A DNA stretch of 38,470 nt. Origin: a virus. Position 1 is the first letter of the stretch. Each line of letters opens with the position of its first letter. Positions 1 to 38,470 of the stretch are shown in pieces. The notes beneath the pieces were generated by a model. That model was not told the origin of the DNA and did no database searches. It was given only the letters and a program-made list of their open reading frames with translations. The DNA lies in IMG/VR virus record IMGVR_UViG_3300007735_000702, positions 1 to 38,470 of that record; one strand, given 5' to 3'. Made by a program: the position numbers and the translations under genes.

Positions 1-611
1 GTTTGGCTTACGTCAACTTCTGTCCATTCAATACCAGTTGATAGCACGATGTCAGGCGGTGCTAGCGCAACATTGGGGGCGTTGCCGCTAGTGATCGTGC
101 CGCCTTCACTTACCACCAGGTAGTAGCGGTTGTTTGCAGTGGCAGCGGCTGGTAGTGGTGAGCCTTCAACCAAGCCAATTGCAGTGCCTTCTGCTGTAAC
201 TGAAGCTACGTGACCGGTGCCGCCTCCTGCTGATGCGTCAAATGTACCAGCAAATACAATCTCACCAACTGAAATACCAATCGGCTGGAATACGTTGCCA
301 TCCCAAAGGAAAAGATCGCGGCTTAGTGGGTTGAAAAAGTACTGTCCTATAAAATCAGCAGTTGGTTGCGTATCGCCAATCTTGCAAACAGCATAATTGG
401 CTAGTTTTGCACCTGTTACAGTATTGCTAGCAATACGAGCAATATCTATTGAGCCTGTTGTAATCTTGCTGGCATCTAGGTTTGGTATGTCACCAGCAGC
501 TAATGCAGCACCTGCGGTAACAACACCTTTACTATTTACTGTTACTTTTGGATATTCAGTCCCACCTGCAACGTTTGCTTGGGTTGCTAATAATAATTGA
601 TTACTACCGTT
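1..611. repeat. Contig-end overlap, left copy
   Basis: Bases 1-611 match 37860-38470 without gaps. Only 15 substitutions separate the copies, all between 90 and 180, and all are silent in the fibre reading frame (for example GGC ACG ATC versus GGC ACT ATA). The rest of the 611 bp is identical. The simplest reading is an overlap of the two ends of a circular or circularly permuted genome, with two strain haplotypes in the assembled population. A true terminal redundancy carrying a variant patch is the alternative. Confidence 0.9.
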
Positions 612-1376
612 AAGGCCAAACTCACCGCCGATCTTGATGCCACCTAAATCGCTAGTTGTAGCAACAGCAGTAGACAAAATGCCGTTGCCATCTACTGCTA
701 AACCAGTGCCAGCAATAACAGCTCCTTTAACGGCAGTTGTTGCAACTGGTAAATCTGCTGCGACTAATGCAGCAGTGCTGGTAATGTGACCTTGCGCGTC
801 ATAACTGATCCCGCTGCGTGTGCTAGCACCACCTGCAACTGAATTGCTGTGGCTTAATGCACCACCGCCCGTGAGCGCTAGGCCACCTGCTGCTGGTATG
901 GATACACCGCCAACAACAGCGCTGGTAGCAACTGGTACATCAGCACCAGCAAGCGATGTGCCAACAGTTACGTGGCCTCGCGTATCAACTGTGACCTTTG
1001 TATAAGTGCCAGCAGTAACACCGCTAGTGCCATGCTCCAGACTACCGGTGCCTGCATTACGAACAATCGGGCTGGTAGGTGCTACCAGTTGCAAATTACT
1101 ACTGGCAACCGTTACACCACCAGTAACTGGGATGGTGCTGGTATCAAGCTTAGATGCTGCAACCGTACCAGCCGTGAGGTTGGTGCCGCTAATGCCGCTT
1201 AGGTTTACCTTGGCAACTGGTATTGATGCGTCATCAACTAACGCAGCGCCTTGCTGCACTAAATTCTTAACTGTAATTTTCTTGGTATCACTGCCTGCAA
1301 TTGAATATACGGGCAACACATCTGCTGCTGCTGGCGTTGTTTCAGCGTTTAGCTGGTCTATACGCTGGTTGGCCAT
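1..1376 (-). CDS. Tail fibre protein, N-terminal part (3' end cut by the contig edge)
   Basis: The frame starts at an ATG that shares one base with the stop of the preceding gene (TAATG) and is open to base 1. It continues without a frame change into the minus-strand frame at 37859-36212, giving 1376+1648=3024 nt, or 1007 aa. The N-terminus MANQRIDQLNAETTPAA is followed by fibre-type repeats of the kind KVTVDTRGHVTVG, ATSAVVGGVSIP and ATTAVKGAVIAGTGL, typical of beta-rich trimeric phage fibre shafts. Next comes a segment found in many fibres (GQYFFNPLSRDLFLWDG). Position after the tip genes, low complexity and Ala/Thr/Gly/Val richness support a receptor-binding fibre. The receptor is unknown. 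Confidence 0.85.
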   Translation of the reverse strand, partial: MANQRIDQLNAETTPAAADVLPVYSIAGSDTKKITVKNLVQQGAALVDDASIPVAKVNLSGISGTNLTAGTVAASKLDTSTIPVTGGVTVASSNLQLVAPTSPIVRNAGTGSLEHGTSGVTAGTYTKVTVDTRGHVTVGTSLAGADVPVATSAVVGGVSIPAAGGLALTGGGALSHSNSVAGGASTRSGISYDAQGHITSTAALVAADLPVATTAVKGAVIAGTGLAVDGNGILSTAVATTSDLGGIKIGGEFGLNGSNQLLLATQANVAGGTEYPKVTVNSKGVVTAGAALAAGDIPNLDASKITTGSIDIARIASNTVTGAKLANYAVCKIGDTQPTADFIGQYFFNPLSRDLFLWDGNVFQPIGISVGEIVFAGTFDASAGGGTGHVASVTAEGTAIGLVEGSPLPAAATANNRYYLVVSEGGTITSGNAPNVALAPPDIVLSTGIEWTEVDVSQ

Positions 1377-2233
1377 TACAGTTCCTCTCCAAGTTCTAGA
1401 ACGTCACCATCAGCGGTGCTTAGTACCAGTCTATCATTGGCGGCATTAAGCAGTAGGTCTGCCCATGTGGTGGTTTGAACCCTAAGCTTGATTTCGCCTG
1501 TTGTTACAAATGTAAATCGGCTTTCAATTATATCGCCAGCCGTGCATCGGATGCCTGCATTAGTCATCACACCTTGAATTTCGTACCATACTGAATCGTT
1601 GCTAGCATTGACGCCTTGCGCCTGACCTTCAGTTAAGATGTAAAGATTAGCCTTAAAATCACTGCCAAATTGTTGCCGTAATAATAGATTATGCAAATAC
1701 ACTGCAATTTCAGTTTCACCAGCAGTTGCATAATCGAATTGGCAGTTGATACTGCCGGAGCCGGTGATTAAAGTACTGTATTGATTTCTGAATTCATCTC
1801 CTAAGCTGGAAGTATCAACAGCTTCACGGTCAGTTGATAATTCAAACTGTATGATATTTGCTAATATCCTAGGCACTGAATTAAGAATTTTACAATTTAC
1901 AGAAATATCAGCGCCCGGCACCGCTAATGCAACCCTATTGTTTGAAGTGCCAGCAATAGCATCAGAGTAAGTGTTGTATAAACGTAAGCCGCCTAATTGA
2001 TCTACATTAACAAACCAATTACCTTTTGGATATGCCCAGCCAGATACAAATGATAACGTAGAAGAACTGCTAAATTCTACAAAATCACCTGTTACAAATG
2101 CACCAAAGTTAAAATCAAAACTAAACATATCCTTGCCAGCATCAACATTTGCAACCTTAATGGTGCCCGCAATTGTATCACCACTATCTCTGGTAAGTTC
2201 TATATTTCCTGCATTACCCAGATAAACGGTCAT
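1376..2233 (-). CDS. Tail-tube-fold minor tail protein (full-length major-tail-protein paralogue)
   Basis: This 285-aa protein looks like a diverged copy of the major tail protein at 11676-12434. Corresponding blocks occur in the same order: FNFGAFVTGDFVEF versus LNFKVGDPVKFRV near the N-terminus; IIQFELSTDREAVDTSSLG versus VQNWSFEISRAEIDVTTIG in the middle; LHNLLLRQQFGSDFKANLY versus VEDVLQRQQVGAAFKLY; and a C-terminal strand ending ESRFTFVTTGEI versus VEITFRPTGAP. It lies downstream of the tip protein rather than beside the tube gene, so it may form a tip ring or a fibre-attachment collar rather than the shaft; that is inference. Its stop overlaps the fibre start by one base, suggesting coupled translation with the fibre. 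Confidence 0.65.
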   Translation of the reverse strand: MTVYLGNAGNIELTRDSGDTIAGTIKVANVDAGKDMFSFDFNFGAFVTGDFVEFSSSSTLSFVSGWAYPKGNWFVNVDQLGGLRLYNTYSDAIAGTSNNRVALAVPGADISVNCKILNSVPRILANIIQFELSTDREAVDTSSLGDEFRNQYSTLITGSGSINCQFDYATAGETEIAVYLHNLLLRQQFGSDFKANLYILTEGQAQGVNASNDSVWYEIQGVMTNAGIRCTAGDIIESRFTFVTTGEIKLRVQTTTWADLLLNAANDRLVLSTADGDVLELGEEL

Positions 2234-2628
2234 TACAATGTCACTCCAGTTGGTGCGCCAGTAAATTGGAACTGGATGCTAGCCTGCATTACTTCACCAA
2301 CAGCGCAACTCAATTCAGCACTGGTAATAATGCAAGCACCTTGAATAAATTTAGTGCCCCAGCCAAGTTTGATGGTTAATATATCGGACTCGCTAACTAC
2401 AGCAGTTTTTACTACGCGTTCAAGCAACGAGACCGGCGCTGAATCATAATAAAATACAGTGGCACTACCGCTTATAGTTCTGAGCCCTGGCACATAGCTA
2501 CGGTCGGAATCAGTTAATACTGTTGTCTCTAGCGTATCTACCGCGCTGGATATGCTCCAGTTGCTTACCTTGGCTACTTGGCTGCCGTTATAGGTAAGAG
2601 TACCATCTTTGCCACTGTAGTAAGTCAT
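2233..2628 (-). CDS. Small tail-tube-like protein
   Basis: This 131-aa protein opens with MTYYSGKDGTLTYNGSQVAK, the beginning seen in many phage tail-tube family proteins. It continues with VSNWSISSAVDTLETTVL and ISGSATVFYY and ends SIQFQFTGAPTGVTL. The blocks align with the C-terminal half of the major tail protein (VQNWSFEISRAEIDVTTI, GNGSASVFV, ITFRPTGAPTFDF). It probably adopts the tube beta-sandwich fold. It overlaps the next gene by one base and the preceding gene by four, inside the tip-fibre operon. A role as an adaptor ring between tip and fibre is inferred from position only. Confidence 0.65.
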   Translation of the reverse strand: MTYYSGKDGTLTYNGSQVAKVSNWSISSAVDTLETTVLTDSDRSYVPGLRTISGSATVFYYDSAPVSLLERVVKTAVVSESDILTIKLGWGTKFIQGACIITSAELSCAVGEVMQASIQFQFTGAPTGVTL

Positions 2629-3263
2629 GAGTCGAGCACCCCAATTAGTTTTACAGTAACAGACATGCGACCACGTTTCACGCTATTAAACTGCGGTGGC
2701 TCCGCATAACGGTATTTTAGCCCAAACGGTGTGGCGCTGTACCTAGCACTAGCATAAGCATTAGGATTTGGGTCTGGGTAGTAACCGGTTAATGATGCAG
2801 CATTTATAGACAAACCAGGTGTCGGTGGTAAATCACCTGGATGCGGCACCACACCATTGACTGGTGACGCAGTTGTAAACCATGCCGTGGGATTTTTAGT
2901 TAAATCTAAACCAAAATAAAAGTTTGTTCCAATAAATCCCGGTACATCAGTATAAGCTTGGCCGTTTACAAATTTACCGCTGGGATTATGAAACCCTGGT
3001 GCCCCTGCTTTTGGTTGCTCCAATAAAGAAAACCAGTATAACGTCCCATTACAAGCTAAATAATGATCATGAATTGATGCTGCTAAAGCATCAGTAATAT
3101 TGTTATATTCTAAATCCATAGTTTTATTGAATGCTTTATTGCCATATTGCACCCGTGCTTCAACACCGCTTTGCGAACGGAATACCTTACTCGCAAAATC
3201 ACCAGGTGACATTGATCGTGCTGTAGGCACAAGATCAGGAAAATTGGGGCCTTGTGTGCTCAT
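2625..3263 (-). CDS. Minor tail protein (lambda gpM-like, tentative)
   Basis: This 212-aa protein has an N-terminal half resembling the phage minor-tail M family: a basic segment FRSQSGVEARVQYGNKAFNK, then DLEYNNITDALAASIHDHY (residues about 50-68) and a C-terminal strand SVKRGRMSVTVKLIGVLDS. The middle (about residues 85-160) is Pro/Gly/Asn-rich and looks like an insertion. It overlaps the tip gene by four bases (ATGA), so translation is probably coupled. In lambda, gpM lies before L/K/J; here the candidate comes after J, which weakens the assignment. A generic tip-associated structural protein is the safe reading. Confidence 0.55.
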   Translation of the reverse strand: MSTQGPNFPDLVPTARSMSPGDFASKVFRSQSGVEARVQYGNKAFNKTMDLEYNNITDALAASIHDHYLACNGTLYWFSLLEQPKAGAPGFHNPSGKFVNGQAYTDVPGFIGTNFYFGLDLTKNPTAWFTTASPVNGVVPHPGDLPPTPGLSINAASLTGYYPDPNPNAYASARYSATPFGLKYRYAEPPQFNSVKRGRMSVTVKLIGVLDS

Positions 3264-6200
3264 TGCTCGTTTTGCACCTCAAATAGCGTTGCATCCATGT
3301 TTAGGTATGTGATCTTGCCATCAGGCTCAACTGGTACATGGCTGCCAGTTATTTCCACCATTCCTTCCTCATCATAAGCGATCATCTCTGCCTTGTATAA
3401 GCGGTTGCTAGTGCTGGAGCTGTATTGCGTAAACACACCATTAGCAAATTCCCCCGTGGTCTTGCCATCAGCGTCGATCACCATGGAACGTTCCTGTACC
3501 TCCGTCATACCGGAACGCCAGAAATAAACAGTATAAGTGCCAGCCACCATTGGGCTGCTAGATACCACTGTGCTATTCTCCAGTACATAACCATTCTGGA
3601 ATCGCTCCACATGCCGTGCTTGGCTTGATACCCGGAAATATTGCCCTGGCTGTAAGGCTAAACCATTGGGTAAAGTCTTAAATGATATTACATGCGTAAT
3701 ATGGTATCGCATGTTAATTAATAATTTTGCAAACAATATTGCATGTTCAGCGCTGGTGCAAAAACCAGTAAAATCTATTGCTTCAACTTGTGGGTCAGGG
3801 TTAGCTGGGTCATTCCTTTTAACTAAAATATTGCGTGTTTCGGCAAATCCGTTTTCTACTTCATCGCGCATTGTAACTAATACTTGCGGCGCTTTACGTT
3901 GCTCCGCAGGATACCAATTCACACTAAGCGAATCTTCAATAATATTACCATCAGTAAATAGCGCAGATATTACTGGTTTACGATCATAGGCACCACCTAA
4001 TGTATAGCCATTTAAATCTGTTCCTTTTACTACTGGAAATGTTGGTTGTAGCGATAATTTACCACCAAGCACCATAAAATCTAAGAAAAAGTATTGCGCA
4101 TTTTCATGGCCCCAATCTCTGATATTTACTGGTGCTGATAATACACCGTCCCAGTAGAAATTATTTGCAAGACATACTTTACAACCTTCCGCAAAGCCGT
4201 CCCAGTCGATCATGGTGGTAGGCATTAAACTAGATGTAGCAACAAGGTGATATAAAATTTCTGGGTATAAGTTTGACGCGCCGTAAACAGCAGCATTATT
4301 TACGTTGTAGGTATTACCGTTGGCCTCATTTATTATTTTACGTACTGTGCAGCCTTGTTTGGCGTAATAAGTAAAATTATTAAAGCTGCTCCATTCTTTG
4401 CCGCTGCGCAATTGTAATCCTAGTAATGTCATATCTTTATATGTTGGGGCGTAAGATATAGGATTAGTCGTAGTTCCTTGCTTATCAAGTTTTAGATTTT
4501 CGCGTTGCTCATTAATATAAACAATTGCATGTTCTGGGCCATTTTGGTGGCTACCTTCTTGCCCATCATTCATATATACATCAGCTATAGCATCAAACGG
4601 TTCTAATATATTAGCGCCAAACCCTGGTGCTGTTATAGCACCAAGTGCTAATCTTGGCGCATTGGTGAGGCCAACTATATTAACTACATCTCCTACCGTA
4701 TAATTTGATCCTGCATCCTTTATGCTTATAGTTGCTCTATACACTAAATTAGTGCTGGCGTATGCGATGTTGATTTCTGCTTCTACTTTATTATTGTTAG
4801 GTGTAGGGTAACCAGGCGGCATTATCACTTTATATATGCCATTTGCTCCAGGGCTAACATATGGGTTATCGTTGGCATCTATATCGAAACCATCAAAATT
4901 AATAACCGTAACTTTTGATGGAAATGTATTTAAATTTTGCCATAGCAAAGGATGAGGCCAGCCTTCATTATTTTGCGGGCTAACTCCATATCCTGTGCCA
5001 TAATATCCGTAATCACTTATCTTACGTGCTTTTAAAGTAAAGCGTACATCTACAAAATATGATCCCCTTCTGAAACGCACTGTGTTAGTAAATTCTTCCC
5101 CGTCGGATTGCGGGATGCCTGCACCCATGATCCCTTGATGCAGCCATCGTGTTTGTAAACCAATTACAACGTCTCCGACAGGTGTTGCAATACTTCTTTG
5201 CAATGCTAATACACTTACAGTAAGCCCTGTCCCTGTATTACTTCCTGACGTATTATATACTTTTGGTACTTTAATATATCCGCCATTCCCCCCGTCTAAT
5301 TGTTGATCATATATTTGTTCGCTAATCTCAACACTTGAATCAAATTCAGAAGGAGTTATTTTTTGTGGGTTACCACCTGGCGGCTTACCACGTAAGAATA
5401 AAACATCATTAGTTGCGTCAACATCATTAATAGCTTCCGAGTAACCCTTAAATGCTAAAGTGAATGAACCGATAGGAGTAGATACTGAATACTCCTGAGG
5501 GCTGCCTGTTCTTGCATCTAATACGCAAACTGGATTATTAAGAGGGTAATTATATGCTAAATACGCTCCACCTGCAATGGGCCTAAATCTAACTTCGTAT
5601 TGTTTATTTAAATCTGGAAATGCTAAACGTATGAAATTAAACTGGCTTACAGGTGTACGACCTTTTACGCAAAAAGGTGCGCCTGCTTGACGGTTTAAAT
5701 TGTACCATTCAGTCGCACCCTTTTCCTTTACTTCTACTCTAAAAAACGAATACCGTAGCCCATATTCGCTATAACTTCCAACATTATAATTATTGCCACC
5801 ACTTTCAATTCGATTTAAAATGTTATCTGATGGCATACTAGCAAAATTTGCAATGCCAGTAAAACGTTTATATACTTGCGATTTAATGCCAATTTCTACT
5901 TGGTTTAGTTTTCTTGTTGTAGTAAAATGCGCAATCGCTAGTTTGCATACGGTAGGCCCATGCGCTGGATTGATTTGCTCTAAAAACTGGTTAGGCCCTT
6001 CAATATTGTTTACAGGTTCATTTATTACTATTCCTTCATTTACTAGACGTGTTTTGCCTACTTGAGTAGCTTTAAATGTAAATTTTTTTCTAGTGTTTAT
6101 GTTCCATAATTTATTGGTACTTTCATTTACGCAAACAGCTTCAACGCCACCAACAAGATACGTCTCGCCAACAACAATAACATCGTCTACAGCTTCTCTT

Positions 6201-7396
6201 ATGCTATCTTCTTTTGCCTTTATATCTTGATTCCCTATATCACCAAATAAACTGTGTGAATTTAAATCGTATACATCAAATTCGATTGTGTCTCCTATAG
6301 CAATATCGATATCTAAAAATTGTTGATTTGCTGGTAAAGAAAGTAAAGCGCCAGCAGGATCTCGTGCAGTCGTCAAACCTGTACGTGGTGCATAGAAAGA
6401 CAATGTTTTGTGCCGCTCACGCGCTGCTTCTTCAACTGTTGCCACTTTTTTGTTGTATTCTTCTTGATCTTTAGCGTATAATTCAAAATTAAATTGAAAT
6501 ACGACTCCAGGTGGATAAACTACCCGCACTCGCTTAAATGGTAATTGCCAATGCTGCCCATTACGTAATGGCTCTGATATGCCAAATGTTGTCATGGTAG
6601 ATGGTATCCGCACTCCGCTAAATATTGGTTGCATATTATTATTGGTTTTTAATTCTGCTAGAAATACATCACTTGCATTACGTGGTTGTAAATCACCTCC
6701 TTTTTTATCTGCAAGATTTATACGATTACTTGAATTGCCATTCCTAAAATACATTGCTAACTTGCTAGATTGATAGCCACGTAATAAACTATCACCAATC
6801 CCCATGCCATCAAAATCTGGTTGTGCTGCCAGCTCACCGCCATTAGCAAGAAATATTGCTAATAATTCCTGCCCGTCACCTTGGCTTAATAATTGCGACC
6901 ATAGTAATTTTGTTTCTACTCTTACACCACCATAGTTATTACGACGATTAGCAAATACCAGTTGCATCGACTCACCAAGTCGTGCAAGCGGTTGTACTGA
7001 AGTGAAGCCATCAACATTAGTAAACCTGTTGGAGCCTGTAACGCTGGCACCAGTTACATCTGCGCCGCGCTGCTCTTGCTGTTGCTGTTGCGCTGGATCA
7101 GTTTGACGTGGCAGCTTTGGCTTTGGTGCCATTGCTGATGCTGCAAAACTTATACCCATCCCTACAACTGTCATGACCAAAGGCACAACAGGAATACACA
7201 CTACCTCCGGCACTATGTCATAAGCTGAATCGCGTTCTGGGCGGTAGTTAGCTACCTCATTTGCATACCACTGATATTCTTCTATCGTCAGCCCTAAAGT
7301 ATCAATTAATTGCTTTTCCCATGGCAATATCGCGCCTCGTATTTGACGTTTGGGGACCATACCACCCGGTTGGTTTGTGCGCTGCAATGAAGCCAT
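3260..7396 (-). CDS. Giant tail tip / host-specificity protein (J-like)
   Basis: At 1378 aa this is the largest gene. It follows the L-like and NlpC-like tip genes, the place of lambda J. A hydrophobic stretch at about residues 70-89 is followed by a Lys/Pro and poly-Gln linker (QQQQQEQR), as in I/J-type tips where a membrane-active segment precedes the beta-rich body. Later segments such as FQFNFELYAKDQEEY, a long body with many Asn/Gly/Tyr turns, and LALQPGQYFRVSSQ near the C-terminus suit J-family central spike proteins. It probably forms the trimeric baseplate hub that meets the host surface. The first 91 nt overlap the NlpC-like gene; neither ATG 7396 nor ATG 7360 has a clear Shine-Dalgarno, so the later start remains possible. 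Confidence 0.75.
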   Translation of the reverse strand: MASLQRTNQPGGMVPKRQIRGAILPWEKQLIDTLGLTIEEYQWYANEVANYRPERDSAYDIVPEVVCIPVVPLVMTVVGMGISFAASAMAPKPKLPRQTDPAQQQQQEQRGADVTGASVTGSNRFTNVDGFTSVQPLARLGESMQLVFANRRNNYGGVRVETKLLWSQLLSQGDGQELLAIFLANGGELAAQPDFDGMGIGDSLLRGYQSSKLAMYFRNGNSSNRINLADKKGGDLQPRNASDVFLAELKTNNNMQPIFSGVRIPSTMTTFGISEPLRNGQHWQLPFKRVRVVYPPGVVFQFNFELYAKDQEEYNKKVATVEEAARERHKTLSFYAPRTGLTTARDPAGALLSLPANQQFLDIDIAIGDTIEFDVYDLNSHSLFGDIGNQDIKAKEDSIREAVDDVIVVGETYLVGGVEAVCVNESTNKLWNINTRKKFTFKATQVGKTRLVNEGIVINEPVNNIEGPNQFLEQINPAHGPTVCKLAIAHFTTTRKLNQVEIGIKSQVYKRFTGIANFASMPSDNILNRIESGGNNYNVGSYSEYGLRYSFFRVEVKEKGATEWYNLNRQAGAPFCVKGRTPVSQFNFIRLAFPDLNKQYEVRFRPIAGGAYLAYNYPLNNPVCVLDARTGSPQEYSVSTPIGSFTLAFKGYSEAINDVDATNDVLFLRGKPPGGNPQKITPSEFDSSVEISEQIYDQQLDGGNGGYIKVPKVYNTSGSNTGTGLTVSVLALQRSIATPVGDVVIGLQTRWLHQGIMGAGIPQSDGEEFTNTVRFRRGSYFVDVRFTLKARKISDYGYYGTGYGVSPQNNEGWPHPLLWQNLNTFPSKVTVINFDGFDIDANDNPYVSPGANGIYKVIMPPGYPTPNNNKVEAEINIAYASTNLVYRATISIKDAGSNYTVGDVVNIVGLTNAPRLALGAITAPGFGANILEPFDAIADVYMNDGQEGSHQNGPEHAIVYINEQRENLKLDKQGTTTNPISYAPTYKDMTLLGLQLRSGKEWSSFNNFTYYAKQGCTVRKIINEANGNTYNVNNAAVYGASNLYPEILYHLVATSSLMPTTMIDWDGFAEGCKVCLANNFYWDGVLSAPVNIRDWGHENAQYFFLDFMVLGGKLSLQPTFPVVKGTDLNGYTLGGAYDRKPVISALFTDGNIIEDSLSVNWYPAEQRKAPQVLVTMRDEVENGFAETRNILVKRNDPANPDPQVEAIDFTGFCTSAEHAILFAKLLINMRYHITHVISFKTLPNGLALQPGQYFRVSSQARHVERFQNGYVLENSTVVSSSPMVAGTYTVYFWRSGMTEVQERSMVIDADGKTTGEFANGVFTQYSSSTSNRLYKAEMIAYDEEGMVEITGSHVPVEPDGKITYLNMDATLFEVQNEQ

Positions 7397-7761
7397 CCGG
7401 TGTCGTAAGAAACAGCTAGTCCAAAGCTATTGCCAGTAGCTTGCACTAACGCAATGATACCAGTTTCACCTGGTGTTCCCCATAATTCTAATTGCTCCTT
7501 AAAGATACTGGTATCACCTGCATGTAAACGCCGATACCAACTGCGGGCTGGCACTGGCGCTTCAATGCCATACCACCCCAATACCCACCGGCATAAATTA
7601 ATGCAGTCGGTAGCGCCATGCCGTGCTGGCTCAGCGCCTAATCGATATGGCAAGCCAATAAGATCAGCCGGATCGGATAGCGCCCGTGCTTGGTAATGCC
7701 CCAACGGCTTCACGGCTGATTCGTAAATTAGGCGCTTGTGCTCCAATAGCATCGATCGCAC
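7306..7761 (-). CDS. NlpC/P60-like tail-tip protein (gpK-like), active site probably incomplete
   Basis: The core LIGLPYRLGAEPARHGATDC followed by INLCRWVLGWYG (about residues 34-65) is the N-terminal half of an NlpC/P60 cysteine peptidase, with candidate nucleophile Cys53 in TDC. Active enzymes next show a His-x-Gly strand; here the matching strand reads NSFGLAVSYD (about 111-120), with Ser112 where His is expected. His125 (WLHCS) is in the following strand. In lambda-like phages this protein sits between L and J and helps tip assembly and cell-wall passage. The annotated GTG start overlaps the L-like gene by 98 nt; an internal GTG at 7713 would shorten the overlap. Confidence 0.65.
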   Translation of the reverse strand: MRSMLLEHKRLIYESAVKPLGHYQARALSDPADLIGLPYRLGAEPARHGATDCINLCRWVLGWYGIEAPVPARSWYRRLHAGDTSIFKEQLELWGTPGETGIIALVQATGNSFGLAVSYDTGWLHCSAQTNRVVWSPNVKYEARYCHGKSN

Positions 7762-8128
7762 TGCTTAATTCCATCTCAACCGCTTGTGTATTATACGTTA
7801 ATCCAGTTGCAATCCATGTTTCATCACCTAATAATAAATATGGTGCGTAAGCATCAGTAAGCTGATATGTTTTTACATTTACCTGCCAGCCATTATTTAC
7901 CGCTTGCTGCACCCAGTTTAAAGTTAATGGGTTTGCCGGTAACGTAAGCTGGCTGCTGATATTATCGCCGCTTTTTGTTTTTTGTGCGCCTTGATAATTA
8001 AATGGCAATAGCTGGTATGTATTGCCAGCAAAAGTAACCTGCCCCTCAGCAAAGAAATTTTGCCACCTTGTAATACCGCCTGCGGTATCAGTAAACGTTA
8101 CAAAATTACCAATTACAAATACGCTCAT
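7664..8128 (-). CDS. Minor tail protein, lambda gpL-like domain
   Basis: This 154-aa protein comes directly after the tape measure gene, whose stop it overlaps by four bases. The segments SQLTLPANPLTLNWVQQAV and VEMELSSAIDAIGAQAPNLR and the C-terminal SREAVGALPSTGAIR are like those of distal-tail L-type proteins, in which an N-terminal beta domain packs on the tail end. It is shorter than lambda gpL and lacks the Cys-rich iron-sulfur C-terminal domain. It probably forms the ring joining the tail tube to the tip. Confidence rests on order plus motif resemblance, not on a search. Confidence 0.65.
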   Translation of the reverse strand: MSVFVIGNFVTFTDTAGGITRWQNFFAEGQVTFAGNTYQLLPFNYQGAQKTKSGDNISSQLTLPANPLTLNWVQQAVNNGWQVNVKTYQLTDAYAPYLLLGDETWIATGLTYNTQAVEMELSSAIDAIGAQAPNLRISREAVGALPSTGAIRSG

Positions 8129-11118
8129 CTTAAACCTACCTGTCTGCGATAAGCCGGTGATTGTTGTAACTTACTGGTAACTTGCGCAGCACCGGCTTTA
8201 GCACCAGCCGCCGCCGCACGTTTTTCTGTTGCCATCATTGCTGCTTGCAGTTGATCAGTGCTGACATAATCCTGACCTAGGAAGCGTGTGGTCTCGAAGC
8301 TCATTGATAATACAGGAGTTGCTGCTGCGCCACCTTCTGCATCGCTGCTGCCGCCTGCACTGCTACCGCCGCTGCCTTTACGTTGATAACGTGCCATTGC
8401 TGCTGCCGTAGCATCTGCTGGCACGATCGTGCCTGATGTACGTGGCACAAATAACTCAGGGCCTTTCTCGCCAACTAGCGATGGCCTGCCAACAGGTGGG
8501 TTGCCGCCATCGGCAAAGCCTGGGATACTCATGCCGCCAAACGCTGTACTGGTGCCCGGGTTAAAACCAGAGCTAAAAGCTGCGCCACCACCGCCACCAC
8601 CGCCGCCAAACAATCCGGCTAGCTGTCTTGCTATCGCGATTGCGGTGTAAGTAGCAATCATCTTGGCGCCTTCCTGCATTAAGATGTCACCTATAGATTT
8701 AAGAAAATCAGCAAATACTTGTTGCGCTGTTGTAGTGCCTTCAACTAAACCTTGGATGCCTTTTGTTAATGAATTGCCAACCGCATCGCCAATGCCTTGT
8801 GACACACGTACAGCGACAGATTCAAGGTCTTTTAGTTGCGTCTGAGCAGATGCTATAAATTGCTGTATTGGTGATGCTGCGGCGGCGGTGGCTGCGGCGT
8901 AAGCCCGAATTGCAGTTGCCGCAGTTATAGCTGTCTGATTTAAATCCTTGTATATTGCTACATGGTCTTTATTGTCCATATTAAGGGCTGAAGTTGCGTC
9001 CCTTAATCTTTGGTTTACTGCTAATACTTGCAATTCACCTTCTATCAACTCAGGCTTAACACCTTCCATTTGCAACCGATTACGCAATGTAAATGCTTCA
9101 GTTTGCAGCCCTAACTGCGCTGTCTGCTCTCTAAATGCAGATGTACTAGCTAAAATCCCTGCTGTTAAATCTTCAGCTTTTAATGATTTTGATTGCGATT
9201 TAAGTAATGCAAGCTGTTGGATTAAACCTTGAATTTCTGCTTTTGTCTGATCTACATTCTGACTAGGTACACCGCCTGCTACGCCGCCCATTGCTGCATT
9301 TGGCCTTACAAAATAGCCACCCTTAAAAGAATCTAGATCAGGATAATTACCTGCCTTTAGCCCACGACTTTTTGATTGATGAAATACGTTTTGACCGCCA
9401 GTATATACGCCAACATGTGGTGTATCCCCAGGTTTGCCAGTTGCTAATATATCTCCAGGTTTAATTTTATTAAAATCAGTCATTACAGTGCCAGCTTTAC
9501 GCACCGTATCAGCCCATGCAGTTACACCTGGTAAAGTAATGCCAAGTGAGCCATAAAATGCCTTGACTGATTCCGAACACATATTTGCAACACCAGTAAA
9601 TTTACTAGCGGCCTGTGTTGCTGTATTGAGTTGGCTAGTGCTAAATCCTCCACCCCCGCCAACAGTAGTAGATTGTACTTGATTCATTCTTGTGCCTGAT
9701 TGCAATCGTTGCTGTGCTTCTTTAATTTTGTTTTCTATTTCTTTTATTTGCGCATCAAATGACGCTGAGCCTAATACCATTGATTGGATAATACCAGCTT
9801 GTTCTTTAGCAGCACCAGTAAACTTATTTACAAAATTGCTAAGTTGCTTTTCTTGCAATTGGCGTTGCAGGTCAAAACGTAATTTATCAAGATCAACTTG
9901 ATTTTTAAACACCTGATCATCAATTTGCATTTGATATTGCGCTGAATCCATAGCTAATCTGTTAGCTAGTTTTGCTGCTTTTTCTGCTTCCTTTGCGGCT
10001 TTATCCGCCGCTCCTTTTTCTTCAAGTAGTTGAGGAATTTTTAAGTTTACATCTTCTTTTGTTGCCTTTGGCTTGTTTAATTCTTTAAGTCGGCCTTCCA
10101 AATAAGTTGCCTTTTTAGTTAAATCTGTTAACTCTGCCTTCATTATTGGCAAAACTGGCGCGCTAGGAATAAGTACGTTGTCATCAATACCTTTAATTTC
10201 TAGCCCTTTAGACATGCCAATGCCAGCCTTTTCAGCGGCTTTAATTTCTGCTGTAAGTTTTTTAACTTCGGCTTTAGTATTAAAAAGTTCATTATTGGCT
10301 GTTTTCTTATCAGGGCCAGCCATTGCCTCATTGATTTTGTCAATTACTGTAATGCTTAAATCTAATATTCTTTTCAACGCCGGTTCAAGGACTTTCCCTA
10401 TGTTCTTGGCTAGCATTTCTATGCTATCCATTAATGTGCTAAATTTGCCCGCCAAAGTACTAGATTGCGCAATAGCACCGTTGGCATATTTGCCTCCTTT
10501 TTCGGTAAGCCTGTTGATTGCAACTTCAACAGCTTCTGCACCTATACGTCCTTTTTCTAATGCTTTTCGTAATTCCTCCCCTGACAACCCATACATTTTT
10601 TGCAGTTCACCCTGCAACGCAACGCCGCGCTCTTGGAACTGCAACAGTTCCTCGCCTTGCAGTCTGCCTTTAGCTTGCACTTGGCCGTAAGCTGTAACTA
10701 ACCCTTGTAGTTCAGCACCTGTCGCGCCAGAAACATCAGCTAATCGCCTTGTAGTTTGAACTACTTTTTCAGTTTCAACGCCAAATGCTTGCAATCGTTT
10801 GGCTGAATCAATTAATTCAGTGCTGGTAAACGGTGTTACAGCCCCAAGTTGCTGCAATTCTTGAATAATTTGCTTTGCTTTTATTGCACTACCTGTTAAT
10901 ACTTCTAGGCTACGTGTTTGACTTTCTAGCTCAGCGGTTTTGGCAAATACAAATTTAACGGCTTGCATTGCACCAAGTGCAATAGTTAATTTGGCAACCG
11001 TTTTAAGTAAACCAGAAACAGCTCTGTCAGTCGCTACTGCGCCTTGCTGCACTGCGCGTAGTTGCCCGACAGCGCCACGGCTATCAACATTAATGGCAAC
11101 ATTAGCGACAACCGACAC
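8125..11118 (-). CDS. Tape measure protein with an embedded NlpC/CHAP-like peptidase domain
   Basis: This 997-aa protein has the usual tape-measure pattern. Its N-terminal domain contains ELESQTRSLEVLTGSAIKAK and TPFTSTELIDSAKRLQAFG, and long Lys/Glu/Ala coiled coils fill about 270-470. A compact domain lies at about 500-610, with Cys514 (NMCSESVKAFYG), PGDILATGKPGDTPH, His568 (HVGVYTG) and His580 (FHQSK), the arrangement of a Cys-His peptidoglycan hydrolase. Hydrophobic stretches and a Gly-run (GLFGGGGGGGG) follow near residue 840, then a basic C-terminus. The length would set a tail of roughly 150 nm at 1.5 Angstrom per residue. It starts 27 nt after the GT stop. Confidence 0.9.
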   Translation of the reverse strand: MSVVANVAINVDSRGAVGQLRAVQQGAVATDRAVSGLLKTVAKLTIALGAMQAVKFVFAKTAELESQTRSLEVLTGSAIKAKQIIQELQQLGAVTPFTSTELIDSAKRLQAFGVETEKVVQTTRRLADVSGATGAELQGLVTAYGQVQAKGRLQGEELLQFQERGVALQGELQKMYGLSGEELRKALEKGRIGAEAVEVAINRLTEKGGKYANGAIAQSSTLAGKFSTLMDSIEMLAKNIGKVLEPALKRILDLSITVIDKINEAMAGPDKKTANNELFNTKAEVKKLTAEIKAAEKAGIGMSKGLEIKGIDDNVLIPSAPVLPIMKAELTDLTKKATYLEGRLKELNKPKATKEDVNLKIPQLLEEKGAADKAAKEAEKAAKLANRLAMDSAQYQMQIDDQVFKNQVDLDKLRFDLQRQLQEKQLSNFVNKFTGAAKEQAGIIQSMVLGSASFDAQIKEIENKIKEAQQRLQSGTRMNQVQSTTVGGGGGFSTSQLNTATQAASKFTGVANMCSESVKAFYGSLGITLPGVTAWADTVRKAGTVMTDFNKIKPGDILATGKPGDTPHVGVYTGGQNVFHQSKSRGLKAGNYPDLDSFKGGYFVRPNAAMGGVAGGVPSQNVDQTKAEIQGLIQQLALLKSQSKSLKAEDLTAGILASTSAFREQTAQLGLQTEAFTLRNRLQMEGVKPELIEGELQVLAVNQRLRDATSALNMDNKDHVAIYKDLNQTAITAATAIRAYAAATAAAASPIQQFIASAQTQLKDLESVAVRVSQGIGDAVGNSLTKGIQGLVEGTTTAQQVFADFLKSIGDILMQEGAKMIATYTAIAIARQLAGLFGGGGGGGGAAFSSGFNPGTSTAFGGMSIPGFADGGNPPVGRPSLVGEKGPELFVPRTSGTIVPADATAAAMARYQRKGSGGSSAGGSSDAEGGAAATPVLSMSFETTRFLGQDYVSTDQLQAAMMATEKRAAAAGAKAGAAQVTSKLQQSPAYRRQVGLR

Positions 11119-11145
11119 AGCTAGCCACCTACTACTAGGCCCAGT

Positions 11146-11669
11146 CTAGCGTCGTCGTCGCATCGCAGCTTCTTGTTCATCATTGGACAACTCAAAATAA
11201 GCTGACCATAAAAGTAATTCTTCCATGGTCAGCTCTGAATTTAATTTAGCTAGTGTGTAACCTAATTCCTTAGCTACACCAAGCTGGAGCCTAAGCAGGT
11301 TATCCTTTTTAAGCTCCGCCTTTATTTTTTTGTATCGACCTCTTCCTTAATGTCTTCGCTGATAACAGCAAGCATCAATGATTGCAGATCAGCATCACGC
11401 ACCTCGTTTTTCAACTCGGCAATTTCACCAGCAGCAAATATCCGCTGGCCGTTTTCATCTGTTGCTTTTTGAACTAGCAGTTGCAATGCAAACGCATTCA
11501 CGTCATCAGATGCGGCATCCTTTTGTGCGCGTTCACGTTCGGCCATTGTTAATGGTGAACGGTAGAACACAAACTCAGTGCCATCACTTAGTACTACCGT
11601 TTTTTTGACGGGAACTAAATTAGCAGCTTTTTTTAATCGGTCTAGTGCTCTGATCGCAGCGGATGCCAT
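11146..11669 (-). CDS. Tail assembly chaperone GT fusion made by -1 frameshifting
   Basis: The short chaperone frame runs into a perfect slippery heptamer A-AAA-AAA at 11331-11325, directly before its TAA stop. Slipping back one base opens a frame of 59 codons from 11325 to a TAG at 11148-11146. The extension begins IKAELKKDNLLRLQLG and continues LTMEELLLWSAYFELSNDE, which is the acidic/aromatic pattern of phage T-domain extensions, ending in four Arg. The fusion is about 174 aa. In lambda-type phages the G and GT proteins bind the tape measure and recruit tail-tube subunits. Position between the tube and tape-measure genes is exactly as expected. Confidence 0.9.
11286..11331 (-). promoter_or_regulatory. 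Programmed -1 frameshift element: slippery site plus hairpin
   Basis: The minus strand reads A-AAA-AAA at 11331-11325. Seven bases later, at 11317-11286, an RNA hairpin can form: GGAGCUUAA pairs with UUAGGCUCC (nine pairs, one of them U-G) around a 14-nt loop that holds a further AGG/CCU mini-stem. A spacer of 5-9 nt and a downstream stem are the usual requirements for -1 frameshifting. The pairing was drawn by eye; no folding energy was calculated. Confidence 0.85.
11322..11669 (-). CDS. Tail assembly chaperone G (unshifted product)
   Basis: This 115-aa frame lies between the major tail protein and the tape measure. It contains VVLSDGTEFVFYRSPLTMAE and ELKNEVRDADLQSLMLAV, the beta-hairpin plus helical arrangement of gpG-like chaperones. 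It ends EEVDTKK with the last two Lys codons forming the slippery run. Most ribosomes should stop here and a minority should yield GT. The start is 6 nt beyond the major tail protein stop, so the two are probably translated in series. Confidence 0.85.
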   Translation of the reverse strand: MASAAIRALDRLKKAANLVPVKKTVVLSDGTEFVFYRSPLTMAERERAQKDAASDDVNAFALQLLVQKATDENGQRIFAAGEIAELKNEVRDADLQSLMLAVISEDIKEEVDTKK

Positions 11670-11675
11670 TAGTTA

Positions 11676-12434
11676 TCAAGCAGTGGTAGAAAAGTCGAAT
11701 GTAGGTGCGCCAGTAGGACGGAAGGTGATTTCTACCATCTGGGCATCATCTGGGTTGATGTTAAGCGTCGCGCTAAGCAATACAGCATCCATAGCAATGC
11801 TGCGGCTTAATGCTTCAGTTGCGCCCTTATCGGTGTACAACTTAAACGCTGCACCTACTTGTTGGCGCTGTAACACGTCTTCTACCATGCGGTTAGACAG
11901 TGCGCTATCTTCGCTGGTTACAAATACAGATGCACTACCGTTGCCATCAGCAAAACCTGGGATATAAGCCTTAAATGGTGCATACTGCCCAACAGATTGG
12001 CCGATGGTAGTAACATCGATTTCAGCGCGGCTGATCTCAAAGCTCCAGTTTTGCACTTGGCCTACAGCGGCATAATCAGCGTAATAAACCTCAAACTCAT
12101 TAGGTGATGCTAATGTGCCATCATCAGTGATTGCCAAAATAGTGCCGCCAGCACTGGTTGATACGGTCAACACGCCAGTAGCAGCAACGTAACTTAATAC
12201 GTAATAAGTAGTGGCTGAACTAATTGGTGCAGGTAATGTACCGGAACCAGCAGCACCGGTTTGGCTGTTTACAACGCGGAATTTAACAGGGTCACCTACC
12301 TTAAAATTAAGGTACGTTTTGGTTGTGATTTCGTCGTTAGCGACACTGACGTTGGTTTCGCCAAAATCACCAATGGTGCCAGCAGGCTTGTAGTAAAGAG
12401 CACCGGAAGTACCGGATAAAACTGTGACGGCCAT
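11676..12434 (-). CDS. Major tail tube protein
   Basis: This 252-aa protein sits between the tail terminator and the G/GT chaperones, the canonical place for the tube subunit. It begins MAVTVLSGTSGALYYKP. The C-terminal half, VQNWSFEISRAEIDVTTIG, then YIPGFADGNGSASVFV and ending VEITFRPTGAPTFDF, matches the tail-tube fold. Residues about 40-105 (YLNFKVGDPVKFRV, then TTYYVLSYVAATGVL) form a small N-terminal beta domain inserted before the tube core. Two further genes here (1376-2233, 2233-2628) share its motifs. Expected to be highly expressed and polymerised into the tail tube. Confidence 0.85.
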   Translation of the reverse strand: MAVTVLSGTSGALYYKPAGTIGDFGETNVSVANDEITTKTYLNFKVGDPVKFRVVNSQTGAAGSGTLPAPISSATTYYVLSYVAATGVLTVSTSAGGTILAITDDGTLASPNEFEVYYADYAAVGQVQNWSFEISRAEIDVTTIGQSVGQYAPFKAYIPGFADGNGSASVFVTSEDSALSNRMVEDVLQRQQVGAAFKLYTDKGATEALSRSIAMDAVLLSATLNINPDDAQMVEITFRPTGAPTFDFSTTA

Positions 12435-12471
12435 GGATGTAAACGATGATTGGCTGCTCTAAGTATAGCGT

Positions 12472-12894
12472 TTAATCCAAATAGGCTTCAAATGTTGCCG
12501 TTAGCTGCGTTTGGAAATATGGCTCAGGTGATGCAGGCGTTACAACCGCTGGCCCCGATGCAGCATCAAAGATAATGCTAGAGAATTTGGCACGGTCAAA
12601 TAAATCCTTGATCCGTTCAGCAATTGTGTAATTTGCTGCTGCACCAACACCTATAGGCGTAAATACATTTACCACTAACACGCCGTTTTGACGGTTAAAG
12701 CCAACGCCACCAGTGGGTAGCAACGTGGCATAGGCATTATCGCCAAACCGTATTGATACCTGAAGCCACGGTGCATTGCCTGGTGGCGTAAATGGTACGT
12801 TTGTATAGCTAACAGGATAAACCGGTGCTATTGCCATTTCGGTAGCAATACGGCCTTCAATGGCAGCGCGGACGTTGTTGTAGGTGCTGCTCAT
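12472..12894 (-). CDS. Tail terminator protein (gpU-like)
   Basis: This 140-aa protein just upstream of the tube gene has the plan of tail terminators. An N-terminal helix (YNNVRAAIEGRIATEMAI) is followed by VPFTPPGNAPWLQVSIRFG, then a beta strand with GVLVVNVFTPIGVG, a helix (YTIAERIKDLFDRAKF) and a final strand PYFQTQLTATFEAYLD. In this family the protein caps the tube as a hexamer and joins it to the head. It overlaps the preceding gene by four bases (ATGA). A 37-nt gap separates it from the tube gene. Confidence 0.75.
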   Translation of the reverse strand: MSSTYNNVRAAIEGRIATEMAIAPVYPVSYTNVPFTPPGNAPWLQVSIRFGDNAYATLLPTGGVGFNRQNGVLVVNVFTPIGVGAAANYTIAERIKDLFDRAKFSSIIFDAASGPAVVTPASPEPYFQTQLTATFEAYLD

Positions 12895-13346
12895 GATTCT
12901 CTACCGATTTTGGCGGCTGCTATACGTACTCTGCCTTGCACGTCTTTAGCAGCACCTTGAATCCAACCGGCTTGGCCACCTTGAGCGCCAGCAGTTTGCT
13001 TGCTGCTGCCATTAGCTAATGCCTCTGCATATGGCAGGTTGTTATGCACGCTGTAGATATTGCCAACTTTTTCTTGCTGATAATTCATTTTACGTAGTGG
13101 GAACATTGGCGCCGCAGGTGCTGACGTGCGCGAACGGTCTGAATTAGATGGTGCTTGTTGAGGCCCAGCATCGTAAACACCAGCGCTGTTTTCACCTACC
13201 TGCCAGCTAGCGCGAAATCTACCAGTATCAACCGGGCTAGCTTGCTTTAACAGGCTGTCAGTTTCCAGCACTGCCGCACGCAGCAGCTTTTCCATTTGCT
13301 TTTCGGCATAATCAACAATCTGGTTTAGCCGGATAGTACCTGCCAT
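12891..13346 (-). CDS. HK97 gp10-like neck/tail completion protein
   Basis: The 151-aa sequence carries the family hallmark LLKQASPVDTGRFRASWQVG (about residues 32-51) after an amphipathic N-terminal helix, followed by NLPYAEALANGSSKQ (about 102-116). The last third, WIQGAAKDVQGRVRIAAAKI, is helical. HK97 gp10-type proteins act at the head-tail joint. Order (stopper, gp10-like, terminator, tube) agrees. The ends overlap both neighbours by one to four bases, so this is a tightly coupled stretch. Confidence 0.8.
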   Translation of the reverse strand: MAGTIRLNQIVDYAEKQMEKLLRAAVLETDSLLKQASPVDTGRFRASWQVGENSAGVYDAGPQQAPSNSDRSRTSAPAAPMFPLRKMNYQQEKVGNIYSVHNNLPYAEALANGSSKQTAGAQGGQAGWIQGAAKDVQGRVRIAAAKIGRES

Positions 13347-13702
13347 CAGACCCTCAGAATTAACTCATAGGTTATCGCCGTATTGTCTTGCTCAATTGTT
13401 TTAACTGTAATAATCTGATGCACTACTGACGCAATCAGCACTTTATCTGCTGGTGTCGGTGCATTTGCTACATCAGCCGCTGCTACCGTTAAACGCTTGT
13501 CACCTGCTTGTATTAGGTCGTTTACCTCGCGTAAATTTACGTCCTCAAGCACACCACGCACAACCGTATCAGCAGCAGTTTCTGCTGCCGTGCCAGTAGC
13601 TGGGTCGTAGGCGCCCATTGTGATACGGCGGATGGTGGCGGTGCCGCCAAACTTAGCCATCAGCTTTGAGGCAACCTTGCGTAGCGGGTTGGCAAGGCTC
13701 AT
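13346..13702 (-). CDS. Head closure / stopper-like protein
   Basis: This 118-aa protein opens MSLANPLRKVASKLMAKFGG and continues with TATIRRITMGAYDPATGTA, VVRGVLEDVNLREVN, DKRLTVAAADVA and a final strand ITYELILRV. This is the N-terminal helix followed by a small beta barrel seen in head-closure (stopper) proteins of SPP1/HK97-type phages. It would seal the portal after packaging. Placement between the connector and gp10-like gene agrees. No catalytic motifs are expected. The assignment is by pattern and order. Confidence 0.65.
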   Translation of the reverse strand: MSLANPLRKVASKLMAKFGGTATIRRITMGAYDPATGTAAETAADTVVRGVLEDVNLREVNDLIQAGDKRLTVAAADVANAPTPADKVLIASVVHQIITVKTIEQDNTAITYELILRV

Positions 13703-13947
13703 ATCTTATACGCAATGCAAGCGCCGTTATTAAGTTGAATGCTTGTAAATACACCCCGCAATTCATAGCCAGCCGGGAATGATTCGCCATTAAGGCTATT
13801 GCCTGTCATGTTAGTGCTAACAATTGTGTGAATATGAGTGTTTTCGTAAAAATCAATATGGTTAAACCTACCTGTATGCACAGCCGTGTCAGTAATAACC
13901 TCACCGCCCAGCGTGTAGTCAACATCACCGCCTTGATGGCCTTTCAT
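13699..13947 (-). CDS. Small structural protein, paralogue B of a tandem pair
   Basis: This 82-aa protein clearly resembles the gene directly before it. Shared blocks are ITDTAVHTGRF versus IDDTAAHTGRF near residue 20, a GNSLNG/GNALTA turn, and the C-terminal RGVFTSIQLNNGACIAYKI versus CGVFTSITLTSGTVVAYKI. It overlaps that gene by four bases, so the pair arose by tandem duplication and remains co-translated. The conserved C-terminal strand suggests a small beta-barrel. Position between the connector and stopper suggests a virion role, for example a head decoration or fibre. No specific family was recognised. Confidence 0.7.
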   Translation of the reverse strand: MKGHQGGDVDYTLGGEVITDTAVHTGRFNHIDFYENTHIHTIVSTNMTGNSLNGESFPAGYELRGVFTSIQLNNGACIAYKI

Positions 13948-14168
13948 ATCTTGTACGCCACAACGGTGCCGCTAGTTAATGTGATGCTAGTAAACACGCC
14001 GCACATTTCACAAGATGCCTTGATCGGAATGGCTGTAAGTGCATTACCTGTGTAATCCAAAGCCGTTAGGCTTGCTATCACTGAATCCTCTAATGCCACA
14101 ATTTCGCCAAACCTGCCGGTATGGGCAGCCGTATCATCAATGAACTCAGCGCCGGGATACTCGCTCAT
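13944..14168 (-). CDS. Small structural protein, paralogue A of a tandem pair
   Basis: This 74-aa partner of the following gene begins MSEYPGAEFIDDTAAHTGRF and ends GVFTSITLTSGTVVAYKI. It lacks about eight residues at the N-terminus compared with its paralogue and has two Cys (CEMC) near residue 53 that the other lacks. It overlaps the connector gene by four bases. It is probably a virion component such as a decoration protein or spike; the function is not known. Having two diverged copies side by side suggests hetero-oligomers or different attachment sites. Confidence 0.7.
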   Translation of the reverse strand: MSEYPGAEFIDDTAAHTGRFGEIVALEDSVIASLTALDYTGNALTAIPIKASCEMCGVFTSITLTSGTVVAYKI

Positions 14169-14728
14169 GACCGTTTGATGGAGAAATTGCCTGGTCCGCT
14201 TATTCTAATGCCTGTTAGATATCTTTCCACTATCGGCGGGATTTTATCTGCACCAACAGCACCGTAACCAAGGTTAGGCGTCACGTTAAGGCTACCGATT
14301 TGAACATTCTTAAAATCTTCTAGCCCACTTAACCCAATCCCATCAGGGTTATTATGCAAATAAACGGCCAGCACTACCTGTGCATATTGGATCTGCTGCG
14401 GTATCTCAACATCCGTGAAATAATCAGTGCTAATACGAAATGGGAAGCCCGTAGCGTATGTATTAATGTATGTATCAGGTTTACGTACACCAGTACGCGG
14501 CCACTGCAATGCCTGCGTATCAGTAGACCTAGCGCCTAAAAATCGCTCGCGGTCTAGCCTTTGTGTAGCCGTGAATAATGCTCTGTTTTTTTGGTCAGTA
14601 GTAGCTGTTGCCCATGCGGTTATATCAGCATCCTGCACAAAACCATCAATAATTAACTGCGCATCAGCCAGCGTTAGGTAGCTGTTTGAGCTTGCGCCGC
14701 CTGCTGTCGCTACGATTGTGATCGCCAT
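14165..14728 (-). CDS. Head-tail connector (adaptor) protein, DnaT-like family
   Basis: This 187-aa protein opens with MAITIVATAGGASSNSYLTL and continues ADAQLIIDGF and RALFTATQRLDRERFLGARS, then ALQWPRTGVRKPD. This is the pattern of phage proteins listed as DnaT-like ssDNA-binding proteins, which by position and helical content act as head-tail adaptors. The next segment, IPQQIQYAQVVLAVYLHNN (about 107-125), is a helix typical of HK97 gp6-type connectors. A structural role is far more likely than DNA binding given the neighbours. It follows and partly overlaps a 56-aa ORF. Confidence 0.7.
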   Translation of the reverse strand: MAITIVATAGGASSNSYLTLADAQLIIDGFVQDADITAWATATTDQKNRALFTATQRLDRERFLGARSTDTQALQWPRTGVRKPDTYINTYATGFPFRISTDYFTDVEIPQQIQYAQVVLAVYLHNNPDGIGLSGLEDFKNVQIGSLNVTPNLGYGAVGADKIPPIVERYLTGIRISGPGNFSIKRS

Positions 14729-14834
14729 TAGGTTGTTCCGATAGTTCTAGTTTAGGCTCCACGATAGGAAATGAGGCCACTTCCGTAGAAGCAGCCTCAC
14801 GTTCACGCAGTCGCCGGAAAGCGAACATGCCCAT
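14664..14834 (-). CDS. Small basic protein following the decoration gene
   Basis: An ATG at 14834, two bases after the preceding stop codon, opens a 56-aa frame beginning MGMFAFRRLREREAASTEVA. It continues with an acidic part (IVEPKLELSEQ) and ends in a basic tail (SRRRKLKQLPNAG) that overlaps the connector gene by 65 nt in another frame. Small Arg/Glu/Ala proteins starting this way are common right after capsid genes in siphoviruses, and without this ORF the stretch 14729-14836 would be empty. The internal ATG at 14828 is an alternative start. Function unknown. Confidence 0.5.
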   Translation of the reverse strand: MGMFAFRRLREREAASTEVASFPIVEPKLELSEQPNGDHNRSDSRRRKLKQLPNAG

Positions 14835-14836
14835 AA

Positions 14837-15250
14837 TTAAGCAGCAGCAGCAGCAGTAGAACCTAGGCCATACAACGTAATGGCTTCAGAACCAGCAGTT
14901 ACAGCAGTAACACGGCCAAGGAATACCTTGGAAGCATTCTGCACAACAGTTGCTACACCACTAACAGTTACATCAGTACCACCAGCAATAGTGATGGTAT
15001 TAGCGCCAGCCGATGCGTTAATAACAACCACCATAAAAGTGGTGCCAATAGCGCAGTCGCCGCCGATAGCAGCCACAATCGCCGCAGCCGTAGCTGTGGT
15101 ATACGTAGCAGCAGCAGCAGGAACGCCACGGATAATGACGTTGTAGCTGTTAGCAGCGGACAGGGTTGCGGTAGCAGTAGGAGCTGCTAAACCCATTTGC
15201 CCAGGCAGAAGGCCGCCTGGAATGTCGCCAAGTTCAAAGATACTTGCCAT
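14837..15250 (-). CDS. Putative capsid decoration protein
   Basis: This 137-aa protein lies five bases after the capsid gene. It is rich in Ala, Thr, Val and Gly, and its second half repeats short beta strands: ANTITIAGGTDVTVSGVA, KVFLGRVTAVTAGSEAITLY. Such immunoglobulin- or jelly-roll-like strands occur in phage head-decoration and head-fibre proteins encoded next to the capsid. It ends in five Ala encoded by a GCT/GCA run. No catalytic residues. The decoration role is inferred from position and composition. Confidence 0.6.
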   Translation of the reverse strand: MASIFELGDIPGGLLPGQMGLAAPTATATLSAANSYNVIIRGVPAAAATYTTATAAAIVAAIGGDCAIGTTFMVVVINASAGANTITIAGGTDVTVSGVATVVQNASKVFLGRVTAVTAGSEAITLYGLGSTAAAAA

Positions 15251-15255
15251 GACTA

Positions 15256-16275
15256 TTAGTAGTTAGAGGTACAAGTAGCGCGTACAATACCAATATTCTT
15301 GGTTTCATACACTTTGGTCCAGTTGCCAATAGTGGCAAGCTGAGCCTGAGTTGGGTTTACAACAGTTCCCCACTTAGCACCGATTGGGTGGTAGCAGTAG
15401 TGCAAATCAATTGCCATGGCATCGCTCTTGGCGAGGATGTCACGGTCAGTTTCAGTGCGCAATGCCATTTGCTCACCAGAAGCGATAGCGCCTGCGGTGA
15501 AGAAATAAACAGGATAGTTGGTGCTAGTAGGTGCTAAATCGTCGGAAACGATAACACGCAAACCCATAAATGTTGGTACTGAATTGTCACCGGCATAAGC
15601 AGATGCAATAGAACCAGCAATTGCGTTGATGGTGCTAGCACCAGTCGCAGCAGTGCTTAGACGTGCCTCAGTGTTAGTAATGTAATCAATTGCCTTGCGT
15701 TCTACTAGGTCATAGTAAACAGCAGAGTGCATAGCAACAGCAGTTAGCTTGTCGCCTTGGTCACCTAGCAATGCACGGGCTTTAGCTACTTGGCGGGGAC
15801 CAAGTGCTGTTTGGCCAGTCTTATCAAAAGACAAATCAATAAATGCAGCGCCGGTGTTGGAGGTCAAGCCGCCAAATACACCTTCAAGGCATTTGATCAA
15901 GTCCTTTTGACGTTGGTTGGCTACATAGCTAGCAACTTTAGTTGCAATGGCGGCCATAGGATCAGCGCCAGCAGCTAATGCCGCTAGATCGCGTGACTCA
16001 AATGCACGGCCACGGTGCAAAACAACACCAACTTGCTTGTTAGCAGTGATTTTGCCTGGTGTCAATGAAGAACTGTCAGTCAGTACCTCAAAATCACCAG
16101 TTAAGTTAGCTGAAAAGAATGGAACGTTGATGAAATCACCGCCTTCGGAAGCATCCAACTCCGCCATTGGTTGAACTACCCCAGACGACAGAAATGCGTC
16201 GCGCTGAGTGGTAGCTTCAATCAAATAGGGTGTAAAAATCTCCGGTACGATGATGTCAGAGCGAAGTGTCGCCAT
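15256..16275 (-). CDS. Major capsid protein (HK97-fold type expected)
   Basis: This 339-aa protein opens MATLRSDIIVPEIFTPYLIE and carries VVQPMAELDASEGGDFINVP, typical of one group of siphophage coat proteins lacking a cleaved delta domain. Later segments include VLHRGRAFESRDLAALAAG, KARALLGDQGDKLTAVAMHS and MGLRVIVSDDLAP. Position directly downstream of the scaffold and upstream of the decoration gene fixes the role. It should self-assemble on the scaffold and be the most abundant virion protein. No start ambiguity; a 65-nt gap precedes it. Confidence 0.85.
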   Translation of the reverse strand: MATLRSDIIVPEIFTPYLIEATTQRDAFLSSGVVQPMAELDASEGGDFINVPFFSANLTGDFEVLTDSSSLTPGKITANKQVGVVLHRGRAFESRDLAALAAGADPMAAIATKVASYVANQRQKDLIKCLEGVFGGLTSNTGAAFIDLSFDKTGQTALGPRQVAKARALLGDQGDKLTAVAMHSAVYYDLVERKAIDYITNTEARLSTAATGASTINAIAGSIASAYAGDNSVPTFMGLRVIVSDDLAPTSTNYPVYFFTAGAIASGEQMALRTETDRDILAKSDAMAIDLHYCYHPIGAKWGTVVNPTQAQLATIGNWTKVYETKNIGIVRATCTSNY

Positions 16276-16340
16276 GAGATCCTCAAGAATTAGTGGTTTG
16301 CAAGTTCGGGCACAACCCTAGCCAGCACAACTGGATGCAA

Positions 16341-16991
16341 TTATGCTAGCGCCTTTAACCTGTCGTACATATCACGGTCTGTCTTAAACAGCCTTGATTG
16401 CTCCGTCAGGTTGAATGTTTCAGGTGCAAATGGGTTTTTGATACCTGCTAACTCAGTGGTGCTACGGCCTGATGGTGCGCCGCTACCTTGTGGTTTTGGT
16501 TGCTTTTGCATCCATGCTGGTAGTGTTTTTGCCCATTCAGCTACTGGTGTGCGTTGGTAGCCATCTACTACAACAACAGTGCCATCAGGTTCACGTTCAA
16601 TTTTATCGCTGCTTAACTTAGTTTTAAGCACCATGTCAGGATCATGCACTAAGTCTGCTAATGCTGTTACTGCTGGTGTGATGAGTTCAAGTTCACGGCA
16701 TTTGGCTTCAAGTTCAGCAATGCGCTGGTCCTTTTCCGCCGTCGCCTCACGGTACTGCTGCTCCAATACCTGCCTTGCTTCGGTGTACTTGCCTTGAGAT
16801 TCAAGGGCAGTTTGCTCGGCTTGGCGCTTAAATTCCAGCAGTTCATCTACATTGACACCATCAGGTATGGCCTTAGCTTGTGCTACGGCTTTTTTATAGT
16901 CATCTAGCAATTCAGCATTCTTGCGGCGTAAAGCCTCTAGTTCTGCTTGGATTGCTTGTGTGTCGGGAGCTGTTGATTGTTCTTCAATCAT
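16341..16991 (-). CDS. Capsid scaffolding protein
   Basis: The protein is almost wholly charged and helical. A long coiled coil (QAIQAELEALRRKNAELLDD, then EKDQRIAELEAKCREL) fills about residues 12-105, followed by a Pro/Gln/Gly linker and a short basic C-terminal helix (SRLFKTDRDMYDRLKALA), the usual capsid-binding end. Location right before the capsid gene is standard for scaffolds. I take the ATG at 16991 (216 aa); the frame can be extended three codons to a TTG at 17000. No protease gene was seen, so scaffold release rather than cleavage is inferred. Confidence 0.8.
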   Translation of the reverse strand: MIEEQSTAPDTQAIQAELEALRRKNAELLDDYKKAVAQAKAIPDGVNVDELLEFKRQAEQTALESQGKYTEARQVLEQQYREATAEKDQRIAELEAKCRELELITPAVTALADLVHDPDMVLKTKLSSDKIEREPDGTVVVVDGYQRTPVAEWAKTLPAWMQKQPKPQGSGAPSGRSTTELAGIKNPFAPETFNLTEQSRLFKTDRDMYDRLKALA

Positions 16992-17025
16992 TTTGTGCAA
17001 ATCGTTTGCAATCTTATGTTATCAG

Positions 17026-17298
17026 CTACCACTTAACTTTGTCAGCCCAATAAGCAGCACTCATTTTACCTTTTGCAATATTTTCAGCATGACGTGCCTT
17101 GAATGATGCCCGCCTAGCTTTGTCTGCTGCTGATTCGCCTTTTGCTGCTGGTGAGCCTGATACACCTTGCTGGCCAAATCGTATCAACTTAACGGTTTCG
17201 CCTTCTTTAGCTAATACCGCATGGGATTTACTCTCATGCTTTGGTGTCCGCTTGGGTTTGTTATAACCCTCGAATTGCTCACCGCGATAGTTGATCAT
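17026..17298 (-). CDS. DUF6321-like small basic protein
   Basis: This 90-aa protein begins MINYRGEQFEGYNKPKRTPK and contains ESKSHAVLAKEGETVKLIRF, GQQGVSGSP and RRASFKARHAENIAKGKMSA, ending YWADKVKW. This set is highly conserved in a protein family carried by many aquatic phages (DUF6321 by my recollection), often found between head genes. The charge and the SFKARH motif suggest nucleic-acid contact, but the function is not established. It overlaps the preceding gene by four bases. Confidence 0.75.
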   Translation of the reverse strand: MINYRGEQFEGYNKPKRTPKHESKSHAVLAKEGETVKLIRFGQQGVSGSPAAKGESAADKARRASFKARHAENIAKGKMSAAYWADKVKW

Positions 17299-17525
17299 TT
17301 GCGCTTGGGTGCTGCTTTTACCTCAGAACGTGGCTTTAATACTGGGTTACCTGTGGATTCTGATTTAATGCGCAGCACTGGATCTTCCTTAGTACCGAGC
17401 CGCGTTACCTTGCCACCGCTAGGGCCAGTGATGGTAGCGCGAGTGCCAGCAGTGCTAGTAACCACGCCATAGGTGGTCTTACCTTGATACTGCCAAGAGA
17501 CGCGGGAGCCAACGCCAATAGCCAT
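17295..17525 (-). CDS. Small SH3-like (DUF2945-type) protein
   Basis: In this 76-aa protein the first 45 residues (GVGSRVSWQYQGKTTYGVV, then ATITGPSGGKVTRL) look like a small SH3-like barrel of the DUF2945/hypervariable type. The C-terminal part is a basic, disordered tail ending KAAPKRK. The start ATG shares a base with the stop of the 28-aa ORF (TAATG). It lies among head genes, but a structural role is not shown. Confidence 0.55.
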   Translation of the reverse strand: MAIGVGSRVSWQYQGKTTYGVVTSTAGTRATITGPSGGKVTRLGTKEDPVLRIKSESTGNPVLKPRSEVKAAPKRK

Positions 17526-17611
17526 TACTTCTTTTTACCTCCAGCTTTTGTGCCTTTACCTTTTGGTGCTGGCTTTTGTGGTTTTGATGGGCCGCCCATG
17601 TAACCAGGCAT
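17525..17611 (-). CDS. 28-residue Lys/Pro/Gly-rich micro-protein
   Basis: An ATG at 17611 opens a short frame MPGYMGGPSKPQKPAPKGKG followed by TKAGGKKK and a stop overlapping the next ATG by one base. It fills most of the otherwise empty 17526-17643. The tight TAATG coupling and the strong amino-acid bias (seven Lys) argue for a real gene; similar tiny basic proteins occur near portal genes of aquatic phages. Function unknown, perhaps DNA-contacting or a translational leader. Confidence 0.55.
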   Translation of the reverse strand: MPGYMGGPSKPQKPAPKGKGTKAGGKKK

Positions 17612-17643
17612 GATGCGCTCGACTGCAAGGATATAACCACATA

Positions 17644-18825
17644 TTAGCCGTAACGTTTGCGCAGTTGCTCAAGCGTTAGCTCCGACCCATCGTCACGTAC
17701 CAGCTTGGCCATGGCATCCTTAGCGCCATGCTTATCGGCTAACCGGTTGAAATATGGCACTTTATCTGCACCTAATGCGTCAACCTGTACGCTAAGCGGC
17801 TGATTTTTTAACCACTCGCCGTAACTGGTATTTATTGGCACCTGCCCGCCTGCGCTAGCACGTGTTGCTGTAGTTGATGGCGGCAATATATCAGGATCAA
17901 TAATTGGTACCGTTGTACTCCTACAGTTAAAATGCTGCGGCGGCATCGGCCCTTTGCCATACTCAAACTCACGGCCATCTAATGCGCGACATCTTGCACT
18001 GGTTCTAGTGTCAAGTGTTGCAATATAACGATACTTTTTTGTTATATCTTGGTTTGCCTCATATACCTGTTGGCTAGCAGCATTAGCCACCTGATTAATG
18101 CTTGTACGTACAAGCGCCATAACCTGATTATCGGCTACAGCCGTTAGCTCACCACCTGCTGCTGCTAATTGCTTAACCGATAACGGCCCATAATCACCAA
18201 ACTGCAACCTACCAATTAATCGCTTTGCAATGCTTGGTGTGGTTTCACCTGTAAGCAAGCCATTACGTACAACTTGGCTAAACTGCTCCGCTTGATCAAC
18301 TGCAATGCCACGAAATGCTTTAGATACTACCTCACCGTTAGGCAATGTAATCATCGTTCCTTGCGTTGCAGTTAAACTATATGTTTGCGGTGCTCCTTGA
18401 ACAGCAGCAAACAAATCATCTGATAAAGTTACAACCCCTATTTGTGTTGGATCACTTGTTACTACTGATGCCGCAAACTGCGGGCTAACCTCAACTGTAT
18501 TAACTGCGGTACGTTGCCCTGCTGGTAATGCCTTGCGTAGTTGTTCAGTAGCAAACTCAGTTTGCAACTCTGCTAATCCTTGCAGCTCAGTAGACAATGC
18601 CGTAATGCTACCGCCGGACCATGTGTTTAAGCTATCGCGTAACTGCGCCAGTATTGCACGTAACCTAGCTGCTTTTACTGGTGCTGCTAACTCGTCAATT
18701 GTCCTTAGCTGATTAACTGCATCAACAATAATATCATTATATACAATAATAATATCCTTTGCTACTTTATTGCTATACCGGTTAAGGTCTATCGCGTTAC
18801 GATATAGCGCCGCTGGTACGGTCAT
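17644..18825 (-). CDS. MuF-like head morphogenesis (minor capsid) protein
   Basis: This 393-aa protein follows the portal with a four-base overlap. The C-terminal half contains the signature of Mu F / SPP1 gp7 proteins: YIATLDTRTSARCRALDGRE, then GPMPPQHFNCRSTTVPI (about residues 270-310). The N-terminal two-thirds are helical. These proteins bind the portal, enter the procapsid with it and may be ejected with DNA. No toxin-like C-terminal extension is present; the tail after the MuF core (SYGEWLKNQPLSVQVDALGA) is of ordinary length. Confidence 0.85.
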   Translation of the reverse strand: MTVPAALYRNAIDLNRYSNKVAKDIIIVYNDIIVDAVNQLRTIDELAAPVKAARLRAILAQLRDSLNTWSGGSITALSTELQGLAELQTEFATEQLRKALPAGQRTAVNTVEVSPQFAASVVTSDPTQIGVVTLSDDLFAAVQGAPQTYSLTATQGTMITLPNGEVVSKAFRGIAVDQAEQFSQVVRNGLLTGETTPSIAKRLIGRLQFGDYGPLSVKQLAAAGGELTAVADNQVMALVRTSINQVANAASQQVYEANQDITKKYRYIATLDTRTSARCRALDGREFEYGKGPMPPQHFNCRSTTVPIIDPDILPPSTTATRASAGGQVPINTSYGEWLKNQPLSVQVDALGADKVPYFNRLADKHGAKDAMAKLVRDDGSELTLEQLRKRYG

Positions 18826-20123
18826 AATCCTGCATTAGCTGTTGCCTCCAATTCTGCATCAACATCAAACTCATCGCCTAATACTTCACCTTCTGATAAC
18901 TGGTTTAATAGTGTTTCCTGCGTTATCGTGCCTGCGGTATAAAGCTGCAATAAACTACCAACTTCTTGAGGGTCAAGCCTTGCGCCTAAAAAGTCGCGGT
19001 TAACATAACTGCTACCGGCGGCAGTTGTATTGCCTAAATACTGTGCATGAAACTGCAAGCTATTATCAATCATATCTTGCATATTCTGTGCAATTACCAT
19101 CATTGTGCTATCACCTTGGCTGCGATCTAAACGCTTAGCCTCTGCTGTCTCGGCTGATAGCTTCTGCCCTAATACTGCCGATAAGCCAAGCTCATTTATC
19201 TGTCCTGCGATCTGCTCTAAACGCTTAAACTGATGGTCAAAGCTAGTGCCTTTAGGTTCGATATACTCTGCCCTACCATCAGCCGGAAATGCTATCGCTT
19301 CACCTGGCCCTGCTGATACCTCTTCCGCCGCAGACGGGAAGCCAAAAAATGCCAACATCGGCACGGCGCTTATGTGAAGCTGGTTGTCAAGATCAGATTG
19401 CACCTGATACGTCTTGAGGTTTAGCTCTGCAATATCTTCTAGTGGTGGCCTTGATTCCATTATATTTAACCGATTAGCATATGCTACGCTAAATGGTATC
19501 TTATCAAGGCTAGTGGTGCCTTCATCAATTAATTCAAAATTAGTATTCTTTTGCTTTTGATATATCTTATACTCACCTGGTGTTAACACTCGCACCTGTT
19601 CTGCTGTCTTCTCGCCGTACTCACCATCAGGCAACACTACCTTTTCCATTAACCGTAACTGCACTAATTCGCTACCTTCATAACGCCAACCTAAAATTTC
19701 TCGTGGTGTATAAGTACACCAATATGGGCGGCCTTCATATTCAGCTTTTGGTGCATCTACTAAAACACCAACATGGCCATAACGTACCATTTTACGTGTT
19801 GTTTCATATGTCCATACATTTAAATCATTATTTTGTAAATCTACATTAAACAACTGTTCTTGTATAATATCGGCTGTATCAGTTAACCTAACTGGCTTAC
19901 GTGTTAACATGCCAGCTAACATCCGCTCAAGCCGTTGGTAATAAGGCGGGCATACGCTTCTGGCTAACCGGTTATCGTAACTTTCATCAAGCTCCCTAGG
20001 TTCCTGCGGCAAATAACGGCGATGCTTTTTGCGCATCCCATATGTGCCCTGCATCAGATCTTCAATTAAAATCCAATGCGGTTCTTGGTTACGCCATACG
20101 CTATTTGGGTCATTGACCTGCAT
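18822..20123 (-). CDS. Portal protein, DUF4055 type
   Basis: This 433-aa protein follows TerL by 15 nt. It begins MQVNDPNSVWRNQEPHWILI, has YYQRLERMLAGMLTRKPVRL and IPFSVAYANRLNIMESRPPL, and a helical segment AELNLKTYQVQSDLDNQLHI (about residues 231-250), the core of DUF4055 portals. SAETAEAKRLDRSQGDS (about 325-341) is another family mark. It forms the dodecameric vertex through which TerL pumps DNA. The acidic C-terminus (GEVLGDEFDVDAELEATANA) suits the barrel end. Confidence 0.85.
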   Translation of the reverse strand: MQVNDPNSVWRNQEPHWILIEDLMQGTYGMRKKHRRYLPQEPRELDESYDNRLARSVCPPYYQRLERMLAGMLTRKPVRLTDTADIIQEQLFNVDLQNNDLNVWTYETTRKMVRYGHVGVLVDAPKAEYEGRPYWCTYTPREILGWRYEGSELVQLRLMEKVVLPDGEYGEKTAEQVRVLTPGEYKIYQKQKNTNFELIDEGTTSLDKIPFSVAYANRLNIMESRPPLEDIAELNLKTYQVQSDLDNQLHISAVPMLAFFGFPSAAEEVSAGPGEAIAFPADGRAEYIEPKGTSFDHQFKRLEQIAGQINELGLSAVLGQKLSAETAEAKRLDRSQGDSTMMVIAQNMQDMIDNSLQFHAQYLGNTTAAGSSYVNRDFLGARLDPQEVGSLLQLYTAGTITQETLLNQLSEGEVLGDEFDVDAELEATANAGL

Positions 20124-20138
20124 ATCAAAGCAGCGCTT

Positions 20139-21482
20139 TTAATACACTCTAACACCAGTGCCACGGCCTGCACCAGCATGTAGCGGGTTAAACTCACGCC
20201 ATACCAGATAACCCAGCGCATCATTCATGTGGTCAAATCCTGCATCCTTATCCGGATCACCCTTCTCGGTATAGCTTTGCAGCTCAAGGCATTCAATGGT
20301 GCGTTTACAACTGGCCGCGACTTGTAACCGAACCTGCCCTTTACCATTTTCTAATAACGCCTGCACTGATGCCACCCGATCACGAACGGGAGGATTTGCC
20401 CGCGGTGACTGGTTGGACATGCCATACGACTCAAGAATCTGTACATCGGTCTGGCTTGCGTTGGTGCTGCGGTTGCCGCCGCTCGCGTCTGGGTAGGCGT
20501 ACATGCGCCGATGCGGATACCGCCTAACCACCTCCTGCGCCAGTGCGTCAGTGTCATGGGCGCCGCTGATCTCATCAATGACCAACAGGCTGCTGCCAAG
20601 CCTGACGGCGATCACCGCCGACATGTTGCCAACGTTGAAGTCAACGCCAACCCTGAGCGGCTCGCGGTCGGTATCCGGCAGCTCGCTGACCACATGCTTG
20701 GCCCGGTCAAAGCGGTCATACACCTGCCCGGTCGTCAAGTTGACGAACTCGCCGTCAAGGTATGCCCTAAGCAAACTAGGGTCATAGTTCGCCTCTAACC
20801 GTTTAATAAAATCAGGCGGCAGGTGTGGGTTATCTATAGTTCGCATCCTGATAAGGTGCCGATCAGTTCTAGCTTTTGCTTCATCACTACCAAAGGTATT
20901 CCACATCCACCTAAAACCTTCAGGTGTTGATGCTGCTGCAAATTGCCTTACATTACCTGCACGTAAACGACCTAAAATCTTAGGAAATGCACGGTTAGCA
21001 ATACTAGGTGCAACAGTATCAATCTCATCAGCTAATACCCAAGCTAAGTTAAGGCCAATGATACGCGACCAGTTCTCAAAACTACGGCATAGGATTTTTG
21101 TATCACCGCCAGCAAAATGTAAGGTGTATTCAGGTAATGGGCTAGCTCTAAACGTATGCGGGATATTGTACTGATCTAAAAAGTTATCAAAATCATTTTG
21201 CCAGATGTCGCGTATCAAAGGGCCCGTGGGCTCCATCACAGCACCAATAAAGCCTTGGTTAGCAGCAGCCATCATCACGGCCTTAGCACATAATGCACGT
21301 GTCTTGCCAGCGCCATAGCCTGCGCTAATGCCTAATATCTGAGTTGTTGTGTCATCAACAAATGCAAGCTGGCCAGGATGTAGGTCAGCTTGTATAAGCT
21401 CTAGCGCAACATCTAAATCAAATTCTTCCTTACAGGTGCGGTCTAACTCAATATCAGCTAAGCGTTTAAGAATCTTCGACAT
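20139..21482 (-). CDS. terL: Terminase large subunit
   Basis: This 447-aa packaging motor has both expected domains. The ATPase carries Walker A SAGYGAGKT (residues 53-61) and Walker B with catalytic acid LAWVLADEID (about 147-155). The RNase-H-like nuclease has its first Asp in VGVDFNVGNMSAV (Asp281), an acidic strand VIDEISG (301-307) and a last Asp in DHMNDALGYL near residue 425. It overlaps the small subunit gene by 17 nt. Family membership is clear; cos versus headful cutting cannot be decided from this alone, though overlapping contig ends point to circular permutation. Confidence 0.95.
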   Translation of the reverse strand: MSKILKRLADIELDRTCKEEFDLDVALELIQADLHPGQLAFVDDTTTQILGISAGYGAGKTRALCAKAVMMAAANQGFIGAVMEPTGPLIRDIWQNDFDNFLDQYNIPHTFRASPLPEYTLHFAGGDTKILCRSFENWSRIIGLNLAWVLADEIDTVAPSIANRAFPKILGRLRAGNVRQFAAASTPEGFRWMWNTFGSDEAKARTDRHLIRMRTIDNPHLPPDFIKRLEANYDPSLLRAYLDGEFVNLTTGQVYDRFDRAKHVVSELPDTDREPLRVGVDFNVGNMSAVIAVRLGSSLLVIDEISGAHDTDALAQEVVRRYPHRRMYAYPDASGGNRSTNASQTDVQILESYGMSNQSPRANPPVRDRVASVQALLENGKGQVRLQVAASCKRTIECLELQSYTEKGDPDKDAGFDHMNDALGYLVWREFNPLHAGAGRGTGVRVY

Positions 21483-21945
21483 CTACTAACTGCTCACCAG
21501 TCTTCGATTGAATACGTAGTAGCAGGTTGCGTTCTTGTTCTGGCGGTAGTTCAGATTCAGCTAATGCCTGAACTGCTAATTCAATGCCTTCCTGTTTAGC
21601 ACGCAAGATGGCTGCATTATCGCTGTAGTGTTTACGGAATGCCGGTGAGTGCGTGAGCATCCATTGTGCATCTTTTGTGCTGCCTTCATCAGCAGCTTTA
21701 GCGATGATATTAGCAAGACGCATACCACCTTTAGCGCGACCTTCTTCAATAGCTTGCAAAAGCAGCATTTCTAGCTGAGTGGATTTATCAGTTTTTGCAT
21801 TAGCAATCCATTCATTAACTGCTCTATACGAAACACCAACAGCGGCTGCGATATGTTCTAATGGGCCACCAAATTCAGCAAGGATACGAACCTTTTCGAT
21901 TAGGTCGTAGTTGAGTTTATAATGCTTACGCATTAGTTTAGTCAT
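21466..21945 (-). CDS. terS: Terminase small subunit
   Basis: This 159-aa protein has a helix-turn-helix at about residues 10-45 (YDLIEKVRILAEFGGPLEHI, then AAAVGVSYRAVNEWI), followed by a long helical oligomerisation part (LLLQAIEEGRAKGGMRLANI) and DAQWMLTHSPAFRKHYSD. This is the usual plan for small terminase subunits that recognise the packaging start. It directly precedes and overlaps TerL. The HTH could also bind the nearby iteron region; that is speculation. Confidence 0.85.
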   Translation of the reverse strand: MTKLMRKHYKLNYDLIEKVRILAEFGGPLEHIAAAVGVSYRAVNEWIANAKTDKSTQLEMLLLQAIEEGRAKGGMRLANIIAKAADEGSTKDAQWMLTHSPAFRKHYSDNAAILRAKQEGIELAVQALAESELPPEQERNLLLRIQSKTGEQLVDVEDS

Positions 21946-21981
21946 TTGTTAGCCGGTATAGTGCTTTTATGTTAGCGGTAG

Positions 21982-22173
21982 TTAAGACGCATCCGATAGG
22001 GCGGTGATGATTTTATCGTAGTCGCGGCTGAAGGATAGTACCAAGTCAATTGGGATGGGCTGCTGTTCATCCTGGGCATTGTCGCGGATGGCATTAGCCA
22101 CGGCCACGGCTTCGGTCATTAATGCGTCCAAGCGGTCGATGCAAGGGCGGTTGCGTTCAGAAATACAAATCAT
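21982..22173 (-). CDS. Small helical protein of unknown function
   Basis: This 63-aa frame begins MICISERNRPCIDRLDALMT and is mostly helical and acidic (AVAVANAIRDNAQDEQQPIP). It lies 36 nt before terS, on the same strand, and directly beyond the iteron region. No family recognised. Two Cys near the N-terminus are not a zinc motif. Being first after the candidate origin, it may be the first gene of the late transcript. Confidence 0.5.
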   Translation of the reverse strand: MICISERNRPCIDRLDALMTEAVAVANAIRDNAQDEQQPIPIDLVLSFSRDYDKIITALSDAS

Positions 22174-22543
22174 GCTGTGATTAGGTGTTGCGGGCTAATA
22201 GTAACCGATAATGCTGGTTAGGTCTAATTTGCTTAACATTGCGCAATGCTGGAGGTGATGGGGCTGCGGACGCTAAACCCGTTGGTATGACTGGGTTCGG
22301 ACGCAAGTTGGCTAGTTGCGGACGCAAAAAAGCTAGTGATAGCAACGAAGGACGCAAAATCGCGATTTTTCCCTACCCCCCTATATAAACACTACACATC
22401 CCATTTTGATTTTCTATATGCGTTTATATATACCCCTTTGCGTCCGAAAGGGTAAAAAGATAGATAGAGACAGGGAATTTGCGTCCGCAATTTGCGTCCA
22501 TTTTGCGTCCGCACTGGACGCAAGTTGCGTCCGCAATCAAGGT
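22174..22543. other. 370-bp non-coding region, candidate replication origin
   Basis: No gene is seen here. The region has an AT-rich middle (about 22380-22433, with CTATATAAAC and TTTATATATA), runs of C (TACCCCCC, TACCCC) on either side, a 14-nt palindrome AAAATCGCGATTTT at 22356-22369 and nine exact copies of the octamer GGACGCAA/TTGCGTCC. It lies at the 3' end of the primase-helicase gene. The combination of iterons and an unwinding-prone core is typical of replication origins; function is inferred. Confidence 0.6.
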
Positions 22544-22611
22544 TTAGGTGTCTAAAGCAAGACCCATAATGAGACGATCACGGCTACGACCAACCGAACG
22601 TTCGGACGCAA
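22299..22611. repeat. Iteron array GGACGCAA, ten exact copies in two orientations
   Basis: GGACGCAA occurs at 22299, 22320, 22350, 22516 and 22604. Its complement TTGCGTCC occurs at 22438, 22479, 22492, 22503 and 22525. A near copy (GGACGCTA) is at 22268. Copies left of the AT-rich core all point one way; those right of it mostly point the other. The fullest sites read TTGCGTCCGCAA, an inverted repeat TTGCG/CGCAA with a two-base centre, as expected for a dimeric binder. The copy at 22604 is inside the primase C-terminal codons. Chance would give almost none in 313 bp. Confidence 0.9.
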
Positions 22612-24910
22612 GTTTGGGAAATAGAGCCTTTAGAGCAGGTACCAAAAGCCTTGGTGCCTTCACCGTACGGTCGGCAGGAGGGTCTAGTAACCAATGGCCA
22701 TGGCTATCTAGGTAACCTTCGTCTCGATACCAGGCCCTAAGCGCGTCATAGACGGTGCTGACAGGCACGCGGCCATCTTCTTGAGCTGATAACCCGATGG
22801 CATCACAAAATTCCCATAGGTGGCAGCCAGCACGGCGGACATCTTCCATCGCCTGCTTGCCGGAACTGTAATCAATGCCATCTGCAACACTTAAGGCTAA
22901 ACCTTCAAGCAACCAATTAAGAAAAGCAGGGCATATCATTTGCTGTATAAAATCAGGATCATCCTTTAATTTAGGGTCAGCTTGTATATGATTTGGCTGC
23001 GTTGGTGTGGCCATAAATGTTTTCTTAAATTTGAATACATGAAATCTAGTTTCAATTGCTACCTGGTCACCTGATAGGCTTGGGTCTTTATTTAAGTTAA
23101 AAACAAACAAAGCAGATGGCACAAATTGCGACTCTTGGATGCCTTTAAGTTCAAAAGATAACTCCTCGCCGCTTATAGCAGCTTTTAATGATTGCAGGTT
23201 ATCAATATGAACAAATTGCGAATTTTCACTACTCCAATTTACAGAAGCACCACGTAAAGAAGCGATAGGAAATTTACGGCCTTGATCGTATGTGCGGAAG
23301 TCGGCAAGGCTACAGGAAGTAAAATTACGACTGCCGAGGGTATCACGTAAAGCGGTGCGGATTGTATCTTTACCATTGGAGCCTTCACCTATCATTAAAA
23401 CAGCGCGTGGCCTGCCACGTGTGGCACGGTATTTGGATAGGTCTAAACCACTTCCTAGGATGCGCTGAAGGGTATCGAGGTCATTAGGGTCAACAGCTTC
23501 AAGAAGCCTAAACAAATGCTCAACGCTTGCATTAGGGTCATAATCATAATTAGTGATGTAGGTAAAGAATATATCTGATGAATGAGGCGTAAATGTATAT
23601 TGTAGCTTTTTATTAATCCAAGACCAGGTTACTACACCATTACGGCAATTTATAGCATTTTTAGGATTTACTTCAACTGGTGGCAATAAGCGCCGCATCC
23701 AGATTAATGCTTCATCTACATATTTAGCGCGTTTCCATGGATGTAAGGTTTCACTAGTTTTAGCGTCTATAACGTATAATGCAGATAAGAAGCAAGCTAA
23801 TTTAGGTGCAATTTCTTCATCAATATGTGGCTTGTAATGCGTGCCGTCCCAGCAATGAAGGATGTTATCAACACAAATCCATCTTTTAGCAGGATATTCA
23901 AATACATGTTCAACAACTAAATCAAGCCATTCTGTTGTTGCTTTATTGTATAGTTGCAGGTTAACAGTAGAATCTGGGTCAATTGCTTTTGATTGTGGGC
24001 GCAGTTGTATTATTTGCGCTGCTGGCCGCCAGCCGTAATGCCGTGCCCAATACCAAAAAGTATTAGCGTTTATTTGCTGGCCACCTGAATTAGCGATCGC
24101 GTATACATCTAACCATTGTGGGCTATGAGATTGCATTAAAGCAGCAGCTTGGTCAGAGTCACCTAATTCAGCAGCTAAAGCCCAAAGGATATTACGGTAG
24201 ATGTGATAGGTGCCAGTACCTGGGATGCGAGGTGGTATATGCTTTAGGGCATCATATATTTCATCAATTGAGCGTGCAGTTTGTTCTTTGTATATGCGTG
24301 CTGGTTGTTCATGTTGATAGTATTGCTCTGATGGTAGACAATCCTCAATTTGATTTACGGTGTAATGGTTATTAGTAAATGTAACGATTGAGCACATGTC
24401 GCCTAGTTTGCCATCACCACCAGCGTGATAGGTACCAGGTAAGCGCATAACACGCGCTGCATTTTTAATACTGCGGTCAGCATCAGCGTAATCTAATAAA
24501 CGTGATTGGATTAGTTCCCAATATTTGGGAGTAATAGGATCAGTTAAAACCCAATATGAATGTATTGATTTGCCGCCAGTTGATACTTGAACTGTAGGTT
24601 CAGGTAGGTTTAATTCTTTCCATGCTGTTAGTTGCCATTCTGTTGGGCGGTCATCCCATTCACAGAAAAAAGCACGGCATGTAGTAATTTCAACATCTTT
24701 ATCACCGCCATCATTAATTACTACGTATACACCACGGCCTTCATCTTGCCATTGTTGCATAACGCTACGTGATGGGGCACCTTTACGGCCAGCATCATTA
24801 GCTTTTTTAGGATTTAAGGCATGGTAGAAGGCACGAAGCCTGATGGTGCCAGCAGGTTTCCCTAACGCGTGCAAAAAGCGCCGCGCCTCATCGAAATCTA
24901 TTTGTTTCAC
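22544..24910 (-). CDS. Primase-helicase (RepB-like primase plus D5/P4-type SF3 helicase)
   Basis: This 788-aa protein has an N-terminal archaeo-eukaryotic primase-like half: CRAFFCEWDDRP, then PTVQVSTGGKSIHSYWVL, and NAARVMRLPGTYH near residue 160. The C-terminal half is a P4/D5 helicase: ICVDNILHCWDGTHY, INCRNGVVTW, the P-loop MIGEGSNGKDT (Lys514), LRGASVNWSSENSQF and LFVFNLNKDP. The P-loop has Asp515 where most have Ser/Thr, though Thr follows. It probably unwinds and primes at the adjacent iteron region and recruits host polymerase, as no phage polymerase is present. The start is a GTG overlapping the RHH gene stop (GTGA), so the two are co-translated. Confidence 0.85.
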   Translation of the reverse strand: MKQIDFDEARRFLHALGKPAGTIRLRAFYHALNPKKANDAGRKGAPSRSVMQQWQDEGRGVYVVINDGGDKDVEITTCRAFFCEWDDRPTEWQLTAWKELNLPEPTVQVSTGGKSIHSYWVLTDPITPKYWELIQSRLLDYADADRSIKNAARVMRLPGTYHAGGDGKLGDMCSIVTFTNNHYTVNQIEDCLPSEQYYQHEQPARIYKEQTARSIDEIYDALKHIPPRIPGTGTYHIYRNILWALAAELGDSDQAAALMQSHSPQWLDVYAIANSGGQQINANTFWYWARHYGWRPAAQIIQLRPQSKAIDPDSTVNLQLYNKATTEWLDLVVEHVFEYPAKRWICVDNILHCWDGTHYKPHIDEEIAPKLACFLSALYVIDAKTSETLHPWKRAKYVDEALIWMRRLLPPVEVNPKNAINCRNGVVTWSWINKKLQYTFTPHSSDIFFTYITNYDYDPNASVEHLFRLLEAVDPNDLDTLQRILGSGLDLSKYRATRGRPRAVLMIGEGSNGKDTIRTALRDTLGSRNFTSCSLADFRTYDQGRKFPIASLRGASVNWSSENSQFVHIDNLQSLKAAISGEELSFELKGIQESQFVPSALFVFNLNKDPSLSGDQVAIETRFHVFKFKKTFMATPTQPNHIQADPKLKDDPDFIQQMICPAFLNWLLEGLALSVADGIDYSSGKQAMEDVRRAGCHLWEFCDAIGLSAQEDGRVPVSTVYDALRAWYRDEGYLDSHGHWLLDPPADRTVKAPRLLVPALKALFPKLASERSVGRSRDRLIMGLALDT

Positions 24911-25062
24911 TTTGTTTCAGTAGCGTCGCGCTGTTGACGCATTGCCTCGTGTACTAATAACCGTAGAGCGGCTGAACGGGAAAGGCCCATGGGCTTGTAG
25001 CGATCAAGCCACGCAAGCTGCTCACGTGTGAATTGAACTGATAACGGGTGCGCAAGTTCCAT
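24907..25062 (-). CDS. Ribbon-helix-helix (Arc/CopG-like) regulator, 51 aa
   Basis: The frame begins MELAHPLSVQFTREQLAWLD and continues RYKPMGLSRSAALRLLVHEA, ending MRQQRDATETK. The plan is that of RHH repressors: one beta strand (PLSVQFT), helix A (REQLAWLDRYKP) and helix B (LSRSAALRLLVHEAMRQ). The stop overlaps the primase GTG, so it leads that operon. Its upstream region contains tandem 9-bp repeats 21 bp apart, a plausible operator for autoregulation. CopG-type proteins often pair with rep genes to control copy number, which suits this position. A weak TAGG precedes the ATG. Confidence 0.7.
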   Translation of the reverse strand: MELAHPLSVQFTREQLAWLDRYKPMGLSRSAALRLLVHEAMRQQRDATETK

Positions 25063-25125
25063 GCTGCCTAGCGGTCTACTTGCACAGCCTAGCGGGCCGT
25101 GCTAGTCTTGGCAAGCCCACCGCCC
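25063..25125. promoter_or_regulatory. Divergent promoter/operator between the primase and early operons
   Basis: Both strands carry sigma70-like hexamers with 17-bp spacing. Plus strand: TTGCAC (25080-25085) and TAGTCT (25103-25108). Minus strand: TTGCCA (25114-25109) and TAGGCT (25091-25086). Each -10 lies within or at the edge of the other's spacer, so the promoters would compete. A 9-mer GCCTAGCGG is repeated at 25066 and 25087, two helical turns apart, and CTAGC/GCTAG forms an inverted repeat across 25090-25105. The -10 boxes are imperfect, so promoter strength is uncertain. Confidence 0.45.
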
Positions 25126-25533
25126 ATGCGTATGGAGACCATGCCTTGCCCCGTTTGCGGGGAAGAAAGCCCATTTAAGTTAAGACCCGACACGCAGCAT
25201 CACGGTGAAATTCGCTGCGTTATACATGGTCATCGGTGGGTACCTAAGCCAACAGAATTAAAAACACCACGCCGGAAAGTAAATCCAGAGCTATTTAAGC
25301 TTGTGCCTGAGCCAATGCGTAATTATTGCTGGACATGCTTGCGTGACCGTGCATTACTTAAATCTTTGCAGCCGATGGTTCCACTTGAAGCACATCATAT
25401 TATTGAAGTAGACAACGGCGGCCCAGACGATAGAGACAACATTCAGATCGTATGTAAGGAGTGTCATTCAGGCATACACCGCACACGCGAAGCTTTTAAT
25501 CGTTATGGAGTATATACGGAGAATTACCCATGA
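25126..25533 (+). CDS. HNH endonuclease with zinc-ribbon N-terminus
   Basis: The protein has an N-terminal zinc ribbon start (MPCPVCGEESPFKL) and a C-terminal HNH domain: CWTCLRDRALL, VPLEAHHIIEVDNGGPDD, then DNIQIVCKECHSGIHRTR. These provide the metal-binding Cys pairs and the catalytic His-His with Asn. It leads the plus-strand early operon and overlaps the helicase gene by four bases (ATGA). I use ATG 25126; ATGs at 25132 and 25141 are alternatives, and the longer frame to GTG 25099 would run into the promoter. As first gene it may cut DNA during recombination or packaging, or be a free-standing homing nuclease. Confidence 0.8.
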   Translation: MRMETMPCPVCGEESPFKLRPDTQHHGEIRCVIHGHRWVPKPTELKTPRRKVNPELFKLVPEPMRNYCWTCLRDRALLKSLQPMVPLEAHHIIEVDNGGPDDRDNIQIVCKECHSGIHRTREAFNRYGVYTENYP

Positions 25534-27041
25534 ACCTCCGCCCTTACCAGCAGCAGCTAGTAACCGAGATACGCGGCCAGTACCAGCTCGGGCACCGCGC
25601 AGTGCTGGCGGTGCTAAGCACCGGAGCTGGCAAGACCGTCTGCTTCGCCCATATAGCCCAGGCTGCGGCCAAAAAAGGCAACCGGGTGCTCATCCTTGTC
25701 CACCGGCAGGAGCTGCTAGACCAAGCCAGCCGCGCAATGCCAGTGCCGCATGGGATTATTGCTGCTAACCGTGGCATGGATCTAAGCCATGCCGTGCAAG
25801 TTGCCAGCGTGCAAACCGTGGCCCGGAGGCTACATCTGCTGCCACGGGATTTCTTTCAGCTCATCGTGGTCGATGAGGCACACCATACCAGCGCTGGCAC
25901 ATGGGATAAAACGATCCAGCATTTCCATGCTGCAAAGCTGCTAGGTGTTACGGCTACACCTATTAGAGGTGATGGTCGCGGCTTGGGCGGTCATTACCAG
26001 GTAATGGTGGAAGGTCCTACAGCACAACAGCTAACGGATGATGGTTACCTAGCACCAGCCAAGGTGTTGGCACCACCTGGGTTCGATAGCGCCGGGCTGC
26101 GTAAGCGGATGGGTGATTTTGACACTAAAGATGCTGAGCAACGTGTCGGCACGATTATGGGCGATTGCGTAGGCCATTACCGCAAACACCTATCTGGGCA
26201 AACGGCGATCGCGTTTTGCTGCTCAGTTGCACATGCGGAGGCCACAGCGCGGCTGTTTCAGTCGGCTGGTATTGCTGCTGCCAGTATTGACGGCACGATG
26301 AGCAGCGAACGGCGCCGGGATTTGCTGAGCGAACTTGGCACCGGTCGGCTATCCATCCTCACCAGTTGCGCATTGATAGGAGAAGGCGTGGACGTGCCCT
26401 CGGTTGGCGGTTGCATCCTGCTGCGGCCTACCGCCAGCGTTGGCCTGCACCTACAGATGATCGGCCGATGCTTGCGCCCGCAAGATGGCAAACGTGCGGT
26501 GGTGCTGGATCATGTTGGCAATACATTACGGCTGGGCCACCATTTAGAGCCACGGGAGTGGAGCTTGGATGGCATCAAAAAGCAAACACGCGAGCAGGCG
26601 CCATCGGTGAAGGTATGCCCGCAATGTTTTGCGACTAGTCCAAGCCAGGCGCAGGTATGCAGCGATTGCGGCCATGTATTCCGCGCTGAGGTTAGGGAGT
26701 TGAAGGTGGTTGATGGTGAGTTGGTAGACATCGGATTGCCTACGGGCAATTTCAAGCATGGAGATCTTGTTAAAAACATAGTTAGTGGAGAAACATTTAG
26801 GATTCGCGGCCAGCAGCGACTATACGATGGCGATCCTTGCTATGACTGCGATAGCGGCGATGGAACAATGGCGCGAGTGTATGGAGAAAAAGTTTTAGAA
26901 CTTGTTTCACGCCCCGATCCGCGCCGCGAGCAAGGCAGTGCCCGCGACCTAGATGCCCTCCGCGAGCTAGCCAAGCAACGCGGCTACAAACCGGGCTGGG
27001 CTGAACGCGTTTACCAAGCAAGGTTGACAAGGGATAATTAA
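25530..27041 (+). CDS. SF2 DEAD/DEAH helicase, RadD-like
   Basis: This 503-aa helicase carries LRPYQQQLV at its start (Q-motif-like), Walker A STGAGKT (30-36), LVHRQELLDQA (motif Ia), VVDEAHH (DEAH at 115-118), GVTATPIR (motif III), the C-lobe LTSCALIGEGVDVPSVGGCI (motif V) and QMIGRCLRP (motif VI). A C4 zinc motif (CPQCFATSPSQAQVCSDC, about residue 370) follows, as in RadD/YejH. RadD-type proteins assist homologous recombination and branch migration, matching the exonuclease, Bet and SSB encoded downstream. Its last codons contain the -35 box of the next promoter. Confidence 0.85.
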   Translation: MNLRPYQQQLVTEIRGQYQLGHRAVLAVLSTGAGKTVCFAHIAQAAAKKGNRVLILVHRQELLDQASRAMPVPHGIIAANRGMDLSHAVQVASVQTVARRLHLLPRDFFQLIVVDEAHHTSAGTWDKTIQHFHAAKLLGVTATPIRGDGRGLGGHYQVMVEGPTAQQLTDDGYLAPAKVLAPPGFDSAGLRKRMGDFDTKDAEQRVGTIMGDCVGHYRKHLSGQTAIAFCCSVAHAEATARLFQSAGIAAASIDGTMSSERRRDLLSELGTGRLSILTSCALIGEGVDVPSVGGCILLRPTASVGLHLQMIGRCLRPQDGKRAVVLDHVGNTLRLGHHLEPREWSLDGIKKQTREQAPSVKVCPQCFATSPSQAQVCSDCGHVFRAEVRELKVVDGELVDIGLPTGNFKHGDLVKNIVSGETFRIRGQQRLYDGDPCYDCDSGDGTMARVYGEKVLELVSRPDPRREQGSARDLDALRELAKQRGYKPGWAERVYQARLTRDN

Positions 27042-27092
27042 GGTGTATGATTAAGGGACAGCAGGCAAGACCTGCACCCCAAACTAAGAATC
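27024..27092 (+). promoter_or_regulatory. Promoter-leader module P1
   Basis: TTGACA (27024-27029) and TATGAT (27046-27051) are separated by 16 bp. They are followed by GGGACA, a hairpin GCAGG-CAAGA-CCTGC (27061-27075), the string ACCCCAAAC and an ATG at 27093. The -35 box is part of the helicase's last codons. Module P2 at 27902-27971 repeats this layout almost base for base, which supports both. Confidence 0.75.
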
Positions 27093-27362
27093 ATGACCCG
27101 CACTTCAATCACCGATAACATGACTGCTGCCGAACTGGCGGCATGGAAAGCCAACAACCGCCGATCTTCTGGTGTTGTTGTGATCACACCCGCTACCAAA
27201 CCTGCTCGCAAAACCCAGCGCCAAGAATGGCAAGAGTTTCGCAATGAAACACTCGGCATGATTGAGGCCGCCAAGCGCCAAGGTCATTTCCACATCCTGC
27301 CCGAATTAATGCAGCGCTTGACTACTGCCAACACCATGCTCGCCAACCGTGCCATCAACTGA
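27093..27362 (+). CDS. Small protein of unknown function under P1
   Basis: This 89-aa protein begins MTRTSITDNMTAAELAAWKA, has a disordered basic segment (NRRSSGVVVITPATKPARKT) and a helical C-terminal half (WQEFRNETLGMIEAAKRQGH). It is preceded by a strong promoter-like module and followed within 10 nt by an intrinsic terminator, so it could be transcribed as its own short unit. No family recognised. Such strongly and separately expressed small basic proteins are often early host-takeover factors, but nothing here proves it. Confidence 0.65.
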   Translation: MTRTSITDNMTAAELAAWKANNRRSSGVVVITPATKPARKTQRQEWQEFRNETLGMIEAAKRQGHFHILPELMQRLTTANTMLANRAIN

Positions 27363-27371
27363 TCTGCAATC

Positions 27372-27393
27372 GGGGGCGCAAGCCCCCCTTTTT
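27372..27393 (+). terminator. Rho-independent terminator
   Basis: GGGGGC (27372-27377), a GCAA tetraloop and GCCCCC (27382-27387) form a six-pair G-C stem followed by C and five T. It lies ten bases beyond the stop of the 89-aa gene. Genes continue on the same strand, so it could terminate the P1 transcript or act as a partial attenuator for the downstream early genes. Confidence 0.9.
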
Positions 27394-27426
27394 GTTCCAC
27401 CTTGCGACGGCGCCCACCTGCTCAGC

Positions 27427-27576
27427 ATGGAAGAAGCCATGAACTTTTCTATTGGCTGCTTCAAGATGAACCATGACGGTTCTGGTTTGTGCGTAGTTTG
27501 GGAGCAACAAATCATGCACACTGGTGGCAGATACACCTATGTGAAATGGTGGGTGCCGGTGCCTAGTGCCATCTGA
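27427..27576 (+). CDS. 49-aa protein of unknown function
   Basis: The frame can be extended upstream to a GTG at 27349, but that would include the terminator hairpin, so I use the ATG at 27427. The product, MEEAMNFSIGCFKMNHDGSG followed by LCVVWEQQIMHTGGRYTYVK and ending WWVPVPSAI, is beta-rich with several Trp. It overlaps the VRR-NUC gene by 11 nt. No family recognised; no strong Shine-Dalgarno. Confidence 0.5.
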   Translation: MEEAMNFSIGCFKMNHDGSGLCVVWEQQIMHTGGRYTYVKWWVPVPSAI

Positions 27577-27919
27577 ACAGACAATCCAGCAGGAAATCCG
27601 CCTCGCCTGTAGCAAGGGTGACTGCCGCCTGTTCCGCAATAACACTGGCACGTTGGTGGACCGTAATGGTCGGCCGGTGCAGTTTGGGTTGTGCAAAGGC
27701 TCAGCCGACCTGATTGGTTGGACTAGCCGCACCATTACACCAGAGATGGTCGGCCAGCAGGTAGCAGTATTTACCAGCATCGAGGTAAAATCTGCCACCG
27801 GCAGGCTGCGGCCTGAACAACAAACATGGCTTGATGCAGTGCAAAAAGCAGGTGGCATCGCAGCCGTGGCCAGGAGTGTTGCAGATTGTGACAGACTAGG
27901 GTTGACAGGGGAGAACTAG
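27566..27919 (+). CDS. VRR-NUC domain nuclease
   Basis: This 117-aa protein spans a single VRR-NUC (PD-(D/E)XK) domain. It has an N-terminal helix EQTIQQEIRLACSK, LFRNNTGTLVDRNG, the first acid in CKGSADLIGW (Asp48), the catalytic IEVKSATGR (Glu73, Lys75) and the family mark RPEQQTWLDAVQKAGGIAAV. Stand-alone VRR-NUC proteins are frequent in phages and cut branched or flap DNA. With the RadD-like helicase and Bet annealase it could act as a Holliday-junction or replication-fork resolvase. The start is GTG. The final codons contain the -35 of P2. Confidence 0.85.
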   Translation: MPSEQTIQQEIRLACSKGDCRLFRNNTGTLVDRNGRPVQFGLCKGSADLIGWTSRTITPEMVGQQVAVFTSIEVKSATGRLRPEQQTWLDAVQKAGGIAAVARSVADCDRLGLTGEN

Positions 27920-27971
27920 GGTGTAGGATATGGGGACAGGAGGCGAGAGCTTCCACCCCAAACCGAGACCC
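27902..27971 (+). promoter_or_regulatory. Promoter-leader module P2
   Basis: TTGACA (27902-27907), 16 bp, TAGGAT (27924-27929), GGGGACA, a hairpin GGAGGC-GAGA-GCTTCC (27939-27954), then ACCCCAAAC and an ATG at 27972. The distances match P1. The second stem pair is C-G in P1 and G-C in P2, so sequence differs while pairing is kept, pointing to a selected RNA structure. Confidence 0.75.
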
Positions 27972-28148
27972 ATGAGCAACTATCAAGGCCGCTACACCCA
28001 AACAGTTCAAGGCGTTTACACCTTAATTGTTCGCGTTGAATCTGACGGTTATGAGCAGATTGTGAATGATTTCAAGGGCAAGCATTACACAACTATTGCA
28101 AGGGCTGAGCGTTCTGTTGCCAAGTATTTATCAAAACAAGGTTCTTAA
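27972..28148 (+). CDS. 58-aa protein of unknown function under P2
   Basis: The product begins MSNYQGRYTQTVQGVYTLIV and continues RVESDGYEQIVNDFKGKHYT, ending SVAKYLSKQGS. Two or three beta strands followed by an amphipathic C-terminal helix (TIARAERSVAKYL) suggest a small alpha/beta fold. The ATG at 27972 is chosen because an upstream in-frame extension would run through the leader hairpin and promoter. No family recognised; separate promoter control suggests an early regulatory role. Confidence 0.6.
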   Translation: MSNYQGRYTQTVQGVYTLIVRVESDGYEQIVNDFKGKHYTTIARAERSVAKYLSKQGS

Positions 28149-28161
28149 CCCCAACGCGGCC

Positions 28162-28186
28162 CGCCAGAGCCGCACCCAATCTGGCG
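28162..28186 (+). other. Intergenic hairpin before the membrane-HTH gene
   Basis: CGCCAGA (28162-28168) pairs with TCTGGCG (28180-28186) around an 11-nt loop. The alternative stem GCGGC/GCCGC (28156-28172) overlaps it, so two mutually exclusive hairpins are possible. No T-run follows, so it is not a standard terminator; an attenuator or RNA-processing site is possible. Confidence 0.35.
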
Positions 28187-28207
28187 CCACACATTACGAC
28201 CCCGACC

Positions 28208-28390
28208 ATGACTACAACAACTATTGCCTTATTGCTAGCACTGCTGCTTTTGCCAGTGTTAGTACTGCTATGGGCCACTGAAACCACACCACAACGTGTT
28301 AACCGGCTACGCCGTAATGGCTGGAGCCAGCAACGTATTGCAGACCACATGCAAATCAGCCGCTATCGCGTGCGGATGGTGTTGGCATGA
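28208..28390 (+). CDS. Membrane-anchored HTH micro-protein
   Basis: In 60 residues the product combines an N-terminal transmembrane helix (IALLLALLLLPVLVLLWA, about residues 6-23) with a complete helix-turn-helix (RLRRNGWSQQRIADHMQISR, about 33-52). The second part resembles resolvase- or Xre-type HTH motifs. A DNA-binding domain tethered to the membrane could link phage DNA to the cell envelope or sense membrane state. It overlaps the next gene by ATGA. The frame, composition and coupling support it as real; function unknown. Confidence 0.6.
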   Translation: MTTTTIALLLALLLLPVLVLLWATETTPQRVNRLRRNGWSQQRIADHMQISRYRVRMVLA

Positions 28391-28509
28391 CTAAATTAAA
28401 CATCGCAGCAGTAATTACATTGCTGCTCATGAGTTACGCACTGGGCTTTGTTGGTGGCCGCGATCAACAAAAACAATTGCCATGTCCTATCTATCAACTT
28501 AAGCAATGA
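28387..28509 (+). CDS. 40-aa single-span membrane protein
   Basis: The ATG overlaps the preceding stop (ATGA) and the stop overlaps the next ATG in the same manner. The product MTKLNIAAVITLLLMSYALG followed by FVGGRDQQKQLPCPIYQLKQ has one transmembrane helix at about residues 5-22 and a short polar tail with one Cys. The Ala/Cys arrangement is not a convincing lipobox. It directly follows another membrane micro-protein, so the two may act together. Function unknown. Confidence 0.55.
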   Translation: MTKLNIAAVITLLLMSYALGFVGGRDQQKQLPCPIYQLKQ

Positions 28510-28700
28510 CTGATTCTGACATTTACTGGACATTTGTATCCGCCAGCAAATATGGCGGATCTTTCTGGCAACGGTTAGCTGATGCTGGTTTAGCTGCTGA
28601 TGCACAAAACAAACGCCGGATACTAAATGAGTTCCATGAACTTATTGAACATTACGGCCCATCTAAAGGTTTACATCAACTATTGCGGAATCCTAAATGA
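28506..28700 (+). CDS. 64-aa protein of unknown function
   Basis: The product begins MTDSDIYWTFVSASKYGGSF and continues WQRLADAGLAADAQNKRRIL, with a C-terminal FHELIEHYGPSKGLHQLL. It is helical, with aromatic residues near the N-terminus. ATGA overlaps on both sides tie it to the micro-protein before it and the exonuclease after it. No family recognised; position suggests an accessory role in the recombination cassette. Confidence 0.6.
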   Translation: MTDSDIYWTFVSASKYGGSFWQRLADAGLAADAQNKRRILNEFHELIEHYGPSKGLHQLLRNPK

Positions 28701-29491
28701 CTGTTATTTCAAACGCAGAGTATCACGCTGACCCAGCCATTAGCGCTAGCCAGCTTAAGGAAATTGCCCGCAGCCCTTACCATTACTGGAAAAGGTTTGT
28801 TGACCCTGATCGGTCACCATCAGAACCAACCGCTGCTATGCGTTTTGGCTCCCTTGTGCATTGCGCGGTGCTGGAACCTAAGGAGTTGCTGCAACGTTAT
28901 GCCGTAGGCCCTGATAGACGCACTAAGGAGGGCAAGCTAGCGGCTGAGCGGATGCTGGCTGATGGCATCGAACCGGTTAGCGCTAGTGATTTTGAGCAGG
29001 CGTTATCAATGGCAGCGGCTGTACATAGCCACCAAACAGCAGGTCTATTGCTGGCTAATGGCCAGGCTGAGCAGTCGTTTTGGTGGGATGATGTGGCAAC
29101 CGGGCTGAGATGTAAATGTCGGCCTGATTGGTTTGATGGTGAACTAATTGTTGACCTTAAAACCTGCGTTGATGCTTCCGTGGCAGGGTTTGGCAAGGCG
29201 GTGGCTAATTTTGGCTACCAAATCCAAGCTTCTCACTACTTAGCAGGGACGTTGGCTAAGCGCTTTATTTTTATTGCAGTAGAAAAAACCTACCCATTTG
29301 CAGTTGGTGTTTATGAGCTAGATGCTGAGGCATTAGTTCATGGCAGCATCGCCCGCCATAATGCGCTGCAACGTATTCAGGATTGCCGGGCTATAGGCGA
29401 ATGGCCCGGCTATACCGATGGCATTCAAACGCTCCGCTTACCAGGCTGGGCATTAAAAGACAACACTTCCATTACATCAGAGGATTTCTAA
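28697..29491 (+). CDS. PD-(D/E)XK exonuclease, RecE-like
   Basis: This 264-aa nuclease starts [20 protein letters not shown], the opening of the exodeoxyribonuclease VIII/RecE-like family. It has [11 protein letters not shown] (His55), the catalytic acid in RCKCRPDWF (Asp144) and the core motif VDLKTC (Asp153, Lys155), followed by [20 protein letters not shown]. It should degrade one strand from double-strand ends to expose 3' tails for the Bet annealase encoded next (2-nt gap). It is similar in size to other phage RecE-like nucleases, much shorter than E. coli RecE. Confidence 0.85.
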
Positions 29492-29492
29492 A

Positions 29493-30257
29493 ATGAGCGC
29501 CATTACACAGTGGACACAAGAGCAAACGCAACTAATCAGCAGCACCATTGCACCAGGTTGCACGCCAGATGAATTGAAGCTTTTTAGCTATGCGTGCCAA
29601 CGATCAGGTTTAGATCCGTTTTCAAAACAAATCTATGCCATCAAGCGCGGTGGCAAGATGTCGATCCAGGTGGGCATTGACGGCCTGCGCAGCATTGCCG
29701 AGCGTACCGGCCAGCTAGATGGCAGTGAAACCTATTGGTGCGGTGATGATGGGCAATGGGCTGATGTATGGCTAGCTAAGGCACCACCAGCAGCAGCAAA
29801 AACCATCATTTACCGCAAAGGTTGCGCTCATTCATTCGTAGGTGTGGCCCGCTTTGCCGATTACAACGCAGGGCAAGGGCTATGGAGCAAAATGCCTGCT
29901 GCAATGCTGGCCAAGTGCAGCGAGGCATTAGCGCTACGCAAGGCATTCCCGGCTGATATGTCCTCGCTGTATACAGCAGATGAGATGGAACAGGATGAGA
30001 CGGTAACCGTAACGGCAACACCTCCGCCAGCCTTAGCACCTGCCGCACTTGCTGGTGATGCCAAGGTGTTTGCTGCTGGTAAGGCAGCGATTGCTAAATG
30101 CAGCACGTTAGATGAGCTAGAAGCTGTTACTAAACGGCTAGAAGCACGCCAAAACGACCTTAGCCCCGAGCAATACCAGGAGTTATTACAGATGGCAGTA
30201 ACCCGCGAGGATGCTATGGAGGCCAAGCAAGAGGCTGACCCATTCGCTGATGACTGA
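29493..30257 (+). CDS. bet: Single-strand annealing protein, Bet (Red beta) family
   Basis: This 254-aa protein carries the family core: [47 protein letters not shown], then [20 protein letters not shown] and [15 protein letters not shown] (to about residue 165). The C-terminal third is a low-complexity linker with [10 protein letters not shown] and a helical, acidic end. It binds single strands exposed by the upstream exonuclease and anneals them, driving recombination-dependent replication and genome mosaicism. Upstream exonuclease and downstream SSB complete the classic cassette. Confidence 0.9.
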
Positions 30258-30462
30258 GCCGTACCTAACAACTGATCAGTTAGCCGCTAGGTGGGGGCTG
30301 CGGCCCGCCACCTTAAAATCCCAACGTGCGCGTGGGGTTGGCCCACCGTATGAAACTGCTGAACGCCTAGCCTCACCGCTAGGTGCTCCACGTGTTCGCT
30401 ATTCACTAGCGCAAATCCTGGCCTTCGAGGCCGCCCACAACATCACCCCGCTAATCCCATGA
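30250..30462 (+). CDS. Helix-turn-helix protein (AlpA/excisionase-like)
   Basis: The 70-aa product starts [20 protein letters not shown] and continues [48 protein letters not shown] in this order is the MerR-like winged HTH seen in AlpA, Xis and related small phage regulators. The C-terminal part ([14 protein letters not shown]) packs as a short helix. The ATG overlaps the bet stop by eight bases, and its own stop overlaps the SSB ATG. No integrase is present, so a regulatory role is likelier than excision. Confidence 0.7.
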
Positions 30463-30809
30463 GTTTATTTGCTACCGGCATTGTTCGCATTATTTCTGAG
30501 CCTCAACTACGCACGTTTGACAATGGCACGCAAGTTGCTAATTTGTTTGGCGGTATCGGTGAGGGCAAAGATAAAAATGGGGAATACATTAACAACGGCA
30601 TTGACTGCGAGATATGGGGCAAGTCGGCTGAATTAGTATGCGACCGCTGCAAAAAAGGCGATAGCATCCAGGTCAATGGCACCATACGGCGCCAAGAATG
30701 GGCAGATAAGCAAACAGGTGATAAGCGCAGCAAACACATAATGAGCGTTAGCAGGTTTGAATTTTTGCCACGGGCTGCTAATAATACAAGCGAACCTGAT
30801 CCTTTTTAA
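30459..30809 (+). CDS. ssb: Single-stranded DNA-binding protein
   Basis: This 116-aa OB-fold protein carries ATGIVRIISEPQLRTFDNGT, VANLFGGIGEGKD, NNGIDCEIWGKSAELVCDR, KKGDSIQVNGTIRRQEWAD and HIMSVSRFEFLP, the strand pattern of bacterial and phage SSBs. The C-terminus ends NNTSEPDPF, a near match to the acidic-Phe tail (DDIPF) that recruits partners. It probably works with the exonuclease and annealase and helps host polymerase at the phage fork. Its stop lies 3 nt before the sigma gene start. Confidence 0.9.
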   Translation: MSLFATGIVRIISEPQLRTFDNGTQVANLFGGIGEGKDKNGEYINNGIDCEIWGKSAELVCDRCKKGDSIQVNGTIRRQEWADKQTGDKRSKHIMSVSRFEFLPRAANNTSEPDPF

Positions 30810-30812
30810 GCC

Positions 30813-31679
30813 ATGACTGCTGATGCAATGCGCGATTACCTAGAAGCCATTTCTAGGTATCCGTTGCTTAGTACACAGCAGGAAATACAGTTGGCACGTA
30901 AAATCGCGCAGTACATGGAGCTGCGCGATAACCCTAACCCAACACCTGCTGAGCAACGGTTAATAAAAGCTGGCCTTAAGGCACGGGCTACAATGGTGAA
31001 CTGTAATTTACGTTTAGTTGTACATATTGCCAAGCGTTATACGGGGAGAATTAAGTCAATGGATATGCTGGATTTATGCCAAGAAGGCAATATCGGCTTA
31101 CAACGTGCAGCAGAAAAGTTTGACGCATCCCGAGGATATAAGTTTTCGACTTATGCCTATTGGTGGATAAGGCAATCATTAAAACGTGCTATTGACAGCA
31201 AAGAACGCATGATAAAGATACCTATACACATGATTGACAGAATGTTTAAGGCATTACAGATTGAAACTGAATTTATGAAAGAGCATGGCCGCAAGCCAAG
31301 CAAAACAGAATTAGCAGATATTATGGGCTTGACCGTAGAGCAATTGCTAGCATTAGTTGATTGCAGCAATGCTCATGTTAGTTTAGATGAATTTATAACA
31401 GATGATGGCAATTCCTTGCTTGATTTAATTGCCAGCCCTCAGGTTGATATTGATTATGACCTAGACCATAGTAAAGAACATGTGCAGCTTGCGCTTTCTT
31501 ATTTAACTGATATGGAGCAAGATATGATAAATAAACGCTACCATCAAGATTTAACTTTCACCGCAATTGCAAAGGATCATAACGTATGCCGTGAACGTAT
31601 AAGGCAACGCATGACAAGTGCGCATCGCAAATTAGGTAGAATGATGTCAGAATATACGTTTCCACCACGGGCGGTTTGA
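30813..31679 (+). CDS. Sigma-70 family sigma factor, primary-like (group 2 type)
   Basis: This 288-aa factor has region 1.2 (DAMRDYLEAISRYPLLSTQQ), region 2 (NCNLRLVVHIAKRY, MLDLCQEGNIGLQRAAEKFD, GYKFSTYAYWWIRQSLKRAI), region 3 (MIKIPIHMIDRMFKALQIET, HGRKPSKTELADIMGLTVEQ) and region 4.2 (TFTAIAKDHNVCRERIRQRM). Region 1.1 is absent. YAYWWIRQ and the N-terminal spacing are like cyanobacterial group 2 sigmas rather than small phage T4 gp55-type factors. It is the last gene of the recombination operon and could redirect host RNA polymerase to late promoters. The 3' end overlaps a convergent ORF by 33 nt. Confidence 0.9.
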   Translation: MTADAMRDYLEAISRYPLLSTQQEIQLARKIAQYMELRDNPNPTPAEQRLIKAGLKARATMVNCNLRLVVHIAKRYTGRIKSMDMLDLCQEGNIGLQRAAEKFDASRGYKFSTYAYWWIRQSLKRAIDSKERMIKIPIHMIDRMFKALQIETEFMKEHGRKPSKTELADIMGLTVEQLLALVDCSNAHVSLDEFITDDGNSLLDLIASPQVDIDYDLDHSKEHVQLALSYLTDMEQDMINKRYHQDLTFTAIAKDHNVCRERIRQRMTSAHRKLGRMMSEYTFPPRAV

Positions 31680-31886
31680 TTGTTGAAGATATAAAGTAGC
31701 TTCTAAAGCTGCGATATGGTGCACAGCTTGCTTTATTAATTTAGCTTGATGTGCATTTTGCTTAATTAAATTAGCGCATAATTTAGCTACTTCTTTGCTG
31801 TCAGGGCAGTTAAGTGCAGCACGGCTCTGGCCTTCAAGCGCTAGCTGCTCCTCTAGACTGAGCTGCACCACCATCCACTCCATCAT
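31647..31886 (-). CDS. Small helical protein of unknown function, convergent with the sigma gene
   Basis: This 79-aa protein has MVVQLSLEEQLALEGQSRAA followed by a long helix (EVAKLCANLIKQNAHQAKLI, AVHHIAALEATLYLQ) and a C-terminal WWKRIF. Heptad-like Leu/Ile spacing suggests a coiled coil. The aromatic-basic tail might touch a membrane. It overlaps the sigma 3' end by 33 nt tail-to-tail. Antisense pairing with the sigma mRNA is possible if transcripts run through. Function unknown. Confidence 0.5.
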   Translation of the reverse strand: MMEWMVVQLSLEEQLALEGQSRAALNCPDSKEVAKLCANLIKQNAHQAKLIKQAVHHIAALEATLYLQQSNRPWWKRIF

Positions 31887-31918
31887 TTCTACATTTTGCA
31901 GTTAATGGCATTCTAACA

Positions 31919-32119
31919 ATGGAAACACCAACTATCAAGCGCGTTAAGTCTAAGGACGGCGATTATATATGGCAGGTAACGTATGCTGGCATGTGTAAAG
32001 AACACGTGCAATCTTGGCAGGCTATGGTATTTTATCATCAGGCAATGGAATGTTATCACAACGACGCAGGTAACTTAAAAGCTTTATTGCACGGCCCAGA
32101 TCCCAGCAATCATGATTAG
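31919..32119 (+). CDS. 66-aa protein of unknown function
   Basis: The ATG follows an AT-rich stretch. The product METPTIKRVKSKDGDYIWQV continues TYAGMCKEHVQSWQAMVFYH and ends GPDPSNHD. A basic beta-hairpin followed by an aromatic helix (QSWQAMVFYHQAMECY) is plausible. The last 98 nt lie opposite the HNH nuclease gene, so one of the two C-termini may be shorter than drawn, or both are real and convergent. No clear promoter. Confidence 0.45.
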   Translation: METPTIKRVKSKDGDYIWQVTYAGMCKEHVQSWQAMVFYHQAMECYHNDAGNLKALLHGPDPSNHD

Positions 32120-32363
32120 TCCACCAGCTCCACAATTCAGAATGACCTTTTTGCCTGTTATGCACTGAACAGCAAGGTGCTAGGTTAGCCCTACTGGTAT
32201 GGCCGCCATTCTTTTTAGGGACCAAATGATCAAGTGTTATGTTATCAAATTGCTGGCCGCAGATGTAGCACCTGCTATCCCATTCCTCAATGATTGATTT
32301 ACGGAATTTGTGTTTGGTTACCTTACGGCTGACTAACTCGGTCTCGTTGATGTGATGGTTCAT
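32022..32363 (-). CDS. HNH endonuclease
   Basis: The 113-aa product starting MNHHINETELVSRKVTKHKF carries a compact HNH domain: WDSRCYICGQQFDNITLDHL followed by VPKKNGGHTSRANLAPCCSV and HNRQKG. CxxC, the DHLVP histidine, the Asn and the final CCSVHN set are all present, so it is probably active. The ATG at 32363 is chosen because GGAG lies just upstream; the longer frame to 32426 lacks one. It overlaps the preceding small gene by 41 nt. Late-operon position suits a packaging-associated or homing nuclease. Confidence 0.75.
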   Translation of the reverse strand: MNHHINETELVSRKVTKHKFRKSIIEEWDSRCYICGQQFDNITLDHLVPKKNGGHTSRANLAPCCSVHNRQKGHSELWSWWTNHDCWDLGRAIKLLSYLRRCDNIPLPDDKIP

Positions 32364-32526
32364 GAGGCTCCGGCATTTCGTAGGGAAGCACCTCATAATC
32401 CAGGAGGTGAGCGTTTGACTGTGCAATTTCTTCTAACCTAGCGGCGATGCCGATTGCTACATCATCTGATGAGTACTCACTATCTACGACCATCATGGCA
32501 GATATTTCAACAAGGTAACGGTTCAT
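32323..32526 (-). CDS. 67-aa protein of unknown function
   Basis: The product begins MNRYLVEISAMMVVDSEYSS and continues DDVAIGIAARLEEIAQSNAH, with an acidic, Pro-rich C-terminus (YEMPEPHEPSHQRD). A beta strand, a helix (DVAIGIAARLEEIAQ) and a second strand (LLDYEVLPYEM) suggest a small alpha/beta fold. Its ATG overlaps the metallophosphoesterase stop (ATGA), so translation is coupled. No family recognised. Confidence 0.55.
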   Translation of the reverse strand: MNRYLVEISAMMVVDSEYSSDDVAIGIAARLEEIAQSNAHLLDYEVLPYEMPEPHEPSHQRDRVSQP

Positions 32527-33392
32527 GTTGCAGGCTCGCAGGTGATTTCAACGCCAGAACTAGCGCGTGGTCGTAGCTTAAGCCATATACCGCCAAGTGA
32601 TTTAGGCATTACAATTTTTTCGATTGCAAATCCACCGCCGCCTTTAAATTCTTGTTTGTAAGTGCCTGTTTGTATATGCCAGCGTTGCTCTATTCGTTGC
32701 TCGCCTTTGTTATTAATTCTATAACATGGATGCGCCACAATTGTGCGTTCATGATTATGACCATTAACTATTACATCAGCATCAGGCATGATGCTGGCAT
32801 ATCTACCGCCGCCCAATGTGCCTTTTGTTATTACACCACCCCAAGTGCCATGGTGGAATCCAAGAGTTAATCGCCTGATTTTTTCTTGTTTTTGTTGGGC
32901 GGCATCTTCCATATAAAAAGTAAACCATACAAAGCCTTGATAACGCATATGTTCTACAGGGCTGCCACTATCGCGCATGATGCGGACTACGTTACCAAGT
33001 GGATCAACTTCGTTGTGGTTGATGATTGCTGTTTCGTGATTACCGTCTGACATCATTACGATGTCATCTTGCCAAGGCTTTAGCCATGTTGCAGTTTCGT
33101 TAAATACTAAGTCAAAATAGTTGCCACCTAAATGTTCTGGCCTTATATCGCCTTTACTGCCACGTCTATCTTTTTTGCCTTGCATTAGGCACATTATATC
33201 ACCAAAGAAAAGCGCCTTACCTTGGCGCTCTTTCATTTCATCTAAATGCTTTTTGAAAAGCTTACGGTCGCATTTTGGGTTATCAAGGTGGATATCGGAT
33301 GCAAGAAAGAAATTATATTGCGATGTAGTTGAGGTATAGGGAACCCGTATTTCTGTTAATTCTGGGCTGTGACGGATTACATCGCATTTCAT
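32523..33392 (-). CDS. Calcineurin-like metallophosphoesterase
   Basis: This 289-aa enzyme has the full metal-binding set: SDIHLD (Asp33, His35), FFGDIM (Asp65), DGNHET (Asn118, His119), GFHHGTWG (about 178-185) and NGHNHERT (His212, His214). It is expected to hydrolyse phosphodiesters or phosphoanhydrides with two metal ions. It lies between the endolysin and an HNH nuclease, so its substrate is not obvious; phage relatives include DNA-repair and signalling-nucleotide phosphatases. It overlaps the endolysin stop by four bases. Confidence 0.85.
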   Translation of the reverse strand: MKCDVIRHSPELTEIRVPYTSTTSQYNFFLASDIHLDNPKCDRKLFKKHLDEMKERQGKALFFGDIMCLMQGKKDRRGSKGDIRPEHLGGNYFDLVFNETATWLKPWQDDIVMMSDGNHETAIINHNEVDPLGNVVRIMRDSGSPVEHMRYQGFVWFTFYMEDAAQQKQEKIRRLTLGFHHGTWGGVITKGTLGGGRYASIMPDADVIVNGHNHERTIVAHPCYRINNKGEQRIEQRWHIQTGTYKQEFKGGGGFAIEKIVMPKSLGGIWLKLRPRASSGVEITCEPAT

Positions 33393-34534
33393 GGCCGCAC
33401 CAACAACGCCCAGCCGGTGCCAGACCCGTCCGCTTCCCAGCGCCGATTAAAGCGGGGTTGGCTGTATTTAATACCTGCACCATTACGGTTTGCGGTGTAG
33501 CCGCCATTGATTAGATCAGCCTCACCGTTGGGGTCATTAACGATCCAGTGCCCGGCATCAGTAAAGCCGATCACTACTGACCAATGGCCGCCACCTGTCG
33601 GCGCATTGTATGGCCCGTGGTGTAACCATCCGACTGCAACAGGTCTACCAGCTCGCAACTCGGTTTCTAGTAAACCTGGTGAGCAATTGGTCTGGAATCG
33701 CGCCTGTAAACCAAGGCTGCGTAATGCTTGCACTTGCGCTTGTGAATCGGTGGTGTCGCCGTATTTGGCGCGGATAGCGTTATAAGCATCATCGCTTTTT
33801 ACCTTGCCATAAAACTTAGCAAGCATGGCGCAACTACTGCTAAAGCACTCGCGGTAACCAGTGCCGCTGGCATTATCGTTTTGGTACTCATACGGCACCT
33901 TTAGCAGCACTGATGTGGCTTTTTTGCTGATGCCCCAGAGTTTTGCTTCTGCTTCACGTCTACGGCGTAGGCCCGGTTCTGCTGGTGTGCCTGGGTTGAT
34001 ATATAACATTAATGCCGCTGGTACTGCGTCATAATCGGACTCGCGCAGGCATTTAGATATTGTCTCAAATCCTGTTGCGCCATAAAATCCCCAACCTACG
34101 TTGTAGGCAAAACTAATCAACGCATTTTGCCTATGCGCTGGTAATGTTTTCCAGCCTGGTATTGTTTTTGCTAGTGCTGGTACAACCTGAGTTTCTAGCA
34201 TGTTATCTAGCAACCCATCGGCAGCATCGCGTGTGATGGTATCGCCGATTTTTACTGCTGCGCCATCAGGCCATCTAGTGGTGCCCCAGCCGATGGTTGG
34301 CACACCGGCAGGGCATATATAGGCTACATCACTAAAACCTTCAAATTCGCGTATCAATTTTGCCGCTGGTTCCCATGCTAATGCTGGTTTTGGCGCTGGA
34401 TCAGCGCGGAATTTGTCGAGGAATGTAGCCTGCTCATCTGGTGCCAGTAGTTCCCATGCCCAGTTCCATGCCGCCTGCTGATGTGGCAGCGGTGGCTTTG
34501 AGGTAGCTTTTGCCGCTGCCAGGAAATTACTCAC
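33389..34534 (-). CDS. Endolysin: GH24 lysozyme fused to a C39-like cysteine peptidase
   Basis: The N-terminal domain (about residues 55-210) is a GH24 muramidase: IREFEGFSDVAYICPAGVPT then IGWGTT, with catalytic Glu65, a Cys (74) at the usual Asp site as in many phage lysozymes, and Thr80. HRQNALISFAYNVGWG follows. The C-terminal domain (about 215-381) is a papain-like C39 fold: VPYEYQNDNASGTGYRECFS (Cys230), GGHWSVVIGF (His317) and HWIVNDPNGEA (Asn/Asp). It would cut both glycan and peptide bonds of the wall. A 50-aa helical lead precedes the lysozyme. No signal peptide, so export depends on a holin. Confidence 0.85.
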   Translation of the reverse strand: MSNFLAAAKATSKPPLPHQQAAWNWAWELLAPDEQATFLDKFRADPAPKPALAWEPAAKLIREFEGFSDVAYICPAGVPTIGWGTTRWPDGAAVKIGDTITRDAADGLLDNMLETQVVPALAKTIPGWKTLPAHRQNALISFAYNVGWGFYGATGFETISKCLRESDYDAVPAALMLYINPGTPAEPGLRRRREAEAKLWGISKKATSVLLKVPYEYQNDNASGTGYRECFSSSCAMLAKFYGKVKSDDAYNAIRAKYGDTTDSQAQVQALRSLGLQARFQTNCSPGLLETELRAGRPVAVGWLHHGPYNAPTGGGHWSVVIGFTDAGHWIVNDPNGEADLINGGYTANRNGAGIKYSQPRFNRRWEADGSGTGWALLVRP

Positions 34535-34782
34535 TTTAATGCTGCCTTAATCGGGTCATATAGCAACGCTACTAATTCGATTGTTTCGCGTGATACCTTC
34601 CCGCCAGTTGCATTAGCAATCGCATGAGCAAATTTTTGTTCTACTGCTCGTGGTGCTAGTGTTTGTGGCATCTCTGCATCTAATTGTTTATACACCTGCG
34701 GCAACCCACGCCGTAGGGTTTCATCCATTGCCATTTTTAAAATTGCCTTTGCCAGACGGATTAAAAAGGCTTTCATAATCAA
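34531..34782 (-). CDS. Small amphipathic protein in the lysis cluster
   Basis: This 83-aa protein begins MIMKAFLIRLAKAILKMAMD, an amphipathic basic helix rather than a clear membrane span, followed by RRGLPQVYKQLDAEMPQTLA and a C-terminal helical part (TIELVALLYDPIKAALK). ATGA overlaps tie it to the endolysin and the previous membrane gene. It could be a holin partner, antiholin or membrane-associated accessory. The family is not recognised. Confidence 0.55.
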   Translation of the reverse strand: MIMKAFLIRLAKAILKMAMDETLRRGLPQVYKQLDAEMPQTLAPRAVEQKFAHAIANATGGKVSRETIELVALLYDPIKAALK

Positions 34783-35030
34783 TCAGCCTTACGGCTTAAT
34801 GAGATTAGTGTGGTGAGCACTCCCATCATAGACGCAATTGCACGGCTATCACTATCGCTACAGGTAGGCTGTGGCTCGATCGCTTTGCCATCTGGTGTGC
34901 CGACATATTTGGCATACCATGGCCATGCAGTTGGCCATACATAAAATCTACATGCCGCCCATTGCGCTGTGATTAAAACCATGATGGCGATGGAGGTGCC
35001 AACGATGGATCGCACCAGCCATGGCGGCAT
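34779..35030 (-). CDS. Membrane protein in the lysis cluster, holin or spanin candidate
   Basis: In this 83-aa product residues about 6-29 (LVRSIVGTSIAIMVLITAQW and following) form a transmembrane helix. A polar loop with two Pro and Cys residues comes next (DGKAIEPQPTCSDSDSRA). A shorter hydrophobic helix (AIASMMGVLTTLISL) is near the C-terminus. Two spans with both ends inside would suit a class II holin. It overlaps its neighbours by one to four bases. Confidence 0.6.
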   Translation of the reverse strand: MPPWLVRSIVGTSIAIMVLITAQWAACRFYVWPTAWPWYAKYVGTPDGKAIEPQPTCSDSDSRAIASMMGVLTTLISLSRKAD

Positions 35031-35269
35031 CAGCGCACCTCAAGCTTGCTGACGCGGTTTTCCACTTTATTTAAGCGATCAAATGTCTCGCGACGGTCGG
35101 CCTTGATGTCCTCGTGTAATGTTTCTAGGCTTCCGGCGATATGCTCAACTGCGCTGGTTAGCCTGATAATTGCGGCGGCGGCTTCTTCATTGCGGCGGCT
35201 AAACCCGAACAACCCCATCGCCGCTACGCCGATGCTGGCACCAACAGTAGCGGCAAGAATTTCGATCAT
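35030..35269 (-). CDS. Membrane protein with coiled coil, holin-like
   Basis: This 79-aa product has an N-terminal transmembrane segment (IEILAATVGASIGVAAMGLF, about residues 2-21), then a basic FSRRNEE and a long charged helix (EHIAGSLETLHEDIKADRRE) ending in a coiled coil (FDRLNKVENRVSKLEVR). One span plus coiled coil resembles XhlA-type hemolysin/holin accessories in reverse order. It lies between two other small membrane genes and upstream of the endolysin. Role in membrane disruption is inferred. Confidence 0.6.
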   Translation of the reverse strand: MIEILAATVGASIGVAAMGLFGFSRRNEEAAAAIIRLTSAVEHIAGSLETLHEDIKADRRETFDRLNKVENRVSKLEVR

Positions 35270-35273
35270 ACGC

Positions 35274-35378
35274 TCATTCTACCGGGTCAGAATCCTGATG
35301 ACGTGCTGCCATTGCTAAAAGACACCAGCCGATCAGGAGCAGGGCTAACAGGAGCAGGGCTCCAATTGCTGTAATCAT
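35274..35378 (-). CDS. 34-aa single-span membrane protein in the lysis cluster
   Basis: The ATG at 35378 lies two bases after the stop of the 82-aa gene, and the frame ends four bases before the next ATG. The product MITAIGALLLLALLLIGWCL followed by LAMAARHQDSDPVE is one transmembrane helix with a short acidic tail. Tight packing between coupled genes and an uninterrupted Leu/Ala/Ile stretch support a real micro-protein. Tiny holins of this size exist, so it is a holin candidate. Confidence 0.6.
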   Translation of the reverse strand: MITAIGALLLLALLLIGWCLLAMAARHQDSDPVE

Positions 35379-35380
35379 TG

Positions 35381-35629
35381 TTACTGCAACGCTGCTTCAA
35401 TGTCTGCGCGAGATGCAAAACCCCATGCCGCAGCAGCACTGGCATTCCATTCGCGGCGGATTACTGGAACAACAAATCCGTCGTCACCTTCCACGAGGGT
35501 GCGGTCATAATCCACGGGATATACTGCATCATCAAATGTGATGTAGTCATTTAGCAGGTTTGTTAGAAACGCTGTGTGCTCTGGGCTTGATGGCGCTTCT
35601 CGCAGGTCTGTGGCGGTGTTGATCAGCAT
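35381..35629 (-). CDS. 82-aa protein after the fibre, unknown (chaperone possible)
   Basis: The product begins MLINTATDLREAPSSPEHTA and continues FLTNLLNDYITFDDAVYPVD, with EGDDGFVVPVIRREWNASAA and a final helix DIEAALQ. It is acidic, with a mixed fold. In many siphoviruses a small acidic gene follows the fibre and helps its folding; here an inserted HNH gene on the other strand separates the two. No direct motif confirms a chaperone. Confidence 0.5.
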   Translation of the reverse strand: MLINTATDLREAPSSPEHTAFLTNLLNDYITFDDAVYPVDYDRTLVEGDDGFVVPVIRREWNASAAAAWGFASRADIEAALQ

Positions 35630-35655
35630 GGCAATAAGTGAAAGGGAGTAAGATT

Positions 35656-36222
35656 GTGGAGCAGCGGTGCGTCAACACCCTGCCCCGTGTCCACCTCACC
35701 TTTAATGAGATGACAATTAAGCATAAACCGCTTCCTGCAATTGATGAACTGCATAAGCTTTTTGAATTGCGTGATGGTGTATTGATCCGTAAGACTGGCA
35801 AAGGTGGCGTAAAGATTGGAACACCAGCAGGCAGCCCAATCCTTAATGGCGGTCACATTTGTGTCAGTATTGGTGATTCTCGCTATCTGGCGCATCGACT
35901 GATTTGGATGCTGTCTACAGGCGAAGACCCTGGTAAATATCAAATTGATCACATTAACGGCAACCGAATTGATAACCGCATCGAGAATCTGCGAAAAGTA
36001 ACGCATCAACAAAATGGAATGAACCGAAGCAAGCCTCAGTGCAATTCGCATAGTGGCGTTATAGGCGTTTGTTGGCGCAAGAGCAGCAACAAGTGGGAAG
36101 CTACAATTCACCACAACGGCAAAACTATTTTCTTGGGTTTGCATAAAACCAAAGAAGCTGCACTCGCTGCAAGAATTATTAAAGAGCAAGAGTTGTTTGG
36201 AGAACATGCACCTAACCGGTAA
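35656..36222 (+). CDS. Homing endonuclease, HNH_3 plus AP2-like domain
   Basis: The product carries ELRDGVLIRKTGKGGVKIGT, HICVSIGDSRYLAHRLIWML, the HNH_3 core KYQIDHINGNRIDNRIENLR, then an AP2-like DNA-binding part (SHSGVIGVCWRKSSNKWEAT and FLGLHKTKEAALAAR). This is the domain order of free-standing phage homing nucleases. It is alone on the plus strand between fibre and lysis genes, overlapping the fibre's last 11 nt, so it looks like a later insertion. GTG 35656 is preceded by AAAGGGAG at seven bases; GTG 35638 and ATG 35710 are alternatives. Confidence 0.85.
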   Translation: MEQRCVNTLPRVHLTFNEMTIKHKPLPAIDELHKLFELRDGVLIRKTGKGGVKIGTPAGSPILNGGHICVSIGDSRYLAHRLIWMLSTGEDPGKYQIDHINGNRIDNRIENLRKVTHQQNGMNRSKPQCNSHSGVIGVCWRKSSNKWEATIHHNGKTIFLGLHKTKEAALAARIIKEQELFGEHAPNR

Positions 36223-36346
36223 CTATATGCTCACAACAAAAACGACCGCCAATGCCGTCGCTACCGGAGGACGGAAAGTTGCTCCAGTCGGCGAATCGTG
36301 AACCTGAGGCAGCCCCGTCGTTCCAGGTGCCACCCAAGCGGAGAGC
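36212..36346 (-). other. DGR-target-like C-type-lectin segment at the fibre tip
   Basis: The last 44 codons read ALRLGGTWNDGAASGSRFAD, WSNFPSSGSDGIGGRF, CCEHIVTG. The spacing GG-x-W-x-D-G-A-x-x-G-S-R, then P-S, then I-G-x-R and a final C-E-H matches the variable end of lectin-fold phage fibres that are targets of diversity-generating retroelements. GC content is about 62-70% at 36241-36360 against roughly 45% at 36601-36660. No reverse transcriptase or template repeat was found in the window, so it may be a fixed lectin tip. Confidence 0.55.
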
Positions 36347-38470
36347 GCGAGGGGCGTCTGCATATTCCGTGCCACGACCGCCAGTGTTGGCATTAGAGCC
36401 GGAGGTGTAAATGCCTACACGTTCAATCGCCCATACATATAATGTTCCAGTGGCCTGCGCCAGGCCCCATTTGCTAGCACGTTCCCATTGCACTGTGCCA
36501 GGGTCAGAGCCTCTGGTGCCTGCTTCAGGCGCACCAAATGCAGCAGCTTGAAACTCCCAACTGTGCATAAATCGTTTACCAAAACTATGTGCTACCTCAG
36601 CAAAATTGTACCAACTACCTGGGTTATTACCGCCCGTCAGTGAATATGCTGTGCTGCCATTGCCGCCGTAGAAGCTAGGAATCAATGCAGGACTGCTGTT
36701 ATCGGCAATCGTAAGGCCAATCTTGCTGCTTGGTACGGCACTAAATGTTGTATTTGCATAGCTAGTGGCGCCGCATAAATATAAATCACACCAAAAACGG
36801 CCATCAATACATGCCATACCGCGAGGATCTGGGCATGTAGGGCGCCACGTTAAATCCCAAATGCTATATTCCAGTATTTCAGCCGCAGCAGTAGGACTAC
36901 CGTTATTGAATGCAGTTGGTCTGCCACTTGGGATGTAATGGTATCCGCCAACAATGCTGCCGCCTGTAGCACCTGCTGGTGCAGTAACAAAACTAGCATC
37001 ACTGACTAATGCCCCGGTTGTCGGGTGCTGCCAAATTGCCATATCAGTGTTATTGGTATGAGCGCCCATTGTTACGGCAGTAGCACTGGCGTAATACTGG
37101 CCATTAAGTACTGCCCCAGCAGCAACACTGATAGTAGTAGCAGCAGTTTTACTAAATAATGGCCCGCGATGTAATGCTGGGCGGCGGTTGTACAGGATCG
37201 TGCCGCCAGATGGTGTGGAGAAACTTAATACGCCTGAACCGTTAGTGCCAAGTACTTGGCCATTAGTACCATCAGCCGCCGGTAGCGTCCACAGCACATC
37301 CGCCGCTATGCTCGCCGGGGCTTGGAAACCAACGTAATTAGTACCATTCGCAGTTGCTTCGCGGAATCGCGCATCACCTTGATTGTCTAAAATTACATTA
37401 TCAAGCGTTGGTGTACCAGCAATAAAGTTACCGCTTGCATCCCTAGCAACAATTGCCGATGCAGTATTAGCACTAGCAGCAGTGGTGGCGCTATTGCTTA
37501 CTTTGCCAGCAGTTGCGATCGTTGCAAGTTTAGTATCTACAATCGCTGCACTAGCGTTGATGTCAGCATTAACAATCGAAGCATTACCGCTAACAATTAC
37601 AGTGCCAGTTTCGTTTGGCAGCGTGATTGTACGGTCAGCCGTTGGATCTACTACTGCAATAGTAGTTTCAAATGTATTAGCAGTGCTACCTTCAAAACTT
37701 AAACTACCTGTTGTGCCAATTTCAAGATTGCCGGTCATTGTGCCACCAGCAAGTGCTAGCTTTTCATTATTTACTTCTTCAATTGCGGCCTGAACGTTAG
37801 TTGCTGCAATCGTGCTTTCTGGCGTGAATGCAACTTGTGATGCGCTAACACTGGTGAATGTTTGGCTTACGTCAACTTCTGTCCATTCAATACCAGTTGA
37901 TAGCACGATGTCAGGCGGTGCTAGCGCAACATTGGGGGCGTTGCCGCTTGTTATAGTGCCGCCTTCGCTTACCACTAGGTAGTAGCGGTTATTAGCAGTA
38001 GCAGCCGCCGGTAATGGCGAACCTTCCACCAAGCCAATCGCAGTGCCTTCTGCTGTAACTGAAGCTACGTGACCGGTGCCGCCTCCTGCTGATGCGTCAA
38101 ATGTACCAGCAAATACAATCTCACCAACTGAAATACCAATCGGCTGGAATACGTTGCCATCCCAAAGGAAAAGATCGCGGCTTAGTGGGTTGAAAAAGTA
38201 CTGTCCTATAAAATCAGCAGTTGGTTGCGTATCGCCAATCTTGCAAACAGCATAATTGGCTAGTTTTGCACCTGTTACAGTATTGCTAGCAATACGAGCA
38301 ATATCTATTGAGCCTGTTGTAATCTTGCTGGCATCTAGGTTTGGTATGTCACCAGCAGCTAATGCAGCACCTGCGGTAACAACACCTTTACTATTTACTG
38401 TTACTTTTGGATATTCAGTCCCACCTGCAACGTTTGCTTGGGTTGCTAATAATAATTGATTACTACCGTT
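36212..38470 (-). CDS. Tail fibre protein, C-terminal part (5' end cut by the contig edge)
   Basis: The frame is open from the contig end at 38470 to its stop at 36212 and, by the end overlap, continues the gene starting at 1376. Middle segments include IAATNVQAAIEEVNNEKLAL, GTMTGNLEIGTTGSLSFEG and ADRTITLPNETGTVIVSG, all common in phage fibre shafts. The last 300 residues form a separate tip beginning near TILYNRRPALHRGPLF, with CIDGRFWCDLYLCG and TVQWERASKWGLAQATGTLY. It ends in a C-type-lectin-like segment (ALRLGGTWNDGAASGSRFAD). The tip probably binds the host receptor. A GC-rich jump over the last 140 bases is notable. Confidence 0.85.
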   Translation of the reverse strand, partial: NGSNQLLLATQANVAGGTEYPKVTVNSKGVVTAGAALAAGDIPNLDASKITTGSIDIARIASNTVTGAKLANYAVCKIGDTQPTADFIGQYFFNPLSRDLFLWDGNVFQPIGISVGEIVFAGTFDASAGGGTGHVASVTAEGTAIGLVEGSPLPAAATANNRYYLVVSEGGTITSGNAPNVALAPPDIVLSTGIEWTEVDVSQTFTSVSASQVAFTPESTIAATNVQAAIEEVNNEKLALAGGTMTGNLEIGTTGSLSFEGSTANTFETTIAVVDPTADRTITLPNETGTVIVSGNASIVNADINASAAIVDTKLATIATAGKVSNSATTAASANTASAIVARDASGNFIAGTPTLDNVILDNQGDARFREATANGTNYVGFQAPASIAADVLWTLPAADGTNGQVLGTNGSGVLSFSTPSGGTILYNRRPALHRGPLFSKTAATTISVAAGAVLNGQYYASATAVTMGAHTNNTDMAIWQHPTTGALVSDASFVTAPAGATGGSIVGGYHYIPSGRPTAFNNGSPTAAAEILEYSIWDLTWRPTCPDPRGMACIDGRFWCDLYLCGATSYANTTFSAVPSSKIGLTIADNSSPALIPSFYGGNGSTAYSLTGGNNPGSWYNFAEVAHSFGKRFMHSWEFQAAAFGAPEAGTRGSDPGTVQWERASKWGLAQATGTLYVWAIERVGIYTSGSNANTGGRGTEYADAPRALRLGGTWNDGAASGSRFADWSNFPSSGSDGIGGRFCCEHIVTG
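37860..38470. repeat. Contig-end overlap, right copy
   Basis: This is the partner of bases 1-611. It encodes the same fibre residues, and the 15 differences (equivalent to 90-180 of the left copy) leave the protein unchanged. Because the fibre frame runs through it, removing one copy yields a single uninterrupted fibre gene. See the left copy for interpretation. Confidence 0.9.

Follow-up and report, generated by a model that had tools for sequence, protein, structure and literature searches.

The window analysed here, a stretch of viral DNA of 38,470 nucleotides (IMG/VR record IMGVR_UViG_3300007735_000702), carries a long minus-strand fibre gene whose 3' end faces an inverted endonuclease gene and two small genes. 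Its features are listed below with reference to diversity-generating retroelements (DGRs), in which a variable region (VR) is paired with a template repeat (TR) and a reverse transcriptase (RT).

1 to 611: left contig end, overlapping 37860 to 38470 without gaps (596/611 identity)
3 to 1376, minus strand: N-terminal part of the Mtd-type fibre gene, across the circular junction, assigned by the 611 bp and protein sequence common to both ends
35030 to 35269, minus strand: next syntenic gene (MIEILAATVGASIGV...), found in cyanophage KBS-S-2A too
35381 to 35629, minus strand: small gene (MLINTATDL...), putative right border of the lost cassette by synteny with relatives
35638 to 36222, plus strand: HNH_3 + AP2 homing-type endonuclease gene, inverted, in the place of avd, TR and RT; likely start ATG at 35710
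36170 to 36211, minus strand: position of the relatives' hairpin (GGCGC-GACA-GCGCC or like), absent in the window
36212 to 38470, minus strand: C-terminal 752 codons of the same Mtd-type fibre gene, predicted receptor-binding (PF21916, phrog_11262, 1yu4)
36232 to 36250, minus strand: position of the initiation region (IMH), in which 7 of 19 nt depart from the nearest relative TR
36232 to 36348, minus strand: VR core, 117 nt, collinear with TR/VR of RT-bearing relatives
37860 to 38470: right contig end, pairing with the overlap at 1 to 611

The fibre gene stops at 36212, and its protein ends in ...LGGTWNDGAASGSRFADWSNFPSSGSDGIGGRFCCEHIVTG*. The initial annotation had likened this end to a lectin-fold tip of the kind diversified by DGRs, whose targets in phage fibres are textbook knowledge. 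The motifs are present, and homology both confirms the guess and makes it precise: the last ~315 residues are related to the major tropism determinant (Mtd) of Bordetella phage BPP-1, a classic DGR target, with matches to Pfam PF21916 mtd_2nd (8.7e-17), phrog_11262 (7.8e-107) and PDB 1yu4 (residues 438-750, 1.4e-51). These alignments cover both the middle and the C-type-lectin domains of Mtd. Among annotated phages, tblastn matched the fibre to VR1 of BPP-1 (43% identity) and, at 52-53%, to the genes named 'mtd' in Synechococcus phages S-CBS1 and S-CBS3. In structure prediction, five Mtd variants were the only significant Foldseek matches, but the models were weak (mean pLDDT 39, then 54), and prediction is therefore kept as a minor check only. 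Homology thus identifies the fibre as an Mtd-type receptor-binding protein. The cysteines of the terminal FCCEH were considered as a mark of DGR loss and rejected, since BPP-1 Mtd itself ends in VCDHLI and no general rule holds.

An RT lies next to the VR in 16 of the first 37 IMG/VR relatives. RT-bearing relatives share the order mtd with its VR, stop codon, hairpin, avd, TR, RT and two small genes, avd being the usual accessory gene of functional DGRs; in the phages among them, the cassette lies directly downstream of mtd. Across the relatives, 33 TR-VR pairs were compared. Template adenines are changed in the VR at 507 of 898 positions and other bases at 26 of 2963, which is the signature of adenine mutagenesis. 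The RT-bearing relatives closest to the window in the tree are L002 and L016.

Some loci of the family have unusual arrangements. L016 (8824-8940) combines a full-length RT with a template that has only 13 adenines and VR-like codons, and its VR differs from its TR at 14 of 104 non-A sites; it seems that the template was overwritten by VR-type sequence (a burnt-out template), or that the assembly is chimeric. At L031 (1383-1898) a fusion joins the VR to the 3' side of the TR, avd is lost and an intact RT lies directly behind, evidently a deletion by VR-TR recombination. The RT-bearing phage L017 (6286-6630) has ~22 codons deleted in-frame within the VR, and L001 (2551-4928) contains two mtd-type genes in tandem, each with a VR-like tip, the second without an RT behind it.

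No RT was detected in the window by Pfam RVT_1 or by a profile built from the RTs of its relatives, which did detect the positive controls BPP-1 and L016; a match to this profile at 32655-32879 (11 bits) falls inside an unrelated gene and was rejected as chance. Neither was avd found in the window, and an adenine-tolerant scan of both strands revealed no second copy of the VR: apart from the VR itself, no site comes closer than 28 non-A mismatches in 117 nt, while most true TR-VR pairs have 0-3. The RT searches and the scan bear out the earlier reading that the window holds neither an RT nor a duplicate of the segment. An Rfam scan of 35300-36700 found nothing.

The neighbouring gene contains an HNH_3 domain (1.1e-18), with an AP2 domain marginally below its cut-off, and fills precisely the interval from mtd to the gene found behind RT in relatives. 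The latter gene (MLINTATDL...) comes after RT in RT-bearing relatives and directly after mtd in DGR-less ones, and the same two small genes follow mtd in the window and in RT-bearing relatives. HNH_3 was absent from all 15 relatives tested; relatives of the HNH gene are common in unrelated phages (36-45% identity). It is conceivable, if very unlikely, that this endonuclease now cuts the locus, with or without its cassette, in co-infecting phages and provokes gene conversion that spreads fibre tips among them ('intronless homing'), in which case new tips would come from recombination where they once came from reverse transcription.

Since the window has no TR, the AAC positions of its VR were assigned from the TR of a relative (L002). 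At these positions the window codons are ACC AAC GAC GCC TTC GAC AGC AAC TCC AGC GAC GGC, encoding T, N, D, A, F, D, S, N, S, S, D and G. All 12 are NNC, with bases 1 and 2 variable and base 3 always C (P = 1.2e-6, computed from the codon usage of the fibre gene itself), as expected of a former DGR target, in which only the first two bases of TR AAY codons should vary. This imprint demands DGR ancestry and indicates that the window VR was made by a DGR.

The signals that accompany an active VR have fared differently. According to Guo et al. (PMC3240598), a VR needs three things: an IMH that functions, a hairpin/cruciform behind it and homology to the TR. The GC-rich hairpin with a GRNA-like loop is absent behind the window VR. 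Its exact form is present at 34 of 37 RT-bearing loci vs 7 of 21 DGR-less loci (Fisher 5e-6, uncorrected for kinship), the three RT-bearing exceptions being L125, whose hairpin is kept but follows a stop codon that has been lost, L142, where it is imperfect, and the VR-TR fusion of L031. The IMH was identical (0/19 differences) in 13 of 13 true TR-VR pairs checked, and the 3' initiation region of the window is unlike the TR of every relative. Judged by these elements, the window VR is no longer a good DGR target, and the window has none of the marks of a functional DGR that were sought: RT, TR, avd, an IMH identical between TR and VR, and hairpin.

The window tip is very probably an orphaned DGR target, now fixed, whose cassette has been lost, and thus a relic rather than a new system. 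The initial annotation had listed a relic among its options, and the missing RT, avd and TR, the NNC imprint and the loss of hairpin and IMH all support it. Homology, the relatives' cassette, its absence from an essentially complete genome, the codon imprint and the lost cis-signals are all read from sequence; that the ancestor was active, in what order the events took place and that the tip is now fixed are inferred. In an ancestor of this Synechococcus-type siphovirus, adenine-mutagenic retrohoming from an avd-TR-RT cassette downstream of mtd would have diversified the C-type-lectin tip of the fibre. This cassette would later have disappeared from the interval that separates the mtd stop codon from the following gene, through deletion or through replacement by the HNH gene, which now fills its slot in inverted orientation. 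Hairpin and IMH would have eroded afterwards or gone in the same event, leaving a fixed receptor-binding surface that stems from one past round of diversification and presumably evolves like the rest of the gene. Because the window itself retains no remnant of an RT, its own loss is deduced from synteny and codon imprint. A vague resemblance has in this way been turned into a recognisable fossil.

A tip still being diversified in trans, whether by a host DGR or by that of a co-infecting phage, would agree with the intact VR framework and the 12 uneroded NNC codons, and co-infection is conceivable given that close relatives bear RTs. Such activity by a DGR of known kind is nevertheless highly improbable because the hairpin is missing and the initiation region is altered: breaking the stem in BPP-1 lowered tropism switching >1000-fold (PMC3240598), and the IMH, identical in true pairs, departs here from even the nearest TR. 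A TR with the window's 3' end (GGCGGTCGTTTTTGT-) and a hairpin-independent route would both be needed. Searches for a matching template elsewhere, using a TR-like 3' pattern, gave no match among viral contigs and two among genome contigs, both rabbit-gut Bacilli and judged to be chance. In another DGR-less lineage, four contigs with slightly different flanks share one identical VR, a weak sign of freezing. VR diversity in DGR-less lake contigs was considered as proof of continuing diversification and rejected, since their backbones differ by 13-24%.

An orphaned DGR target also has to be weighed against an ordinary lectin tip swapped in by recombination. Tip exchange is frequent among phage fibres, and the initial annotation had taken the sharply GC-richer end of the gene as a possible replacement from another source. 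The rise is real (GC 0.62 in the 117-nt VR vs 0.50 in the preceding 600 nt) but not extreme within the gene, where 78 of 2142 sliding windows are equally high. The VRs of relatives have a GC of 0.63-0.73, and nearly all relatives checked show the rise, S-CBS3 being the one exception; as a normal property of VRs in this Mtd family, it is no sign of a swap. The fibre backbone has L002, L004, L001 and L016 as its nearest kin in the Mtd tree and the non-A sites of the VR are nearest to L002, so that there is no discordance between the two. The DGR ancestry demanded by the NNC imprint largely refutes a swap, which is even less probable than diversification in trans.

The orphaned target lies in an essentially complete circular genome. 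The 611-bp end overlap (98% identity) gives a circular map of ~37,859 bp, with the fibre gene (3-1376 + 36212-38470) spanning the junction. Cyanophage KBS-S-2A (40.7 kb) has a portal 78% identical to the window's, and the two genomes are collinear in running from tail through small genes, sigma, exonuclease, terminase, portal and head to tail. The overlapping ends and this collinearity point to a siphovirus of about 37.9 kb, probably with a Synechococcus-type host. That the window is a contig fragment with its RT on an unsequenced part of the genome is the least probable explanation, even though IMG/VR classes the record as linear: the ends overlap inside one gene, the full gene set is collinear with KBS-S-2A, and the site directly behind the VR, where relatives have the RT, is sequenced and holds the HNH gene.

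The 15 mismatches in the overlapping ends (1-180 vs 37860-38039) fall between 90 and 180, nearly all in one codon phase. They look like differences between two strains whose fibre genes have diverged locally, and given this clustering the record may have been stitched from two strains. L092, 90% identical to the window, breaks just before the VR, and the contigs L022, L029, L032, L036, L092, L124 and L141 end inside or just before it; such breaks may reflect VR diversity, or assemblies broken by VR/TR repeats.

Cassette loss has happened repeatedly among the relatives of the window. In a quick tree of the Mtd framework, many forks of which are unresolved, the RT label has to change 13 times, and well-supported branches force at least 6 of these changes. 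The window belongs to a supported clade with 18 rows, of which 9 lack and 8 carry an RT. The direction of change is read as loss because C-terminal RT fragments lie directly behind mtd in S-CBS1, S-CBS3, L033/L037, L078 and L098. The hairpin alone is kept in L001 and L087, and neither hairpin nor RT fragment is found in L004, L005-L012, L030, L102, L109, L114, L115 and the window. One phage family thus offers a graded series, from the intact cassette through a burnt-out template, a VR-TR fusion and an RT fragment with hairpin, to loci where the cassette is gone and the hairpin remains and, finally, those where both are gone. Recurrent loss suggests that the tip-randomising machine can be discarded, and the series allows one to ask when targeted hypermutation is given up by phages. 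No earlier report of graded, repeated cassette loss was found in the open-licence papers searched, and this pattern in a cyanophage family is a more interesting by-product than the window itself. The mtd-annotated isolates S-CBS1 (L066:3897-4050) and S-CBS3 (L034:8405-8560) have a hairpin and a decayed RT C-terminus behind mtd.

Inactivated DGRs have been reported by DiGReF (PMC3521204). They resemble the window in having lost RT function but differ in that VR/TR pairs and a broken RT are still in place, whereas the window lost the whole cassette along with the cis-signals. S-CBS1 and S-CBS3 are complete cyanosiphovirus genomes with a DGR-less Mtd that is 52-53% identical over the last 133 aa; both retain the hairpin and a C-terminal piece of the RT, while the window has neither and carries an HNH gene. 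Compared with the Mtd/DGR system of BPP-1, the window is without avd, TR, RT and hairpin, its IMH is altered and an HNH gene sits in the slot. It nevertheless encodes an Mtd homologue over 313 residues, with the VR at the extreme C-terminus in the same conserved spacing, and its relatives share with BPP-1 the order mtd-VR, hairpin, avd, TR and RT.
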